Source: Mariniblastus sp. (GTDB lineage Bacteria > Planctomycetota > Planctomycetia > Pirellulales > Pirellulaceae). From it: 64,000 nt of DNA. The DNA lies in contig JAKVBG010000010.1 of the NCBI GenBank assembly GCA_022447605.1, forward strand, positions 62,001-126,000, written 5' to 3'. Position numbers and translations under genes: made by a program. The notes below the pieces were generated by a model. The model was not told where the DNA came from. It ran no database searches and saw only the letters and a program-made list of their open reading frames with translations. This document shows, piece by piece, positions 1-64,000 of this stretch; the first letter of the stretch is position 1, and the number at the start of each line of letters is the position of its first letter.

Positions 1-1197
1 GACGTAAAAAACTACGCCGCCATGGTCTCGATGGTCGATCGGAATGTGCAACAGGTACTCGACCTGCTCAAGGAACTTGGCCTGGAAGAGAACACCATCG
101 TCTTTTTCACCGGCGACAACGGGGGACAGGACCGCTTCCGCGATCCGCAACATCCCCGCGGCTTCTTCGGTCCGAATGTCAATCCGAAAACAGGCGTCGA
201 GTTTCGCGGGGGCAAGGGGAGCCTGTACGAAGGGGGCCTGCGCATCCCGTTCATCGTACGCTGGCCCGGAAAAATCAAGGCGGGCCAGGTCAACGACCTG
301 CTGTTCTACCAGATCGATGTCCTCCCCACGCTCGCCGAATTGGCGGGTGCCAAAACACCGGATGAGGTGGACGGCCTGTCAATCCTGCCCAGCCTGCTCG
401 GCGCCGACGTGGTCGGCCGCGCCCAACAGCAGCACCCGTTTCTGTACTGGGAGTTCGGTCCGCAAACGGCCGTTCGCATCCAGAACTGGAAAGGGATCCA
501 GCCGAAGCCGAAGGCCGACTGGGAACTTTATGACCTGGCCCGGGATCCGAGTGAACAGCAGAACCTGGCCGATCAGAATCCGGACATGCTGAACCAGATG
601 CAGCAGTTTGCTGCCCAGTCACACGAGCCCGTTCGCCCAGGGGAATTCACAACCGAGGTTCGGCACCAGCGCGATCGACAGGCCAAGTGGGGCACAGCCA
701 AGCAACCGCCCCGTCCCCAACGGGGCAAGCGAGGGAAGCCGAACCGGATCAAGGAGAAGAAGCGAATACCGACCGGCCAGGTCAAGCTGCTACGGGCCAG
801 CAGCGAGAATCGGGCCAATGACCGCCTCGCGCAATACGCAATTGATGGCAACCCGCAAACCGTCTGGCATACCCAGTTCTCCGGCGGCCTGGCCAAGCAC
901 CCTCACAGCCTGGTACTCGACCTGGGACGAGAGCGAACCATTGCGGGGATCCGTTACCTGACCCGGCAGGATACCGGCTGGAACGGCGCGTTTGGCAAGA
1001 CGACCTTCTCGGTCAGCTCATCACCCAACCAGTTCCCCTCGCCGCTCATGACGAAGACGTTCGAGAAGACGCGCGGCGTCCAGTCGGCCAACTTCGACCG
1101 GCCGGTCCAGGGGCGCTACGTGCAGATCGAGGTCCTCTCGGAAGTCAATGGCGGGGCATGGGCCTCGGCCGCCGATATCGGCGTGATCGAAAAATAG
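1..1197 (+). CDS. Sulfatase, C-terminal part, with discoidin-like (F5/8 type C) domain (partial)
   Basis: The reading frame is open from base 1, so the N-terminus with the catalytic formylglycine motif lies outside the window. The visible first 190 residues are the second half of an alkaline-phosphatase-fold sulfatase: FFTGDNGG (a metal-site Asp-Asn motif), an EGGLRIPFIVRWPGKIK segment, and the usual ending LYDLARDPSEQQNLA. After a basic, proline-rich linker, roughly the last 130 residues resemble an F5/8 type C domain (NRANDRLAQYAIDGNPQTVW, then VLDLGRERTIAGIRYLTRQD), a carbohydrate-binding module common on secreted sulfatases and glycosidases. Hydrolysis of a sulfate ester on a polysaccharide is inferred from the family. 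It converges with the next gene. Confidence 0.9.
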   Translation, partial: DVKNYAAMVSMVDRNVQQVLDLLKELGLEENTIVFFTGDNGGQDRFRDPQHPRGFFGPNVNPKTGVEFRGGKGSLYEGGLRIPFIVRWPGKIKAGQVNDLLFYQIDVLPTLAELAGAKTPDEVDGLSILPSLLGADVVGRAQQQHPFLYWEFGPQTAVRIQNWKGIQPKPKADWELYDLARDPSEQQNLADQNPDMLNQMQQFAAQSHEPVRPGEFTTEVRHQRDRQAKWGTAKQPPRPQRGKRGKPNRIKEKKRIPTGQVKLLRASSENRANDRLAQYAIDGNPQTVWHTQFSGGLAKHPHSLVLDLGRERTIAGIRYLTRQDTGWNGAFGKTTFSVSSSPNQFPSPLMTKTFEKTRGVQSANFDRPVQGRYVQIEVLSEVNGGAWASAADIGVIEK

Positions 1198-1328
1198 CGG
1201 TCCGCTACCGGGAAACGGGGAGACCGCGCGAAACGAACTTGCTGGCGGGGCACTTCACGAACTGGCGGACGGCGGGTGCTGGCCCGTCACGCCCCAACGA
1301 TCCGACTACCGAAACCGGTCGACCGGCA

Positions 1329-2165
1329 TCATTTGCGCAACGTTTTCTCGAGGGCGCGGCGAATCTCCAGCGGCCGATTGGTGGTGATCCCCCAGGCGCC
1401 CTGCTCTGCAAAAAAACGGGCATCCTGCGGATCATCGACCGTCCAGACGTGAAACTCAGAAACACCCTGCTCGCGCAACCTGGCCAGGAACGGGGCCGTC
1501 ACCACCTGCCGTTTCTTGTCCGTTCCCAGGCCATCGACCCCCAGTCGCTTGACCGTCTGAGCCACTTCGTCGGCGCTGGGCAGCCAGGGATCGGTCTCGC
1601 TCTTCTGTTTGTAGCCGGTCAACCAGTGCGCCTTGATGTTGGGCATTTGCCGCTTCGCCTCGGCGATTGTCTGCCGGTTGAAACTGATGATGCAGACTTG
1701 TTCAGCAGGGAAATGGGTATCGGCCAACACCTGCCGAACCGGCTCGACAATTTCGGGACCCGTCTTCAGTTCGATGATCAGCCATTTCCCCTCCGGCGCG
1801 GTGGCAATCACCTGCTGCAAGGTCGGGATTTTTTCCCCGGCAAACTTGGCCCCTTTCCATTGGCCGACGTCCAGCGTCTGCAGTTCGGCCAAGGCTGTCT
1901 CGGCCACGACCAGATCCCGACCGGCCGTACGACCGGTCGTCTTGTCGTGGATGCAGACCACCTCGCCATCACGGCTCAGGTAGAAGTCCCCTTCCACCCC
2001 GTCAGCCCCCTGCTGCCAGGCCAACTTGAACGCGGCCAGTGTATTTTCCGGCGCGTCGTGTGAAGCGCCCCGGTGGGCCACAATCTTCTGCGCCTGGACC
2101 GTCATCGGCAACATTCCCAACAGAAAGAAACAACCTAGTAAAAACAGACCCTCGATCCTAAACAA
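1329..2165 (-). CDS. Secreted glycerophosphodiester phosphodiesterase
   Basis: Family reaction: hydrolysis of glycerophosphodiesters to sn-glycerol 3-phosphate and an alcohol. The mature protein opens with KIVAHRGASHDAPENTLAAF, the conserved HRG...ENT motif with the first catalytic His, followed by DGVEGDFYLSRDGEVVCIHD, which holds the metal-binding Glu/Asp and the second catalytic His. I chose a TTG start because it has a GAGAGGAAGAG ribosome site a few bases upstream and gives a clean signal peptide (FRIEGLFLLGCFFLLGMLPM, cleaved near VQAQ). A longer frame from 2252 would place 29 unlikely residues before that signal. The length of 278 residues is usual for a single-domain GDPD. Confidence 0.88.
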   Translation of the reverse strand: MFRIEGLFLLGCFFLLGMLPMTVQAQKIVAHRGASHDAPENTLAAFKLAWQQGADGVEGDFYLSRDGEVVCIHDKTTGRTAGRDLVVAETALAELQTLDVGQWKGAKFAGEKIPTLQQVIATAPEGKWLIIELKTGPEIVEPVRQVLADTHFPAEQVCIISFNRQTIAEAKRQMPNIKAHWLTGYKQKSETDPWLPSADEVAQTVKRLGVDGLGTDKKRQVVTAPFLARLREQGVSEFHVWTVDDPQDARFFAEQGAWGITTNRPLEIRRALEKTLRK

Positions 2166-2364
2166 GACTCTTCCTCTCTCGTCCTGACAAACTTGTGGTA
2201 GTATCCCAACCGGGCGGTTTCCATCGATTCCGCCGAGGCCACCCGGGTCCATGTTACCAACGATCGCCTTGCGGTGCTGCTACCGAGGCCCGTGGCATGC
2301 CGTTGGGACAGGCCCAGGTAACCACAGCCCGTTTTTTCAGCCAGGCGCTACGTTCGAGCCTGGT

Positions 2365-4170
2365 TCATTTTCGCTCCCGCGCCGCGGGTCGCCCCAGATG
2401 CTGCTGCAGGAAGGTATCCATATCGACCGCCATCTGGTCGATCCAGGGAAGCTGATTCCAGCAACCATGCTTCCCGCCTGGGTAGACCTGGATGCCGGTC
2501 ACGATGCCGAGCGCCTCGAGCTTGTCGCGCGAGGCCCGATTCCGCTCCGGCTTGTCAAACTCGCCCGTCATGAACAGGATCGGGCAGGTGTTTTTGTCGA
2601 TCTGCACGCAGGCGTCGGCCAGGCGATAAAGCTCCGGTTTTTGGTCGACCGTCCCCCGCAGCCAGGAATTCGAGTTCGAATTTTGACCTGTCCGCGACCG
2701 CTCGGCGACCGAGCCGGTCAACATCTCCATCGGCCCGGCCATCACGATCGCCGCCTGGATCTTGGAGGGTCGGTCGGGGTAACCGCCCTCCCCTTGCAAC
2801 CCGGGATGCGTGCCGGCCGAGGCCATCAAGCCGGCCAGGTGCCCACCGGCCGAGCCACCGATCGCGCCGATCCGCCGCGGATCGAGTTGGTACTCTTGGG
2901 CATGAGCCCGCAGGAAACGGACGGCCGCGTTGCAGTCGTGCATGGCGGCCGGAAACGGCGCCTCGTCCGCCAGGCGGTATTCGATCGCCGCCACTACGTA
3001 ACCGCGCTCGGCCAGGCGTGTAGCCAGCGCGCGGAACTTCGTCTTATCCCCCTTGTGCCAACCCCCTCCGTGAATCAACACGAGCGCAGGCCGCCGATCC
3101 CCGTCCTCCCCTGCGCGAGGCGAATAGATGTCCATCAACATCTTGCGCTCGCCGTATTGGGCGTACGGAACGTCCAGTGTCGCGACGACCGAGGCGGGAA
3201 TCTGGGTGCTCGGCTGGGCTGCGTTGGTGCGGGGAGCCACCTTCGCCTCCGGTTGTAACGGGAGGGAACGCGGCGCGGGAGAGCGGCCACTGATCTTCAT
3301 CCGTTGCCGGTAGACGGCCCCGGGCCCCGTGATGTAAAGCGAGCGCATATCCTGGTCGCCGAACGTACAGTTGATCGGCTTGGTCGGACAAGGAATCTTT
3401 TCGATCAGTTTCCCCGAGGGACTCCAGATCCAGATGTCAGTCGGTCCGGCACAGTAGACATTGCCGGCCCGGTCGACCGCCATCCCGTCGGCGCCCCGCG
3501 CCGACCCGTCATCCATCGAGGCGATCTGTCGACCCTGGCCCGTTTGGCCTGGCTTGATCAAGGGGTAAGCCCAGATTTTTTTCGGGACAAACGATGAGAC
3601 GTAGAGTGTCGATTCATCGGGAGAAAGGGTGAGGCCGTTCGGTGTATCAATCCCGTCAATGGCCACCGATAATTCACCGGCCGGGTTGATATAGATCACT
3701 TTGCCCTGCGGTGTGAACGTGACATACATTCCGCCGTGATGGTCGACCACCAGGTCGTTGGGGCGGTAAGGTTTTTCTCCCTCCTGGGCCAACCCCTGGA
3801 AAGAGACGACCGGGACTTTTTTTCCACCATCCAGGAAGACGATCTGGCCCCCCGGGTTGTCCGACAGGAAGGTGCGACCGTGGTTGAAATAGGTCGCACT
3901 GATTCGACCCACATCAGGGCGCAGCACCTTCATCTCGTTTTTCTTGGGGATGTAGCGGTAGAGCGTTTGTCCTTTCACATCCGGAATGACCAGGGACCAG
4001 CCGTCCCAACACGGACCATCAGCCATCTGCACATCGGTCGAAAGCGTTTCCAGCGGAGATTCCCGATCCACCACGCCCGGAAGTTGTTGGGCGGCCCAGC
4101 CGGGGCCGCAAAGCAGGGCCAGGAACAAGGCTGGGAAACCCCCGCAAAGTCGTCTGAAAACAGAATGCAT
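2365..4170 (-). CDS. Secreted SMP-30/gluconolactonase-like domain fused to an alpha/beta-hydrolase esterase
   Basis: This 601-residue secreted protein has two enzyme-like halves. After a signal peptide (MHSVFRRLCGGFPALFLALL) residues about 35-310 form an SMP-30/gluconolactonase-type propeller, with NGLTLSPDESTLYVSS and GADGMAVDRAGNVYCAGP as typical blades. A linker leads to residues about 340-595, an Aes/acetyl-xylan-esterase-like hydrolase with the HGGGW oxyanion motif, nucleophile Ser440 in GGSAGG and a late KHGCW histidine. The start at 4170 is set by GGAG upstream and by the signal peptide; the open frame continues another 133 codons upstream without recognisable sequence. The joint substrate is unknown; sugar lactones and acetylated glycans are guesses from the families. 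It is divergent from the transporter gene. Confidence 0.85.
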   Translation of the reverse strand: MHSVFRRLCGGFPALFLALLCGPGWAAQQLPGVVDRESPLETLSTDVQMADGPCWDGWSLVIPDVKGQTLYRYIPKKNEMKVLRPDVGRISATYFNHGRTFLSDNPGGQIVFLDGGKKVPVVSFQGLAQEGEKPYRPNDLVVDHHGGMYVTFTPQGKVIYINPAGELSVAIDGIDTPNGLTLSPDESTLYVSSFVPKKIWAYPLIKPGQTGQGRQIASMDDGSARGADGMAVDRAGNVYCAGPTDIWIWSPSGKLIEKIPCPTKPINCTFGDQDMRSLYITGPGAVYRQRMKISGRSPAPRSLPLQPEAKVAPRTNAAQPSTQIPASVVATLDVPYAQYGERKMLMDIYSPRAGEDGDRRPALVLIHGGGWHKGDKTKFRALATRLAERGYVVAAIEYRLADEAPFPAAMHDCNAAVRFLRAHAQEYQLDPRRIGAIGGSAGGHLAGLMASAGTHPGLQGEGGYPDRPSKIQAAIVMAGPMEMLTGSVAERSRTGQNSNSNSWLRGTVDQKPELYRLADACVQIDKNTCPILFMTGEFDKPERNRASRDKLEALGIVTGIQVYPGGKHGCWNQLPWIDQMAVDMDTFLQQHLGRPAARERK

Positions 4171-4405
4171 TTGAGCTCCAGGTTCAACGAATCCAATCAA
4201 TCCAATCTTGAAAGATACCGGTCGCCTGCCTGCTCCACCAGCACAACTGCGGTTCGCAGTGCAAAGGATGCCCTGAATTTGTTGCCAGAAAACAGGAACT
4301 GTCGAGCCAGGCAAATGGCTTTCCGCGCCAAAAAGCGTTAAAAGGGACACTGTCCGCCCGGGCGCCTGCCTGGCCGCGGTTTCGTTTGAAAAGGAGAGGA
4401 TAAAG

Positions 4406-5734
4406 ATGACCGATCCAGCTGGAAAACCGAGTCTCTGGAAAGCCTTAGGTCCCGGCCTGCTGTTTGCCGGGGCGGCGGTCGGTGTCTCCCATATCGTACA
4501 ATCGACCCGTGGTGGCGCCACCTTTGGTACGGGTGCCGTGCTGATCGTTCTGGCCAGCTGCCTGATCAAGTGGCCCGCCTTCCGCTTCGGTCCGCTCTAC
4601 GCTGCCAACACGGGCAGCTCATTGCTGGCCGGCTACCGCCAACAGGGAACGTGGGCGCTCGGGCTGTTCGGCCTGCTAACCGTCGCGATCCTGTTCACCA
4701 CGCTGGCAGCCGTTACCGTGGTGACGGCCGGTCTGCTGATTCACCTGTTGAGTTTGAACACGATGCTGGAAAGCTGGGGACTGCCCGCTTCTTACCACGC
4801 GCCGGTGGTTTCATTCGCCCTGTTCGTGGCAACCGGGATCTTGTTGGTGGCCGGTGGATACCGTTGCCTGGATGTGGTGATGAAAGTCGTGATGCCGATC
4901 CTGATCCTGGCCAGCCTGGCCGCCACACTGATTGCCGTAACCCGGATCTCGCTGGGCGATTTCCAGTGGCTACCAGTCATCGATTCATCAGCCGATGTCG
5001 GCTTGACGGCGGCAATCGTCGGCTGGATGCCGGCACCGATCGACATCGCGGTCTGGAGTTCCCTCTGGGCACTGGCCCGGGCGCGAACGGCCGGGACAAC
5101 CATCAACCGCCGCGCAGTGCTACAGGACTTCGATGCGGGCTACCTGGTCACGTTGGTGCTGGCGATCTGTTTTGTCCTGATGGGGGCCGCCATCATGCAC
5201 AATACGGGCAAAACGTTCAGCCCGGCTGCCGCGGCCTTCGCCGGGGAAGTCGTTTCGCTGTACACCGAACAGCTGGGCGATTGGTCCTGGCCACTGATCG
5301 CCACGGCAGCCTTCCTGGCGATGCTGTCGACCACCGTCACCGTGGCCGACGGATTTCCACGCGCCGTCGCCGCCCTGATCTCCGAAGCCTGGCCCAGCCG
5401 GAACCAGGGGCCGGAAGGTTCCCGGACTTCGTACTGGATCGTGTTCGTGATCGGTGCGATTGGCGCCATGCTGATCCTGATCTTTACGCTCGGTCGCCAG
5501 GGGATGAACTTTACCCACCTGGTCGACTTCGTCACGATCACCTCCTTTATCGCCGCTCCGGTGCTGGCCCTGCTCAATCACCGCGCCGTTACGTCCAACG
5601 ACATGCCCGCCGAATCGCGGCCTTCGCAATTGTGGCAGGCCTGGTCCTGGTTGGGGATCGTGGTGATGGCCGCCTTTGCCCTGGCCTATATCGGTTTCCG
5701 CCTCGGCCTGTTCAACACGGGAGGTGCGGCATGA
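4406..5734 (+). CDS. NRAMP-like membrane transporter lacking the canonical metal-site motifs
   Basis: This 442-residue protein is almost entirely hydrophobic, with about 11 membrane segments and the overall pattern of the NRAMP (SLC11) divalent metal transporters. In canonical members helix 1 carries DPGN after GPG; here the same place reads GPGLLFAGAAVGVSHIVQST. Helix 6 carries MPH in canonical members; here it reads GWMPAPIDIAVW. The usual manganese/iron ligands are therefore missing, and the substrate may differ or transport may be altered. GGAGAGG precedes the ATG. Its stop overlaps the start of the metallophosphoesterase by four bases (ATGA), so the two are co-translated. Confidence 0.82.
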   Translation: MTDPAGKPSLWKALGPGLLFAGAAVGVSHIVQSTRGGATFGTGAVLIVLASCLIKWPAFRFGPLYAANTGSSLLAGYRQQGTWALGLFGLLTVAILFTTLAAVTVVTAGLLIHLLSLNTMLESWGLPASYHAPVVSFALFVATGILLVAGGYRCLDVVMKVVMPILILASLAATLIAVTRISLGDFQWLPVIDSSADVGLTAAIVGWMPAPIDIAVWSSLWALARARTAGTTINRRAVLQDFDAGYLVTLVLAICFVLMGAAIMHNTGKTFSPAAAAFAGEVVSLYTEQLGDWSWPLIATAAFLAMLSTTVTVADGFPRAVAALISEAWPSRNQGPEGSRTSYWIVFVIGAIGAMLILIFTLGRQGMNFTHLVDFVTITSFIAAPVLALLNHRAVTSNDMPAESRPSQLWQAWSWLGIVVMAAFALAYIGFRLGLFNTGGAA

Positions 5735-6654
5735 GTCAACGAGAACTCCATGACTTAAGCAGAACGCGGCGTCTCTTTTTGCGGGATGGCAGCCTGCTGA
5801 TGCTCGCCGGCGCAACCGGGATAGGTTTCCAGGGTCGACTGGAAGCGGCCCTGGAAACTACTTCGCCGGACGACGCAGTCGCCCGCTTTGCTCTGATCAC
5901 CGACCTGCATTACGCGGACAAGGAAACGGCCGGCACACGGCATTACCGCGAGACACCTGCCAAGCTGGCCCAGGCCGCCAAGCAGTTCGCAAACGCCAAA
6001 CCAGATTTCCTGGCCGCCCTGGGAGACCTGATTGATGCGGCCGATGACGTGCCGACCGAACTCGGCTACCTGCAGCAGATTAGTAATGAGCTGGACAAGA
6101 TCCAGCTACCCAAGCATTACGTGCTGGGCAATCACTGTGTCGACACGCTCACCAAGCGGGAATTCCTGGACGGTGTCGGACAGGAAAAGTCATACTACTC
6201 CTTCGACCAGGGAGGCGTTCATTTCGTGGTGCTGGATGCCTGTTTTCGTAGTGATGGTGTGCCCTACCAGCGTAAGAACTTCGAGTGGACCGATCCGAAT
6301 ATCGAGAAGCGGGAGGTCGATTGGCTGAAACAGGACCTAGCCAATACCGATAAAAAAACCGTTGTCTTTGTTCACCAACGACTCGATGTAACAGGACCCT
6401 ACGGCATCAAAAATGCAGCAGAAGTTCGCAAGGTGCTAGAGGATTCCGGCAATGTGTTGGCCGTGTTCCAGGGACACAGCCATGAAAACGAACACCAGCT
6501 GATCGGGGGAATCCACTACTGCACACTGGTGGCAATGGTCGAGGGAGCGTTTCAGGCGAGCAATGGCTTCAGCGTCGCTTCGGTTTTTGCCGACGGCACG
6601 ATTCGACTCAGCGGGTTCCGCCAACAGAGCTCCTACAACTGGCCCGGTCAATGA
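5731..6654 (+). CDS. Exported calcineurin-like metallophosphoesterase
   Basis: A 307-residue phosphoesterase with the five metal-binding motifs in order: ITDLHYAD, LGDLIDA, LGNHCVD, FVHQRLD and FQGHSHENEH. The N-terminus (RTRRLFLRDGSLLMLAGATG) looks like a Tat-type or lipoprotein-like export signal, which places the enzyme outside the cytoplasm. The true start overlaps the stop of the NRAMP-like gene; the open frame extends far upstream inside that gene but has no protein-like sequence there. The substrate is unknown. Co-translation with a membrane transporter suggests that product release and uptake are linked, which is inference. Confidence 0.85.
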   Translation: MSQRELHDLSRTRRLFLRDGSLLMLAGATGIGFQGRLEAALETTSPDDAVARFALITDLHYADKETAGTRHYRETPAKLAQAAKQFANAKPDFLAALGDLIDAADDVPTELGYLQQISNELDKIQLPKHYVLGNHCVDTLTKREFLDGVGQEKSYYSFDQGGVHFVVLDACFRSDGVPYQRKNFEWTDPNIEKREVDWLKQDLANTDKKTVVFVHQRLDVTGPYGIKNAAEVRKVLEDSGNVLAVFQGHSHENEHQLIGGIHYCTLVAMVEGAFQASNGFSVASVFADGTIRLSGFRQQSSYNWPGQ

Positions 6655-6749
6655 TCCGACAAACGTCTTCCTGGGCTTTGGCCACTCCCCCCCGGCGTGT
6701 GGACGACAGGCAAGTTGCAGACGAGACGAAACCTTTCATGACCAGCCTG

Positions 6750-9368
6750 TCAGGAACCGTCGGGCGACGTGTCGACCTGTTTTCCTAACGATTGGACCAC
6801 GGCACGAAAGGCTGGCTTGGCCTGTCGCTGCCGGTCAAACAGAAGCGGGTGATTGGTGCGGGGCCAGGGCCAGTTGTTCATCCAGCTCTGACCATCATGC
6901 AGGTTCCAGAAAGTGACGCGGTCCACGACATCGGCGTGCCGGCCAATCACCCGGAACAGCTGGGCGTACTGATCGGCCTGGCTTTGCAACACATCAGCCG
7001 GCAACTCTCCGGGATACGGGTCGAACGTTTTCATCTCTTCGCGGTGCTTCCCATCATCGATGTACCAGCGAATCCGGGTCACGACATCCATGTCCAATTC
7101 GGAAAAGACGACGCGGACTCCCAGTTTGCGCATTTCGTTCAAGGCCCGCTCAATCCCCTCGTACGGAATCATGCCGTACTCGTAATGGGCCTGCAAACCC
7201 AACACATCGATCGGACCGCCCTGTTCTTTTACCGATTTGACCAGGCGGATGAGTTTTTCCAGTTTTCCTGGCTGGTCGCACCGGTAGTCGTTATAGATCA
7301 GCAGAGCATCCGGGTCCGCCTGGCGGGCATACTGATAAGCCTTGACAATGAACTCCTCGCCCAGAACATCCATCCACTCATTGCGCCGCAGGTACTCGTC
7401 GTTTGAGTCAGCCAACGCCTCGTTAACCACATCCCAGGAAGCGATCCGCCCCCGATAACGGCCGACTACAGCGTGGATATGCGTGCGCAAACGCTCCAGT
7501 AAAAGCTCGCGCGAGACGGGCTGGTCGCCTTCCTTGAAAAACCAGGCAGGCGTGGTGCCAGGTCGGGACCAGATCAGGTTGTGTCCAACCACTTCCAGGC
7601 CATGCTCTTCGGCCAGGTCCATGAACCGATCCGCAGCAGCAAAATCAAACTTCCCCTCCTCGGCCTGAACCTTCGTGGCCTTCATGCAGTTTTCCGGAGT
7701 CACGACGTTGAAGTGTCGCTTGAGCAACGCCAGGTCCTGAGGTCGCTCAAACACACCCAGGTCAGTTCCCACACCGATTTTAAACTTACCGCGCGCCGCC
7801 TCTTTAAGTGCGGGACCGTTGGCTGCCCCCGTTGTCTCGTCCGTGGACGATGTATCAGGAGGCACCGGCTCATCGAGCGCGTGCCGTATGCGGCGCTCCA
7901 GCAACGCTTCGGCCCGGGTCAATGACTCGGCATGCCCTGGATCATCGACCACGTTCGTTTCTTCGCCTGGATCCTGCTTGATCTGGGTCAGCACCCGCTT
8001 GCCCGTAGGGCTCACGCTATCCGTGTCGCGCCACTCCGTATAACGATAATTGCCAAACCGGATGCTGTGGCCCGTCTCGCGGTTATTGCCCCCGGCCGGG
8101 TACGAACTGTAAGCCGACCAGCGATGGCCGGCGGACGGATCATCGAACAGCTTGGCAAAACTTCGACCCTGACAATGTGCTGGTGTTTCAATCCCCGTCA
8201 ACTCACAAAGCGTTGGGTACAGGTCGATCAACTCCACCAGGCGCGACGTGTTGTGAGCCGCCTGGTCGCCCTCCTGTTTACCCGGCACGCGAATGATCAG
8301 CGGCACACGGGTGTCGCATTCGAAGTTGGTATGCTTGCACCAGCTTGAATGATCACCCAGTTTCCAGCCATGGTCACCCCACAGAACCACGATCGTATCG
8401 TCGGCCAAGCCGCTCTCTTCGAGTGCGTCGAGAATCAGACCCAGGTTCGCGTCGGCATAACTCGTACAGGCGGCGTAGCCATGCAGCAACCGCCGATTCA
8501 AATCGTCAGAAAAATCGGTCGGTCCTTTCCCTTCAAAATCGGAGTACTTCGACATTTCACCGGCACGAAGATTGGCCGCATAGGCGGGATAGCCAGGCGG
8601 GATATCCGTATTGGGCGGCATCTGAAAATCGTCTCGCTGGTACAGGTCCCAATATTTTTTGGGGGCATTGAAAGGGAGGTGGGGCTTGGTCAGACCGACA
8701 GCCAGAAAGAAGGGCTGGACAGCCTCGCCGGAATCGGCCGAACGCGAACCAAACTCCTTGAGCAACTTGGCGGCCCGGGCTGCGCGCAAACCATCGGCAT
8801 AGTCCGCATCCGGGACATCCGCCATTTCGGTCATGGGACCCTTGGCTGGATCCCGCGGGTCCCCGCTGGGCTTCGCGCGTTGAACCCGTTCCCGGTTCTC
8901 GGGTAGCGCGTACATTGGCGCCGATGGGTTAAGCCATTGGTCCCAATGCTCCGGGTCGACGCCGGGCCCCTTGGTCCCGTGGTAGATCTTGCCCAGGCCG
9001 ACCGCCCGGTAACCCTGCTTGCGAAAATGCTGGTTCATCGTAAGCAACTTGGGCCAGCGCTTTCTCCAGCCCTGAACGTGAAAGGTCTGCTCCGCGGTGC
9101 GTGTCGGGTAGAGACCACCCATCAGCGAGAGCCGCGAAGCTCCGCACACGGCCTGCTGACAGTAAGCCCGATCAAACTGCAAACCCGAGGCAGCCAGCCG
9201 GTCAAAATTGGGAGTCTGCACGTCCGCGCCATACGTCCCCAGTTCGGGCCTCAGGTCGTCCACTGCGATAAACAGGACGTTGGGCCGTTGTTCAACAGCT
9301 CCCAAGGGCAAGGAGCCCCACGCCAGTGAGACCAACAGGATAAAACGGGTGCAGCGAGTCAATTTCAT
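6750..9368 (-). CDS. Secreted sulfatase fused to a GH10 xylanase-like domain
   Basis: An 872-residue bifunctional protein. After the signal peptide (MKLTRCTRFILLVSLAWGSL) residues about 28-490 are a sulfatase resembling iduronate-2-sulfatase: RPNVLFIAVDDLRPELGTYG, then C75-G-A-S-R79, the C-x-(P/A)-S-R site where Cys is matured to formylglycine, and later LWGDHGWKLGDHSSWCKHTN. A linker follows, then residues about 525-865 form a GH10 barrel: GHNLIWSRPGTTPAW, SWDVVNEALAD with acid/base Glu650, LGLQAHYE, and VVFSELDMDV with nucleophile Glu757. Both catalytic sets look intact. One polypeptide would therefore both desulfate and cut a beta-linked xylan-like chain. The frame is continuous with no sign of a join between two genes. 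Confidence 0.92.
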   Translation of the reverse strand: MKLTRCTRFILLVSLAWGSLPLGAVEQRPNVLFIAVDDLRPELGTYGADVQTPNFDRLAASGLQFDRAYCQQAVCGASRLSLMGGLYPTRTAEQTFHVQGWRKRWPKLLTMNQHFRKQGYRAVGLGKIYHGTKGPGVDPEHWDQWLNPSAPMYALPENRERVQRAKPSGDPRDPAKGPMTEMADVPDADYADGLRAARAAKLLKEFGSRSADSGEAVQPFFLAVGLTKPHLPFNAPKKYWDLYQRDDFQMPPNTDIPPGYPAYAANLRAGEMSKYSDFEGKGPTDFSDDLNRRLLHGYAACTSYADANLGLILDALEESGLADDTIVVLWGDHGWKLGDHSSWCKHTNFECDTRVPLIIRVPGKQEGDQAAHNTSRLVELIDLYPTLCELTGIETPAHCQGRSFAKLFDDPSAGHRWSAYSSYPAGGNNRETGHSIRFGNYRYTEWRDTDSVSPTGKRVLTQIKQDPGEETNVVDDPGHAESLTRAEALLERRIRHALDEPVPPDTSSTDETTGAANGPALKEAARGKFKIGVGTDLGVFERPQDLALLKRHFNVVTPENCMKATKVQAEEGKFDFAAADRFMDLAEEHGLEVVGHNLIWSRPGTTPAWFFKEGDQPVSRELLLERLRTHIHAVVGRYRGRIASWDVVNEALADSNDEYLRRNEWMDVLGEEFIVKAYQYARQADPDALLIYNDYRCDQPGKLEKLIRLVKSVKEQGGPIDVLGLQAHYEYGMIPYEGIERALNEMRKLGVRVVFSELDMDVVTRIRWYIDDGKHREEMKTFDPYPGELPADVLQSQADQYAQLFRVIGRHADVVDRVTFWNLHDGQSWMNNWPWPRTNHPLLFDRQRQAKPAFRAVVQSLGKQVDTSPDGS

Positions 9369-9692
9369 TTCAATTCGTCAGCCAATATGCAGTTTACAGA
9401 CATGCCTGGAAACGAGATGAACGCTTCCCAGGATCCAGTTTAGTCGATCGATCCCCAAGCGGGCCACGCCCCGCCCACCGGGAGACAAAAAAGCGTCGTT
9501 TTATCCCGTCCGCTTTTCACCACCTGCTGACGACTGGCCGGGTGGACACTCCTGAATGTCAAATCGATCAACGCCTTGCCAAACTGTCGAGCTGAAACTA
9601 CCGGTTCGCCCGATGACGCCGTCTTTCCTCGACGGTCCTGCAAGCCCGGTCGCAAAAAGGAACCGACCTTACCAGACGGTTAAGCGGCTCGA
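9369..9692. other. Non-coding gap between two leftward genes
   Basis: About 320 bases lie downstream of the multicopper oxidase gene and upstream of the sulfatase-GH10 gene. Short open frames exist but have no recognisable protein sequence or ribosome site. I saw no convincing terminator hairpin. It must hold the promoter of the sulfatase-GH10 gene at its left end, but I could not pick a clear -35/-10 pair. Confidence 0.4.
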
Positions 9693-11189
9693 CTAAACCG
9701 TGTACTGCACGACCCGCGCCATGCCGCTGGCCAGATGGTAGAGATTGTGGCAATGAAAAAACCAGCTGCCCGGGTTATCAGCGATAAATTCAATATCAAT
9801 TTTCTGTTTCGGTCCAACCCCTACCGTATCCTTGAGTGGCGCCAGCGGATCATCCCATGCACCCGCTTGCGGCAACAGGCGAAAGAAATGGCCATGCAGG
9901 TGCATCGGGTGAAACATCATCGTGGAGTTGGTCATCCGAATGCGAACCCGGTCGCCCTGCCGAATCTCGAGCGGTTTCGCCTGACCGTCGGGTGAAAAGA
10001 GCTCGGGGTAATACTCACCCCCCATCGACCAGAGGTACTTGTTCATCTCGCCCCCCAGATCGATCTCGAACTCTTTGACCGGCCCCTTCGGCAGAGTCGT
10101 TGGCAAGGGCGACTTGAGCGCCGAGTAATTGGCCATGCCACCCGATTTCCCGGTGAATTTGGCCGGTTCCAGGTTGGGCTGCGGAGCCACGTCGGCCGTA
10201 TGGATCACACCGACCACCTGCTGGCTGGTCCCCAGAGCGGCTGCCCGCAAAGAGAAGCTGCCCGATTGGCCAATGGTCACCAGCACGTCATACCGTTCGG
10301 CCGTGGCAATCACCAGGTTGTCGACATCGATCGGGTCGACGTTCTGGCCGTCGGCGGCAATCACCTGCATCCGGTGTCCGTCGAGCATCACCTGAAAAAA
10401 CGTTGACGTTGACGCGTTGATCAGGCGCAAGCGGATCCGATCACCCGCGCGAACTTTTTGTGTCCACGGGCTCTTGTTAGAGCGTCCGTTGAGCAAGTAG
10501 CCAGGGTAGTTAATGTCAACATTGAATGGCTGATCACCGGGAAACTTGTAATCGCCGGGGGGTGGCTTGACGGCCGCCGTCTCCGGCTGCTGACCGCGGA
10601 ACTGGGGAATGATCCCCTCGGGCTCCTGGTTGAGCCAGTCGGACATCGTGACCACCACATCATGATCGTAAGACCAAGGCTCGTCCTTGGCCTCGACAAT
10701 CAGCGTCCCGCTCATGCCGGTCTGCTCTTGAAAGTTGTAATGGGAATGATACCAGTATGTCCCCGACTGGCGAATCGGATACTCGTACAACACGGACTCA
10801 CCGGCACCAATCGGTAATTGCGTCACATCCGGCACGCCGTCCATGTAGTTGGGCACCAGCATTCCGTGCCAGTGCAGTGACGTTGGCACGGCCAACCGAT
10901 TGTTGACCAGCACACGAAACATATCCCCTTCGCGATAGCGTATCTCAGTTCCGGGCAAGCTGCCGTTGATCAAAGTCGCGCTGGTCGGCACACCAAGCGG
11001 GGCAATCGTACTCTGCTCAAGGTTGCAGACGTAGTCCGGCTTGGCTTGCACAGGAACGGCCTCTGGCTCCTGCTCCGTCGGGGAAGGGCTGGGGGTCTGG
11101 GCCATGATCGGCGCGGACAATGCAAACGGCAGGCCGGCGCCCGCTTGCAGAAGACGGCGCCGAGAGAGACGGGAATTTCGAGGTTGCAT
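9693..11189 (-). CDS. Multicopper oxidase, Tat-exported, CopA/laccase-like
   Basis: A 498-residue three-cupredoxin-domain oxidase with all four copper-binding His motifs visible: TSLHWHGMLVPN, GTYWYHSHYNFQEQTG, FHPMHLHGHFF and WFFHCHNLYHLASGM. The last includes the type 1 copper Cys and a likely axial Met. The N-terminus has a twin-arginine signal (SRLSRRRLLQAGAGLPFALS), so the folded copper enzyme goes to the periplasm or cell surface. I chose the ATG at 11189; an earlier ATG at 11231 would place 14 extra residues before the twin-arginine signal. The family oxidises phenolics or metal ions using oxygen; the exact substrate cannot be read from sequence. It is divergent from the UnbV-type gene. 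Confidence 0.92.
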   Translation of the reverse strand: MQPRNSRLSRRRLLQAGAGLPFALSAPIMAQTPSPSPTEQEPEAVPVQAKPDYVCNLEQSTIAPLGVPTSATLINGSLPGTEIRYREGDMFRVLVNNRLAVPTSLHWHGMLVPNYMDGVPDVTQLPIGAGESVLYEYPIRQSGTYWYHSHYNFQEQTGMSGTLIVEAKDEPWSYDHDVVVTMSDWLNQEPEGIIPQFRGQQPETAAVKPPPGDYKFPGDQPFNVDINYPGYLLNGRSNKSPWTQKVRAGDRIRLRLINASTSTFFQVMLDGHRMQVIAADGQNVDPIDVDNLVIATAERYDVLVTIGQSGSFSLRAAALGTSQQVVGVIHTADVAPQPNLEPAKFTGKSGGMANYSALKSPLPTTLPKGPVKEFEIDLGGEMNKYLWSMGGEYYPELFSPDGQAKPLEIRQGDRVRIRMTNSTMMFHPMHLHGHFFRLLPQAGAWDDPLAPLKDTVGVGPKQKIDIEFIADNPGSWFFHCHNLYHLASGMARVVQYTV

Positions 11190-11495
11190 CACATTACTCA
11201 CATTTTTCGGGTAACAGGAGCCAGCAGTCAACGCCCGAAATCCTAAACAGGGCCGAAACCAACGTCAACTGGCTGGCTTATGAGTGCAAAACTGAAACGA
11301 TTGCGCACGGTGTCAACGCTGCGAAGAAGCGTCGCAGTGGCCCCTCATCCCAGCACCGGACTTCCCCGACGGCCGGCGACCGGGGAATCAAGCCTTTCCT
11401 GCCCGACAACCAGTCGCTGCATGGCAGCGGCGTTGCGAACGTGATACCCTGACCCGTATTCAAACAGTCAACCACTGCCTACAAGGTGACAACCC
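11190..11495. promoter_or_regulatory. Divergent intergenic region between oxidase and UnbV-type gene
   Basis: These 306 bases must carry promoters for both flanking genes. On the + strand a weak candidate is TTGCGA (11433-11438) and TATTCA (11457-11462) with 18 bases between them. AAGGTGA just before 11496 is the ribosome site. No open frame here looks like a protein. Confidence 0.3.
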
Positions 11496-12971
11496 ATGAA
11501 ACGACTGAGTCCGTTTTACCTGGCGAGCGGGATTTTGACATGTTCACTCGCAGCCGGCATGCTCGCTCGCTCACTCCCCGCCCAACAGACCACCTTCGAA
11601 GACGTGACAGCGTCGGTTGGCCTGGGGGGAGGTGATTTTGTTAACTGGGTCGACTACGACCACGATGGGGATATCGATCTGGTCACCGGTGGCTACCTTT
11701 TTAAGAATGACGGGAAGGGTCAGTTTCGTCCGGTCGATGGTTTTTCCGCCAGTCACGGCGCGTGGGCCGACTACGACAACGATGGTCGACTTGATTACTA
11801 TGCCGCCAGCGGAACGGGCCAACTGCTACGCAACCTGGGAAACGACCAGTTCGAAAAAGCACCTTTCCCGGATAACCCGCACCAGATGAGCCGCGCGGTG
11901 GCCTGGGGCGATGCCGACAATGACGGCCGGGTCGACCTGTTTGTCACCAACTACGAAGTCTGGCCGACCCGCGCGTTTCCCGACCTGTTGTTCATGAGCC
12001 GACGTGATGGGACGTTTGCCCCACCCGTTCAGTACCCGCCAGGTCAGCAATGGCGGACACGGGGGGTCAACTGGTCCGATTTCGACAACGATGGTGACCA
12101 GGATTTTTACGTCTCCAATTACCGCCTGATGCCGAACCAACTGTGGATCAATGACGGCCAGGGAAATTTCAGCGAACAGGCAGAGCCGCGGGGCGTGCTG
12201 GGGACCAACGACGGCGGGCTGGAATCCGCTTCAGGAGAGACCCCCGCCTATCAGTACAGCGGCCACACGATCGGCTCCTGTTTCGGGGACGTCAACAACG
12301 ACGGACACATCGACCTGGTCGTCATCAATTTTGCCCATCCCCCAGCTTTCCAGGATCGGACAATGGTCTTGATCAATTCGGGGCCGCCCCACTACACCTT
12401 CGAGAATATCAACGCAGAAAACGGGGCCGGGATCCACTACCAGGAGAGCTACGCCAAGGGTGCCCTGGGCGACTACGATAATGACGGCGATCTCGACCTG
12501 TTCATCACCACCGTCTACCCCAACGACGACGGAACCCTGTTTGAAAATGACGGAACCGGTCGTTTCACCGACGTCGGCGATCAGGCAGGCGTCCGTGGCA
12601 ATGACGGGTACGGTGTGGCGTGGGTCGATTTCGACAATGATGGTGATCTCGATCTGAGCACGGCCGGCAAGTTGATGCGAAACCGGGGGAACCAGAACGG
12701 CTGGCTGAAAGTTCGCGCCATCGGAAACGGCCCTTCCAATCATGCCGCGATTGGGGCCCGCGTGACGGTAACGGCTGGCGGGCGGCAGTATGTCCGTGAG
12801 GTCCAGGCAGGCCACAGTGGCAACCAGAACCCCCTGCTTGCGCACTTCGGTTTGGCCGACCATGCCGGGCCCGTTGAGGTCCGCGTCCGCTTCCCGTCGG
12901 GCCAGGTGGTGACACGACAAGTCGAGGGAAACCGGACGGTCGAAATCCACGAACAACCGCCGGGGCGTTGA
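11496..12971 (+). CDS. Secreted FG-GAP/VCBS repeat protein with ASPIC/UnbV C-terminal domain
   Basis: A 491-residue secreted protein that starts with a signal peptide (YLASGILTCSLAAGMLARSL) and continues as repeated calcium-binding-like loops of the form D-x-D-N-D-G-D-x-D: DYDHDGDIDL, DYDNDGRLDY, DADNDGRVDL, DFDNDGDQDF, DVNNDGHIDL, DYDNDGDLDL, DFDNDGDLDL. These are FG-GAP/VCBS beta-propeller blades. The last 120 residues (NHAAIGARVTVTAGGRQYVR, then VRVRFPSGQVVTRQVEGNRT) match the ASPIC/UnbV domain common in planctomycetes and in CRTAC1-like proteins. A surface or adhesion role is likely; no enzyme activity is implied. AAGGTGA precedes the ATG. Confidence 0.92.
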   Translation: MKRLSPFYLASGILTCSLAAGMLARSLPAQQTTFEDVTASVGLGGGDFVNWVDYDHDGDIDLVTGGYLFKNDGKGQFRPVDGFSASHGAWADYDNDGRLDYYAASGTGQLLRNLGNDQFEKAPFPDNPHQMSRAVAWGDADNDGRVDLFVTNYEVWPTRAFPDLLFMSRRDGTFAPPVQYPPGQQWRTRGVNWSDFDNDGDQDFYVSNYRLMPNQLWINDGQGNFSEQAEPRGVLGTNDGGLESASGETPAYQYSGHTIGSCFGDVNNDGHIDLVVINFAHPPAFQDRTMVLINSGPPHYTFENINAENGAGIHYQESYAKGALGDYDNDGDLDLFITTVYPNDDGTLFENDGTGRFTDVGDQAGVRGNDGYGVAWVDFDNDGDLDLSTAGKLMRNRGNQNGWLKVRAIGNGPSNHAAIGARVTVTAGGRQYVREVQAGHSGNQNPLLAHFGLADHAGPVEVRVRFPSGQVVTRQVEGNRTVEIHEQPPGR

Positions 12972-13072
12972 ATCATCGGAATGGGATCGCCCGGCCAGCC
13001 GCTGCGGTTGACCAGGCGCATCAGGGCTTAGGATAAGGGCCGGACTGGCCCAATTACCAACAGGGGATCCCC

Positions 13073-14497
13073 TTGAAGATTCACGATCGATTCTACATCC
13101 ACGGGGAGTGGGTTGCGCCCGGCAGCACGCGCGTTCACGAGATCGAAAACCCGGCAACAGGCGAGGTATGTGCCGTCACTCCGCTGGCCAATGAGGCCGA
13201 CTGTATCGCGGCGATCGAATCGGCCCGCCGGGCACTGCCCACCTGGTCCGCCACCTCCAGCCAGGAACGGAGCGAGTGGATCCACACCGCGGCGGATGAA
13301 CTGGAAAAGCGGGCCAACGAGATGGCTGACCTGATCACGATGACGATGGGTTGCCCCCGGCATCTCTGCCCGGGACTCCAGGTCCAAGGCGCCATTGACG
13401 CGTTTCGGTCGTACGCCCAGCGGGCCGCCACCATGGACGAACCGGATCACCGAAACGGTTTCCGGGTGTTCAAGGAACCGGTCGGTGTTTGCACCTTGAT
13501 CAACCCGTGGAACTATCCGCTGTCGATCCTGATGGGCAAGGTGGCACCAGCGCTGGCGGCCGGGTGCACGATGATCGCCAAGCCGGCCGAGCAGACGCCC
13601 CTGCAGGATTTCATCGTGGCCGAGGTTTTTGATCAGATCGGCCTGCCGGCCGGGGTGTTCAACCTGGTCACGGGTGTCGGGCATGAAATCGGCCCGGTTC
13701 TGTGTGGGCATCCGGAGGTCGACATGATCTCCTTCACCGGCTCCACTCGGGCCGGCGTGGAAATCTCCGCATCGGCCGCGCCGACGATCAAACGCGTCTG
13801 TCTGGAGCTCGGTGGAAAATCACCATTGATCATCACCGAAGACGCCGACTTGCAGGCAGCCATCCGTTACGGGGTGCAGGACATCATGATGAATACGGGG
13901 CAAACGTGTTCGGCCCTGACCCGGATGCTGCTGCCCCAATCGCGCTACGCCGAAGCGATCGCGATTGCCCAGGCGGTGGCTGAGGAAAATGTTGTGGGAG
14001 ACCCGCTCGACCCGCAGACAACGATGGGACCACTTAGCTCGGGGTCACAGAAAGAGACGGTGGTCAGTTATATCCATCAGGGACTGGCCGAAGGAGCCCG
14101 CCTGGTAACGGGTGGGAGCCAGATGCCCAGCGGACTGAGCCGGGGCGCCTACTTGTCGCCCACCCTGTTTGCCGATGTCAACAACCGGATGAAAATCGCC
14201 CGCGAGGAAATCTTTGGACCCGTGTTGTGCCTGATCCCCTTTGCCGATGTGGACCAGGCCGTCGAGCTGGCCAACGATTCGGTGTACGGCCTCGCCTCGG
14301 CCGTGTTTGCCCGGGACACCGAGCAGGCGATCTCGATCGCCCGGCGGATTCGTGCGGGGCAGTGCTACGTGCAGGGAGCCCACTTCACCACCGAGGCCCC
14401 GTTTGGTGGCTACAAGCAATCGGGCAATGGCCGGGAGTGGGGTGATGAAGGAATGCTGGAGTTTGTGGAACTGAAAGCCGTGATGACCAACGCTTAA
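13073..14497 (+). CDS. NAD(P)-dependent aldehyde dehydrogenase
   Basis: A 474-residue cytoplasmic ALDH-superfamily enzyme oxidising an aldehyde to its acid. Conserved points visible: Asn147 in NPWNYP, IAKPAEQTP in the cofactor site, FTGSTRAG, general base Glu245 in LELGGKSP, catalytic Cys279 in NTGQTCSA, and EEIFGPVL. The start is a TTG with AGGGGAT upstream; no ATG lies near the conserved N-terminus. The substrate cannot be fixed; the sequence fits the broad betaine/amino-aldehyde-type group. It stands alone between the UnbV gene and the glycosyltransferase unit. A 2-aminomuconate semialdehyde role is conceivable given the 3-hydroxyanthranilate genes 17 kb away, but ACMSD would divert that intermediate and nothing links the loci. 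Confidence 0.9.
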   Translation: MKIHDRFYIHGEWVAPGSTRVHEIENPATGEVCAVTPLANEADCIAAIESARRALPTWSATSSQERSEWIHTAADELEKRANEMADLITMTMGCPRHLCPGLQVQGAIDAFRSYAQRAATMDEPDHRNGFRVFKEPVGVCTLINPWNYPLSILMGKVAPALAAGCTMIAKPAEQTPLQDFIVAEVFDQIGLPAGVFNLVTGVGHEIGPVLCGHPEVDMISFTGSTRAGVEISASAAPTIKRVCLELGGKSPLIITEDADLQAAIRYGVQDIMMNTGQTCSALTRMLLPQSRYAEAIAIAQAVAEENVVGDPLDPQTTMGPLSSGSQKETVVSYIHQGLAEGARLVTGGSQMPSGLSRGAYLSPTLFADVNNRMKIAREEIFGPVLCLIPFADVDQAVELANDSVYGLASAVFARDTEQAISIARRIRAGQCYVQGAHFTTEAPFGGYKQSGNGREWGDEGMLEFVELKAVMTNA

Positions 14498-14557
14498 AAT
14501 CACGCCCAGGTCGGCAGGCCCTGCCGATCCGTTTCCGAAAAATCCGGCCAATTATTT

Positions 14558-14598
14558 GCCACCCGGCCCGGGTGGCCTGCCAAAAAACCCGGTTTTTT
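14558..14598 (+). terminator. Double hairpin, possible terminator after the aldehyde dehydrogenase gene
   Basis: GCCACCCG and CGGGTGGC (14558-14576) form an 8-bp stem with a 3-base loop. They are followed at once by AAAAAACC/GGTTTTTT (14582-14598), a second palindrome ending in a T run. It sits about 60 bases after the stop and about 125 bases before the glycosyltransferase start, so it could separate the two transcripts. Confidence 0.5.
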
Positions 14599-14724
14599 CC
14601 GTGCCGCTGGTCCGGCCAGATGCTGTCGGCAGCCATTTCAATATCGCCTCAATTGGCCGTTTTTCGTATACCGGTGGGCTGAAAAGACGGTTTCCGGTCG
14701 GCCCGGCAAGTTACGGACAAACCC

Positions 14725-17700
14725 ATGACTCCTCCACCCAAATTGTTTGCAGCCTGGTTCTACATCGCCAACAATCCCGGCGTCGCAAACGACCGTGTGC
14801 AGGCTTGGCGACATTTTTGCCAGACCGGTTTTCGACAGAACCTGGATCCACACCCTCTGTTCGACACCCGGTTTTATCGAAAGAAGTACCTGGCCAACCA
14901 ACCGGACGTCAACCCGCTACTGCACTACGTTCGCCGACCTGGCAAACTCCTGCAAACGCACCCGCTATTTGACTGCTCCTACTTTGTCGACCAGTTGTCA
15001 TCCAGGCAAAGAGAATCCAAAGCTGACAATGAGACCTGGTTGGACTGCTTCCTGGCCAACAACCATGAGTGGAGAATCGACCCATCCACGTCCTTTTGCA
15101 GCCATCGCTACCTGGAACATTACCCGGATATCGCCGAGTTGAACGTATCGGCCCTCTTTCACTACCTGGCCCATGGCCGGAAAAAGGGCCGTTTGGCTTT
15201 TGTGCCAAGAGTCGCGGTCCCCGCGCTGTTTGATGCCCCTTATTACCTGCGGGAAAACCCGGACGTCCGGGCTGCCAACCTCGATCCCTGGCAACACTAT
15301 TGCGAATTCGGCAACCGGGAAGACCGAAACCCGAACCCCGTATTTCACAACGCCTTCTATCGGGACAAATACCTGGATGGTGACGATTCCGAGAATGCGT
15401 TGATGCACTACCTGGGCCATCAAGGCGAGCCCCTGGACACGCACCCACTGTTTTGCGGTGAGTTTTACCTCTCCCAGCTCAACAGCCAGCCAGCCGACAT
15501 GACCCCGCTTGAGCATTTCCTGCAGTTCAATGGTGACAACCTGGCATCCCCCTCACCCCTGTTTTGCAGCAAACGCTACCTGGAATATCACTCGGAAATC
15601 AATCGCCAAACAAACCCTCTCTACGAGTATCTCTCCCAGGGTCAGGCCGCCGGTCGTCGAACCTTCTTCGACGTCCAGCAGTTGGAAGCTATCCAGCGTT
15701 TAAGTGAACTGGAACTGGAGCTGTTGTCCCATTTTCCTGTTCCCAATGCCCAGCTGCCGGCCGCACTGAAAAGGCTGGATGGAAACCGGCCGACGTTGCT
15801 GTGTGTCTCCCACGCCGCTTCCAAGACGGGTGCTCCGCTGATCATCCTCAAACTGGCAGAACAATTCAAAGCGCAGTACAACGTCAATATTTTCAACATC
15901 CTCTGCCAAGGCGGTGACCTGGTCAGCCGTTTTGAAACGCTCGGTCCAACGGTCTGTCTGCAAGACAGCTTGGGCAGTTTGCATCCATTTGACCAGGAAC
16001 TTATCGAGTCGTTGTTGAAAACGGTCTCGCCGTTTGCTGCCTTGGTCAACTCGGCCGAATCCCGCCACCTATTGCCCGAGTTGGCTCGGTTGCGGATCCC
16101 GATTCACTCACTCGTTCATGAAAATGCCCGTTGCTATCAGCCAGAGGCATTTGCCCCGATCGCCAAGCATAGCGATCGGGTCATCTTTCCCTGCCAATAT
16201 GTTGCCGATGCCGCCGAACAGAACACGGCATTCCCAAAACGGCAGGAGATGGTTTTGCCCCAGGGTCTGCTGAACCCGAACCTGTTGACCATGCCCCGCC
16301 ATTCCGAATCCGGTTTGCGGGAAAAGTGGAACATTCCAAGCAACGCTACGCTGGTGCTCGGTTGCGGCACCGGCGATGGCCGCAAGGGCCTGGATCTGTT
16401 CGTCGCCACCGCCTTGTCCACGCTGAACCGGATGCCGGAAAACAGTATTGTGTTCGGCTGGTTGGGAGAGATGCCAACGTACATCAACACGGAACATGCT
16501 TTCTGGGCGATCGAGGATGTTGTGACCGCAGGCCGCCAGGCAAACATCCGTTTCTTTGGCCCCACGGATAACGCGGCAGCCTATTTCCAGGCTTGTGACA
16601 TCTTCTTTTTACCCTCTCGCATGGACCCCTTTCCCTGTGTGGTCAACGAAGCGATGGCCGCGGGCAAACCAGTCATCCTGTTCGATGGGGGAAGCGGGTG
16701 CGTGGACATCGTCGCACCGGATGGCGGGGCCGCTCCACCGTACGGTGATGTGGCATCGGCCACAGAGTCAATCTGCGAACTGGCGAAGGACCCGCAGCAA
16801 AGAGAACAGATGGGAGACCACAACCGCCAGTATGTAGGAAAGCATCTGCAGTTCAGCGACTACACCCATCGGATTGCCGAGAGCATCGTGGAATCGTTCG
16901 ATCTCTCACGGCACCGGTCGCTACCGGCCGCCCGGGCATTCCGTGACCAGGTTTTCCGTTTCCACTCCGATCGTCAGCGGATTATCTTTACCCTCCCCGC
17001 CTGGAATGTCAGTGGTGTCAATACGTTTGTGGAAAACCTGATTCACGAGTTGCGGGCAAGGGATTACGATGCCTCGATCCTGTTCACAACGCGGGATCCC
17101 GACCGGATCGACAGGGACTTGATGCCCACCGTTCCCTACCGCTTTCTCTCTTCCAGGACCTTGAGTCCCGCCGAAACTCGCTGCCAGCTGGAGGAGTACC
17201 TGCGCGCCAATGCGCCCTGTGTCTTTGTTCCGAACTACGACTATGCCGTTTCCAGTATCGCCAGCCAGCTTCCGGACAACGTGGGCGTGCTGGGTGTGTT
17301 GCACTGCGACGAGGATGAACATTACCTGCACGCCTACCGCATGGGCCACTATTGGGATGCGATTGTGGCCGTCAGTCCCACCGTGCGATCCCGACTGCTG
17401 CAGCTGAACCCGGCATTCGAAAAACGGCTGACCACCATCCCTTATGGCGTCCCGGTACCCGCAGATCGCACCGCTTCCCCCATGTACTCCTCCGTGATCC
17501 GCATGGTTTACTGTGGCCGTTTGGTCCAGAAGCAAAAACGGATTTTCGACTTCGTTGAACTCGCCAGCATCCTGGAAGCGCGCAACGTTCCGTTCCAGCT
17601 GACGATGATTGGCGACGGCCCGGCCATGGAAACGCTGTCCAGGCGCATGCAGCCCTTGATCGAACAGGGCTTGGTCCGAATGCCAGGTCGCCTGACGCAT

Positions 17701-18123
17701 CAACAGGTTCTCGAGGAACTGGAACAGCATGACGTATTCACCCTGATGTCAGACTACGAAGGCTTGCCCCTGTCTTTACTGGAAGCAATGGCCGTGGAAT
17801 GCGTCCCCGTCGTCACGGATGTAGAAAGTGGGATCAATGAGATCTTACGAGATCAAAATAATGCAATGATCTCACCCCGCCGTGACCCGGCCGCCATGGC
17901 CAAGAATATTATTCAGTTACAAGGCAATCCCGGTATGCGAATCTCGCTGGGCCAGGCCGCCAGGCAAACATTGCACGAGCGGCGCCTGTCGTCATCGGGG
18001 ATGGCCGATCAGTACCAGGTAGTGCTGGACAAGATCTTCCGTTCGCTGGAAGAACCCCGTTTGCGTTCCCAAGATATCCCGCTCGATTGCCCCGAGGTTC
18101 GCATGTTACTGGATGCTGCCTGA
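14725..18123 (+). CDS. Large protein with N-terminal repeats and two tandem GT-B glycosyltransferase domains
   Basis: 1132 residues. Residues 1-315 hold about eight degenerate repeats of some 40-45 residues with the core HPLFD-x2-FY-x-YLxxxPDV...P-x-HY-x3-G (for example HPLFDTRFYRKKYLANQPDV). Residues about 355-735 are a first GT-B, GT4-like domain: LLCVSHAASKTGAPLIILKL, GCGTGDGRKGLDLFV, and DIFFLPSRMDPFPCVVNEAM. Residues about 750-1110 are a second GT4-like domain: FTLPAWNVSGVNTFVENL, VYCGRLVQKQKRIFDF, and LMSDYEGLPLSLLEAMAVE. It probably transfers two sugars during assembly of a cell-surface glycan. There is no signal peptide or clear membrane segment. The stop TGA is directly followed by the ATG of the sulfotransferase gene, so the two form one translational unit. 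Confidence 0.85.
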   Translation: MTPPPKLFAAWFYIANNPGVANDRVQAWRHFCQTGFRQNLDPHPLFDTRFYRKKYLANQPDVNPLLHYVRRPGKLLQTHPLFDCSYFVDQLSSRQRESKADNETWLDCFLANNHEWRIDPSTSFCSHRYLEHYPDIAELNVSALFHYLAHGRKKGRLAFVPRVAVPALFDAPYYLRENPDVRAANLDPWQHYCEFGNREDRNPNPVFHNAFYRDKYLDGDDSENALMHYLGHQGEPLDTHPLFCGEFYLSQLNSQPADMTPLEHFLQFNGDNLASPSPLFCSKRYLEYHSEINRQTNPLYEYLSQGQAAGRRTFFDVQQLEAIQRLSELELELLSHFPVPNAQLPAALKRLDGNRPTLLCVSHAASKTGAPLIILKLAEQFKAQYNVNIFNILCQGGDLVSRFETLGPTVCLQDSLGSLHPFDQELIESLLKTVSPFAALVNSAESRHLLPELARLRIPIHSLVHENARCYQPEAFAPIAKHSDRVIFPCQYVADAAEQNTAFPKRQEMVLPQGLLNPNLLTMPRHSESGLREKWNIPSNATLVLGCGTGDGRKGLDLFVATALSTLNRMPENSIVFGWLGEMPTYINTEHAFWAIEDVVTAGRQANIRFFGPTDNAAAYFQACDIFFLPSRMDPFPCVVNEAMAAGKPVILFDGGSGCVDIVAPDGGAAPPYGDVASATESICELAKDPQQREQMGDHNRQYVGKHLQFSDYTHRIAESIVESFDLSRHRSLPAARAFRDQVFRFHSDRQRIIFTLPAWNVSGVNTFVENLIHELRARDYDASILFTTRDPDRIDRDLMPTVPYRFLSSRTLSPAETRCQLEEYLRANAPCVFVPNYDYAVSSIASQLPDNVGVLGVLHCDEDEHYLHAYRMGHYWDAIVAVSPTVRSRLLQLNPAFEKRLTTIPYGVPVPADRTASPMYSSVIRMVYCGRLVQKQKRIFDFVELASILEARNVPFQLTMIGDGPAMETLSRRMQPLIEQGLVRMPGRLTHQQVLEELEQHDVFTLMSDYEGLPLSLLEAMAVECVPVVTDVESGINEILRDQNNAMISPRRDPAAMAKNIIQLQGNPGMRISLGQAARQTLHERRLSSSGMADQYQVVLDKIFRSLEEPRLRSQDIPLDCPEVRMLLDAA

Positions 18124-19839
18124 ATGGAAACCAACCGTGTTTCTCGACCCGTATTCATCGTGGCGCAGCAGCGCAGCGGGACCAATCTGTTACGAAAATC
18201 GCTGGCCGCCACACCCGGATTTCGTGATCTGGATGAGGTGTTCGACCCTAAGCAGAAACAGTATTGGCATTTCCGCAAAGGGAGAGTTCGCCAGCAGCCC
18301 GAGCTGGCAACACCTGGCCGGGAACACCAGATCGAGATGTTCGAGTCCTTCCTGGAGCACCGCCTGGCCTGCCCGCAGCCACACACCTTGATCGACGTCA
18401 AATACAACTCGGTCCACTCGCTTGACGACTTGTGGCTTTCCCCGATGGAAACACCCGTACTGATCGAGTGGCTGGTTCAAAAACAGCACCCCGTCATCCA
18501 TCTGGTCAGGGAAAACCACCTGGAAAACCTGGTCAGCATGCTGGTTGGAACCGAGTCGGCGCAGTGGGTGGTCAACCGCGGCGACGAGGGGCCGAGACCC
18601 GTGATTCAATTCGAACTGGACCCCGAACAGACGGTGGCCCAAGTACAGAGGCGAGAGAGGGAGTTGCAGCGCTTCCGACATTACCTGAAACGGGCCAACT
18701 GCATCGAATGGGAATACGACCACCTGCTGGATGAAGGGGGCCGTTTTTCAAGTCAACTGCTCGATCACCTGGCCCGTCGGCTGAAGCTGGCTGCGGCTCC
18801 CGATCCCCCAATCGTCACACGCAAAACGGGCCGATCGATTTTTGATGTTGTTGTCAACCTTGAATCCACGATCAAACCGGCACTGGCACGGCAGGGGTAC
18901 GGAAGCCTGGTGCGCCGGCCCGCAAGCATTCCCAGGCCGGTCGACGGCAGCGGGCACCCACTGGATCCCGCCCCTTCAAATCGGCTGCGTCCTGTTACGG
19001 ACGGCAGTGCCTATCGCAAGATTCCACGCGTCTCGCCGGTGATCCGCCCGGATCCCAGCCCCGTTTTTGTGATCGCCATGCAGCGAAGCGGTACCAACCT
19101 GTTGCGCAAGGCACTGGCCAACGACGGCTCCCTGTTCGACCTCAACGAAATCTTTGATCCTTTTCATCAGCAATACTGGTCGTACCGCGAACAGATGATC
19201 CGGGACAACCCGGATCTGTCCGTTCCCAGTTCTTCGAATCAGCTCGAGGTTTTCGAGTCGTTTCTGAACCATCACCTGCACCACAGCCCGGCCCGATTGA
19301 TTGTTGACGTCAAATACAATTCAACACACCATTTGAACCGGGTATGGCACGCTCCCGGGTCGCGCCCCCTGTTGCTGGACTGGTTGGTCGAACAGCAATG
19401 TCCGGTTATCCACCTGGTTCGTGACAACATCCTGGAAAACTATGTCAGCAACGTTGTCGCGTTTGAGTCGAGGTCCTGGGTTGCAGGTGCGGAGGATTCC
19501 GGCGATACATTTTCCACGAAGCTGAATGTCCGGGAGACCCTGCGAAAGCTGCAGATCTTTGAACGACAGATATCCGTTTTTCGAAAGTGGCTCGCTCCCA
19601 CGAATTGCCTGGAACTGACCTATGAACGACTGCTGGGTTCCGGCGGTCAACTTGCCGAAGATGCCTCACGACAAATCCGGGAACACCTTGGCATCACCGG
19701 CCATCGACCTTTTCAAGTGAAGACTCAAAAATCGAAGCGCGCTCTGGTGGATGTGATCGAAAATTTTGAAACGGACATCCGGCCCGCCCTGATCCAGCAT
19801 GGCTATGAAAGATGGCTGCCGCCAGCACGGGCGGCCTAG
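18124..19839 (+). CDS. Tandem double-domain sulfotransferase, LPS-sulfotransferase (NodH)-like
   Basis: 571 residues made of two homologous sulfotransferase domains at an offset of 304 residues. Domain 1 has PVFIVAQQRSGTNLLRK (from Pro9), the PAPS 5'-phosphosulfate loop, and PVIHLVRENHLENLVS (from Pro123), the 3'-phosphate site. Domain 2 repeats both: PVFVIAMQRSGTNLLRK (from Pro313) and PVIHLVRDNILENYVS (from Pro427). DVKYNS also occurs in both. The family moves sulfate from PAPS to a sugar hydroxyl. Both PAPS sites look intact, so the protein may add sulfate at two positions or to two acceptors. It begins immediately after the glycosyltransferase stop, which points to sulfation of that enzyme's product. 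Confidence 0.88.
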   Translation: METNRVSRPVFIVAQQRSGTNLLRKSLAATPGFRDLDEVFDPKQKQYWHFRKGRVRQQPELATPGREHQIEMFESFLEHRLACPQPHTLIDVKYNSVHSLDDLWLSPMETPVLIEWLVQKQHPVIHLVRENHLENLVSMLVGTESAQWVVNRGDEGPRPVIQFELDPEQTVAQVQRRERELQRFRHYLKRANCIEWEYDHLLDEGGRFSSQLLDHLARRLKLAAAPDPPIVTRKTGRSIFDVVVNLESTIKPALARQGYGSLVRRPASIPRPVDGSGHPLDPAPSNRLRPVTDGSAYRKIPRVSPVIRPDPSPVFVIAMQRSGTNLLRKALANDGSLFDLNEIFDPFHQQYWSYREQMIRDNPDLSVPSSSNQLEVFESFLNHHLHHSPARLIVDVKYNSTHHLNRVWHAPGSRPLLLDWLVEQQCPVIHLVRDNILENYVSNVVAFESRSWVAGAEDSGDTFSTKLNVRETLRKLQIFERQISVFRKWLAPTNCLELTYERLLGSGGQLAEDASRQIREHLGITGHRPFQVKTQKSKRALVDVIENFETDIRPALIQHGYERWLPPARAA

Positions 19840-19860
19840 CTTGATCGCCTGCTCACCCTC

Positions 19861-20235
19861 TTACCACCAGGTAGCCAGCCAGCGGAACAGACTGAACAAC
19901 AGGGTCGTCCCCAGGAAAGTCCCCACCATGATAAGCATCAGCAACTGCCAGGACCTGGACCTCGTTTCTCTCTGACCAGCCGCTTCATGCAGATGAAAAT
20001 CCGGCGTGTTGGACAGGTCACCGCAGACCGGGCAAGCCGCCTGATCAAACCCCGACTCATCCCGCCTGGCCACAAAGAAATATTCACACATGACACAGTA
20101 AAATCGAAGTTCCTCGTCCGGGTTCTTATCAACCGGGACGAGGGGCCGACGACACCTGGCGCAGTTGCCATCCTCGTCGGGCAGCCCCTTGAAACGGCAA
20201 ATCCAACACTCCAGTTCGTGATCAGGTTGGTTCAT
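19861..20235 (-). CDS. Small zinc-ribbon protein with C-terminal membrane anchor
   Basis: 124 residues, function unknown. It has several Cys pairs that look like two zinc ribbons: CWICRF and CARC, then CVMC and CPVC. A hydrophobic segment (LLMLIMVGTFLGTTLLFSLF) at the C-terminus would anchor it with the zinc ribbons on the cytoplasmic side. The ATG at 20235 has GGGATG just upstream; an earlier in-frame start at 20286 is possible. It is convergent with the sulfotransferase gene (21-base gap) and divergent from the response regulator gene. Confidence 0.7.
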   Translation of the reverse strand: MNQPDHELECWICRFKGLPDEDGNCARCRRPLVPVDKNPDEELRFYCVMCEYFFVARRDESGFDQAACPVCGDLSNTPDFHLHEAAGQRETRSRSWQLLMLIMVGTFLGTTLLFSLFRWLATWW

Positions 20236-20499
20236 CAAACATCCCGGGTCACCATGCGGTCTCGTCTCCGTTGGGGCACTTCTCAAGTCTACTGCAATTT
20301 CCCGGGGATAGAGAAGGCGGGCCCCCTGTCAATTCGGCTGTTTTCATCCGCCCTGGGGTCGATTCGGGATAGACGATTACCGTGGCTTTAATCCGCTCGT
20401 CCATCATTTAGAATACAGCCTGTATCCGTGCCGGATTGTGACCTGAACGATCGAACCCGGCTTTGGCATTGACCTTTTGATGGAACTGGCAAATCGATT

Positions 20500-21960
20500 G
20501 TGAACGCTCAAGTGAACCCGCCCTGCATCATGGTTGTGGAAGATCAGGCCGCCATGCGCGATCTGTTGCAAGAATACCTGGAACAACATGGGTTTCGAGT
20601 CGAGTGTTTCCCAGATGCCAGGGCGGCCCTGCAAACTTTCGGACTGGAATCCATCGCGGAAGCCGAGTCATTTCAATTTCCCGGCGCCAGCGAAATGCCA
20701 GGCCACCCGTCCGACACCGGCCCGGAACAGGGGCCAGGGCAGTACGACGCCGTTTTGACCGACATCAAGATGCCGGGTATGGATGGGCTGCAATTCTGCC
20801 GGATACTCAACCAGTACCGGCCCGGACTGCCCGTCATCGTCATGACGGCCTACGGCAGCATGGAGACTTCGGTCGAGGCGCTCCGGGCCGGGGCGTTTGA
20901 TTTCGTAACCAAGCCGGTCGAGATGGAATTGCTCAAGGCGTCCCTGGTGCGAGCCACCGAGAACTCCCGGCTCAAGAGGCAGATTCGTTCCCTGGAAGCC
21001 CATTCGGCGCTGCATCAATTCGATCAGTTGATCGGGGAAAGCGATGCCATTCGCAAACTGAAGGACCAGTTGTCACGGGTCGTTTCCTCCTCGGCCTCGG
21101 TACTGCTGACCGGGGAGAGCGGTTCCGGAAAAGAGGTCGCCGCGCGGGCCCTGCATGGGCAGAGCGATCGTTCCAAGAAACCGTTTGTCGCCGTCAACTG
21201 TGCCGCGCTCCCTGAGTCATTGATGGAGAGCGAACTGTTTGGCCACGTCAAAGGTGCCTTCACAGACGCCCGTCAGGATCGGGACGGACTGTTCATTCAA
21301 GCTGATGGAGGAACGCTTTTTCTGGACGAGATTGGTGAAATGCCGATCGAAATGCAACCAAAGTTGCTGCGCTGCCTCGAACAGAAAACGATAAGGCCGG
21401 TGGGCGGCAAACAGGAGCAGGCTTTCGACGTTCGACTGATCACAGCAACCAACCGGGATCTGGAAACGGAAGTCGAGGCGAAGCGGTTCCGTGAAGACCT
21501 TTACTATCGCATCAACGTTCTGGAGATTACCGTGCCGTCGTTGCGCACTCGCGGGACGGATGTCCTGATGCTGGCCAACCACTTCCTGGCACATTTCTCG
21601 GCACAGACAGGGCGACCCGCTCGGCGTTTTGATGAAAACGCAGCCCGCAAACTACTGGCCTATGACTGGCCTGGAAATGTGCGGGAGCTGAGGAATGTCG
21701 TGGAACGAGGCGAGGTCCTTTCCCAGTCTGAGTTGATCACGTTGGAGGAATTGCCCGATAAGATCGTCAATTACCGGTCCAGCCAACTGGTCATTGGCAA
21801 CCATGACAACCAACCTCTGGCCCCGCTCGACGTGATTGAACTGCAGTACATCCAGTACGTCTTGCGACAGGCCGGGGGCAACAAGACCGAGGCGGCCAAA
21901 ATATTGGGACTCGATCGAAAAACGCTCTACCGCAAGCTGAAGGACGTCGAAAACGAATGA
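20500..21960 (+). CDS. Sigma-54-dependent response regulator, NtrC family
   Basis: 486 residues in three parts. The receiver domain (1-145) has phosphoacceptor Asp88 in LTDIKMPGMDG and contains a low-complexity insert of about 30 residues before that strand. The AAA+ domain has Walker A GESGSGKE (from Gly205), Walker B LFLDEIGE and an R-finger region FREDLYYRINV. The sigma-54 contact loop reads GAFTDA (252-257) instead of GAFTGA. The C-terminus is a Fis-type helix-turn-helix (NKTEAAKILGLDRKTLYRKL). The start is GTG. It opens sigma-54 promoters by ATP hydrolysis. Its partner is probably the histidine kinase transcribed towards it, and a target may be the htrA gene. Confidence 0.93.
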   Translation: MNAQVNPPCIMVVEDQAAMRDLLQEYLEQHGFRVECFPDARAALQTFGLESIAEAESFQFPGASEMPGHPSDTGPEQGPGQYDAVLTDIKMPGMDGLQFCRILNQYRPGLPVIVMTAYGSMETSVEALRAGAFDFVTKPVEMELLKASLVRATENSRLKRQIRSLEAHSALHQFDQLIGESDAIRKLKDQLSRVVSSSASVLLTGESGSGKEVAARALHGQSDRSKKPFVAVNCAALPESLMESELFGHVKGAFTDARQDRDGLFIQADGGTLFLDEIGEMPIEMQPKLLRCLEQKTIRPVGGKQEQAFDVRLITATNRDLETEVEAKRFREDLYYRINVLEITVPSLRTRGTDVLMLANHFLAHFSAQTGRPARRFDENAARKLLAYDWPGNVRELRNVVERGEVLSQSELITLEELPDKIVNYRSSQLVIGNHDNQPLAPLDVIELQYIQYVLRQAGGNKTEAAKILGLDRKTLYRKLKDVENE

Positions 21961-21979
21961 GAGGTGGCTGGCAAGCGGA

Positions 21980-23401
21980 TCAGGCCGGCGGGTCGGCCAT
22001 GGGAAGCAGGATCCTGAACCGACTGCCCTGCCCCGGCTGGCTCTCCAGTTCGATCCGTCCGCCATGTTCCTGCACGATCCCGTAAACAATCGAAAGGCCG
22101 AGGCCGGTCCCGACGCCCACCTCCTTGGTTGTAAAGAACGGTTCGAAAATGTTGGCCCGTGTTTCCGCGTCAACTCCCGGCCCGCGATCCACAACCTCCA
22201 GAGCCCAGGACCCGGGCTCCCCGCAGGCGGCCAGGTTGACTTCAATCGGGTCGCCCGGTCGCGATGCATCAACGGCGTTGTCGACCAGGTTCATGACGAC
22301 TTGTTGCATCTGGTTGAAATCGAACTCGCTGGTGGCCGCTGAAGTTGGCAAGTTGACCTCGATCAGGTTCTGCTGCTTGGCGGCAAGTGGCTGGATCAGG
22401 TCGACGGCGTGCCGAACAACTTGCCTCAAATCGCCAACCGTCTTCTGGCTATCGCCCCGACGAGCAAAGTCCAGCAGTTGATGAATAATGGCCGAGATGC
22501 GCTCCGACTCGGATTTGATGGCCTGCGCGTTTTCCTGCACCTTCTCCTGGGGCATCGATGCGTCACTCAAAATCATCGAGGCTCGTCCCGAAACCACATT
22601 CAAGGGAGTGCCCACCTCGTGGGCCAGGCCGGCTGCCAATTGACCGACCGTTTTCAAACGGTCCGCGTGCCTCAGCTGTTCCAGGGCCTCAATCCGCTGA
22701 TTTGTTTCTGCTTCGATTTCCTTCTTCTGCTGCTGCAATTGCTCGCACATCTGGTTGACCGCATTGGCCAACTCGGCCAATTCATCATTGGACTGAATCT
22801 CCAGGTCACTGGAAAAATCACCCTGCCCGACACGCTCCATCTTCCGGGTCAATGCCTCCAGCGGCTGGGCAATCCAGCGCACACCGAGGGTCATCACAAC
22901 GCCTATGCTAAACAGGGCCATGACACCCATTGAGAGCAGCGCTGTGAGCCAAGTCTGCTTGGCTTGCTCATCGACCGGTTCCAGGGAAGAGGCAATCTCG
23001 ATCGCCCCTTCCCGTCCCTTCGCGGTTAAAGGGTAATAGGTAAAAAGTGACCTTTTGCCATCGGCAAAACCGATTGTCGAAGACGCCATCCCCTCGCGTG
23101 AAATTGAGCTCGCCTCATCGACCTTGGGCTGAAATTCTCGCCTGGTGGTCTGTTCAAACCAGACCCAGCGAACCTGCATCGAATCGTCGGTCACCGTCCG
23201 GACATACTGGGAGATATGGATCGGGTCACCCGTTTCAATCGCATCCTGAAACTCCGACCGCCGACACATCAAGTCGGTCATCTCCTCGTGTCGCTCTTCG
23301 ACCGATTCAAAGAACTGTTTGCTGGTGAAATGGCTGGAGACAGCGGTAACCGCCATGACCGCCAAAATAAAAATCAGAATGAATTTACCGGCAAGTTTCA
23401 T
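21980..23401 (-). CDS. Membrane sensor histidine kinase (NtrB-like output)
   Basis: 473 residues. Membrane segment 1 ([19 protein letters not shown]) and segment 2 ([20 protein letters not shown]) enclose a periplasmic sensor of about 150 residues. HAMP follows ([20 protein letters not shown]), then a coiled coil, the H box with His261 in [15 protein letters not shown], and the ATP domain with N ([11 protein letters not shown]), G1 (VVDRGPGVD), F (FEPFFTTK) and G2 (GTGLGLSIV) boxes. GTPLN is typical of kinases pairing with NtrC-type regulators. The gene is convergent with the regulator (19-base gap) and divergent from htrA. I chose the ATG at 23401, which starts just before the membrane segment. 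Confidence 0.92.
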
Positions 23402-23702
23402 GCTATCGATTTTCCAATGGGTCACACGTGGCAAGGAAGCAACTACAAATTTAATGCCAATCCCGGGTCGGTTGATTCCATTGTGGTCCAATTTTCGCAG
23501 GGTACCTAGCAGCGGCCCGTAATTTCCTGGAACCCGCATCCAACTGCGGGGCATTTCGCTGCGCGCGGGGAGGGATGCCCCCCCGCGAAGCAACTCTCTT
23601 GTTCGGTCTGTTTGGCTACCGGCTCAAGAGGCTGTTTTTTTCCGGTTAAACAGAGGGCAAACGGGCGGTTTCTTCCGGCACTACCAGCGCGTTGCCCAGG
23701 TT

Positions 23703-23717
23703 TGGCACACCTGTTGC
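23703..23717 (+). promoter_or_regulatory. Sigma-54 (-24/-12) promoter upstream of htrA
   Basis: TGGCAC (23703-23708), five bases, TTGC (23714-23717): the consensus -24/-12 elements with exact GG-N10-GC spacing. It points to the HtrA gene and would give a leader of about 180 bases. The only sigma-54 activator gene in the window, with its likely kinase, lies directly upstream. Confidence 0.72.
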
Positions 23718-23762
23718 ATCCATGGTTGTCAGTGGATGGATGCCCGGACTTGCTGCATCCAT
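23716..23762 (+). repeat. Three copies of an 8-base motif in inverted and direct orientation
   Basis: GCATCCAT occurs at 23716-23723 and 23755-23762, and its reverse complement ATGGATGC at 23736-23743. The copies start at the -12 element and run into the leader. They could form alternative RNA hairpins or be an operator; neither is shown. Confidence 0.45.
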
Positions 23763-23912
23763 CTGGGAAAGGGCACAAACGTCCTGTTCGCCTGGTTGGC
23801 AAGCGACCGGCATGGGCATGGCGAAAAGCGGCCAACCCGAAATCAAAACTGGCTGGACCAGCAGCCAACGCTGTAAGGAAACGACTGGTCCAGATTTATC
23901 GGAGCCGACGAA

Positions 23913-25508
23913 ATGAGAAAATCGACATCGACGAAATACTGCATCGGCTGCATTGCCATGACGTTCGTGGTCTACCTGATTTTCTCGACAGCCACCGGGA
24001 ACAGCCTGCTGGCAGACAGCGGGGATAAGAACACCGCCTCAAATACGGATCGGATCAACTGGTTGACTCACTCTTCGCAGTCACCCTCCGTGGGCAAAGG
24101 CCTTGCTGCCTTTCCAGCGAACCGCGTTAACGATCAGGCCTGGGCAAAAGCGGCCAAGAGCCTGTCACTGGCTTTTCGAGACGTTGCCCAGCGCGTTTTG
24201 CCAACCGTCGTGGCCATTGAGAACCAGCCTCGCCTGTCCCGCAAACCGGGTGATGCCAAAGGTCAAGCCGAAGCCATGGATCCACGGCGGGAGAGTCGGT
24301 TCCATCGACATTCCTACTACCGATATCCTGCCGTCCCGTTCGCGCCCCGGGGACCCGGCGCTGGATCGGGCGTGATCATCGATGCGAGCGGTCTGATCCT
24401 GACCAACAACCATGTTGTTCAAGGGGATGGAATCATCACGGTCCGCCTGCATGACGGGCGGGAGTTTACTGCCCGACAGGTGTGGGGTGACCCCAAGACC
24501 GATGTCGCGATCGTCAAGATCGAGACCGATCGACCCCTCGCGGCGGCCCCAATCGGCAACAGCGACGAAACACAAGTCGGAGACTGGGTGTTGGCCCTGG
24601 GCCAGCCGTTTGGACTCGAAAGCACCGTGACAGCGGGCATCATCAGTGCCAAAGGCCGGGCCATGGGAATCGCCGACCGCGAAGACTACTTGCAAACCGA
24701 CGCGGCCATCAACCCGGGCAACAGCGGTGGCCCCCTGGTCGATCTGGATGGTCACATCATTGGAATCAACACCGCCATCTCCTCGCGGGATGGTGGTAAT
24801 GACGGTGTCGGATTCGCTGTGCCCATCAATCTGGCCAAATGGGTGGCAGACGAGTTGGTCGACGACGGAATCGTCCAACGGGCATTCCTGGGCGTTGGTA
24901 TCCAGGCAGTAACGCAAGCGCTGGCAGACCAGTTCGGAATCCCGCCCCGAACGGGCCTGCTGATTACCCAGGTGTTGCCCGGTTCACCCGCCCAGGCTGC
25001 GGGCATCCAGGACGGCGACATCCTCGTCGAATTTGCCGGTCAAAAGGTGAATTCTACCCACAAGCTGCAGATGCTGGTGGAGCGCAGTGAAATCGGGCAA
25101 CGATACGGTTTGGTTGTTTTGCGTGACGGGAAACGTCTCAAGCTTGAGTACGTCGCGCGTTACGCAAAAAACGGCCAGGTCAACAGGGCAGGCCCTTCGA
25201 CGGGCAGTCAGACTGAACCAACTGCCTACGATGGTCTCGGTTTGCAGGTTGAATCGATGGATTCCGACATCGCGCAGCGATTGAATCTGTCCAGCCGGCA
25301 AGGTGTCGTGATCACCGGTGTTCAGTCTGACAGCCCTGCGGCCGCCTCTGGTTTGACAACCGGCATGGTGATCGCCAAGGTTCAACACTCCGAAATCGAA
25401 TCGCCAACTGACTTTCGTCAGTCCATCCGCAACGCAGATCTGGACGACGGCGTCTTGGTGCTGGTGCGAACGGAATCCGGTTCCCGATTTTTGGTAGTCA
25501 AAGAGTAA
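23913..25508 (+). CDS. HtrA/DegP-type periplasmic serine protease with two PDZ domains
   Basis: 531 residues. An N-terminal signal or anchor (CIGCIAMTFVVYLIFSTATG) exports it. The trypsin-like domain has the full triad: His167 in TNNHVV, Asp197 in TDVAIVKI and Ser271 in NPGNSGGPL. PDZ1 (about 290-390, FLGVGIQAVTQALADQFGIP) and PDZ2 (about 430-525, GLGLQVESMDSDIAQRLNL) follow, as in DegP/DegQ. A His/Tyr-rich stretch (RFHRHSYYRYPAVPF) precedes the protease domain. It degrades or refolds misfolded envelope proteins. The upstream region carries an exact sigma-54 promoter motif and the adjacent genes encode a sigma-54 two-component system, so stress induction through that pair is likely. Confidence 0.95.
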   Translation: MRKSTSTKYCIGCIAMTFVVYLIFSTATGNSLLADSGDKNTASNTDRINWLTHSSQSPSVGKGLAAFPANRVNDQAWAKAAKSLSLAFRDVAQRVLPTVVAIENQPRLSRKPGDAKGQAEAMDPRRESRFHRHSYYRYPAVPFAPRGPGAGSGVIIDASGLILTNNHVVQGDGIITVRLHDGREFTARQVWGDPKTDVAIVKIETDRPLAAAPIGNSDETQVGDWVLALGQPFGLESTVTAGIISAKGRAMGIADREDYLQTDAAINPGNSGGPLVDLDGHIIGINTAISSRDGGNDGVGFAVPINLAKWVADELVDDGIVQRAFLGVGIQAVTQALADQFGIPPRTGLLITQVLPGSPAQAAGIQDGDILVEFAGQKVNSTHKLQMLVERSEIGQRYGLVVLRDGKRLKLEYVARYAKNGQVNRAGPSTGSQTEPTAYDGLGLQVESMDSDIAQRLNLSSRQGVVITGVQSDSPAAASGLTTGMVIAKVQHSEIESPTDFRQSIRNADLDDGVLVLVRTESGSRFLVVKE

Positions 25509-25531
25509 GTTCTGTCGTGATGAGGAACGGA

Positions 25532-25566
25532 AAGCCATGTCGAATTTTCGGCATGGCTTTTTTTGT
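25532..25566 (+). terminator. Rho-independent terminator after htrA, usable from both sides
   Basis: AAAGCCATG (25532-25540) pairs with CATGGCTTT (25553-25561) over a 12-base loop, followed by a T run. It lies between two convergent genes, and the stem's A-rich flank lets it serve the isocitrate dehydrogenase gene too. Confidence 0.85.
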
Positions 25567-25589
25567 CCCTCGCCCGGTACCCTGACCGT

Positions 25590-27890
<2,301 letters not shown>

Positions 27891-27999
27891 TTAGCAGAAC
27901 CAGCGGAAATCGGTAGGCCCGGGGCAGCGCAAGCCGGGACGAATTGAGCATCCGCCAAGCCGCCATCGCCGAGGGGGAAAGAGAGACCGTTCGCGGTCA

Positions 28000-29157
28000 T
28001 CAATCCCGGCATTCATTCGAGTTGACAATCCCCTTGTAGCCTGTCTTGGGCGCCTGGCCCTTGTTGCTGATGGCGCCCCGAACACCGAGTTGGCCGGGGT
28101 CCCGCGCGATCGAGTCGGCAAACATTCTCAGGTCGTTCACCAGGGGCTCGATCTTGGTGCTGATCACACGGGCATTCTCCATGGTCCTGAGGGCCTCGTT
28201 GTAGAGTGCCGGGTCGTTGAGCAGTTTGCCAACCGTCCCCTTGGAGGTCCGCAAGTTCTTGAGCGTTTGGGCCGCGTCTTCAATGCCGGCGAACAGGGAA
28301 TCCAGGTTTCTGATCCTCTCATTGATTTGGTTGACAATCTCGGGGCCCTGCTCTCCCAGTTGAACCGTCAGCGGTCTCAATTCGTTCAGCCGCTGGTTGG
28401 CACTGTCGCCCACCTGGTTGATGGTCTGCTTGGTGGCATCCATCGTCGACACGATGCTGTTGGTAATGGCGGGCAACTGCGAAATGGTCTTCTTGATATC
28501 CGCCTGGACCTGCTCGTCATCCACGTACCCGTTGAGCTCGGCAAAAAACGCCTCCAGGCTTTCCGAGGCTGCCTGCACCCGCTGATTGGCCAAGGTGAAT
28601 TGCTGAACTGCCTCCTGCAGGTCGCCCCCGTTTTCGCCCATCATGGTGTCGAGCTTGCTGGAAAAATTGGTGACGGCCTGGCCGCCCTGCTCGATGGCGT
28701 CCAGCGTATCCCAGATCTTGTTCTCCAGGTTGAGCGCGACGTCCAGGACCTCCAGTGGGTTGCGCTTGACCGACACGCGCGTCAACTCCTGGTCCGGCTT
28801 CAATGGCTCGCCCCGTTCTTCCTTGGGTAGCGGCAGGATTTCCACGACCGCATCGCCCAGAAAGGAATCCATTCCGATGGAGGCAACTTCGTTGGAATAG
28901 ACCTTGACGTCATCATAGATATACAAAACGACCGTCACATCCTCTTCGCCACTGACGACATCCTGGACCCGACCAATCAGCACGCCGTTCTTGCGGATCG
29001 GTGTATTGGTACTGACCCCCGGGGCCGAGATCGTCTTCAAGTACAACGTGTACTGGCCCTTCAGCACGTCACTGTTGATATACACCAGGAACAACAAGAT
29101 CATGACCGCCAACAAGACAAACAGGCCGACACGCAGCTGAAGGATTTTCTCGTCCAT
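28000..29157 (-). CDS. mlaD: MlaD-like MCE-domain lipid-transport protein
   Basis: 385 residues. One N-terminal membrane helix (VGLFVLLAVMILLFLVYI) is followed by an MCE domain (residues about 38-120: APGVSTNTPIRKNGVLIGRV). A long helical, coiled-coil-prone tail (about 150-340) reaches into the periplasm. MCE proteins bind lipid between an inner-membrane ABC transporter and the envelope. It is the third gene of the mlaE-mlaF-mlaD operon, 22 bases after mlaF. The ATG at 29157 is chosen over a TTG nine bases upstream. The tail is much longer than in E. coli MlaD and resembles that of longer MCE proteins that span the periplasm. Confidence 0.9.
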   Translation of the reverse strand: MDEKILQLRVGLFVLLAVMILLFLVYINSDVLKGQYTLYLKTISAPGVSTNTPIRKNGVLIGRVQDVVSGEEDVTVVLYIYDDVKVYSNEVASIGMDSFLGDAVVEILPLPKEERGEPLKPDQELTRVSVKRNPLEVLDVALNLENKIWDTLDAIEQGGQAVTNFSSKLDTMMGENGGDLQEAVQQFTLANQRVQAASESLEAFFAELNGYVDDEQVQADIKKTISQLPAITNSIVSTMDATKQTINQVGDSANQRLNELRPLTVQLGEQGPEIVNQINERIRNLDSLFAGIEDAAQTLKNLRTSKGTVGKLLNDPALYNEALRTMENARVISTKIEPLVNDLRMFADSIARDPGQLGVRGAISNKGQAPKTGYKGIVNSNECRD

Positions 29158-29179
29158 GATTATCAAATCCGCTTAGGAG

Positions 29180-30043
29180 TTATGACTGGCTTCCATGACT
29201 GGTTTCGGTCGCCTCAGCCGGACTTTCGCCCCGCATTTCCATCAATCGCTCGCCCGCCTCGCCGTTGACAAACTGCCGGACCCGGCGGTCCCGTGTCGAA
29301 TCCAGCTCGGCCGGTGTGCCGTCAAAAATAATTTGCGATTCTCCCGGGGCCAGGCGGCTGAGGGGCATCAACATCACCAGTCGGTCCGCCACCTTGCGGG
29401 CCGTGTTCATGTCGTGGGTCACCACGATGCTGGTTACCGGGTTGCGGCGGCGGGTGCGAATGATCAACTCGTTAATCACATCGCTCATAATCGGATCGAG
29501 GCCGGTGGTCGGCTCGTCGTACATGATCAGCTCCGGGTTCATGATCAAGGCCCGGGCCAGGCCGACCCGCTTGCGCATCCCGCCCGACAGCTCGGCCGGC
29601 TTCTTGTGGACCACCGAGTCTGGCAAGCCGACCTCGGACAAACGGGCGATCACCATGTCGCGGATCTGGGCCGAAGTAAAGCGACCATGTTGTCGCAAGG
29701 GAAACGCGACATTCTGGCCAATCGTCATGCTGTCAAACAGGGCTGCGTTCTGGAAGACAAACCCGAACCGCAGCCGAAGGTAACTCAATTCCTGATCGTT
29801 GAGCCGGTTGATATCCTGTCCGTCAAACAAAACATCACCTCGGTTCGGGTGGACGAGTCCGATGATCGTCTTCATCAAAACCGTTTTGCCACAACCGCTT
29901 TCACCGAGCAGCACCAGGGTTTCGCCGGCTGGAATCTGCAGCTGGACGTCTCGCAGAATGTGCTGGTTTTCGAACGAAACACTCACCCCCTTGATCTCCA
30001 CCAAGGGCTGTTGCTGCTCGTCCATGATTTGTTCGATCATCAT
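29180..30043 (-). CDS. mlaF: MlaF-like ABC transporter ATPase
   Basis: 287 residues. Walker A GESGCGKT, Q-loop FVFQNAALFDSMT, signature LSGGMRKRVGLARAL, Walker B ELIMYDEPTTGLDP and the H-loop VVTHDM are all intact. The AALFDSMT and SGGMRKRVGLARA versions are characteristic of MlaF/Mkl ATPases. It energises retrograde or anterograde phospholipid movement with the adjacent permease and MCE protein. The ATG at 30043 has AGGGA about 11 bases upstream; the open frame reaches back to a TTG at 30073. Confidence 0.92.
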   Translation of the reverse strand: MMIEQIMDEQQQPLVEIKGVSVSFENQHILRDVQLQIPAGETLVLLGESGCGKTVLMKTIIGLVHPNRGDVLFDGQDINRLNDQELSYLRLRFGFVFQNAALFDSMTIGQNVAFPLRQHGRFTSAQIRDMVIARLSEVGLPDSVVHKKPAELSGGMRKRVGLARALIMNPELIMYDEPTTGLDPIMSDVINELIIRTRRRNPVTSIVVTHDMNTARKVADRLVMLMPLSRLAPGESQIIFDGTPAELDSTRDRRVRQFVNGEAGERLMEMRGESPAEATETSHGSQS

Positions 30044-30091
30044 CAGTGTTTTGCGTCCCTGTTTCCCTGCCAAAGCCGGTTGGCAAAAGGG

Positions 30092-31009
30092 CTAAAAGAA
30101 ACTGGCTCCGTCCGGGTAAAACATGAAATAGAAATTGTCGAGAATGATGCCGAGGACCAGGTCGAGTAAAAGAATCATGACAAATGACTGGACAAACGAG
30201 TTGGTCGAAGCCCGGCCCACTCCTTCAGCGCCCGCATCGCAGTTGAAACCCTGATAACAACTGACCATCGCGATGGCCGCACCAAAAAACACGCTCTTGA
30301 TCAGGCCGACCATCAAATCGAAATTCGTGACCGCCTGAATGCTGTTGGACCAGTAATGGTGAATATCGATTTCCAACCAGGTCACACCATAAAAATGGCC
30401 CCCGGCCACTCCCATAAAGTCCGCCATCACCGTCAATGTCGGTATCAGGAACAGGCAAGCCAGAAACCTGGGAACGACCAGGTAGTGGAGTGGGTGAGCG
30501 CCCATCGCGGCCAAAGCGTCGATTTGTTCCGTAACCCGCATCGTCCCCAGTTCGGCTGCCATGGCACTGCCAACCCGGCCGGCCAACATGGTCGCCGCCA
30601 AGACGGGTCCCAGTTCCCGCACCAGGGTCATGTTGATCACGGCACCCAGGCGCGTTTCCAGCCCAATCTGGCGAAACTGGAAATAACTCTGGACGGCCAG
30701 CACCATGCCGATGAACGTACCGGTCAAGGCGACCACCGGCAGGCTGGAAACACCGACCCGGTAAAAATTGGGCCAGATGGTCTCGGATCGGGGCAGGCGG
30801 GTGAACATCCACCGAAATGTGCGTAGATTGAACAGGCTGAAGGCGCCAAAGGCAACCAGCGTGTCGAGGATCAGCTTACCCCAGTCCGCAACCCACGACG
30901 CCGTCTTCCCCAAATAGGAATGGTCAAAGATCTCGTGGTTGGGAGTGCTTGGTACGGTGGACACGGTATTTTTGGCTGGCGACCTGCGCGCAGCTTCAAC
31001 GAATCGCAC
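30092..31009 (-). CDS. mlaE: MlaE-like ABC transporter permease
   Basis: 305 residues with about five or six membrane segments and the MlaE-family core: FIGMVLAVQSYFQFRQIG, LVRELGPVLAATMLAGRVGS, and AMAAELGTMRVTEQIDALAA with the conserved EQIDAL motif. First gene of the leftward mlaE-F-D operon (49-base gap to mlaF). The start is GTG at 31009, preceded by a G-rich ribosome site; the N-terminal 40 residues are not conserved and the true start could be a little downstream. It forms the membrane channel of the lipid transporter. Confidence 0.9.
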   Translation of the reverse strand: MRFVEAARRSPAKNTVSTVPSTPNHEIFDHSYLGKTASWVADWGKLILDTLVAFGAFSLFNLRTFRWMFTRLPRSETIWPNFYRVGVSSLPVVALTGTFIGMVLAVQSYFQFRQIGLETRLGAVINMTLVRELGPVLAATMLAGRVGSAMAAELGTMRVTEQIDALAAMGAHPLHYLVVPRFLACLFLIPTLTVMADFMGVAGGHFYGVTWLEIDIHHYWSNSIQAVTNFDLMVGLIKSVFFGAAIAMVSCYQGFNCDAGAEGVGRASTNSFVQSFVMILLLDLVLGIILDNFYFMFYPDGASFF

Positions 31010-31485
31010 CCCCCTGCGGTTTCACTTCATCAGTTTCGACACACCAAGTCTGACACTTGAGTAAACTCTACCGATTAGGCGATTTTTGCGGTTGAATCGA
31101 AGTTGTGATGCCAGCAGCCAACGCTATCAGTGCCTTTCGATACGTTCACAGCAGCGAGCTGAGGTCTCCCCAGGTGGGGCACTATCCACAGCAAGCCGCG
31201 CGACCCATCAGCCGGCCAGAGAGGTGATTGCTTCCCGGCCGGAACGCCCCGGGGACCGTCATGGGATGCGGAGCAGAATGTGATGGGAATGCACAGGAAC
31301 TCAGGGCTACGCCTCCCTCGCTCCCGTGGCGACACGCTCGCCGGGTCAATCGCCAGTTGCCACCAAGGGCAAGCCGCGCTGAACCGTTGTCGAATCGAGC
31401 TTATTTTCCGCCACAGACTTGCACCCGTTCCGGCGAACCGCTTTAATGCGCAAGTACTTACCAACGAACGAATGGGAGATCGATC
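31010..31485. other. Long unassigned intergenic region between mlaE and the 3-hydroxyanthranilate operon
   Basis: About 475 bases that must hold promoters for both divergent operons. It has several short GC-rich inverted repeats, such as GGCGA/TCGCC within 31331-31350. A 215-codon open frame on the minus strand runs through it into the 3-HAO gene, but its translation has no family resemblance and half of it is antisense to 3-HAO. I could not match the region to any RNA gene or riboswitch I know. Confidence 0.4.
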
Positions 31486-32049
31486 ATGGTCGCAACAAAG
31501 CCGTTCAACCTGATGCAATGGATCGAAGATCATCAAGATGAATTCCAATTTCCCGTGATGAACCGGCAGTTTTACAAGGAAGCCGATGATGTCATTGTGT
31601 TTGTTTCCCTGGGACCCAACACTCGCAATGACTACCACGTGAACCCGACCGAGGAACTTTTTTACCAACTCAAGGGGGACATCGCCCTGCGGGTTCGCCC
31701 GCTTGACGGCAGCAAGCCACACGATGTGATCATTCGCGAAGGCGAAATGTACTTACTTCCTCGCATGGTGCCGCATCGGCCCCAAAGACCCGAGAACACG
31801 ATTGGACTGATCGTTGAATTCCCCCGTCCCGAAGGACAATGCGATGGACTGCGGTGGTACTGTGACGAATGTGAACACTTGGTCTACGAGGCCGAGTTTC
31901 GTTTGAAGAATATCGACCAAGACTTGCATAAGATTATGGATGATTTCTGGAATGGACCGGTCGAAAACAGAGCATGCCAAATGTGCAGCGCTGTTGTTGA
32001 AAGAGCAAGTGAATTCAACTTGACCCAGGCTCAACCAGCGGTCGAATAG
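31486..32049 (+). CDS. 3-hydroxyanthranilate 3,4-dioxygenase
   Basis: 187 residues, the bacterial length with a C-terminal rubredoxin-like site. It opens the ring of 3-hydroxyanthranilate with O2, giving 2-amino-3-carboxymuconate semialdehyde (ACMS). Catalytic iron ligands are visible at His51 and Glu57 in DYHVNPTEELFYQLKGD and His97 in PRMVPHRPQRP. The second metal site is C126-DE-C129 and C164-QM-C167. GGGAGATCGATC before the ATG is a good ribosome site. It is followed after 20 bases by the ACMS decarboxylase gene, which uses its product. No kynureninase or other upstream tryptophan-degradation gene is in the window. Confidence 0.95.
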   Translation: MVATKPFNLMQWIEDHQDEFQFPVMNRQFYKEADDVIVFVSLGPNTRNDYHVNPTEELFYQLKGDIALRVRPLDGSKPHDVIIREGEMYLLPRMVPHRPQRPENTIGLIVEFPRPEGQCDGLRWYCDECEHLVYEAEFRLKNIDQDLHKIMDDFWNGPVENRACQMCSAVVERASEFNLTQAQPAVE

Positions 32050-32069
32050 TCAAACCGAAATGGAACCCA

Positions 32070-33149
32070 ATGATTTCAGTTGACCTGCACACTCATATTC
32101 TTCCCCGCAACTGGCCCGATTTTTCCGAGCGGTACGGTTACGGGCGCAACCGTTTCATCTATCCCGAGCATGGACACGACGACGGTCACACCTGCATGCG
32201 AATGATGCGGGGCGATTCGATGTTCCGCCGAGTATGGCCCAATTGCTACGACCCCGAGGTGATCATCGCCGAGTGCGACGAGAATCAGATCGACGTGCAG
32301 GTTATCTGTACCGTTCCGGTGATGTTCAGCTATTGGGCCAAACCGGAACATGGTGCCGAGATCAGCCGATTCCTCAATGACGACATGGCCACCGTCGTGC
32401 GCGATCGTCCCAAACGCTTCATCGGCCTGGGAACCGTACCGATGCAGGATACGGACCTGGCCATCAAGGAGCTGAGGCGCTGTAAAGAGGAGCTCCAGTT
32501 GCCGGGCGTTCAAATTGGCAGCCACGTCGAACCGAATGCCTTTACGGGCCGGGATTACGACCTGAACCTGTCGGACCCCAAATTGCGACCCTTCTTCGAG
32601 GCGGCCCACGAAATGGATATGTCCATCTTTGTGCACCCCTGGGAAATGATGGGGCATGACCAGATGGCCAAGTACTGGCTGCCGTGGCTGGTCGGCATGC
32701 CGGCCGAAACATCCCGGGCCATTTGCAGCCTGATTTTTGGTGGGGTGTTTGAGCAGTTCCCCAGCTTGCGGGTCTGCTTTGCCCATGGCGGGGGTTCCTT
32801 CCCGTTTACGGTCGGTCGCATCGAGCACGGTTTCGAGTGCCGGCCCGACCTGGTCGCGATCGACAATCCGGTCAACCCGCGTGAATATCTGAAGCAGAGT
32901 TCCGGCGAACCGGCCCGCTTCTGGGTCGATTCGATCGTACACGATCCGTATTCGCTCAGGACGCTGTTTGGAATTTTCGGTTCCAAGCGGATTTGTATGG
33001 GCTCCGACTACCCGTTCCCACTGGGAGAAAAGCCGGGCGAGCTGATTCGCAGCAACCCGAACATCTCCGGGGAATCCCTGGAACAGTTGATGTGCAACAA
33101 CGCCATGGATTTCCTCGGACTCTCAGCGAAAGACTACCAGGCGTCATGA
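32070..33149 (+). CDS. 2-amino-3-carboxymuconate-6-semialdehyde decarboxylase (ACMSD)
   Basis: 359 residues, an amidohydrolase-2 family zinc enzyme. It decarboxylates the 3-HAO product to 2-aminomuconate semialdehyde, steering flux away from quinolinate and NAD synthesis and towards full oxidation. Seen: the metal-binding VDLHTHILPRNWPD at the N-terminus, MDMSIFVHPWEMMG, RVCFAHGGGSFPFTVGRIEH, and the metal Asp in CMGSDYPFPLGE. These match ACMSD more closely than other family members. Second gene of the operon; its stop overlaps the TspO-like start by four bases (ATGA). Confidence 0.94.
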   Translation: MISVDLHTHILPRNWPDFSERYGYGRNRFIYPEHGHDDGHTCMRMMRGDSMFRRVWPNCYDPEVIIAECDENQIDVQVICTVPVMFSYWAKPEHGAEISRFLNDDMATVVRDRPKRFIGLGTVPMQDTDLAIKELRRCKEELQLPGVQIGSHVEPNAFTGRDYDLNLSDPKLRPFFEAAHEMDMSIFVHPWEMMGHDQMAKYWLPWLVGMPAETSRAICSLIFGGVFEQFPSLRVCFAHGGGSFPFTVGRIEHGFECRPDLVAIDNPVNPREYLKQSSGEPARFWVDSIVHDPYSLRTLFGIFGSKRICMGSDYPFPLGEKPGELIRSNPNISGESLEQLMCNNAMDFLGLSAKDYQAS

Positions 33150-33550
33150 CTTTCTCACCGGACTGGCTATCGTGGTACGACGCGCTGCAGAAACCGGCTT
33201 GGACACCCGCTCCGGCCACAATCGGCCTGATCTGGCAGATCCTCTACCCGATCATCGCGATCAGCTTCGGATTTGTTCTGGTCCAGATAATACGTCGCAA
33301 ATTGGTCTGGCTGGTCGGGTTGCCGTTTCTGATCAACCTGATGGCCAACCTCGCGTTCACCCCGTTGCAGTTTGGGCTGCAAAATCTCACCTTGGCACTG
33401 GTCGATATTGTGATCGTCTGGTTGACCATCCTCTGGTGCATGGCAGCCATATGGCATCGATACCGCTGGGTCGCATGGGCCCAATTGCCCTACCTGACCT
33501 GGGTGACCATCGCAACGACATTGCAGACTTTGATCTGGCTTAAGAACTGA
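33146..33550 (+). CDS. tspO: TspO/MBR-family tryptophan-rich membrane protein
   Basis: 134 residues, about five membrane helices, rich in Trp. It carries TspO marks: WYDALQKPAWTPAPATIGLIW at the first helix border, a helix with LINLMANLAFTPLQFG, and PYLTWVTIATTLQTLIWLKN at the C-terminus (the usual PYxxWxxxAT-N, here with Q in place of the final Asn region). TspO proteins bind tetrapyrroles and can break down protoporphyrin in light. It is co-translated with ACMSD through an ATGA overlap, an unusual pairing. The longer frame starting inside ACMSD is an artefact. Confidence 0.88.
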   Translation: MTFSPDWLSWYDALQKPAWTPAPATIGLIWQILYPIIAISFGFVLVQIIRRKLVWLVGLPFLINLMANLAFTPLQFGLQNLTLALVDIVIVWLTILWCMAAIWHRYRWVAWAQLPYLTWVTIATTLQTLIWLKN

Positions 33551-33552
33551 AT

Positions 33553-35031
33553 CTATTTCTTGGGGCGATTCTTTTGCGAATCGGGGTGCCTCGGCCCGCG
33601 ACCCAGGTACTTGGTTTCATCAAAAACCTTGACACCGTTGCCCAGGATCCGCGGGTCACCCGTTCGCCTGAGTTCAGCCGTCAGGCGGTCATTCAGCTCT
33701 GCCCGAATGCTGCGGTAAGCCGGGTCCTCGGCCACATTGTTCAGCTGCCCGGGATCATCGGCCTGAATGTAAAGTTCATACTCCGGGCGTTTGGCAAAGG
33801 CCAGGTCGTACTTGCGGCGATGGTCGGCATCATCGTCCTGGTGATCCACCATGTACGTCTTGGTCGGACCATTGTCACAATCGCCCAGCCAGACCCCCGG
33901 GATCGTCGCTTTCTGGTAGTCGGGTGTGCCGGCCGGCCAGCGCTCCGGGGTGAAATTCCGGATCAACAGGTAGTCGTCGGTCCGAATGGACCGCATCGGC
34001 GTCCCCCCCGTGTCGGGCGATTCCTGACAGAGAACGTGTCGCTCTTTGCCAGTGAACAGGTGATCCCGATCTGCCTCGACCCGCCCGGAGGCAGGCGAAT
34101 CAAAAATTTTCGACCAGCTGCGACCCGTCATGGCCTGCGGCGCAGGGACCTGGGCCAAGTCGAGAAAGGTGGGAGCTAAATCCTGGGTGCTGACAAAATC
34201 GGTTACCGTGCGACCCGGCTTGATTTTGGCCGGCCAGCGAACGGCCAGCGGCACGCGGACACCCGAATCGTACAGGTTGCTTTTGCAGCGGGGAAACGGC
34301 ATCCCATGGTCCCCCGTCACCACCACGACCGTGTTGTCGAGCTGGCCGATGGCCTCCAGTTGATCAATCGCCTCACCCAACTCCCGATCAAACCGCTGAA
34401 CCTCCCAGTAGTAATCTGCCACATCGCCCCGCACCTCGTCGCTGTCGGGGAAATGGGGAAACAGCTTGACCTGGCCCAGGTCCATACCGCTCTCTTGACC
34501 CGATCCTTTCTTGTAACCCCGGTGGGGATCGGAAGCGCCGAACCAGAAACAGAACGGCTGGTCGCGAGGCCAAGCCTCGAGGAACTGTGCAAAACTTTTG
34601 TATTTCTTGCCGGCCGGATGTCGCGGCCAGTTATCGTGATTGCCGGGACCCCAGCTCTTGCGAAAATGTCCCGTGAAGTACCCCGCATCCTCCAGCAGGT
34701 GCGGGTACGTCTGGTGCTTGGTGTTGAGACGACTCCACAGGTTGGCCCCGTAACCAAGTCGCCAGTGATACTGGCCGGTCAGGATTGAGTTGCGGGACGG
34801 GGTGCAGGAGGGGGCTGTCACGAACGCATTTTCAAACAGGATTCCCTCGCGAGCCACCCGGTCAAAGACGGGTGTCTTGACGACCGGGTCGCCATAGGCA
34901 CTGGCGTGCGGCCAACCCCAATCATCGGCAATGGCAAACAGGATGTTGGGCCGATCGTCGATCGCCTGCAACGGCGCAGCCGATCCAAACAGAAACAGCA
35001 GCAGAACAGGGATCATCAGTGGGTGGTTCAT
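33553..35031 (-). CDS. Secreted sulfatase, heparan N-sulfatase (SGSH)-like
   Basis: 492 residues. A signal peptide (MIPVLLLFLFGSAAPLQA) is followed by RPNILFAIADDWGWPHASAY with metal-site Asp-Asp, then Cys76 in C-T-P-S-R, the classic site for conversion to formylglycine. VVTGDHGMPFPRCKSNLYDS is typical of the N-sulfoglucosamine sulfohydrolase subgroup. It probably removes sulfate from a glycan in the periplasm or outside the cell. Its start overlaps the stop of the preceding sulfatase gene by four bases, so the two are co-translated. Confidence 0.92.
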   Translation of the reverse strand: MNHPLMIPVLLLFLFGSAAPLQAIDDRPNILFAIADDWGWPHASAYGDPVVKTPVFDRVAREGILFENAFVTAPSCTPSRNSILTGQYHWRLGYGANLWSRLNTKHQTYPHLLEDAGYFTGHFRKSWGPGNHDNWPRHPAGKKYKSFAQFLEAWPRDQPFCFWFGASDPHRGYKKGSGQESGMDLGQVKLFPHFPDSDEVRGDVADYYWEVQRFDRELGEAIDQLEAIGQLDNTVVVVTGDHGMPFPRCKSNLYDSGVRVPLAVRWPAKIKPGRTVTDFVSTQDLAPTFLDLAQVPAPQAMTGRSWSKIFDSPASGRVEADRDHLFTGKERHVLCQESPDTGGTPMRSIRTDDYLLIRNFTPERWPAGTPDYQKATIPGVWLGDCDNGPTKTYMVDHQDDDADHRRKYDLAFAKRPEYELYIQADDPGQLNNVAEDPAYRSIRAELNDRLTAELRRTGDPRILGNGVKVFDETKYLGRGPRHPDSQKNRPKK

Positions 35032-36602
35032 TTCGACTCACCCTTTTCTCCAGGGGAGGCAGGGCGGGTCCGCTCGGCCTGGCGGATCGCTTCCAGCTTG
35101 GCCTGCATCGTTTTCACTACCTCCGGCCTGGACTTAACCAGGTTGGTCTTCTCCCCCGGATCGGTGGCCAGGTTGTACAACAACCCGCCAGGGTCATTGC
35201 CCAACTCAATATTGGTTTTCGGGTTATAACTGGCCCCCTTACTGGGCTCGATATATTTCCACTGGTTGTGTCGCAAGGCGAGCGCTCTTCCATGTTCAAC
35301 CAGGTATTCCCGGCCCTGTTTCGTTTGGCCCAGCAGCGCCGGCACCATCGCCAGGCTGTCCGGGATCGCTTCGGCAGGGATATCGATCTGGGACGCGTTC
35401 TTGCCCAGTGCCGCAAAGGTGGCCGGAAAATCGATCTGGCACATCAGCGCGTCCGACTCGGTCCCGGGCTGAATCCGGCCAGGCCACTTGATGATCATCG
35501 GCACGCGGGTTCCCGCTTCAAAATTGGAATACTTGTTGCCACGAAACGGACCAGACGGGTTGTGGTCACCCTGCTTTTCAACGGCATCATCCTGGTAACC
35601 GTCATCCAGGACGGGTCCGTTGTCACTGGTAAAGATGACCATCGTGTTATCGGTCATCCCGCAACTTTCCAGCGTCTCCAGCAACTGGCCCACGCACCAG
35701 TCGGTTTCAGCAATCGTATCGCCACGGGGGCCCATCGTGGACTTGCCCACAAAACGGGCGTGGGGCACACGCGGTACGTGAATATCGTGGGTTGAGAAAA
35801 ACAGGAAGAACGGCTCCTCCTTCGGTTGCTGATCCTTGATGAACTGCACCGCCTTTTCAGTAATCCGGTCCGCCATGTCCTCGTCGACCCAGCGAGCCGA
35901 CTCACCGCCACTCATCCAGCCAATTCGGCTGATCCCGTTGACGATCGTCATGTTGTGGCCGTTGCTCCAATCCATCTTGAGCGTCTCTCGATGGGTTTTC
36001 CCCGATGGCTGATCGTCCAGAGGCTTGCCAAACTGAACCTTGATCGGATCATTCGGGTCGAGGTCAACCACGTGGTGATTCTCGACGTAGACACAGGGGA
36101 CGCGGTCGCCGGTGGCCGGGATGAGGAAACAGTAATCAAAGCCGATCTCCAACGGCCCCGGCTTGATCGGACCGTTCCAGTCCAACTGGCCATCGCCCAG
36201 ACCAAGATGCCACTTCCCCACCACCCCGGTGGTGTAGCCGGCTTGCCTCAACAAGGAGGGCAATGTGGTGCGACCCGGCTTGATGATGGCCGCTGCATCC
36301 CCGCGGGCAATCCCGGTCCCTTTCCTGCGCCAGGCATACTGGCCCGTCAGCATGGCATATCGCGACGGAGTACAGGTCGCCGAGGGCGAATGCGCATCGG
36401 TAAACCGCAAACCGTCTTTGGCCAACTGGTCGATGTGGGGAGTCTCCACCCCCACGGCGCCGTAACAACCGACATCGGCGTAACCAAAGTCGTCCGTATA
36501 AATCAGGACGATGTTCGGCTGGGAAGCGGCCGGGGTTGCTTCCTGGGCAACCAGGGGCGCAACGATCAACAGCAGGGTAAAGATCAGACAGAAAGTTCGC
36601 AT
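35028..36602 (-). CDS. Secreted sulfatase, arylsulfatase A-like
   Basis: 524 residues with signal peptide (FCLIFTLLLIVAPLVAQ), NIVLIYTDDFGYADVGCYG at the metal site, and Cys77 in C-T-P-S-R, the formylglycine site. VGKWHLGLGDGQLDWNGP with the conserved Lys-x-His-Leu-Gly, and IFTSDNGPVLDDGY supplying further metal ligands, complete the active site. All key residues are present. It is first in a two-gene overlapping unit with the SGSH-like sulfatase. The two enzymes may act in sequence on one sulfated polysaccharide. Confidence 0.93.
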   Translation of the reverse strand: MRTFCLIFTLLLIVAPLVAQEATPAASQPNIVLIYTDDFGYADVGCYGAVGVETPHIDQLAKDGLRFTDAHSPSATCTPSRYAMLTGQYAWRRKGTGIARGDAAAIIKPGRTTLPSLLRQAGYTTGVVGKWHLGLGDGQLDWNGPIKPGPLEIGFDYCFLIPATGDRVPCVYVENHHVVDLDPNDPIKVQFGKPLDDQPSGKTHRETLKMDWSNGHNMTIVNGISRIGWMSGGESARWVDEDMADRITEKAVQFIKDQQPKEEPFFLFFSTHDIHVPRVPHARFVGKSTMGPRGDTIAETDWCVGQLLETLESCGMTDNTMVIFTSDNGPVLDDGYQDDAVEKQGDHNPSGPFRGNKYSNFEAGTRVPMIIKWPGRIQPGTESDALMCQIDFPATFAALGKNASQIDIPAEAIPDSLAMVPALLGQTKQGREYLVEHGRALALRHNQWKYIEPSKGASYNPKTNIELGNDPGGLLYNLATDPGEKTNLVKSRPEVVKTMQAKLEAIRQAERTRPASPGEKGESK

Positions 36603-36829
36603 GGCGCAGCCTGCAGGTTCAGGAATGGTAAGTTAGTGATTCGGGATGTTTCTCAGCTGAGGGTTCTATCTTGGCTTTGAATGCGGGGTAATGCAAGTTG
36701 CGTTGAACGATCGGCCGTTTCCCCGCACTGACTGGCTCTGATCAGCCACGACATCGAGGGGTAAAACAACCTGCCTGGCCGGGCGACACCCGTTGCTGGC
36801 CCGCCCCCACCGCCCGTGTCCCGTGGGGA

Positions 36830-38365
36830 CTACTCGTATTTCCATTTGATGGCCCACGGGTCTTTCAACTCCGCCTGCATCTGTTTCATCCGTTCCTGGT
36901 ACCGCTTGAGCACCTGGGCATATTCCGGCTTGTCCGCCAGGTTGTACGCCTCGTCCGGATCCTTTTCGATGTCAAACAGCTCGAAGCGGGGCCGCTGGAT
37001 GTATTGACCTACCGTGCGCTGGCCATAGTTGGCGGCCTGGCCTTTTTGCAGCTGCGCCTGCCAGCTGGAAGCGGCCCAGAGATCGGAGGCAAACGGGTAA
37101 TCCAGTTTGTGGGCAATGTTCCAGATCAGTTTGAATTTTTTGTCACGTACGACTCGCATCGGGTAGTACATCTGGATTTCGTGAAACGTGTGTGAGGCAA
37201 ACACGTCCGCATGATGTTCGGCATCGGCGTCACCGAGAATCGGCAACCAGGACTTCCCCTGGTACTGGCGAAACTCATTTCCCCCGGACCGGTTCTCCCG
37301 GACCGATTCGTCCCGCTGCTGCCAAAACTGGTCCGGGTCCTGCCAGTCGGCCGGGCCATTGATCTGCCGGTCCAGGCCCCCGGCAAAGTCGAGCAAGGAA
37401 GGCGTGATATCGACGTGGCTGATCAGCGCCTCGGACACCACGCCCCGTTTCTCCTGATAAGGGTCGCGGACAATGAAGGGGACCTTGAGACCCGGGTCGT
37501 AGACGGTTGTCTTGCCACCGGCGAACGCCATGCCGTGGTCCGAGGTAAACAGGATCAATGTCCGGTCAAACAGGTCGGCCTGCTGCAAGATTTCCACCAG
37601 GCGACCCAAGCCCGTATCGATCCGCGAACAGGACTGGTAGTACTGGGCCAGTTCGGCGCGGGTTTCCGGGGTGTCCGGCAGAAACTTGGGAACAGGGACC
37701 TCGTCCGCCTGGTAGAAGACCTCCTGAATTCCGGCGTGCGCCCCCCGTTCTTTCTTGTTGCCGAACAGGTTCGGCTTGAGTTCCAGTTCTGATGTGGCAT
37801 CAATCCCACCCCCCCGGTGCGGATCCGAAGTGGCAAAGTAGAGGAAGAAAGGCCGATCGCTGTCGGCCGTTAAAAAATCGCGACAGTTGTTGGCCATCTT
37901 GACCGGGTTGCGGGGGTTGCCGGGAATGGTCTCGTCAAACTGGTAAACGATCTCGGGTGCCACGTGGAATTTACCGCAACGCGCCGTGCGGTAGCCGGCG
38001 CGGGCCAGGACCCGGGGCAGACTGAGACTCACCACGTTGTGGTAGCTGGCAAACTTATGGAAATGATGTTGGTGCCCGTACTGTCCATTCTTGTGATTGT
38101 GCAGGCCGGACAGAACCACCGAGCGGCTGGCACTGCAACTGGCCGTGGTGGCAAAGGCGTGGCTGAACCGGGTCCCATCACGGGCCAACCGGTCGAGATG
38201 GGGGGTGACGGCCACCGAGTCCCCGTAACACCCCAGCGTGGTGCCCTGGTCATCGGTGATGAACAGGATGATGTTCCGCTCGGCGCGCGTCGTCACGTCG
38301 GCCGCCGCCACCAGGTACGGGTAGAGACTGCTGAAAGCCAGGACGCCAAGAATCAATAACCGCAT
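36830..38365 (-). CDS. Secreted sulfatase, SGSH-like, with C-S-A-S-R active site
   Basis: 511 residues from the ATG at 38365, which begins a signal peptide (MRLLILGVLAFSSLYPYLVA). The frame is open another 56 codons upstream but without sense. Active site: IILFITDDQGTTLGCYGDS, then Cys77 in C-S-A-S-R, an accepted variant of C-x-P-S-R, and LFTSDHGMAFAGGKTTVYDP. TARCGKFHV takes the place of the usual GKWHLG. It belongs with the heparan N-sulfatase-like group. It is transcribed leftwards like the next two sulfatases but 227 bases away from them, so it probably has its own promoter. Confidence 0.91.
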   Translation of the reverse strand: MRLLILGVLAFSSLYPYLVAAADVTTRAERNIILFITDDQGTTLGCYGDSVAVTPHLDRLARDGTRFSHAFATTASCSASRSVVLSGLHNHKNGQYGHQHHFHKFASYHNVVSLSLPRVLARAGYRTARCGKFHVAPEIVYQFDETIPGNPRNPVKMANNCRDFLTADSDRPFFLYFATSDPHRGGGIDATSELELKPNLFGNKKERGAHAGIQEVFYQADEVPVPKFLPDTPETRAELAQYYQSCSRIDTGLGRLVEILQQADLFDRTLILFTSDHGMAFAGGKTTVYDPGLKVPFIVRDPYQEKRGVVSEALISHVDITPSLLDFAGGLDRQINGPADWQDPDQFWQQRDESVRENRSGGNEFRQYQGKSWLPILGDADAEHHADVFASHTFHEIQMYYPMRVVRDKKFKLIWNIAHKLDYPFASDLWAASSWQAQLQKGQAANYGQRTVGQYIQRPRFELFDIEKDPDEAYNLADKPEYAQVLKRYQERMKQMQAELKDPWAIKWKYE

Positions 38366-38548
38366 ATCTGTTCCGAGGTAAAACCTGCCTGTGTCGATCC
38401 AGCCGTTATCATAAACCACATTGCCCGGCGGGGTAGCCAGTTTTTGCAGGGGCCGCAGGGCAACGGTCGGCTGGCTCATTCGGTCGTCGCGCTTTGACAG
38501 CCGATTCCGAATATGTTCGATTGGTCTCAGCACACTACCTGCCCGGAA

Positions 38549-39727
38549 ATGAGAATGATGATGAAAATACTGATGCCAACCTTGGTTTTCCTGTCAGCCA
38601 CTTCTATCGGACTGGTCACTCTGTGTGGCCAGGAACCGGATACGGCGGCCTCGGGTCCAACGTCCGAGCCAGCAGCCGAGATCCAGGCCGCGATCGAGGC
38701 GTTTCAAACGGAGCACCAACTGCCGGGGATCAGTGTCGCCATCAGCCAACAGGGTAAGTTCATCTTCAACCGGGCATTCGGCCTGTCGGATCTGGAAAAC
38801 CGGGTCCCGGCCAGTCCCGCGACGGTCTACCGAACCGCCTCGATCGCCAAGCCACTGACGGCCATCTGCGTGCTGCAACTGGCCGAACAGGGAAAAATTG
38901 ACCTGGACCAACCGATCAGCCAGTACTGCCCCGAGTTTCCTGCAGGGCAAAATCCGCCCACTGTGCGGCAGCTCCTCTGCCACCAGGGGGGAGTGCGGCA
39001 CTACAAGAATGCGTTGGAACCGAATGGTACCCGCTATTTTTCCAGCCTGAAGGATTCCCTCCAGCTGTTTATCGACGATCGGCTGCAGGCCCCACCCGGC
39101 ACCCGCTTCATCTACACGACCTACGGCTACTCGCTGCTGGGACGAGCCGTCGAAACGGTCTCGGGGCAACCATTTGATGTCTACCTGCAGCAGCATGTTT
39201 TTGATCGGGCCAACATGAAATCGGCCGGCCTGGACAATGTCTATCAGATCATTCCGCACCGCACACGCGGTTACGCCAAGCTGGGGGAACAACAGTACCA
39301 GCAGTTACCAGCCGTGGTCCGCGACGGGCTCAAGCCGGGGGATGTCGTCAACTGCAGACTGCACGACACCAGCATGAAGATCCCGGGCGGCGGCCTGATC
39401 TGCGCGGCCAGCGACCTGGCTCACCTCGGCAATGCGATGCTGGATGACCAGCTGATCAAGCGAACGACCCGCGACGAGGCCTGGACGGCCCAGTCTACCC
39501 TGGACGGTAAGGCGACTACCTACGGTCTGGGCTGGGTCGTGACTCAGGCCGATCAATCCCCCCGTGTTTCGCACTCCGGCGGCCAGGCGGGGACGTCCAC
39601 CTACTTGATGATCCTGCCGGAACAACAGGCAGCAATCGCCATCATGACCAACCTGCAAGGCGCTCCCTGCACCCGCCTGGCCAGGACTTTGCAGAACCTG
39701 ATCGCGACCCCCCCGTCATCGCAATAG
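38549..39727 (+). CDS. Secreted serine hydrolase, class C beta-lactamase-like
   Basis: 392 residues. Signal peptide KILMPTLVFLSATSIGLVTL, then the beta-lactamase/DD-peptidase fold: nucleophile Ser and Lys in TASIAKPLTA (SxxK), Y-G-Y in TTYGYSLLG (the Y-x-N position) and HSGG in place of KTG. These penicillin-binding-like esterases act on peptides or esters; antibiotic resistance should not be assumed. GGAAATGAG near the start makes the exact ATG uncertain among four in a row (38549-38561). It is divergent from the sulfatase gene. Confidence 0.88.
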   Translation: MRMMMKILMPTLVFLSATSIGLVTLCGQEPDTAASGPTSEPAAEIQAAIEAFQTEHQLPGISVAISQQGKFIFNRAFGLSDLENRVPASPATVYRTASIAKPLTAICVLQLAEQGKIDLDQPISQYCPEFPAGQNPPTVRQLLCHQGGVRHYKNALEPNGTRYFSSLKDSLQLFIDDRLQAPPGTRFIYTTYGYSLLGRAVETVSGQPFDVYLQQHVFDRANMKSAGLDNVYQIIPHRTRGYAKLGEQQYQQLPAVVRDGLKPGDVVNCRLHDTSMKIPGGGLICAASDLAHLGNAMLDDQLIKRTTRDEAWTAQSTLDGKATTYGLGWVVTQADQSPRVSHSGGQAGTSTYLMILPEQQAAIAIMTNLQGAPCTRLARTLQNLIATPPSSQ

Positions 39728-39733
39728 CGCCAC

Positions 39734-40765
39734 CTAGTCTCGGCCTTGCCCCATGCTCACGCTGCGAAACGCGCCAAGCACGATATGGTCGAGCACCTCG
39801 ATGCCCAGCTGCTGGCCGGCCGCTTGCAGGCGGGCCGTCACCTGCCAGTCCTCCCGACTGGGTGTCGGATCACCCGAAGGGTGGTTGTGCACCAGCAGGA
39901 TCGCCGAGGCCGAGTCCTTGATCGCGACATGGAAGACCTCGCGGGGGTGGACCAGGCTGGCGTCCAAAATACCGACCGACACCTGGTGGGTATCGATCAC
40001 GCAATGTTTGGTGTCGAGTGTCACCACGTGAAACTCCTCCTTCGATCCGTCCATGACCAAGCGACGAAAATGAGTTTCGCAGAACTGGATCGCGTCGTCG
40101 GCCGAGCCAATCCGGACCCGCTCACCCGGCGAGAGCGCAAGCTCGGCAATCCGTCGCCCCAGTTCAATACCAGCCATGATCTGGCAGTACGCCGTGGTGG
40201 CGACCACCGAGCTGGTCGCTTTCAGCTCGGCCGGGCTGGCAGCCGGCAGCCGGTCCAGCTTGTCGGCGTACTGGTTGGCCAGTTTCACCCCGGCCTGGAC
40301 CGCCGACTCGCCAGCGCGACCCGCTCGAATGAGGATCGCCAGCAACTCGGATGTCATCAGGTTCTCAGCCCCCATTTTCAACAGCCGCTCGCGGGGCCGA
40401 TCATGGGGGGGCGTCTCGGCAATGCGGAAACCTTGGCTGTTTCTCCCTAGCCAGCGGTCGAGGTCAAATTCACCCCGATCCATATTCCAACGATAGCGGG
40501 CCGACTTCCAGTCGCCACCCAACTCCCGAATCAACCAGCCCTGGCTAGCCAATTCGTTGACGACCTTGACCACGAACTCGGGAGGCTGCCGGACCAGTTG
40601 TCCCTGCAGATCTTCCAGGCCAAAGTTCGCCCGTGTCCGGACCGTCTCGACCACTTGCTGGTACTGCCGGTATTCTTCGCTGTTCCCGGCCACGGGAATC
40701 GCCCGGGGAACCGGCCCAGCCACCGGGGACGAGCGGTTCGTCTTTCTTGGGTTCGCCTTGGCCAT
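39734..40765 (-). CDS. radC: RadC-like JAB/MPN-domain protein with a long N-terminal extension
   Basis: 343 residues, against about 225 for typical RadC. The C-terminal half is standard: RERLLKMGAENLMTSELLAI (helix-hairpin-helix part), then LVHNHPSGDPTPSREDW, the H-x-H-x10-D zinc motif of JAMM proteins. Residues 1-115 are extra: a basic tail, then a segment (RANFGLEDLQGQLVRQPPEF, then VKVVNELASQGWLIRELGG) that looks like a winged helix. The function of RadC is not settled; the name reflects family, not proven repair. Convergent with the serine hydrolase gene (6-base gap). Confidence 0.85.
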   Translation of the reverse strand: MAKANPRKTNRSSPVAGPVPRAIPVAGNSEEYRQYQQVVETVRTRANFGLEDLQGQLVRQPPEFVVKVVNELASQGWLIRELGGDWKSARYRWNMDRGEFDLDRWLGRNSQGFRIAETPPHDRPRERLLKMGAENLMTSELLAILIRAGRAGESAVQAGVKLANQYADKLDRLPAASPAELKATSSVVATTAYCQIMAGIELGRRIAELALSPGERVRIGSADDAIQFCETHFRRLVMDGSKEEFHVVTLDTKHCVIDTHQVSVGILDASLVHPREVFHVAIKDSASAILLVHNHPSGDPTPSREDWQVTARLQAAGQQLGIEVLDHIVLGAFRSVSMGQGRD

Positions 40766-40977
40766 GTCGAATCACCCTCTCTGCGAGAATCCTGCCGACC
40801 AGGAATTGCCCCTGAATTTGGCCAGCCTTTATAATGCCGCCTACCATGCCACTCTTGATCAGGCCTGGTTGCTTCATCATGACGATTGGCAGGTGGGATG
40901 CAAACCTCTCCCTCGACTTCCGTGTTGTGTCATACGGCCCAGCGGCGTTTTCTGTTTTTCCAGAAGGATTGTTTAGC

Positions 40978-42198
40978 ATGACCAAGCATCTTCTGATCTG
41001 CCTGGCCCTCCTCTCTTTGCCATGTGCGATCTCTGAGGCCCAGCCGGATCGGGCCGACCATTGGCGGGCCGATCTCGACCTATTGGCAACCGAACTCCCG
41101 CAAAAACATATCGACCTGTTTCACACCTTGCCCGAGGCTGAATTCCGGCAGGGGATCGATTCACTCAAACAATCGGCCGACGCACTGGACGACAATCAGC
41201 TGACACTCCAGTTAATGGAACTGGTCGCCCGGGTGGGGGATGGCCACACGTCGGTTCAGCCGGATGTTGGCAAGATGCGTTTCTTGCCGTTGCAGTTCTA
41301 TCTGTTCAAGGACGGTCTGTATGTCATCCAGGCCTCGCCTGAGTGGCGCGATGCGTTCGGTGGCCGGGTCACCCGCATCGGCAGCCTGCCAATAGACGAC
41401 GTGTTGCAGCAGGTCTCGCGCTATGCGGCCCGGGACAATCAGCAACAACTGAAAAACAGTGCACCACGATTCTTGAGAGTGGCTGATATGCTGGTGGCTG
41501 CCGGCGCTTGGAAAGATGTCGATTCAGGGACGATCGAGTACCAGAAGAACGGCGAGTCGAAGACGGTTACCTGTCGCTCGATGTCAGCTGATCAACTCAA
41601 CCAGGTCGACTGGGTTTCGCGAAAGGTCATCCCGATGTACCAACAAAAAAGTGAGCTCGATCACTGGAATGACTGGTTACCCGACTCGAAAACCGTTTTC
41701 TTTAAGTACAACCGTTGTCGCAACAAACCGGCTTTTGACCGACTTGTTCGAGGGACTTCCGGCTTTATCGCACAAAATGATGTGCAGAAGTTCGTGCTCG
41801 ATTTGCGGGATAACGGGGGTGGTGATTCCCGCATTTTGTCACCCTTGCTGACCTACCTGGCCAGCAGTCCGAAGCTGAACAAGCCGGACCGGCTGTTTGT
41901 GATCATCGGCCGAACCACGTTTTCGTCGGCCGTGTTGAATGCCTCGGAAACCAAACTGGCCACCCAGGCCACCTTCGTGGGAGAGCCGAGTGGTGGCAAG
42001 CCGAACCACTATGGCGAAGTGCGCAGCCTGGTACTGCCCAACTCGGGCCTGACCGTCCGTTATTGCACCAACAAATTTCAAAGGATCGAGGGGAGCGATC
42101 CTCCCTCGCTCATGCCGGATATCAACATTGAGCCAACTTTTGCAGACTGGTCCAACGGTCGCGACCCGGTCCTGGAAGCGATCTTGAAAAGACGCTGA
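40978..42198 (+). CDS. Secreted S41-like (tail-specific) peptidase
   Basis: 406 residues from the ATG at 40978, which has AGAAGGA nine bases upstream and starts a signal peptide (KHLLICLALLSLPCAISEA). The frame upstream is a chance extension. Motifs: MELVARVGDGHTSVQ, LDLRDNGGGDSRI, which is the conserved NGGG loop of S41 peptidases, GRTTFSSAVLNA with the likely nucleophile Ser, and FVGEPSGGKPNHYGE. There is no PDZ domain visible, unlike CtpA. It probably processes extracellular or periplasmic proteins. Confidence 0.85.
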   Translation: MTKHLLICLALLSLPCAISEAQPDRADHWRADLDLLATELPQKHIDLFHTLPEAEFRQGIDSLKQSADALDDNQLTLQLMELVARVGDGHTSVQPDVGKMRFLPLQFYLFKDGLYVIQASPEWRDAFGGRVTRIGSLPIDDVLQQVSRYAARDNQQQLKNSAPRFLRVADMLVAAGAWKDVDSGTIEYQKNGESKTVTCRSMSADQLNQVDWVSRKVIPMYQQKSELDHWNDWLPDSKTVFFKYNRCRNKPAFDRLVRGTSGFIAQNDVQKFVLDLRDNGGGDSRILSPLLTYLASSPKLNKPDRLFVIIGRTTFSSAVLNASETKLATQATFVGEPSGGKPNHYGEVRSLVLPNSGLTVRYCTNKFQRIEGSDPPSLMPDINIEPTFADWSNGRDPVLEAILKRR

Positions 42199-42225
42199 AC
42201 GAATCGGCTGACCCAACAGCCCCGC

Positions 42226-45200
42226 CTAGGGGCTCTCCTTGTTCGGTTGGCCGGCCGCCTCCGGTTCGCCTTCCGACTCGGTCGCCGCGGGCCCGGCTGG
42301 CTCGAAACCGAATTCTTTCCCTTTGTCGACCGCCGGGATCCCCTTGGCCATCCAGACCGGCATCGGCGCGTCCATCAGGTAGTGGTCAAAAAACTGCTGC
42401 ATGCGGCGGGCAAAGTCAAGACGGTTCTCCTGCTTCATCACCCAGTGCGGTTGCTCGTTGTAGTTCAGCAGCCAGGCCGGTTTCTCCAGCCGTCGCAAGG
42501 CGACGAACAACTCGATCCCTTGATACCAAGGCACTGCGCCATCCTCGTCGTTATGCAGGATCAACAGGGGCGTGTTGATCTTGTCAGCCTGGAACAGGGG
42601 TGAATTCAGGATGTACTTGTCTCGATCCTCCCACAACGTTGCGCCGATACGGCTCTGCGTCTTTTCATACTGGAACATGCGGCTCATCCCGCTACTCCAG
42701 CGAATCCCGCCGTAGGCGCTGGTCATGTTGCTGACCGGAGCACCGGACTCGGCACAGGCAAACATGTCAGTCTGGGTCACCAGGAAGGCGGTCTGGTAAC
42801 CGCCCCAGCTATGGCCCTGCATGCCGATCCGCGCTTCATCGACAAAGCCCTGGTTCACCAGGTGGGTCACACCCGGCAGAATTGCATCGGCCGCACTCGG
42901 ACCGGGAAACCCGGTCTTGTACGGGATGTCGGGTACGAACAGGAGGTAACCACGGCTGACATAAAAACTGAAATTGATAATCGAACGGCCGGCCGCCGGC
43001 GGGTAGTAGCTGTGGAGCTTGTCCGAATTGCGCTCGTAAAAATAGACCAGCATCGGGTATTTTTTCTGTGGGTCAAAACCGTCCGGCTTGTACAGAATGC
43101 CATCCAGCGGGGTTCCATCGGCCGAATCCCAGTGGACCAGTTCGGCCGTTCCCCAGCGGTACTCCATCTGCTGCGGGTTGATCCGTGAGATGCGGGTGAT
43201 GGCGCCCATGTCCACATGGCTGTACCAGAGATCGGGCGAGCGACGAAACGTCGAGCGGGTCATGAGCACCGCGTCGGAATCCTTCGCCTTCTTCAACCCA
43301 CCCACGCTTTCGTCCAGCGACAAGCGCTGGACGGGGGCTGTGCCCGAACCGAGATCCAGGCTGGCATAGCCGCTCGCCTTGGTCCCCTCGTCGAACATCG
43401 ACAGGATCATCCCTTGCCCGGGGTCGATCGAGCGCTGAAGCGGATCGAGCTGCACGTAACGGTAACGGCGAGAGTCCTCTCGACCTTTGCCTTGCGTGAT
43501 GCACTTCGCCTCCTGGCGACCGGTCGGGTCGAGCTGCCAGATGTCGTAACGGTCATAGACCAGGACACCTTGGTCGTCAGCCAACCAGCCAGCAACACCG
43601 TAAGGTCGCGGGTCGGAGGGTGTGTCATGCAGCACGTTGTACAATTCATGTGGGATCGCGGAACTGATTTGGGCAGGTCGATTGCCCCCTTTCTGGCGGG
43701 CAGTCGGCTGGGCGAACCAGGCGCGCTGGTCGGTATCCCACCACAGGATAAACTTCCCGTCGGGTGATAGCCTGCCGCCGGTCCGACTTTTTTCCAGAAC
43801 CGGGCGGGCCGTCCCTGTTTTCAGGTCAACCAAATATGTGTCCTGGTAACCTGGCAGATCCCACGACATCAGCTTGTTGTATTTTTCCTGCGACGTTCCG
43901 ACCGCAACGTCGGCCGTCGACCGCGGGTCAACCGTCACTTGGGGCATGTCTGGCGTTGCCAGCTGTGTCATTTTTTTTGATTTTAGATCGTAGGCCGCCC
44001 GGTAACTCCGGTTGCGTTCCTGTTCGGCGCGAATCAGCTGTTGCGGTTGCAATTGCGGATCCTGCCAGTGCCAGAGATCCAGTTTCGCCTGCGGCTCATC
44101 CGGCCCTTCTTCCTCGGCCGGCGGCAACGGGGCCGTATTGAAAAACAAGCGGCGGCCATCTTCACTGAAGACCGGCTGACCGCCGGACGCCAAGCCCCAG
44201 CCAGGCTGCAAACCGGGCGACTGGGGGGTGACAATCGGTGCAGCTTTTTTTTGCCCGGCCCGCCAGTGATAGAGATTCCAGCTCGGTGATTTCGATTCGT
44301 AATCATCGCGGTTGGTAAGGAAGGCGACCTCGCTACCCGAATCATTGATCGTCAGGCCACGGTATTCCCCCAATCCGTTCAGCACCGAAACCACCGGACC
44401 GCGGTTGAGATCCATGACCCACAGACCATCTTCGTCGGGCCGGTCCTTGGTGGAGGTGCTGAATGCCAGCAGGTTTCCTGGCTTGCTGAATTCAAAACTG
44501 ACAACGTTGGGAAATCTCTGCTCAACCCCCGTTTCCAGGTTGTAAAGGACCAGTTCCGATCCGGCTTTCTTCTCTTTCTTCTGCTCCTTGTCGCTGGCCG
44601 GTTTCTGGGCAGCTTTCCCCTTGGTCGCTGGCGCCGGCTGCCCGGATTGTCCCTTTTCACGACTCGTCTTTCCCTCGCTGGCCGATTGAGGCTTGGTGGC
44701 TGCGACCGGCTTTTTCCGTTTTGACTGTTTCGGGGTCGAGGCCGGGCGCTGCAAGCCGCTAGGGGTCACTTCAAACGTCTCGGTGACGGGTGACTTGCCC
44801 GTCTTCAGCTTGGCTTCGCCTTTTCCCTGGCCCAACAGGAAAGCGACCCATGTCGAGTTGTCCCGCGGAACCTTGAACGAGTTCACGTTGTCAACCGTGG
44901 TGGTTCGCCCCGTATCGAGCTGTAACAAGGTCAGCTTGCTGCGAGGCATCTCCTCCGGTTTTTTCTTCTCTTTCTTCAGTTTCTCCAGCAAGGCCTTGTC
45001 GGGGGTGACCCGGAAGATGGCGAACTGGCTGTTGTCGGTGAACCGGGCACCAGTCCCATTGGCAACCGAATACTCCTGGCTCGAGTCCGCCTGCCGGAAT
45101 TTCAAGGTGACGTTTTCCTTGCCGTCGCGCACCGAGTACATGACCCATTTTCCGTCCGGGGAGAGGGCCGAGGCATTGATCGTATTCCAACGATCGTAAT

Positions 45201-45318
45201 CTTCATGTTCCAGCGACCGCGCATCGTCCCGTTGTTGGGCCGCGCCTTGGCCGGGCAAGAAAACAAGACCGGTCAGGGTCAAACAGATAACGGGCAAAAA
45301 TCTGGGGAGCATTCGCAT
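42226..45318 (-). CDS. Secreted S9-family prolyl oligopeptidase-like peptidase
   Basis: 1030 residues. Signal peptide (FLPVICLTLTGLVFLPGQGA), a beta-propeller domain, and a C-terminal alpha/beta-hydrolase with Ser in GHSWGGYQ, Asp in LILHNDEDGAVPW and His in NEQPHWVMK. All three catalytic residues are in place. An inserted lysine/alanine-rich low-complexity linker (about residues 200-260, for example KAAQKPASDKEQKKEKKAG) interrupts the propeller and makes the protein longer than typical family members of about 700-900. It cleaves peptides outside the cytoplasm. Convergent with the S41-like gene. Confidence 0.92.
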   Translation of the reverse strand: MRMLPRFLPVICLTLTGLVFLPGQGAAQQRDDARSLEHEDYDRWNTINASALSPDGKWVMYSVRDGKENVTLKFRQADSSQEYSVANGTGARFTDNSQFAIFRVTPDKALLEKLKKEKKKPEEMPRSKLTLLQLDTGRTTTVDNVNSFKVPRDNSTWVAFLLGQGKGEAKLKTGKSPVTETFEVTPSGLQRPASTPKQSKRKKPVAATKPQSASEGKTSREKGQSGQPAPATKGKAAQKPASDKEQKKEKKAGSELVLYNLETGVEQRFPNVVSFEFSKPGNLLAFSTSTKDRPDEDGLWVMDLNRGPVVSVLNGLGEYRGLTINDSGSEVAFLTNRDDYESKSPSWNLYHWRAGQKKAAPIVTPQSPGLQPGWGLASGGQPVFSEDGRRLFFNTAPLPPAEEEGPDEPQAKLDLWHWQDPQLQPQQLIRAEQERNRSYRAAYDLKSKKMTQLATPDMPQVTVDPRSTADVAVGTSQEKYNKLMSWDLPGYQDTYLVDLKTGTARPVLEKSRTGGRLSPDGKFILWWDTDQRAWFAQPTARQKGGNRPAQISSAIPHELYNVLHDTPSDPRPYGVAGWLADDQGVLVYDRYDIWQLDPTGRQEAKCITQGKGREDSRRYRYVQLDPLQRSIDPGQGMILSMFDEGTKASGYASLDLGSGTAPVQRLSLDESVGGLKKAKDSDAVLMTRSTFRRSPDLWYSHVDMGAITRISRINPQQMEYRWGTAELVHWDSADGTPLDGILYKPDGFDPQKKYPMLVYFYERNSDKLHSYYPPAAGRSIINFSFYVSRGYLLFVPDIPYKTGFPGPSAADAILPGVTHLVNQGFVDEARIGMQGHSWGGYQTAFLVTQTDMFACAESGAPVSNMTSAYGGIRWSSGMSRMFQYEKTQSRIGATLWEDRDKYILNSPLFQADKINTPLLILHNDEDGAVPWYQGIELFVALRRLEKPAWLLNYNEQPHWVMKQENRLDFARRMQQFFDHYLMDAPMPVWMAKGIPAVDKGKEFGFEPAGPAATESEGEPEAAGQPNKESP

Positions 45319-45657
45319 GGGGTGGTGCCGTAATTCGGGGTAAAAACAGGTCCATTCAAGATAATCGGAGATCGTCTGATGGCCAGTTTGAAGCGATCGA
45401 AAGAGCCTTTTTTATGCGGAAATGCCCCGTTTCTCGCGGACGTCGCGGTCCCGCACCGGGGCCGGCGCCCGAGAGAGTAATTCCGTTTCAATTGTTACGT
45501 TTGATTCAATCGTTCGAGTTTCCCTCAATTCACTGTCGCAAGAGGAGAAATTTCCTGACGGCCTGCGTTTCTTGATTGAACCTTGGGGAACAACACTTGG
45601 TTCGACGGCTGGGACCGACCACCCGTCGATGGAACATGCACCCTGAGAGAATCCATC
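45319..45657. promoter_or_regulatory. Divergent region between S9 peptidase and short secreted protein
   Basis: About 340 bases with no protein-like frame. It must hold two promoters. A GAGAGAA ribosome site precedes 45658. I found no strong -35/-10 pair or operator-like palindrome. Confidence 0.35.
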
Positions 45658-45921
45658 ATGAGACGACTTCTGCTTGCCGCCAGCATCGCCTGCGGCGCCT
45701 TGTTGCTGGGAACCGTTGTGGCTGAACCGGCTGCGGCACAAACTGGTTATTATCCTTACGTGATCGCCCGGTCCCAAGACCGCGCCAAGATTCGGGCCAC
45801 CCCGATCGAAAAACGGCCGTACCGACCCTTGCATTTTTATGGCAACACGGTTCGGCGAAACTACTACGGCAGGACCCTCCCGGCGCAATTCCGACGGGCA
45901 GTGACCGGCCGTCGCCGCTAA
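45658..45921 (+). CDS. Short secreted basic protein, planctomycete type
   Basis: 87 residues, function unknown. A signal peptide (MRRLLLAASIACGALLLGTV) ends near AAAQT. The mature part is small, basic and rich in Arg and Tyr (ARSQDRAKIRATPIEKRPYR, then LHFYGNTVRRNYYGR). The RxxIxxTPIExRPYRPLHFYGNTVRR pattern is one I associate with short planctomycete exported proteins. The ATG at 45658 with GAGAGAA upstream is preferred over the frame start at 45583. A strong terminator follows, so it is a single-gene transcript. Confidence 0.75.
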   Translation: MRRLLLAASIACGALLLGTVVAEPAAAQTGYYPYVIARSQDRAKIRATPIEKRPYRPLHFYGNTVRRNYYGRTLPAQFRRAVTGRRR

Positions 45922-45959
45922 ACGAAAATTCTAGCCCTGCTACCCACAGCTGGAACCGG

Positions 45960-45989
45960 GCCCCGTTGTCATGACAACGGGGCTTTTTT
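45960..45989 (+). terminator. Perfect palindromic terminator between convergent genes
   Basis: A 24-base perfect palindrome, GCCCCGTTGTCA with its complement (45960-45983), ends in TTTTTT on the + strand and has AAAAAA on its other side, so it can stop transcription of both the short secreted protein gene and recQ. Confidence 0.88.
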
Positions 45990-46001
45990 CGTGGCGCCGC
46001 T

Positions 46002-47456
46002 TCAGGAAGGGGGAGTTGGCAAGCGCAGGCCAAAGTAATTGTGAATGAAATCCTTCCGATCGCCGCCATGCTTGGCGTACTCCATCATTTTCAGGAGCTT
46101 GTGTTGGTCGCGTTTTTGCTTCTGCTCCGTCCAGTCGGCATCCAGAAACCGCTCCGGCAATCCCGACTCGACTTTTAACTGGAGTGGATTCAACATCCCG
46201 CTGATGACGCCCCACCGTTCCAGCATCGCCAAGCTGGTTTCCAGCCGCCGGTCGTGTTTCTGTTTATGGTGCAACCGCTCCCGCAGCCAGTCGATTCCAA
46301 ATGAGTTGACCTGCTCCAGATCGTTTTCCAGAAAATCGTAAACTCGCTGGTAAAACTCGGCATCCGGGTTGCTCCATTGCAGAAATTCCATTTGCGTGGC
46401 CAGGTCCCGCTGGTCATACAGCAGCCTGCACTCCGACGGGAGCCCATCCCGACCGGCCCGGCCAATTTCCTGATAGTACGACTCCAGGGAACCGGGCAAC
46501 TCGGCATGCATCACGAACCGGATCGCCTCCTTGTCGATCCCCATCCCGAACGCATTGGTCGCCAGGACCAGCTGGTCGTCACGTTTCATGAACTGGTCCT
46601 GCAGCTGGCGGCGGCGGGAGCGGTCCAGGTCGCCATGGTAAACGAGGTGGGGAATCTGCCGCTCGCGCAGTGTATCACTGAAGCGGCTCAGGGTGCGAAT
46701 CAACGTGAAGTAGACGATGCCACTCCCCTCGATCCGCCGAACTGTTTCCAGAATCGCCGCCAGCTTTTCGTCATCGTCCCACACATGGTCCACCAGTAAT
46801 TGCAAGTTGGGCCGTTCGATTCCATGATGAAACACGGCCATTTGGTCCGGTGCCAGGCCGAGTTGATCCACAATATCCACCTGGACCTCGGGTGTGGCGG
46901 TTGCCGTCAGGGCCACTGTGGTCGGGCTGCCCAGGCTGGCGCGGATTTCCCCTATGCGAGTATAGTCGGGCCGAAAATCATGCCCCCACTCACTGATGCA
47001 GTGCGCTTCGTCCACCGCCATCAGTTGTATTTTGCGCTGATCAATTGCCTCCAGGAATTCCGGCTTGCGAAACCGCTCAGGCGTGACATACAGCAAGTCG
47101 AATTGGCCGGCAGCAATTTGAAGATAACGGTCCGTTCGTTCCTGACGACCCAGAGATGAATTGACAAACGTGGCAGACACACCCTTGGCCCGGAGGGAAT
47201 CCACCTGGTCTTTCATCAAGGCGATCAGGGGGGAAATCACCAGCGTCAATTCCCGCTGCGGCGTGTTACCCGGGGCAGGCGCCTGACCTGAGTGGAGGAT
47301 GGCAGGAATCTGATAACAGAGACTTTTCCCCATTCCGGTTGGCATGATGACCAAGGCGTGTTGGCCTGCGAGTAACCGCTCGATGATCTCTGCCTGGCGA
47401 CCCCGAAAATCGGCATGGCCGAAAACCTGCTGCAATATCTGCTGGGGATAGGACAT
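46002..47456 (-). CDS. recQ: RecQ-family DNA helicase with truncated zinc-binding region
   Basis: 484 residues from the ATG of MSYPQQILQQVFGHADFRG. Motif I MPTGMGKSLCYQ, motif II DEAHCISEWGHDFRP, motif III ALTATATP and motif VI QEIGRAGRDG are intact, so ATPase and helicase activity are expected. Normal RecQ continues with a Cys-rich zinc site, a winged helix and HRDC; here the first Cys is replaced (GGDRKDFIHNYFG, where C-R is usual) and the protein ends nine residues later (LRLPTPPS), before the CGxCDxC part. No downstream frame was seen that restores these domains. The open frame extends 47 codons upstream of the chosen start. Confidence 0.9.
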   Translation of the reverse strand: MSYPQQILQQVFGHADFRGRQAEIIERLLAGQHALVIMPTGMGKSLCYQIPAILHSGQAPAPGNTPQRELTLVISPLIALMKDQVDSLRAKGVSATFVNSSLGRQERTDRYLQIAAGQFDLLYVTPERFRKPEFLEAIDQRKIQLMAVDEAHCISEWGHDFRPDYTRIGEIRASLGSPTTVALTATATPEVQVDIVDQLGLAPDQMAVFHHGIERPNLQLLVDHVWDDDEKLAAILETVRRIEGSGIVYFTLIRTLSRFSDTLRERQIPHLVYHGDLDRSRRRQLQDQFMKRDDQLVLATNAFGMGIDKEAIRFVMHAELPGSLESYYQEIGRAGRDGLPSECRLLYDQRDLATQMEFLQWSNPDAEFYQRVYDFLENDLEQVNSFGIDWLRERLHHKQKHDRRLETSLAMLERWGVISGMLNPLQLKVESGLPERFLDADWTEQKQKRDQHKLLKMMEYAKHGGDRKDFIHNYFGLRLPTPPS

Positions 47457-47683
47457 GGATCTTTCAAGCCGCGGCGGCTCGATCCTGGAAACGGGGACAC
47501 GCTGTTGAGCCGTTATCCTAGGTCTTTTGGCTGGCCAGACAATCGCAAAAAAGAATGTCGTGACTGCGGATTTCCCCGGGGTTGGAACGGGTGTCATTTC
47601 TTTTATCCTGTTAAGGGTCCCCTGCCTACAAGCACCGGCTGAGTCGGATTCCCGCCTGCAACGTTTGGAAATTTTGAGTTCGG

Positions 47684-48463
47684 ATGGTCACCAGCGACTC
47701 CCATGTATCCGCCGCACCTCAGCCGGCAGGCCCACGCGAACCGGATCGGGTCGACCCTTGCCGGCCCGGCCGGTCATGGTTGCGGTGGGTGGTGTTGGCG
47801 CTGTTTCTGGGCTCTGCGACGGTCATGTTTTTCCTGTTTCGCGACAGCCTTTCCCTGGCGACTCTGGCTACCCAGGAATCGGAATGGAGAGACTATTACC
47901 AGGTCCATCCCGCACTGGTACTGCTCTTGGCATTCTTGATCTATGTGGTCGTCACGGGAATGTCGCTGCCCGGCGCAGCGGTCCTTTCTCTGGTGTATGC
48001 CTGGTACCTCGGGTTTTGGCCGGCGCTGATGCTGATCAGTTTCGCCTCGACCTTGGGAGCCAGCCTGGCATTCCTGCTCAGCCGTTACCTGTTTCGGGAT
48101 CTGTTTCAGAGTCGATTTGCCCAGCACCTGGTGTCGTTCAACAGCAACCTGGAAAAGGAGGGGGCTTTCTACTTGTTCACCTTGCGACTGATCCCGGCGG
48201 TTCCATTTTTTGTCATCAATCTCGTGATGGGCCTGACCCCCATGAAAGTCCGCACGTTCTGGTGGGTCAGCCAGGTCGGCATGTTGCCGGGAACGGTCGT
48301 CTTCTGCTGGGCCGGTTCGTCGGTCCCCAGCCTTGACCAGCTCGTCGAGCAAGGGGTTTCCGGTATTATAACGCCTCAGTTGTTCATTGGCTTTGTCTTG
48401 CTGGGCGCGTTTCCATTGATGGTGCGCAAGCTGCTCGGTCACTTCCGTGGCCACTCAGGATGA
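47684..48463 (+). CDS. TVP38/TMEM64 (VTT-domain) membrane protein
   Basis: 259 residues with about six membrane segments. The VTT/DedA-like core is visible: FLIYVVVTGMSLPGAAVLSL, FASTLGASLAFLLSRYLFRD (the GxxxSFxxSR-like stretch) and FTLRLIPAVPFFVINLVMGL with the re-entrant proline motif. Related proteins act as lipid scramblases or transporters. It is followed by a 60-residue membrane protein and a mercuric-reductase-like flavoenzyme, a neighbourhood known for this family, where the two are sometimes fused into one protein. Confidence 0.88.
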   Translation: MVTSDSHVSAAPQPAGPREPDRVDPCRPGRSWLRWVVLALFLGSATVMFFLFRDSLSLATLATQESEWRDYYQVHPALVLLLAFLIYVVVTGMSLPGAAVLSLVYAWYLGFWPALMLISFASTLGASLAFLLSRYLFRDLFQSRFAQHLVSFNSNLEKEGAFYLFTLRLIPAVPFFVINLVMGLTPMKVRTFWWVSQVGMLPGTVVFCWAGSSVPSLDQLVEQGVSGIITPQLFIGFVLLGAFPLMVRKLLGHFRGHSG

Positions 48464-48664
48464 GTCATTTCGATCAGCCCCTACCCACGGTCTACCGACC
48501 GGTCGTTTCTGCCGGACCCAGGCGATATCAGTCATGTAGATTCAAACCGAATTGGTTATTTACAGCCGGGAACGGCTACTGGACAATATTGCCGGCAGAT
48601 CGATTGACCGACCAGGTTCGATCGGTCTTAGGACAACCTGGCTATCGATGACGGTGAAATCAGC

Positions 48665-48847
48665 ATGAGTTATTGGAAATTGATCTTCTGGGGTTTCATC
48701 GTTTTGCTGGTGAGTGCAGGGATTGTATGGCTTTACATCTCGGTCGCCATGACGCTCGATCAACAGCCGGACTCGTTTGACCGAGACGGTTTTACGCCGG
48801 ATAGCGGTGGCCTGGGACAGGTGATCTGGCAGGTGATTTCAGAATAG
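48665..48847 (+). CDS. Small single-span membrane protein
   Basis: 60 residues, function unknown. One N-terminal membrane helix (LIFWGFIVLLVSAGIVWLYI) and a short soluble tail (DQQPDSFDRDGFTPDSGG). GACGGTGA lies upstream of the ATG. It sits between the TVP38-like gene and the flavin disulfide reductase gene, 17 bases before the latter, and is likely co-transcribed with it. Confidence 0.6.
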   Translation: MSYWKLIFWGFIVLLVSAGIVWLYISVAMTLDQQPDSFDRDGFTPDSGGLGQVIWQVISE

Positions 48848-48864
48848 AGAGAAACTGGCAGTCG

Positions 48865-50421
48865 ATGTCCGATTGGATCCAGCTACAACCGTTCGATGAA
48901 CATAACGCTCATCTGCGCGACAACGTACACCCGCGGGACTGGACCAATCCCGAACCGGCGAGGCCTTATCAACTGGTCGTGATCGGGGCCGGGACCGCCG
49001 GCCTGGTGACGGCCGCCGGCGCCGCGGGCCTGGGGGCGAGGGTCGCCTTGGTGGAACGGGACCTGATGGGTGGGGACTGCCTGAATGTCGGCTGCGTTCC
49101 CTCCAAGAGCCTGATTCAAACGGGTCGAGTGTTGGCCGAACTACGGGAAGCAGCGAACTTCGGTGTTCGATTGGACAGCCCGGCTGAGTTGGATTTTGCC
49201 GCCGCCATGCAACGGATGCGCCGATTGCGGGCCCGGATCAGCCACGTCGATTCGGCCCAACGGTTTGCCGACCTGGGGGTCGATGTCTATTTCGGGCAGG
49301 CCCGTTTTGCCGGCCCCACCTCGCTCGAGATCCAGCCGGATCGGGGTTCGGCGCAGAATGTGCGATTCAAGAAGGCCGTGATTGCAACCGGGGCCCGGGC
49401 GGCCGTGCCCCCCATTGCCGGGCTCGATCAGGTCGACTACCTGACCAACGAAAGCGTCTTTTCGCTGACCGAGTTGCCCGGCCGGCTGGCGATCATCGGG
49501 GCTGGTCCGATCGGCGTCGAGTTGGCCCAGGTGTTCGCCCGGTTTGGCAGTCGGGTTACCCTCTTGGAACGATCCAGCCGGATCCTGAACCGGGAGGATC
49601 CTGACGCGGCCGCCCTGATCGAGCAACAACTGGTTGATGAAGGCGTCCAGATCGAAGTTGGCAGCGACCCAATGCAACTGGCAGCCGCAGGCGAAGGTCG
49701 CATTCAGATCACGGGCAAGAGCCAGGCTGGACCTTTTGACATCAGGGTCGACAAGCTGCTGGTCGCCACAGGACGCCAGCCCAACCTCGAGGACCTGCAG
49801 TTGGCAAAAGCCGGGGTTGATTTTGACCGGAGCGGCGTGCGAGTCAACGACCTGCTGCGGACCAGCAATCGCCGCATCTACGCCGCCGGGGATGTGGCCT
49901 CCCGCTTTCAATTTACCCACGCCGCGGATTTCATGGCGCGGATCGTCATTCAGAACGCGCTGTTCAAGATCGGCCCTTGGGGGGCCAAGAAAGTCAGCCA
50001 CCTGTTGATCCCCCGGGCCACGTACACGGCACCCGAACTGGCGCAGGTCGGTTTGACGGAACAGGAAGCCCGACAGACAGGTGTTCCCATCACCACGTTG
50101 ATCCAGCCGCTGTCGGAAAATGACCGCGCCATTTTGGAGGGTACGGAAAACGGGTTCATCAAGGTTCACCTGAAGCGGGGCAGCGATCAGATCGTGGGCG
50201 CGACGGTCGTCGCCAGAAACGGGGGGGACCTGATTTCGGAATTGACCCTGGCCATGCAGAACCGGGTCGGTCTCGCTCAAATCGCCAACACGATCCACCC
50301 CTATCCGACCCAGGCCGATGCGATCCGGCGGCTGGGCGACCAGTACAACCGGACACGGCTCACGCCCCTGGCAACTCGCCTGCTGAAAACATTGATGCGT
50401 TTCAATGTGGGCCAGCCGTAA
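48865..50421 (+). CDS. Mercuric-reductase-like FAD/NAD(P) disulfide oxidoreductase
   Basis: 518 residues. FAD motif LVVIGAGTAGLVTAAGAAG, redox disulfide GGDCLNVGCVPSKSLI, NAD(P) motif LAIIGAGPIGVELAQVF, second FAD motif RRIYAAGDVA, and C-terminal active His in TIHPYPTQADA. It lacks both the HMA metal-binding domain and the C-terminal Cys pair of true MerA, so mercury reduction is unlikely. The physiological electron acceptor is unknown; the neighbouring TVP38-family protein suggests a membrane-linked redox role. Confidence 0.9.
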   Translation: MSDWIQLQPFDEHNAHLRDNVHPRDWTNPEPARPYQLVVIGAGTAGLVTAAGAAGLGARVALVERDLMGGDCLNVGCVPSKSLIQTGRVLAELREAANFGVRLDSPAELDFAAAMQRMRRLRARISHVDSAQRFADLGVDVYFGQARFAGPTSLEIQPDRGSAQNVRFKKAVIATGARAAVPPIAGLDQVDYLTNESVFSLTELPGRLAIIGAGPIGVELAQVFARFGSRVTLLERSSRILNREDPDAAALIEQQLVDEGVQIEVGSDPMQLAAAGEGRIQITGKSQAGPFDIRVDKLLVATGRQPNLEDLQLAKAGVDFDRSGVRVNDLLRTSNRRIYAAGDVASRFQFTHAADFMARIVIQNALFKIGPWGAKKVSHLLIPRATYTAPELAQVGLTEQEARQTGVPITTLIQPLSENDRAILEGTENGFIKVHLKRGSDQIVGATVVARNGGDLISELTLAMQNRVGLAQIANTIHPYPTQADAIRRLGDQYNRTRLTPLATRLLKTLMRFNVGQP

Positions 50422-50493
50422 GCAGAGGGCAGTCGAACCGGGCAACCGTTTGCTCGCCGGCAGGCTGCTGGTTGGCCCGCCCTAACCGAGCAT

Positions 50494-52668
50494 CTAGGCC
50501 CGATTCTTATTCCGCTCACTGCGCAACAGGTACATCACGCCATGCCGACTGGTGGTCAGCCACAGCCTGGCCCCGTAGATCTCCGCGTTCGTCTCGTCGA
50601 TGAACTCCAGGTGGTGTTCCAGGGCGGAAACCGCCTGGCAAAAATGGGGCGTTTCCTCCTCGACGCGCTTGGAAATCGAATCTTCAACCACATGGCCAAA
50701 ATGGCTGCGCATCATCACCTGATGAATATCGCAGGCAATGACAATCTCACAAGTCGTGGCGTGCTGGCTGACTTGCCGGCGCATCACGCGATCAATATCA
50801 CAGTCGATCAGAACCACACCGTAAGGCTCTTCGGTGTTTTGGTCATAGACGGGAACGGCCGCCACCAGGTGGACCGCCTCGTCCCCAAAGCAATTCTCTT
50901 CCGGCTCGGAGTCATTATCACAAACCAGCGAGGTGAGCACTTCTTCCGGCTTTTGCTGGATCACCGTCTCCAGGAATGAGTTCGTCTTGATTTGACGCAA
51001 GCGACTGCGGGGGACGGGTCGAATGTTGGAGTGGTCGGTGGAGTGTCGTTCGACGCGCACGATTTCCGTGCACAGACCGGCTTCGATTCGGCAGTAGGAA
51101 ATGGTTTGGTAGTCTGACTTGGCCGTCAACAACCCGGTGTAAATGGTCGTCAACCGCTCGCGCCACACGGCGACATCCTGTTCGACCTCGGCCGTGATCA
51201 ACTCCTGGATAGGAGGCAAGCGAGACATGAAACGGGCATTGGTTTCCAGGTCCCGAATCGTTGACTGCAGGTCGGCCCGGAGCTCCCGGCCGGCCATGCG
51301 GAGGTCCTCGTAACGGCTCTTCTTTTCGCTTTGGCCAGCCAGCCAGAGTTCGACCGCATCGGATAGCTGGGAGACCCGTTCGTAACGCAAATGGCTTTTG
51401 AAGGCCATCGATTTGATGCAGATCGACTCCAGCTGACGCGGCACGTTCTCCGCATAGTCACTCGGCTCGGGTGAGCGGCTTTCGGCAATCACCTTGAGCA
51501 CTTCCTTGAGATTGGTCCGGGCACCTTCACCGCTCGATTCGTGGGGGGCACAGCCGGTCAAGATGGAAAACAGAATCCCTCCCAGTCCGTAAACATCCGT
51601 CCGTTCATCGATATGGTCCAGGTCCCCCGACGCCTGTTCGGGTGCCATGTAGAGAGGCGTGCCCACCACCTCGCCGTCGACCGTTTGAGCCAGCGCCTTG
51701 TCGGCCAGGTTGCTTTCCCGTGACAGATGATGGATCAGTTCGCCATCCTCGGATAACTTGGCAAGGCCCCAGTCAAGCACGATGACCTGGCCAAAATTAT
51801 CCAGAGCCACATTTTCCGGTTTCAGGTCCCGGTGCATGACACCCCGCGAGTGAGCATAGGCAATCGCCTGACAGATATCGAGGAAAATATTGAGCAGACG
51901 ATGCAGCCCCAGGTGGGCATCGTCCAGCTCGCCGGCGCGGATCTTTTCATGGTGCTCAATGATGGCGTCGGCCAACGTTCGTTTGCCAACGAACCGCATG
52001 GCGTAAAACGGCTCTCCCGTGTTCTTGTCGAGCCCGTACTGGTAAAGCGGGACGATCGAGGGGTGCTCCAACAAACCTGTAATTTCAGCCTCTCTCCGGA
52101 AACGCTGCCACGAAACCTCCGAGGCCAAGGTCTCGGCATTCAGCTCCTTGATCGCCACGTTTCGCTTGAGCCGCTCGTCCCGGGCCAACCAGACATTGCC
52201 CAGCCCGCCCTTGCCGAGCGGGCGAATCAGGGTGTACCGGGACTCACCCACGCGGGCGTCACCTTCACCCTGGTAGGCGCCCGGCTGTTCCGCCACCATG
52301 CGACGGGACCAGAATGGACCGCCGGCCGCAGGGAGCTGGGTCGTCCGCTTCAAGGAATTTTCCTGCGCTTGCGTCTGCCCCGGTTCTAGCTCTGGCAAGT
52401 CAATCTCACCACTTTGAGCCGCTTGAATCAGGCCCCTCAAACGGTCTTTCGCTTCGTCCGAAAGTCCTGGCCCAAGGGTCCTGTCGCCCTGCTCCACCAG
52501 GGACGCAATTTCAACAGCCGAAATCTGTATCTTGTGGGAAATCTTGGCGAACGCCTCCAGCTCTTTGCTGTCCGTCAAATTCTGCGCCAGCAGACCTGTC
52601 TCTTCATCCGTCAGCGCGCGGCGCATCGATTTGGTGACCAACTCCGAGGCTTTTCGATCATTCAGCAT
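50494..52668 (-). CDS. Ser/Thr protein kinase with C-terminal Cache-like sensor domain and no evident membrane segment
   Basis: 724 residues. Residues about 1-130 are helical and unassigned. The kinase domain (about 140-430) has the glycine loop GKGGLGNVWLA, VAIKEL with the ATP Lys, MHRDLKPENV with the catalytic Asp, and LDWGLAKL in place of DFG, a frequent planctomycete version. Residues about 450-720 resemble a double-Cache sensor: LETNARFMSRLPPIQELI, IYTGLLTAKSDYQTISY, and EIVRVER. Such domains normally face outwards and are bracketed by membrane helices, but none is visible here. The start overlaps the sigma factor gene by 11 bases, which suggests tight coupling. Confidence 0.88.
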   Translation of the reverse strand: MLNDRKASELVTKSMRRALTDEETGLLAQNLTDSKELEAFAKISHKIQISAVEIASLVEQGDRTLGPGLSDEAKDRLRGLIQAAQSGEIDLPELEPGQTQAQENSLKRTTQLPAAGGPFWSRRMVAEQPGAYQGEGDARVGESRYTLIRPLGKGGLGNVWLARDERLKRNVAIKELNAETLASEVSWQRFRREAEITGLLEHPSIVPLYQYGLDKNTGEPFYAMRFVGKRTLADAIIEHHEKIRAGELDDAHLGLHRLLNIFLDICQAIAYAHSRGVMHRDLKPENVALDNFGQVIVLDWGLAKLSEDGELIHHLSRESNLADKALAQTVDGEVVGTPLYMAPEQASGDLDHIDERTDVYGLGGILFSILTGCAPHESSGEGARTNLKEVLKVIAESRSPEPSDYAENVPRQLESICIKSMAFKSHLRYERVSQLSDAVELWLAGQSEKKSRYEDLRMAGRELRADLQSTIRDLETNARFMSRLPPIQELITAEVEQDVAVWRERLTTIYTGLLTAKSDYQTISYCRIEAGLCTEIVRVERHSTDHSNIRPVPRSRLRQIKTNSFLETVIQQKPEEVLTSLVCDNDSEPEENCFGDEAVHLVAAVPVYDQNTEEPYGVVLIDCDIDRVMRRQVSQHATTCEIVIACDIHQVMMRSHFGHVVEDSISKRVEEETPHFCQAVSALEHHLEFIDETNAEIYGARLWLTTSRHGVMYLLRSERNKNRA

Positions 52669-53275
52669 GACCCAACGATTCCTTCTCTTTCAACCACTTG
52701 GTTTCTACACATTTCGCCAACCCAAGCCTGGCCCGATGCATACGGACCCATAGATTGGAGGGAGTGATATTCAATTCCTTACATATTTCTTCTGAATCTT
52801 TTTCGTCCATGACACTTCGCTGGAACACGGTCCGCTGGGTTTCTGGCAATTCGTCCAGGCAGCTCTGTAAAATCTGCCGAAATTCAACTTCCTGGATCTG
52901 CTCATCCGGCTGGGGCGACCAGCGAAAGGCATCTTTTTTCCAGTTGCCCTGGGCGTCAAACAGATGCAGGGTCGGATCCGGTTCGTCCTCGTACGACCGG
53001 GCCTGTGCATGTTTGGCACGGAGCCGCACATGATCAATAATTTTGCGTTTGAGAATTCCGAGCAACCACCCTCGCTGACTCCCCCGGCCCGCATATTGAT
53101 CGACGTGGCGAATCCCGGCCAGAAACGTCTCCTGCAATACCTCTTCCGCCGCGTTGGCATCGCGCAAGCGGGAGTGTGCATACCGATAGAGGTAATCACC
53201 ATATTGGTCTACCCATTGATCCGGTGGCAATGCGGCGGCCTGCAGATCGGGGGCCGAAGAAGGATTGTTGGACAT
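52658..53275 (-). CDS. ECF-type RNA polymerase sigma factor
   Basis: 205 residues. Region 2: YGDYLYRYAHSRLRDANAAE and EEVLQETFLAGIRHVDQYAG, then RGWLLGILKRKIIDHVR. Region 4: LDELPETQRTVFQRSVMDEK and SEEICKELNITPSNLWVRMH, a helix-turn-helix for -35 recognition. The frame allows an earlier start (53329 or 53338); the ATG at 53275 fits family length. The kinase gene overlaps its end by 11 bases. No anti-sigma factor gene is adjacent, so the kinase is the likely regulator, as proposed for kinase-linked ECF groups. Confidence 0.88.
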   Translation of the reverse strand: MSNNPSSAPDLQAAALPPDQWVDQYGDYLYRYAHSRLRDANAAEEVLQETFLAGIRHVDQYAGRGSQRGWLLGILKRKIIDHVRLRAKHAQARSYEDEPDPTLHLFDAQGNWKKDAFRWSPQPDEQIQEVEFRQILQSCLDELPETQRTVFQRSVMDEKDSEEICKELNITPSNLWVRMHRARLGLAKCVETKWLKEKESLGHAE

Positions 53276-53566
53276 TCGCAGGAGTGCTTTCGCTTTCGTC
53301 TCTTTGCCAGGCGCCAGGGACAAGAACATGTCGGACAAGGGGCATGCCTGCGAGTTTAACCTCTAAAAACTAAATCCTCCAGTCTTTTTGATGGCAAGTC
53401 CGCCTCGACACCGCCCTGCCCCAGCTGGTTTCGCCGTCCCGGGCCGATGGGGAATCGATCGCATCTGACTGATTTGCCCTGTCGGATTGGATAATTGACC
53501 AATTACAATGAGCCGGCCCACGATCCGTGAGGCCCACCGCCCGTTTTTCCTGTTCCACGAAAATGG

Positions 53567-54757
53567 ATGTCAAATCACTCAATTTGTGAAAGCGTCGACC
53601 AACTTGGCCCTCGGTTAATCGAGGTTCGTCGCTACATGCACCAGCATCCCGAATTGTCCGGACTGGAATTTGAAACCACACAGTACCTGGCGCAACAGCT
53701 GGAAGCAGCTGGAATCGACTACCGCCTGGGACCCGATCAGCGGGGTCTGGTAGTCGATCTGGGGCCCACCCATGCGGCGCGCCGGCTGGCGCTGAGGGCC
53801 GATATCGATGCGGTCCCGGTACAAGATGCAAAGCGGGTGGAGTACCGCAGCCAGGCTGACAATGCGACGCACGCCTGCGGTCATGACGCCCACTCTGCGA
53901 TGCTGTTCGGGGCGCTGGTTTCCTTGCAGGAGTGGCTTCAGCGAGAGCAACCGGACGGGGCGATCCGCGCCATTTTTCAACCGGAAGAGGAGACGATTCG
54001 GGGAGCCAGGCGCTTGATTGAATGGGGCGTGTTGGAAGGTGTCCAGGCCATCATCGGTTTGCACGTTGACCCCGACCGACGCGTGGGAACGGTTGGCCTC
54101 AAAGCGGGGCCCATCACGGCCCAGTGCGATGAGCTGTTGGTCGAAATCGTCGGCCAGGGGGGACATGCGGCCCGGCCCCACGAAACGTGTGACCCGATTG
54201 CCGCCGCCGCCCAGCTCCTGTCGGGCTGTTACCAGCTCGTACCGCGGGCCCTCAACAGTCACCAGCCCGTCGTCATTTCCTTTGGTGCAATCAATGGCGG
54301 GGACGCCTGTAATGTGATCCCGGCATCGGTCTCTCTCAAGGGAACGCTCCGCACAACGAGCGGAGATTCCCGCCGCGCGGCGCAGGAAAAGATTGAGCTG
54401 ATTGCAGACGGTATTTCCCGGGCCACGGGGGCCCGTATCGAGGTGACCTGGGGTGCCACCGTCCCTGCCGTCACGACCGACCGTCACCTGACCGAAATGG
54501 TAAGACAGACGAGCCGGGACCTGCTGGGCGCGGACAACGTCCTGCCGATTCCCCACGCCAGCATGGGGGGTGATGACTTTGCTTTTTATTCCCAGGCGAT
54601 TCCCGCTTCGTTCATACGCATCGGCTGTGCTGGCCAGGAGTGCGGGAACCTGCCCCTGCACAATCCCGCCTTTGATATTGACGAACATGTGTTGTCGGTC
54701 GGTGCCAAAATCCTTTCGCTGGCCGCCAGCCGGTATCTATGCCCGACAACGGATTGA
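53567..54757 (+). CDS. M20-family amidohydrolase (N-acyl-amino-acid hydrolase type)
   Basis: 396 residues. Metal and catalytic motifs: ALRADIDAVPV, THACGHDAHSAML, FQPEEET with the general-base Glu, GLHVDP, and the late His in PLHNPAFDIDE. The dimerisation domain (GQGGHAARPHETCDPIAAAA) is in the usual middle place. It hydrolyses an N-acyl amino acid or similar amide (hippurate or IAA-amide hydrolases are relatives). It is followed 137 bases later by a YbdK-type ligase in the same direction. Confidence 0.92.
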   Translation: MSNHSICESVDQLGPRLIEVRRYMHQHPELSGLEFETTQYLAQQLEAAGIDYRLGPDQRGLVVDLGPTHAARRLALRADIDAVPVQDAKRVEYRSQADNATHACGHDAHSAMLFGALVSLQEWLQREQPDGAIRAIFQPEEETIRGARRLIEWGVLEGVQAIIGLHVDPDRRVGTVGLKAGPITAQCDELLVEIVGQGGHAARPHETCDPIAAAAQLLSGCYQLVPRALNSHQPVVISFGAINGGDACNVIPASVSLKGTLRTTSGDSRRAAQEKIELIADGISRATGARIEVTWGATVPAVTTDRHLTEMVRQTSRDLLGADNVLPIPHASMGGDDFAFYSQAIPASFIRIGCAGQECGNLPLHNPAFDIDEHVLSVGAKILSLAASRYLCPTTD

Positions 54758-54894
54758 TCTTCATGCTGGTCCAACGGCGTTCGCTGGCCCGGCACCTGCC
54801 CGACTTTTTTCCAGCCTCTGCGGAGTCGCTCGGGCCTGCCGCATCGGTTATGATAACGAGCGCACATCGAGCATGATCAACCGACCGCACCGGA

Positions 54895-56082
54895 ATGGCG
54901 ATCACCACGGTGAAGGTCGACGTGGCAGATCGACCGACGGGAACCCAGGGGGACGAGGGCTTGGAACGAATCGAATTTAGGTCAAATGATCAACCAACCG
55001 TCGGGATTGAACTCGAACTCGGGCTGGTTGATCGGGACACGAAGGCGCTCTCCAGCAGCATTGAAGACTTGTTGAACCAGTTCCCGGGCGACCGGGAGTC
55101 GCTGCCCTACAAGCCGGAACTGATGCAATGCTATATCGAGGTCAACACGGGCATCTGCAACACGATTGACGATGCCCGCCGGGACCTGGAGCCGAAGCTG
55201 ATCGAGCTGCAAAACGCAGCCGACCAAATCAACCTGGACCTTTGGTGGGGTGCCACGCACCCGTTTTCCACCTGGAAAGACCAGTCGGTCACTCCCACCG
55301 AACGATACGAGAACCTGATCAGCCTGTTGCAGGAAATGGCCCGGCGCTTGGTGACCTTCGGCTTGCACGTGCATGTCGGGGTCGACTCGGGGGACAAGGC
55401 CGTCATGATCTGTGACCGCATCATGCAGCACCTGCCCACCCTGCTGGCGCTGTCGGCCAGCAGTCCCTTCTGGGACAACCGGGTGACGGGGCTTCAATCC
55501 CACCGCTCCAAGATCATGGAAGGCCTGCCGACTGCCGGGTTGCCACCGCTGATGCGCAACTGGAGTGAGTATGTCTGGTTGGTCCGGCACATGGTCGACA
55601 CGGGCTTTATCAATACGATCCGTGAAATCTGGTGGGACGTCCGTCCGCATCACAATTTTGGCACGGTCGAAGTCCGTGTCTGCGACATGCCGGGCAACCT
55701 CGACGACGCCCTGGCCATCGCCGGCCTGGTCCAGTGCCTGGTCAAAGCGCTGTCCGACATGATTGACGAGGGGACGTACCAACACGACAGTCACCCGATG
55801 CTGGTCCAGCAAAACAAATGGCGGGCTTGCCGCTATGGGACCAACGCCCGTCTGGCCAATGTCAAAACGTTCGAAAGCCAATCACTTCCCACCATCGTCA
55901 ATGGCATGATCGATTACCTTCGGCCCATTGGCCGCCAGCTGGATTGCCTCCCCTACCTGGAGCGGGCGCGGGAAATTTCGACCGGACCGAGTTGGGCTGA
56001 CCGCCAATTGGAGATCTATCAGGAGTCGGGCGATCCCCGCGACGTGGTGGAGCAGATGGTCCTGCAATCCCGCATTGTCTGA
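54895..56082 (+). CDS. YbdK-type carboxylate-amine ligase (GCS2 family)
   Basis: 395 residues. The glutamate-cysteine ligase type 2 fold is shown by VGIELELGLVDRDTKAL at the ATP/Mg site, QCYIEVNTGIC, LHVHVGVDSGDKA and FGTVEVRVCDMPGNLDDALA. Such proteins join a carboxylate to an amine with ATP and have weak glutamate-cysteine ligase activity in E. coli. The true substrate is unknown. Its pairing with an amidohydrolase suggests synthesis and breakdown of a related amide, which is inference. Confidence 0.88.
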   Translation: MAITTVKVDVADRPTGTQGDEGLERIEFRSNDQPTVGIELELGLVDRDTKALSSSIEDLLNQFPGDRESLPYKPELMQCYIEVNTGICNTIDDARRDLEPKLIELQNAADQINLDLWWGATHPFSTWKDQSVTPTERYENLISLLQEMARRLVTFGLHVHVGVDSGDKAVMICDRIMQHLPTLLALSASSPFWDNRVTGLQSHRSKIMEGLPTAGLPPLMRNWSEYVWLVRHMVDTGFINTIREIWWDVRPHHNFGTVEVRVCDMPGNLDDALAIAGLVQCLVKALSDMIDEGTYQHDSHPMLVQQNKWRACRYGTNARLANVKTFESQSLPTIVNGMIDYLRPIGRQLDCLPYLERAREISTGPSWADRQLEIYQESGDPRDVVEQMVLQSRIV

Positions 56083-56102
56083 ACAGCCCGGCCGCTTCAC
56101 GC

Positions 56103-57398
56103 TTACTTGCCCGGCACACTCCAGCCAACGGGCTGGGTCCAGGCCTGCTTCTTCTGCCCCTTGAATGACGGGTTGTCATGGCCAGCCGAGGAGGTGATCA
56201 CGGCGCGAACAAACAGTTCCTGGCCCGTCAGCCGGTAAACGGCCCGGGGGCCCTCGACCCGCTGCAGAACTTTGCCAATGTCGGGCGAGTAGATGCGGGT
56301 GGCGCGAAGCTCGTTCTCATTCGCATCGCGGCGAACCTGGGAGGTGCGGTCGTAGTCTTTGAGCGTACCGACAAACTCGATCGTATACTCATGGGACGCC
56401 TCCGGCTCGACCTCGACCTGGAGCGTCCCCTCCGCTTCATCAAAATCGACCTGCCGTAACGTCACGCCACTGGAGGCGTAAAAATCACCCGCATTGATCG
56501 CCGAGAGGATTGCGTCTGGATTCAGGGCGGTCGCCCGGACCATGACCCAGCCTCGCCCCGGGGTACTGCCCGTCGATTCATGGTAGTGATGGGAATCATC
56601 CGTTCCCAGGCCGAACAGCGGCGGCTGCTTGAGTCGATCGAGGCGGAGTGTATTGGCAATGTCCCACATCCGCTCGATGGCGGGGTGATTCGCGTCACCG
56701 AGTTGGTTGACGCCCGGGTGGCCGTTGTAGACTTCAAAGAACCGCTCTTCGGTCACAAAGGCCATGTCCTCTGCCGTGACGGCCCAACCGAAGTTGGGAT
56801 GGTTCAGATGGATCAAGGTTTGGCGTCCCGTCTTGCGAGACTGTTCCATGGCCGCCCTTAAATTGTTGGCAATCGCTTCCCGGACCGTTGTGCCTCCCAC
56901 CGGTCGCAGCAGATCGGTCAGGTTGGTCGCGTTCATGTGGACCGGCAGGCCATCCACCGAATCACTGATTTCCTCCCCCTCCATCAACAGGAACTCGCCC
57001 GGTTTTTCCAGTTCTCCCCGGTAACGGGCCAACGGTTGCAAACGGATTTCCACGTTTCCCTCATCCGTCGTTCTCTGCTCCACGAACTCCCCGAAGGCCG
57101 ATTGATATTTGCCGAGTGCCTCCTTGCCCGCCCGGCTTTCGATGGTCGTCAGGGGCATCCATTTTTGACCTCGGCTGAGGATGTTGTGGTCGGTCAAGGC
57201 CAGGAAGTGATAGCCGCGATCGGCGTACCACTTGGAGATCATCTCCGGGAAGTCATTGCCATCACTCCACAGTGAATGGGTGTGGAGGTTCCCCTTGTAC
57301 CAGTCAGTCGACTCCCCCTGCTGAGCCGAAAGGAAGGGGCCACCGGCCAAGGAAAAAACGCAAACGGTCAGCAACAACAGGAACATGCTTTTTTTCAT
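56103..57398 (-). CDS. Secreted PHP-domain metal-dependent hydrolase
   Basis: 431 residues from the ATG of KKSMFLLLLTVCVFSLAGG, a signal peptide. The PHP motifs are WYKGNLHTHSLWSDGNDFPE at the N-terminus, LALTDHNILSRGQKW, and LIHLNHPNFGWAVT, which carry the metal-binding His and Asp residues. PHP enzymes are phosphatases or phosphodiesterases; here the export signal indicates an extracytoplasmic substrate. GGATGGACGA precedes the start, and an in-frame ATG eight codons earlier is less likely. Convergent with the YbdK-type gene (20-base gap). Confidence 0.85.
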   Translation of the reverse strand: MKKSMFLLLLTVCVFSLAGGPFLSAQQGESTDWYKGNLHTHSLWSDGNDFPEMISKWYADRGYHFLALTDHNILSRGQKWMPLTTIESRAGKEALGKYQSAFGEFVEQRTTDEGNVEIRLQPLARYRGELEKPGEFLLMEGEEISDSVDGLPVHMNATNLTDLLRPVGGTTVREAIANNLRAAMEQSRKTGRQTLIHLNHPNFGWAVTAEDMAFVTEERFFEVYNGHPGVNQLGDANHPAIERMWDIANTLRLDRLKQPPLFGLGTDDSHHYHESTGSTPGRGWVMVRATALNPDAILSAINAGDFYASSGVTLRQVDFDEAEGTLQVEVEPEASHEYTIEFVGTLKDYDRTSQVRRDANENELRATRIYSPDIGKVLQRVEGPRAVYRLTGQELFVRAVITSSAGHDNPSFKGQKKQAWTQPVGWSVPGK

Positions 57399-57451
57399 TC
57401 GTCCATCCTGATACGGTTTCATCGGTTGGTTCGGGCTGCCCCCGTTTTCTT

Positions 57452-58402
57452 TCAGCGGGGCCAGCGCAACAACTTTTTCAGGCCTCTACCGGAACGCCCT
57501 GTCGTGGACGGGTCCGGGTAACAGCGAATCAGTTCGTCGGCCAGCTCAAAGGCAGTCGGGTAGCGCTCCGCGGGCAAGTCGCGAAGACACTTCCGGCATA
57601 CCGCCTGGAGGCTGTCATCCATCGGCCAGGGAGCTGGCATTTCGTTCAGCCGCAAGTCGGGACCAGCGGGTGGCGGCCCGACCGACAGGCGGTACAGGAT
57701 CGCGCCCAGCGAGTAGATGTCCGTGGTGGTTCCAATTTCGCCCTCGCCGCCGCGCTCTTCCGGCGAACGGTAAGCCAGGGCGGGCAGTCGGTCGTTCTCC
57801 GCTGCTTCGTTTTCCTGTTGGGCGAAACCGATGGCATAATGGTTGATCCGAACCTGAGTGGGCAGCCACTTCTCCGAATCCTCTTCTGTTTCCGTTTCCG
57901 GTCGATCGATCAGGATGTGGGTCGGGTTCAAGGCGCGGTGCAGAATGCCCCGTTGGTGGGCATGCTGCACGGCATCGGCCAGGCACTGGACGAGCCCAGC
58001 GGCCGACTTGCCGTCGAGCGGGCCCGGCTGCTCAGCCAGCCATTGATCGAGCGAGATCCCCGGGCAGTGCCGATAGACGATATACGGACCGAGGTCGCTG
58101 TTTCCCGCGCCGACCACAGGGACGATCGACGGATGGCTCAGCACCTTGGCGGCATGAGCCGCCTCTTCAAATTGCGCCTGCGCTGTGGCCGTCGAGAAAA
58201 CTTGGTCGCCCACCACATGAACCAGCACCTCCTGCTCAAAGACCGGGTCCAGGGCCAGGTAGGTGGACCAGGCGGGCACCGCCGACATCGATTGCTGGAT
58301 GACGAACCGACCGATCTTGTCGACCAACGGCCGAGGATCGTCACCCGGTCTGGACCGGGTGCCACTCGCTCGATCAGTCTCTTGCCGCTGGACCCGTTTC
58401 AT
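57452..58402 (-). CDS. Protein pseudokinase
   Basis: 316 residues from the ATG at 58402 with AAGGATGAC upstream. The kinase fold is recognisable: LVQCLADAVQHAHQRGILHR and AYRSPEERGGEGEIGTTTDI, then YSLGAILYRLSVGPPPAG as in planctomycete kinases. The catalytic residues are gone: the HRD-K-N segment reads HRALNPTH, the DFG position reads NHYAIG, and no VAIK-type Lys is seen (EVLVHVV). It probably binds or scaffolds rather than phosphorylates. It follows the same direction as the PHP gene, 53 bases upstream. Confidence 0.82.
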   Translation of the reverse strand: MKRVQRQETDRASGTRSRPGDDPRPLVDKIGRFVIQQSMSAVPAWSTYLALDPVFEQEVLVHVVGDQVFSTATAQAQFEEAAHAAKVLSHPSIVPVVGAGNSDLGPYIVYRHCPGISLDQWLAEQPGPLDGKSAAGLVQCLADAVQHAHQRGILHRALNPTHILIDRPETETEEDSEKWLPTQVRINHYAIGFAQQENEAAENDRLPALAYRSPEERGGEGEIGTTTDIYSLGAILYRLSVGPPPAGPDLRLNEMPAPWPMDDSLQAVCRKCLRDLPAERYPTAFELADELIRCYPDPSTTGRSGRGLKKLLRWPR

Positions 58403-58442
58403 GAAAGTCATCCTTGTTGCTGGCCGTCTCATAAGGGCCTGC

Positions 58443-59735
58443 CTAGTCTTCCAGTGCACCGTAAGCAGTGGAACGAACACGCTCTCCGAAGGCGCGCTGG
58501 CCGTACGGGTTTACCTGGATCATGTACAACGAGATCATCTTCAGCTCAGGATGGACCCAAAAGCGAGTGCCGGCAATGCCCCCCCAGCTGAAGTCCTCTC
58601 CCGATCGCTGGCGGGAAATGCGAAAGCCCAGCCCAAACTGGAAGCCCCTGGACGGCGAGTCCAGCGTTGCCAATTGATTGGTAAACATCTCTTTGAGCGT
58701 AGCGGGCTTGATAATTTGACGACCTTCAAATTGACCGTCGTTAATCAGCATCCGGGAAAAATTCAAGTAATCATCAATCGTCGAACAGAGACCGCCGCCG
58801 CCGGAGAAAAACTCATTGGAGTCGGAGACATACCGTCGTGAAGACCTCGAGCTGACGGGGACCAGTTCGCCGTTGCGATTGTCACGATACATCACGGCCA
58901 GGCGGTCCCGCTTCTGCTCGGGAACCAGAAAGTGGGTATCTTTCATGTCGAGCGGATCAAACAGGTGCTTTTGCAAGTAGCGATCAAACCGCTCCCCCGA
59001 AACCACCTCGACCAAGCGCCCCAGCACGTCCGAAGAAGCGCTGTATTCGAAACGGCTACCAGGGTGGTGTTTGAGCGGTATCTTCCCGAGTTTTTCAACC
59101 GTTTCAGCAATGTTCCGATCAAAAATCATTACGCCCCGCTGCATGTAAACCTGGTCCACCGGGTGATCGCGATCAAAAAAACCGTAAGACAGGCCCGACG
59201 TATGCCGTAGCAAATCGCGAACCGTCATGGCCCGCCTGGGCGGAACGGTTGCCAGTTCGCCCTCTTCCGTTTTGTCACTTTTCAGGTCGGCTACCTGGAG
59301 GTTCTGGAATTCTTTCAGGTGCTTGGAGACCGGGTCGTCCAGGCTCATCTTTCCCTGCTCGACCAGCTGCATGGCCGCCACACTGGTAATCGGCTTGGTC
59401 ATCGAGTAAATCCGGAACAGTGTGTCGCGGGAGATCGGAATCTCGTTTTCCATGTCCTGGTAACCCCAGGTGTTGAAAAACACTTCCTTGCCATCCTTGA
59501 AAACCAGCGCGCTACAACCCGGAATGGTCCCCGCTTCGACCCCGCGGTTCATCACCGAGTTGATCCGGTCGAGCCGGCCGGCGTCAAAACCGTCGGCCTG
59601 TTGGAGACCCTCGACCTGGGCTGGGGTCGACTGACACCAGGCGATGGGGCCGGCGCCGTAATGGCCCAGTCCGATGGCTTGGGCCGCCAGGCTGGCGAAT
59701 AGCAAACGAAACCACTTGCGTGCGGATAGCGACAT
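58443..59735 (-). CDS. Secreted serine hydrolase, beta-lactamase/esterase-like
   Basis: 430 residues. Signal peptide (KWFRLLFASLAAQAIGLGH), then SxxK in RIYSMTKPITS, Y-S-A in FEYSASSDVLGRL (the Y-x-N position) and WGG in place of KTG (FSWGGIAGTRFW). The family (Pfam Beta-lactamase, family VIII esterases) hydrolyses esters or peptides; resistance is not implied. It is one of two such genes in the window; the other differs in motifs. It lies 40 bases upstream of the pseudokinase and may share its transcript. Confidence 0.88.
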   Translation of the reverse strand: MSLSARKWFRLLFASLAAQAIGLGHYGAGPIAWCQSTPAQVEGLQQADGFDAGRLDRINSVMNRGVEAGTIPGCSALVFKDGKEVFFNTWGYQDMENEIPISRDTLFRIYSMTKPITSVAAMQLVEQGKMSLDDPVSKHLKEFQNLQVADLKSDKTEEGELATVPPRRAMTVRDLLRHTSGLSYGFFDRDHPVDQVYMQRGVMIFDRNIAETVEKLGKIPLKHHPGSRFEYSASSDVLGRLVEVVSGERFDRYLQKHLFDPLDMKDTHFLVPEQKRDRLAVMYRDNRNGELVPVSSRSSRRYVSDSNEFFSGGGGLCSTIDDYLNFSRMLINDGQFEGRQIIKPATLKEMFTNQLATLDSPSRGFQFGLGFRISRQRSGEDFSWGGIAGTRFWVHPELKMISLYMIQVNPYGQRAFGERVRSTAYGALED

Positions 59736-60004
59736 CAAACGAATCCCGGATCAGGGTGAAAATCAACCTGGGAGCCTTTTCCCAGCTGCCCTCATTCTAG
59801 GCGATCCACCTGAACTTCAAAACCAATCGGGCAGCAGCACTTGAAGGCCCCCTGCACGGGCCTGGAGAATAACCGCTTTTCGTCCTTTTACTGGACTAAT
59901 CGGCAATTGGTGCCGTTTCCCCTTTTCTACCAATACACCTGCGCGATCGCTTCAATTAGACTGGAAAGCTGACCTGAAACATGATTGACACCGGAGAATT
60001 TGCC

Positions 60005-63000
60005 ATGCCTCGTCCGTTCTGGATCGCCCTACTCTGCCTCGTGATCAGCTGTCCTGCCTGGGCACCCGCCCAGGATTCGGATCAACCGGCCGATCCGGCT
60101 CCCGGCATCGACTCGGGGCTGGTCTCCGCCTTGAAGTTCCGCAACATCGGCCCCGCGCTGATGTCCGGCCGGATTCTCGATATTGCGGTCGACCCCCAGC
60201 AGCGAAGTACCTGGTACCTGGCGACCGTCGGCGGAGTCTGGAAAACAGAAAACGCCGGGGTCACCTGGCGACCCCTGTTTGATAGCCAGGGATCGTACTC
60301 GATCGGCTGCGTAGCGGTGGACCCGAATGACCGCTTCACCGTTTGGGTCGGCTCGGGCGAAAACAACTCGCAGCGGAGCGTGGGCTACGGCGATGGTCTC
60401 TACAAGTCGACCGATGGAGGCAACAGCTTCTCCAAGGTCGGGCTGGAAGAGAGTGAGCATATTGGCCGAATCGTGGTCCACCCGCGCGATGGCGACACGG
60501 TCTACGTGGCCGCCCAGGGACCACTCTGGAAATCGGGCGGCGATCGCGGTCTGTACAAGACGACCGATGGCGGCAAGACGTGGGAACGGATTTTACATAT
60601 CAGTGACGACACCGGGATCAACGAAGTCCACATGGACCCCGAGGACCCCAACACGCTCTACGCCTCGGCCTACCAGCGACGACGACATACTTGGGTTCTG
60701 ATTAACGGCGGCCCTGAATCGGGGCTCTACAAATCGACCGATGCGGGCGCCACGTGGAAAAAGATCAATCGCGGTTTGCCCGGTGGCGATAAGGGGCGGA
60801 TCGGGATGGCCATCTCGCCCCACAACCCGGAGGTACTGTACGCCGTGGTGGAAGCGGCCGACAACGGCGGTTTCTACCGGAGTGAAAACCGGGGCGAATC
60901 GTGGAGCCGCATGGGCGACTACGTCACCGGCAGTCCACAGTACTACCAGGAAATCGTCGCCTGCCCACATCAGTTCGACCGGGTCTACGCCCTCGACACG
61001 TACATGATGGTCAGTGAAGACGGCGGCCGTAATTTCAACCGACTGGGAGAAGCCGACAAGCATGTCGACAACCATGCACTGGTGATCGACCCGGACGACC
61101 CCAACCACCTGATCATCGGTTGCGATGGCGGGGTCTACGAGACATGGGACCGGGGCCAGCATTACGATTTCAAGGCCAACTTGCCGATCACCCAGTTCTA
61201 CAAGGTAGCCGTCAGCCAGGAAAAACCTTTCTACTTCGTCTACGGCGGCACCCAGGACAATGCCACCCAAGGGGGTCCTTCACAAACCAACAACATTCAT
61301 GGAATCCGCAACAGCGATTGGTTCATCACCGTCTTTGGTGACGGCTTTGACCCGGCCGTGGACCCGCTCGATCCGGATACAATTTATTCACAATGGCAAT
61401 ACGGCGGCCTGGTTCGCTTCAACCGGAAAACGGGCGAGCGGGTCGACATCAAGCCGCAAGCAGCCCAGGGAGGTCCGGCCCTCCGCTGGAACTGGGACTC
61501 GGCCCTGATGATTTCACCCCACGCCAACGAGCGGATCTACTACGGTTCCCAGATCCTGTTCCGCAGTGACGATCGGGGCAACAGCTGGCAGGCCGTCAGC
61601 CCCGACCTGTCGCGCAACATGGATCGAAACCAACTGAAAGTGATGGGCCGCGTGTGGGGCGTCGACGCGGTGGCCAAGAACACGTCGACCTCGCTTTACG
61701 GCACCATCGTTTCCACCAGTGAATCGCCGCTGACCGAGGGACTGCTGTATGTCGGCACCGATGATGGGATGGTACAAGTCAGCCCCGATGGCGGTCAGAA
61801 CTGGACCGCCATCAGCAAGTTCGGTGACCTGGATGTGCCGGAGTACGGTTACATCAACGATATCGAGGCCGACCTGCACGATGCGGATACGGTTTACGTA
61901 GCGGTTAACAACCACAAGCGGGGTGATTTCAAACCGTACATCGTCAAGTCGACCGACCGGGGCGCGAGTTGGACCAACATCACGGGGAACCTGCCCGAGC
62001 GGGGCAGCGTCTACGCCATCAAGCAGGACCATGTGAATCCTGACCTGTTGTTTTGTGGGACCGAGTTCGGCTGTTTCTTCACCGTCGACGGTGGCAAGAA
62101 ATGGGTAGAACTGAGCGCGGGCCTGCCGACGGTTGCCGTCCGGGATATCGAGATCCAGGCAGATGAAAACGACCTGGTCCTGGCCTCCTTTGGACGCGGT
62201 TTCTATATCCTGGACGATTACACGCCCCTGCGGGAGATCCCGGCCGGCGGAATCGACCAGAACCAGATTTTCCCTGTCAAGAAAGGGCGGATGTTTGCCA
62301 AGGTAGCCCCGCTGGCCGTCGGCCAACGCGCATTCCAGGGAGCCAACTTCTACACGGGGGCCAACCCGGAGTACGGCGTCACCTTTACCCACTACCTGAA
62401 GGAGAGCTTGAAAACGAAACAGGCGGAACGCAAGGCGAAGGACAGCAAGCTGGCCGCCGCCGGCAAAGATTCCCCCTATCCGAGCTGGGAAGACCTCAAG
62501 GCGGAAGATCGCGAAGTCGCCCCGCGCGTCTGGTTGACCGTGCGGGATGCCGAGGGCAAGGTCGTCAAGCGACTGCCGACCAGCACGTCTCAGGGGCTGC
62601 ATCGCAAGGCGTGGGACTTCACCACTTCGCATGGTGTCATGGCGCCCCCGGGAACGTACTCGGTCGACTTGGCGCAACAAGTCGATGGCCAAATCACACA
62701 ACTGGTCGAACCGGTCAACTTCGAAATTGAGCCGTTGATCTTTCCCGAGACCAGCACTGAAAACCGGCTGGCCATCGTCGAGTTTGCCAAGCAGGCCCGA
62801 GACCTGGCCGACGCGGTGGGCGCGACCTCAACCGTCCTGGCCAAAGCTCAGGAGCAGCTGGACGCAATCGAAAGCGTGGTCGAGGCCAATCCTCAGCTCG
62901 ACCCGGCCCTGCGCCAAGACGTGCGGGCACTGGAAGTCAAGTTGATGGATATCAACGAGGCCTTCAACGGGGACCCGACCAAGTCGCGGCGCAGTGAATC

Positions 63001-63235
63001 GGCCTACCCCGGCTTGCGTGCCCGTTTGCGAACCATGATGTCGGGGGCCATCGGCAGCACGGAAGGGCCGACCGAGACGCACCGGCAACAGCGCGCCATC
63101 ATCGTCGCCGAGTACCAGGGTGTGGCCGAACAGGTGAGCCAGTTGCTCGATGTGGACCTGCCCGCCCTCAACGCCAAGCTCGATGCGGCCGGTGCGCCGT
63201 GGACCCCGGGGCGTCAGGTGCCAGCCATCAAATAG
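60005..63235 (+). CDS. Secreted BNR-repeat/VPS10-sortilin-like beta-propeller protein
   Basis: 1076 residues from the ATG of MPRPFWIALLCLVISCPAWA, a signal peptide, with GGAG upstream; an in-frame ATG at 59981 is less likely. Repeated Asp-box motifs run through two large propellers: VWKTENAGVTW, LYKSTDGGNSF, LYKTTDGGKTW, LYKSTDAGATW, FRSDDRGNSW, VSPDGGQNW and VKSTDRGASW. The C-terminal 300 residues carry a domain that recurs in these planctomycete and Bacteroidetes proteins (WLTVRDAEGKVVKRLPTSTS), then a helical region (residues about 920-1050). Glycan binding or hydrolysis is possible; no catalytic residue can be assigned. Confidence 0.87.
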   Translation: MPRPFWIALLCLVISCPAWAPAQDSDQPADPAPGIDSGLVSALKFRNIGPALMSGRILDIAVDPQQRSTWYLATVGGVWKTENAGVTWRPLFDSQGSYSIGCVAVDPNDRFTVWVGSGENNSQRSVGYGDGLYKSTDGGNSFSKVGLEESEHIGRIVVHPRDGDTVYVAAQGPLWKSGGDRGLYKTTDGGKTWERILHISDDTGINEVHMDPEDPNTLYASAYQRRRHTWVLINGGPESGLYKSTDAGATWKKINRGLPGGDKGRIGMAISPHNPEVLYAVVEAADNGGFYRSENRGESWSRMGDYVTGSPQYYQEIVACPHQFDRVYALDTYMMVSEDGGRNFNRLGEADKHVDNHALVIDPDDPNHLIIGCDGGVYETWDRGQHYDFKANLPITQFYKVAVSQEKPFYFVYGGTQDNATQGGPSQTNNIHGIRNSDWFITVFGDGFDPAVDPLDPDTIYSQWQYGGLVRFNRKTGERVDIKPQAAQGGPALRWNWDSALMISPHANERIYYGSQILFRSDDRGNSWQAVSPDLSRNMDRNQLKVMGRVWGVDAVAKNTSTSLYGTIVSTSESPLTEGLLYVGTDDGMVQVSPDGGQNWTAISKFGDLDVPEYGYINDIEADLHDADTVYVAVNNHKRGDFKPYIVKSTDRGASWTNITGNLPERGSVYAIKQDHVNPDLLFCGTEFGCFFTVDGGKKWVELSAGLPTVAVRDIEIQADENDLVLASFGRGFYILDDYTPLREIPAGGIDQNQIFPVKKGRMFAKVAPLAVGQRAFQGANFYTGANPEYGVTFTHYLKESLKTKQAERKAKDSKLAAAGKDSPYPSWEDLKAEDREVAPRVWLTVRDAEGKVVKRLPTSTSQGLHRKAWDFTTSHGVMAPPGTYSVDLAQQVDGQITQLVEPVNFEIEPLIFPETSTENRLAIVEFAKQARDLADAVGATSTVLAKAQEQLDAIESVVEANPQLDPALRQDVRALEVKLMDINEAFNGDPTKSRRSESAYPGLRARLRTMMSGAIGSTEGPTETHRQQRAIIVAEYQGVAEQVSQLLDVDLPALNAKLDAAGAPWTPGRQVPAIK

Positions 63236-63257
63236 CCCAAGAGTCGTCTCTCCATGT

Positions 63258-63286
63258 AGCCCGGCACTTGTTGCCGGGCTTTTTTT
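63258..63286 (+). terminator. Rho-independent terminator after the BNR-repeat gene
   Basis: AGCCCGGCA (63258-63266) pairs with TGCCGGGCT (63272-63280) around a 5-base loop, followed by a run of seven T. It lies 20 bases after the stop codon. Confidence 0.9.
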
Positions 63287-63570
63287 ATCCGCACCGGGCG
63301 ACCCAAAAAGGGAACCGGACCGGCGGCCAGGTTGATTTACTTTTTCGGCTGCCTTGGCATGGGGGCGTCGGTTTTTGATATTGTGGCGGCAAGTGCTCAA
63401 GGCGTCCGACCCGGATGTTCTGGAGTGGTGCGAAAAGGGACTGGAGAGCTAGTCCGATTTTCGGCATGGCCCGCACAAATTTGCCCGCCGTTTCTCAGCG
63501 GATCGGTTGGAATTGGCCCCTTTTTATGGAAAACGCCCGTATTTTGGCTAGCTCCGGCAACAAACAAAAC

Positions 63571-63599
63571 TGGTCAAGGCGGGCCCAGACCTTTATAGT
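63571..63599 (+). promoter_or_regulatory. Possible sigma-70-type promoter
   Basis: TGGTCA (63571-63576), 17 bases, then TATAGT (63594-63599), 63 bases before the next gene. Spacing is ideal and the -10 is good, but the -35 is weak. The remainder of 63287-63661 shows no gene. Confidence 0.4.
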
Positions 63600-63661
63600 G
63601 TGTGGCACGAGCCACGTCGGCCCGATGTTTGTTTACACGATCCTTCTATCGAGGAAATTTT

Positions 63662-64000
63662 ATGCGATTCCATTTCAATTGGTTCTTGATCTTGGCGCTG
63701 GTGGCCTGTCCCACAGCGTGGGGTCAAGCAGAGGGTGGAGCCAAACAGGATCAGGCTGCCGAGACCCAGGACGACGATCAAGAACTGACCGTCGCCGAAA
63801 AGTTTCGCGAGATTCAAATGGCTCAGCGGAAAATGATGATGGATCTGGGGCGTGAATTCCGCGCGGCTCAAGATCCGGCCGCCCAGAATGAAGTCATGCA
63901 AAAGCGGCGAAAAGTCGAGGCCGAGCTGACCGACCAGGCGATGGGCCTGGTGGGAGAAACGGACGACGATAACTTGGCGGTCCAGATCCTGGTTTGGGTC
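63662..64000 (+). CDS. Secreted protein, N-terminal part (runs off the window)
   Basis: At least 113 residues, open to the end. The signal peptide is FHFNWFLILALVACPTAWGQ, followed by a charged, helical region (DDDQELTVAEKFREIQMAQR). The visible end (LVGETDDDNLAVQILVWV) resembles the N-terminal region of planctomycete TlpA-like thiol-disulfide proteins, whose thioredoxin domain would lie beyond the window; this is only a suggestion. GAGGAAATTTT before the ATG is a strong ribosome site. Base composition is less GC-biased just upstream than in the surroundings. Confidence 0.7.
   Translation, partial: MRFHFNWFLILALVACPTAWGQAEGGAKQDQAAETQDDDQELTVAEKFREIQMAQRKMMMDLGREFRAAQDPAAQNEVMQKRRKVEAELTDQAMGLVGETDDDNLAVQILVWV

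Follow-up and report, generated by a model that had tools for sequence, protein, structure and literature searches.

A recurring gene pair in Mariniblastus encodes a two-module glycosyltransferase and a tandem sulfotransferase with a predicted role in glycan sulfation

Introduction

Sulfated polysaccharides have been reported from few bacterial genera, six in the account of PMC11625862. The closest described systems for the sulfotransferase reported here are the trehalose 2-sulfotransferase Stf0 (PDB 1TEX) and the NodH-type enzymes (PF09037, PF13469), with which it has in common the PAPS-loop RSG(S/T), the Stf0 glutamate and the fold family. It differs from them in having two domains per chain, in its coupling to a glycosyltransferase (GT) gene, in its low similarity and in a DxKYNS motif found in its subgroup of sulfotransferases.

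The synechan (xss) cluster of Synechocystis, as described in PMC8205485, resembles the present pair in that glycosyltransferases and sulfotransferases are encoded together for a sulfated glycan. However, that description places eight GTs, two sulfotransferases, Wzx, Wzy, a PCP and regulators in one cluster, whereas the pair consists of two genes. The sulfated glycosaminoglycan-like cluster of Pontiella, a marine PVC bacterium, likewise combines GT2/GT4 genes with a PF13469 sulfotransferase, but is described in PMC7356697 as containing eight potential hexosaminyltransferases. On a Chelatococcus plasmid (NZ_CP012399), two GTs are positioned directly upstream of a sulfotransferase of the same subgroup. 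Unlike the pair, these are a GT2 and a single GT4 module, and the sulfotransferase is fused to FkbM, a methyltransferase; the PAPS-supply genes cysD/cysC are located 1.7 kb further on. The initial annotation of the DNA studied here knew of no description of a two-gene unit of such form, and none was found among the open-access papers that the literature searches listed.

Structure of the gene pair

The window, a 64,000-nucleotide stretch of DNA from the marine planctomycete Mariniblastus sp., contains the following features, numbered from its first nucleotide.

14725..18123, plus strand: GT gene, 1132 amino acids, with an N-terminal repeat region and two GT-B (GT4) modules (ORF call, Pfam, orthologues)
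14740..15729, plus strand: region read as about eight repeats of 36-45 residues, in two four-unit blocks that are 37% identical (self-alignment; no Pfam match)
15772..16944, plus strand: GT-B module 1, residues 350-740, with D634-x7-E642 replacing E-x7-E (Pfam, alignment)
16960..18054, plus strand: GT-B module 2, residues 746-1110, with E1012-x7-E1020 and R932/K938 (Pfam, alignment)
18121..18126, plus strand: stop-start junction TGA-ATG, zero gap (sequence)
18124..19839, plus strand: tandem sulfotransferase gene, 571 amino acids (ORF call, Pfam, structure model)
18139..18909, plus strand: sulfotransferase domain N, with RSGT 17-20, E38, DVKYNS 91-96 and R129/S138 (alignment)
18910..19059, plus strand: sulfotransferase linker of 50 residues, low model confidence (structure model; comparison with locus L028)
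19060..19821, plus strand: sulfotransferase domain C, with all domain-N motifs intact in the window protein (alignment)

Both reading frames have the positions and lengths first assigned to them, and the adjacent stop and start codons, the repeats, the two GT-B modules and the two sulfotransferase domains were all borne out. The boundary between the genes reads ...GCC TGA ATG GAA... The zero-gap junction is also found, as TAA-ATG, in two other Mariniblastus loci, L028 and L015, and this recurrence makes it more than chance. The GTs of these loci are 65-67% identical to that of the window and the sulfotransferases 49-60%, the L015 sulfotransferase ending at a contig end after its first domain. 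Synonymous sites were saturated in most dN/dS comparisons, for which dN alone is given. Promoter and terminator scans gave nothing beyond the level of shuffled sequences, and a hydropathy scan detected no clear membrane segment in either protein.

The glycosyltransferase protein

Residues 5-159 and 166-314 of the GT align with 37% identity (2e-36) as two copies of a four-unit block; by our own reading the N-terminal region appears to comprise about eight units. No Pfam family covers them. The remainder contains two Glycos_transf_1/GT4 stretches, identified by PF00534 and PF13692, which places both modules in the GT4/GT-B family. The E-x7-E motif typical of this family is present in strict form in module 2, where E1012-x7-E1020 and R932/K938 are invariant in all six aligned proteins, and as D-x7-E in module 1.

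The predicted structure of the whole dual GT is of low confidence (pLDDT 64). Structure prediction was proposed initially as a check. The best matches of the sulfotransferase model are sulfotransferase folds; the whole-chain GT model is interpretable only to the GT-B fold.

The tandem sulfotransferase

In the second protein, the Pfam matches to Sulfotransfer_3 (1e-15) and to Stf0 (7.9e-9) each fall in two stretches, and the scores exceed both family cut-offs (PF13469, 59.1 bits against 27; PF09037, 35.8 against 22). In a six-frame search of the genome the two domains score separately, near the cut-off. Aligned with each other over 251 columns, they share 42% identity (3e-72). The features expected of PAPS-dependent enzymes, namely the 5'-phosphosulfate loop (RSGT 17-20), the catalytic glutamate (E38) and the arginine and serine for the 3'-phosphate (R129...S138), do not vary among the 14 domains aligned, including both from the window; this alignment left aside L028 domain C, L021-L023 and L025. 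The Stf0 glutamate aligns with the invariant E38. L028 domain C has neither the PAPS loop nor the serine, and 9 of the 50 linker residues are identical between the window protein and that of L028. The predicted activity of the protein is the transfer of sulfate from PAPS to a sugar.

Recurrence of the pair

The GT is present in five of 28 Mariniblastus genomes, and a sulfotransferase gene is next downstream in all five. It was not found at E <= 1e-100 in the other 23, many of which are incomplete. A variant pair occurs in G302, a genome of another family, and a Bacteroidia MAG, from another phylum, has a dual GT beside a methyltransferase-sulfotransferase fusion in reversed gene order. Conserved adjacency in planctomycete relatives, a check set beforehand, is therefore upheld by the five genomes and G302, with the Bacteroidia case in addition.

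The GTs of the pairs form one clade, while their sulfotransferase partners fall in several branches of the subgroup. The GT and sulfotransferase trees disagree on the placement of L061 and L017. Partner swapping is suggested, but not shown, because the GT fork that causes the conflict has a support of only 84/77.

Outside these cases, a survey of 12 other genomes of the phylum, which looked for a GT of the pair's type alone, found none directly beside a same-type sulfotransferase at any of 14 places; GT matches lay 2.8-4.2 kb from the sulfotransferase at three of them. In a search of genome contigs, 6 of 14 loci had no adjacent GT of the pair's type, and G236 encodes a module-2-type GT twice on one chain without such a sulfotransferase. 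A universal link between the two enzyme types was rejected on the basis of the 14 places. The pair is found in a small number of relatives, with a single case from another phylum, and the survey speaks against a general rule.

No relative of the sulfotransferase, and hence no sign of phage carriage, was found in viral contigs and phage records, and a plasmid search gave two records with a relative, both from Chelatococcus. To locate the vacant position in members of the genus that lack the pair, 12 genomes were searched. Five of them, besides G403, have a homologue (64-65%) of the sigma-54 regulator that adjoins the pair, but in a different neighbourhood, so the search did not separate gain from loss.

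Genomic neighbourhood

The window includes all or part of five sulfatase genes, one of them crossing its start. None adjoins the pair; the closest, which encodes a sulfatase-GH10 fusion (6750-9368), is 5.4 kb away. The suggestion that the organism both makes and breaks sulfated glycans retains these five genes, but their link to the pair is weak because the genome has about 70 sulfatases (77 matches in about 73 ORFs, 75 matches over the cut-off). Apart from the GH10 fusion, the window sulfatases have a collinear arrangement in G403, with unrelated genes between them and the pair. Sulfatases were rejected as part of the unit on both grounds.

Scans of 32 window proteins, which cover all but several smaller ORFs, revealed no gene for a polymerase, a flippase or a polysaccharide exporter. 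Nor was a flippase, polymerase or co-polymerase of the synechan Wzx/Wzy type present in these 32 or in nine scanned neighbours of L061 and L062, and no acceptor, carrier or exporter gene was linked to the pair among the proteins scanned. A separate locus of the same genome contains flippase-like, Wzy_C, GT and sulfotransferase genes. APS kinase gives three matches in the genome, probably two genes.

Function of the pair

Since GT and sulfotransferase recur as a pair, the product is most likely a sulfated glycan. We lean slightly, at little better than even probability, towards a two-gene cytosolic unit of glycan sulfation, for which flipping, polymerisation and export are supplied in trans. 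We infer acceptor, linkage and cellular location as follows. The dual GT4 protein would extend a carrier-linked glycan intermediate by one or two sugars. Module 2 would be the one with conserved catalytic function, a second sugar would probably come from module 1 where intact, and the N-terminal repeats would probably hold the acceptor or a partner. The tandem sulfotransferase would then transfer sulfate from PAPS to hydroxyls of the intermediate. The zero-gap junction may allow co-translation and would keep both proteins co-expressed. Envelope polysaccharide machinery encoded elsewhere, perhaps the separate Wzx/Wzy-type locus, would supply the remaining steps.

The product could instead be a sulfated glycolipid or a small sulfated glycoside, such as those made by Stf0 and NodH, which we consider unlikely but the most serious competitor. 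At E <= 0.01 the sulfotransferase profile matches just two PDB sequences, 'LPS sulfotransferase NodH' (9vki, 6.2e-9) and Stf0 (1tex, 1.1e-4), few sugars would be needed, and the window, L028 and L015 have no polysaccharide locus around the pair. On the other hand, the presence of two modules in the GT and two domains in the sulfotransferase points to a larger acceptor, and the sulfotransferase scores 39.7 bits against the NCBIfam Stf0 equivalog (trehalose 2-sulfotransferase, NF047724), far under its cut-off of 400.

It is quite improbable that the pair acts in the cytosol on a protein destined for the cell surface, glycosylating and sulfating it ahead of export. Tyrosylprotein sulfotransferases, which act on proteins, account for eight of the nine best fold matches at E <= 0.001, but these are generic folds with low TM-scores. 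The protein glycosyltransferase SdgB is among the matches of the low-confidence GT model. An FG-GAP repeat protein is encoded two genes upstream of the pair and is conserved in L028 and L015, and the L062 set is followed by two large proteins without Pfam matches; however, the gene upstream of the L061 GT encodes a DNA polymerase, so no single protein gene is a constant companion of the pair.

The initial annotation held that the pair could itself polymerise and sulfate a glycan. A sulfated glycan product remains likely, but a self-sufficient unit, with the two GT-B modules of the single chain alternating as a processive polymerase, is very improbable. The best Foldseek match of the GT model is the capsule synthesis multienzyme 8qoy (E 2.5e-18), although the TM-score to it does not exceed 0.2 and the model itself is poor. 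Furthermore, E-x7-E is absent from module 1 in G389 and G831, and module 1 was not detected in G302, yet the pair persists. The scanned window proteins include no polymerisation or export gene, and no clear membrane segment was apparent in either protein of the pair.

Three of the five genus cases can be put down to synteny alone, since G403 is collinear with the window and L015 with its upstream flank, and most of the genus has no pair. Incidental adjacency inherited within a collinear region is nevertheless disfavoured, and hardly credible, in view of the other family of G302, the reversed order of the Bacteroidia case and the divergent pair of G389, beside a DNA polymerase gene, with its relative in G831.

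Beyond a cytosolic glycan-sulfation unit, a more speculative proposal, which we consider doubtful, is that the dual GT and the tandem sulfotransferase form one complex, a transferable two-protein module that can be joined to envelope pathways of various kinds. Domain C of the sulfotransferase would be becoming non-catalytic, with an acceptor-binding or regulatory role, as in L028, and would represent a bacterial pseudo-enzyme domain in glycan sulfation.

Significance

Planctomycetes appear in the literature consulted mainly as degraders of sulfated glycans. The small recurring pair offers a specific target with which to test whether these bacteria, rich as they are in sulfatases, produce such glycans as well, and the decaying second domain of L028 provides a natural comparison between one and two active sulfotransferase domains.

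The gene pair

The two open reading frames were recovered as the initial annotation had them, with adjacent stop and start codons, N-terminal repeats and two GT-B modules in the first protein and two sulfotransferase domains in the second:

14725-18123: gene 1, dual-module GT4-type glycosyltransferase (GT), 1132 aa
18124-19839: gene 2, tandem sulfotransferase (ST), 571 aa

The ATG of gene 2 abuts the TGA stop of gene 1 with zero gap. The N-terminus of the GT contains about eight units of 36-45 residues, forming two four-unit blocks that are 37% identical (2e-36). Beyond the repeats, the two GT-B modules match Glycos_transf_1/GT4 families. The predicted GT model is weak (pLDDT 64) and informative only to the GT-B level. 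The ST domains are 42% identical to each other over 251 columns and exceed the PF13469 and PF09037 cut-offs. In the predicted ST model (mean pLDDT 78, pTM 0.51) the fold family is clear but the acceptor is not, because eight of the nine solved structures matched at E <= 0.001 are tyrosylprotein sulfotransferases and the remaining one is the Stf0 structure with trehalose (rmsd 11.5; TM-score, by target length, 0.53).

Active-site residues

Sulfotransferases use His or Glu as the base and bind PAPS through two motifs, according to PMC11625862. An alignment of 14 domains, comprising both window domains and 12 relatives (domain C, the second domain, of the Mariniblastus locus L028 and loci L021-L023 and L025 were left out), has as invariant residues RSGT 17-20, L23, E38, D91, K93, Y94, H98, R129, S138 and Y198, among others. 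The Glu of 'GEPQEFF' in 1TEX, the proposed catalytic base of Stf0, sits under E38 in a profile alignment. Domain C of L028 is probably inactive, judging from its sequence, since QQADAG replaces QRSGTN of the PAPS loop, DVTY replaces DVKY and His replaces the Ser of the 3'-phosphate motif; the Glu and Arg are retained. The gene (9053-10774 of that locus) is still an open reading frame despite the loss of the PAPS loop and 3'-phosphate Ser in residues ~310-570.

In module 2 of the GT, E1012-x7-E1020, R932 and K938 are invariant in all six proteins compared. Module 1 in the window has D634-x7-E642, and E-x7-E is absent from module 1 of two genus members, G389 and G831.

Conservation of the pairing

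A scan of the genome_contigs collection yielded 14 loci with an ST of the gene 2 type. The same two genes with zero gap occur at two, both from Mariniblastus: L015 (GT 67% identical to that of the window, ST 60% over the first domain, after which the contig ends) and L028 (65% and 49%). In a Bacteroidia MAG (L017), a Methyltransf_24-sulfotransferase fusion is followed by a dual GT without repeats, 36% identical to the window GT over residues 333-1114. At the Roseovarius locus L020, a repeat-bearing protein with GT4 modules lies 4.4 kb 5' of the ST, with a 694-aa protein carrying a sub-threshold sulfotransferase match in between and an FkbM methyltransferase following. At L026 a GT4 gene on the opposite strand overlaps. 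No window-like GT was found beside the ST at L016, L018, L019, L024, L025 or L027, several of which are on short contigs. In Chelatococcus (L021-L023), two other large GTs are immediately 5' of a sulfotransferase-FkbM fusion; these genes were identified by Pfam at L021 and via homologues at L022 and L023. A related locus on Chelatococcus plasmid pCO-6 (L014, 3102-14195) has two GTs, the sulfotransferase-FkbM fusion and, in close proximity, cysD/cysC, and is possibly a plasmid-borne sulfation cassette carrying its own PAPS supply.

The GT is present at E <= 1e-100 in five of 28 Mariniblastus genomes (completeness 71-97%). The conserved adjacency that the initial annotation had proposed to look for in related genomes is borne out: the next gene downstream is a sulfotransferase in all five (the window's own genome, those of L028 and L015, G389 and G831) and in G302, from another family. 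The G389 sulfotransferase is a single-domain protein of 302 aa that starts 48 bp after the GT. That of G831, also single-domain, is 37% identical to it; with the mechanically assigned start it runs 8 bp into the GT, and a start at a later Met would leave a gap of ~40 bp.

At 1e-60 the GT profile matches 17 of 396 genomes of the order: three have a dual chain, 12 match through module 1 only, and the other two, G302 and G236, match through module 2. In G302 the GT (1032 aa) has repeats and module 2 and is followed after 22 bp by a 282-aa sulfotransferase and then by a Methyltransf_24 gene. G236 has module 2 twice on one chain, and no sulfotransferase of the gene 2 type was found there. A stand-alone module-1-type match occurs in 11 of the 12 genus genomes from this search; in the own genome it is a 424-aa GT (L088, 7825-9099, contig C24) adjoining an ABC transporter gene.

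Sulfotransferase matches at E <= 0.001 occur in four of 119 family genomes, and the ST subgroup profile at 1e-12 matches 13 of 392 phylum genomes, the own genome being included in both counts. At none of the 14 places in the 12 other phylum genomes is a window-type GT directly beside the sulfotransferase; weak GT matches lie 2.8-4.2 kb away at three. The adjacency therefore tracks the window GT clade and not the sulfotransferase type at large.

Evolution of the pair

Module 2 of the window, L028, L015, L017, G389, G302 and G236 forms one clade (100/99). Module 1 of the window, its relatives and L017 forms another (99/96), which includes the long, uncertain row of G389. The ST domains of the window, L028 and L015 also form one clade (100/100), within which first and second domains separate (99/99 and 95/94), so that, on the tree, the domain duplication is older than the window-L028 split. 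The G389 single-domain ST shares a branch with that of G302 and with a protein from Acidobacteria (92/94, not a starred fork), and the L017 ST with L016, L019 and L024 (96/94); the G831 protein was left out. Thus one GT clade is partnered with sulfotransferases from at least three branches, which also contain members without a window-type GT, and this suggests repeated pairing or partner swapping. The GT fork on which the conflict between the two trees depends has a support of just 84/77.

Between the window and L028, dN is 0.23-0.29 in the GT regions, 0.35 in the first ST domain and 0.49 in the second, compared with 0.14-0.16 in three flanking genes. The contrast is smaller between L028 and L015 (0.12-0.17 versus 0.11 for the single flanking gene compared). 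The raised values would fit relaxed constraint and diversification alike.

Genome context

The window and the genome of L028 are collinear along nearly the whole length of the window, sulfatases included, except for 6750-11231, which holds the first two features here:

6750-9368 (-): 872-aa protein, N-terminal sulfatase (6e-36) and C-terminal GH10 (3.6e-90) on one chain
9693-11231: multicopper oxidase, missing, like the fusion, from the collinear stretch of the other genome
33553-38533 (-): three consecutive sulfatases, with a 4-bp overlap between the first and second; identity to the counterparts in the genome of L028 is 78-81%

The own genome has three APS kinase matches, probably representing two genes, 11 Sulfotransfer_3 matches in 10 ORFs including gene 2 (nine above the cut-off) and 77 sulfatase matches in ~73 ORFs. 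A 910-aa ORF with weak sulfatase and sulfotransferase matches (L125, 4150-6882, contig C57) seems, judging also from its sequence, to be a fusion in which a TPR-like stretch accompanies a sulfatase/phosphodiesterase-like and a sulfotransferase domain.

Contig C138 carries a separate Wzx/Wzy-type polysaccharide locus (L084, C138:86000-105999). Besides GT2 and GT4 genes and two sulfotransferase matches, it contains genes for a MurJ-like flippase and an O-antigen ligase/Wzy_C protein, together with a deacetylase and an asparagine-synthase-like gene.

Possible function

PAPS and nucleotide sugars are cytosolic. A hydropathy scan, the sole membrane check, gave no clear membrane segment in either protein (maximum 19-residue means 1.47 and 0.70), so both most likely act in the cytosol. 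The GT would attach one or more sugars to an acceptor, and the sulfotransferase would add sulfate from PAPS.

Unlike this two-gene pair, the GT and sulfotransferase genes of synechan (PMC8205485) and of the system in PMC7356697 sit in large clusters. In PMC8205485 the authors state that, to their knowledge, no sulfotransferase genes were known from other bacterial exopolysaccharide clusters. No description of a planctomycete, two-gene or tandem GT-sulfotransferase unit was found in the accessible portions of the open-access literature.

The idea that the pair itself polymerises a glycan is not supported. Its acceptor may be a glycan intermediate or, less probably, a glycolipid or a protein, and we infer that the C138 locus would finish and export the product.
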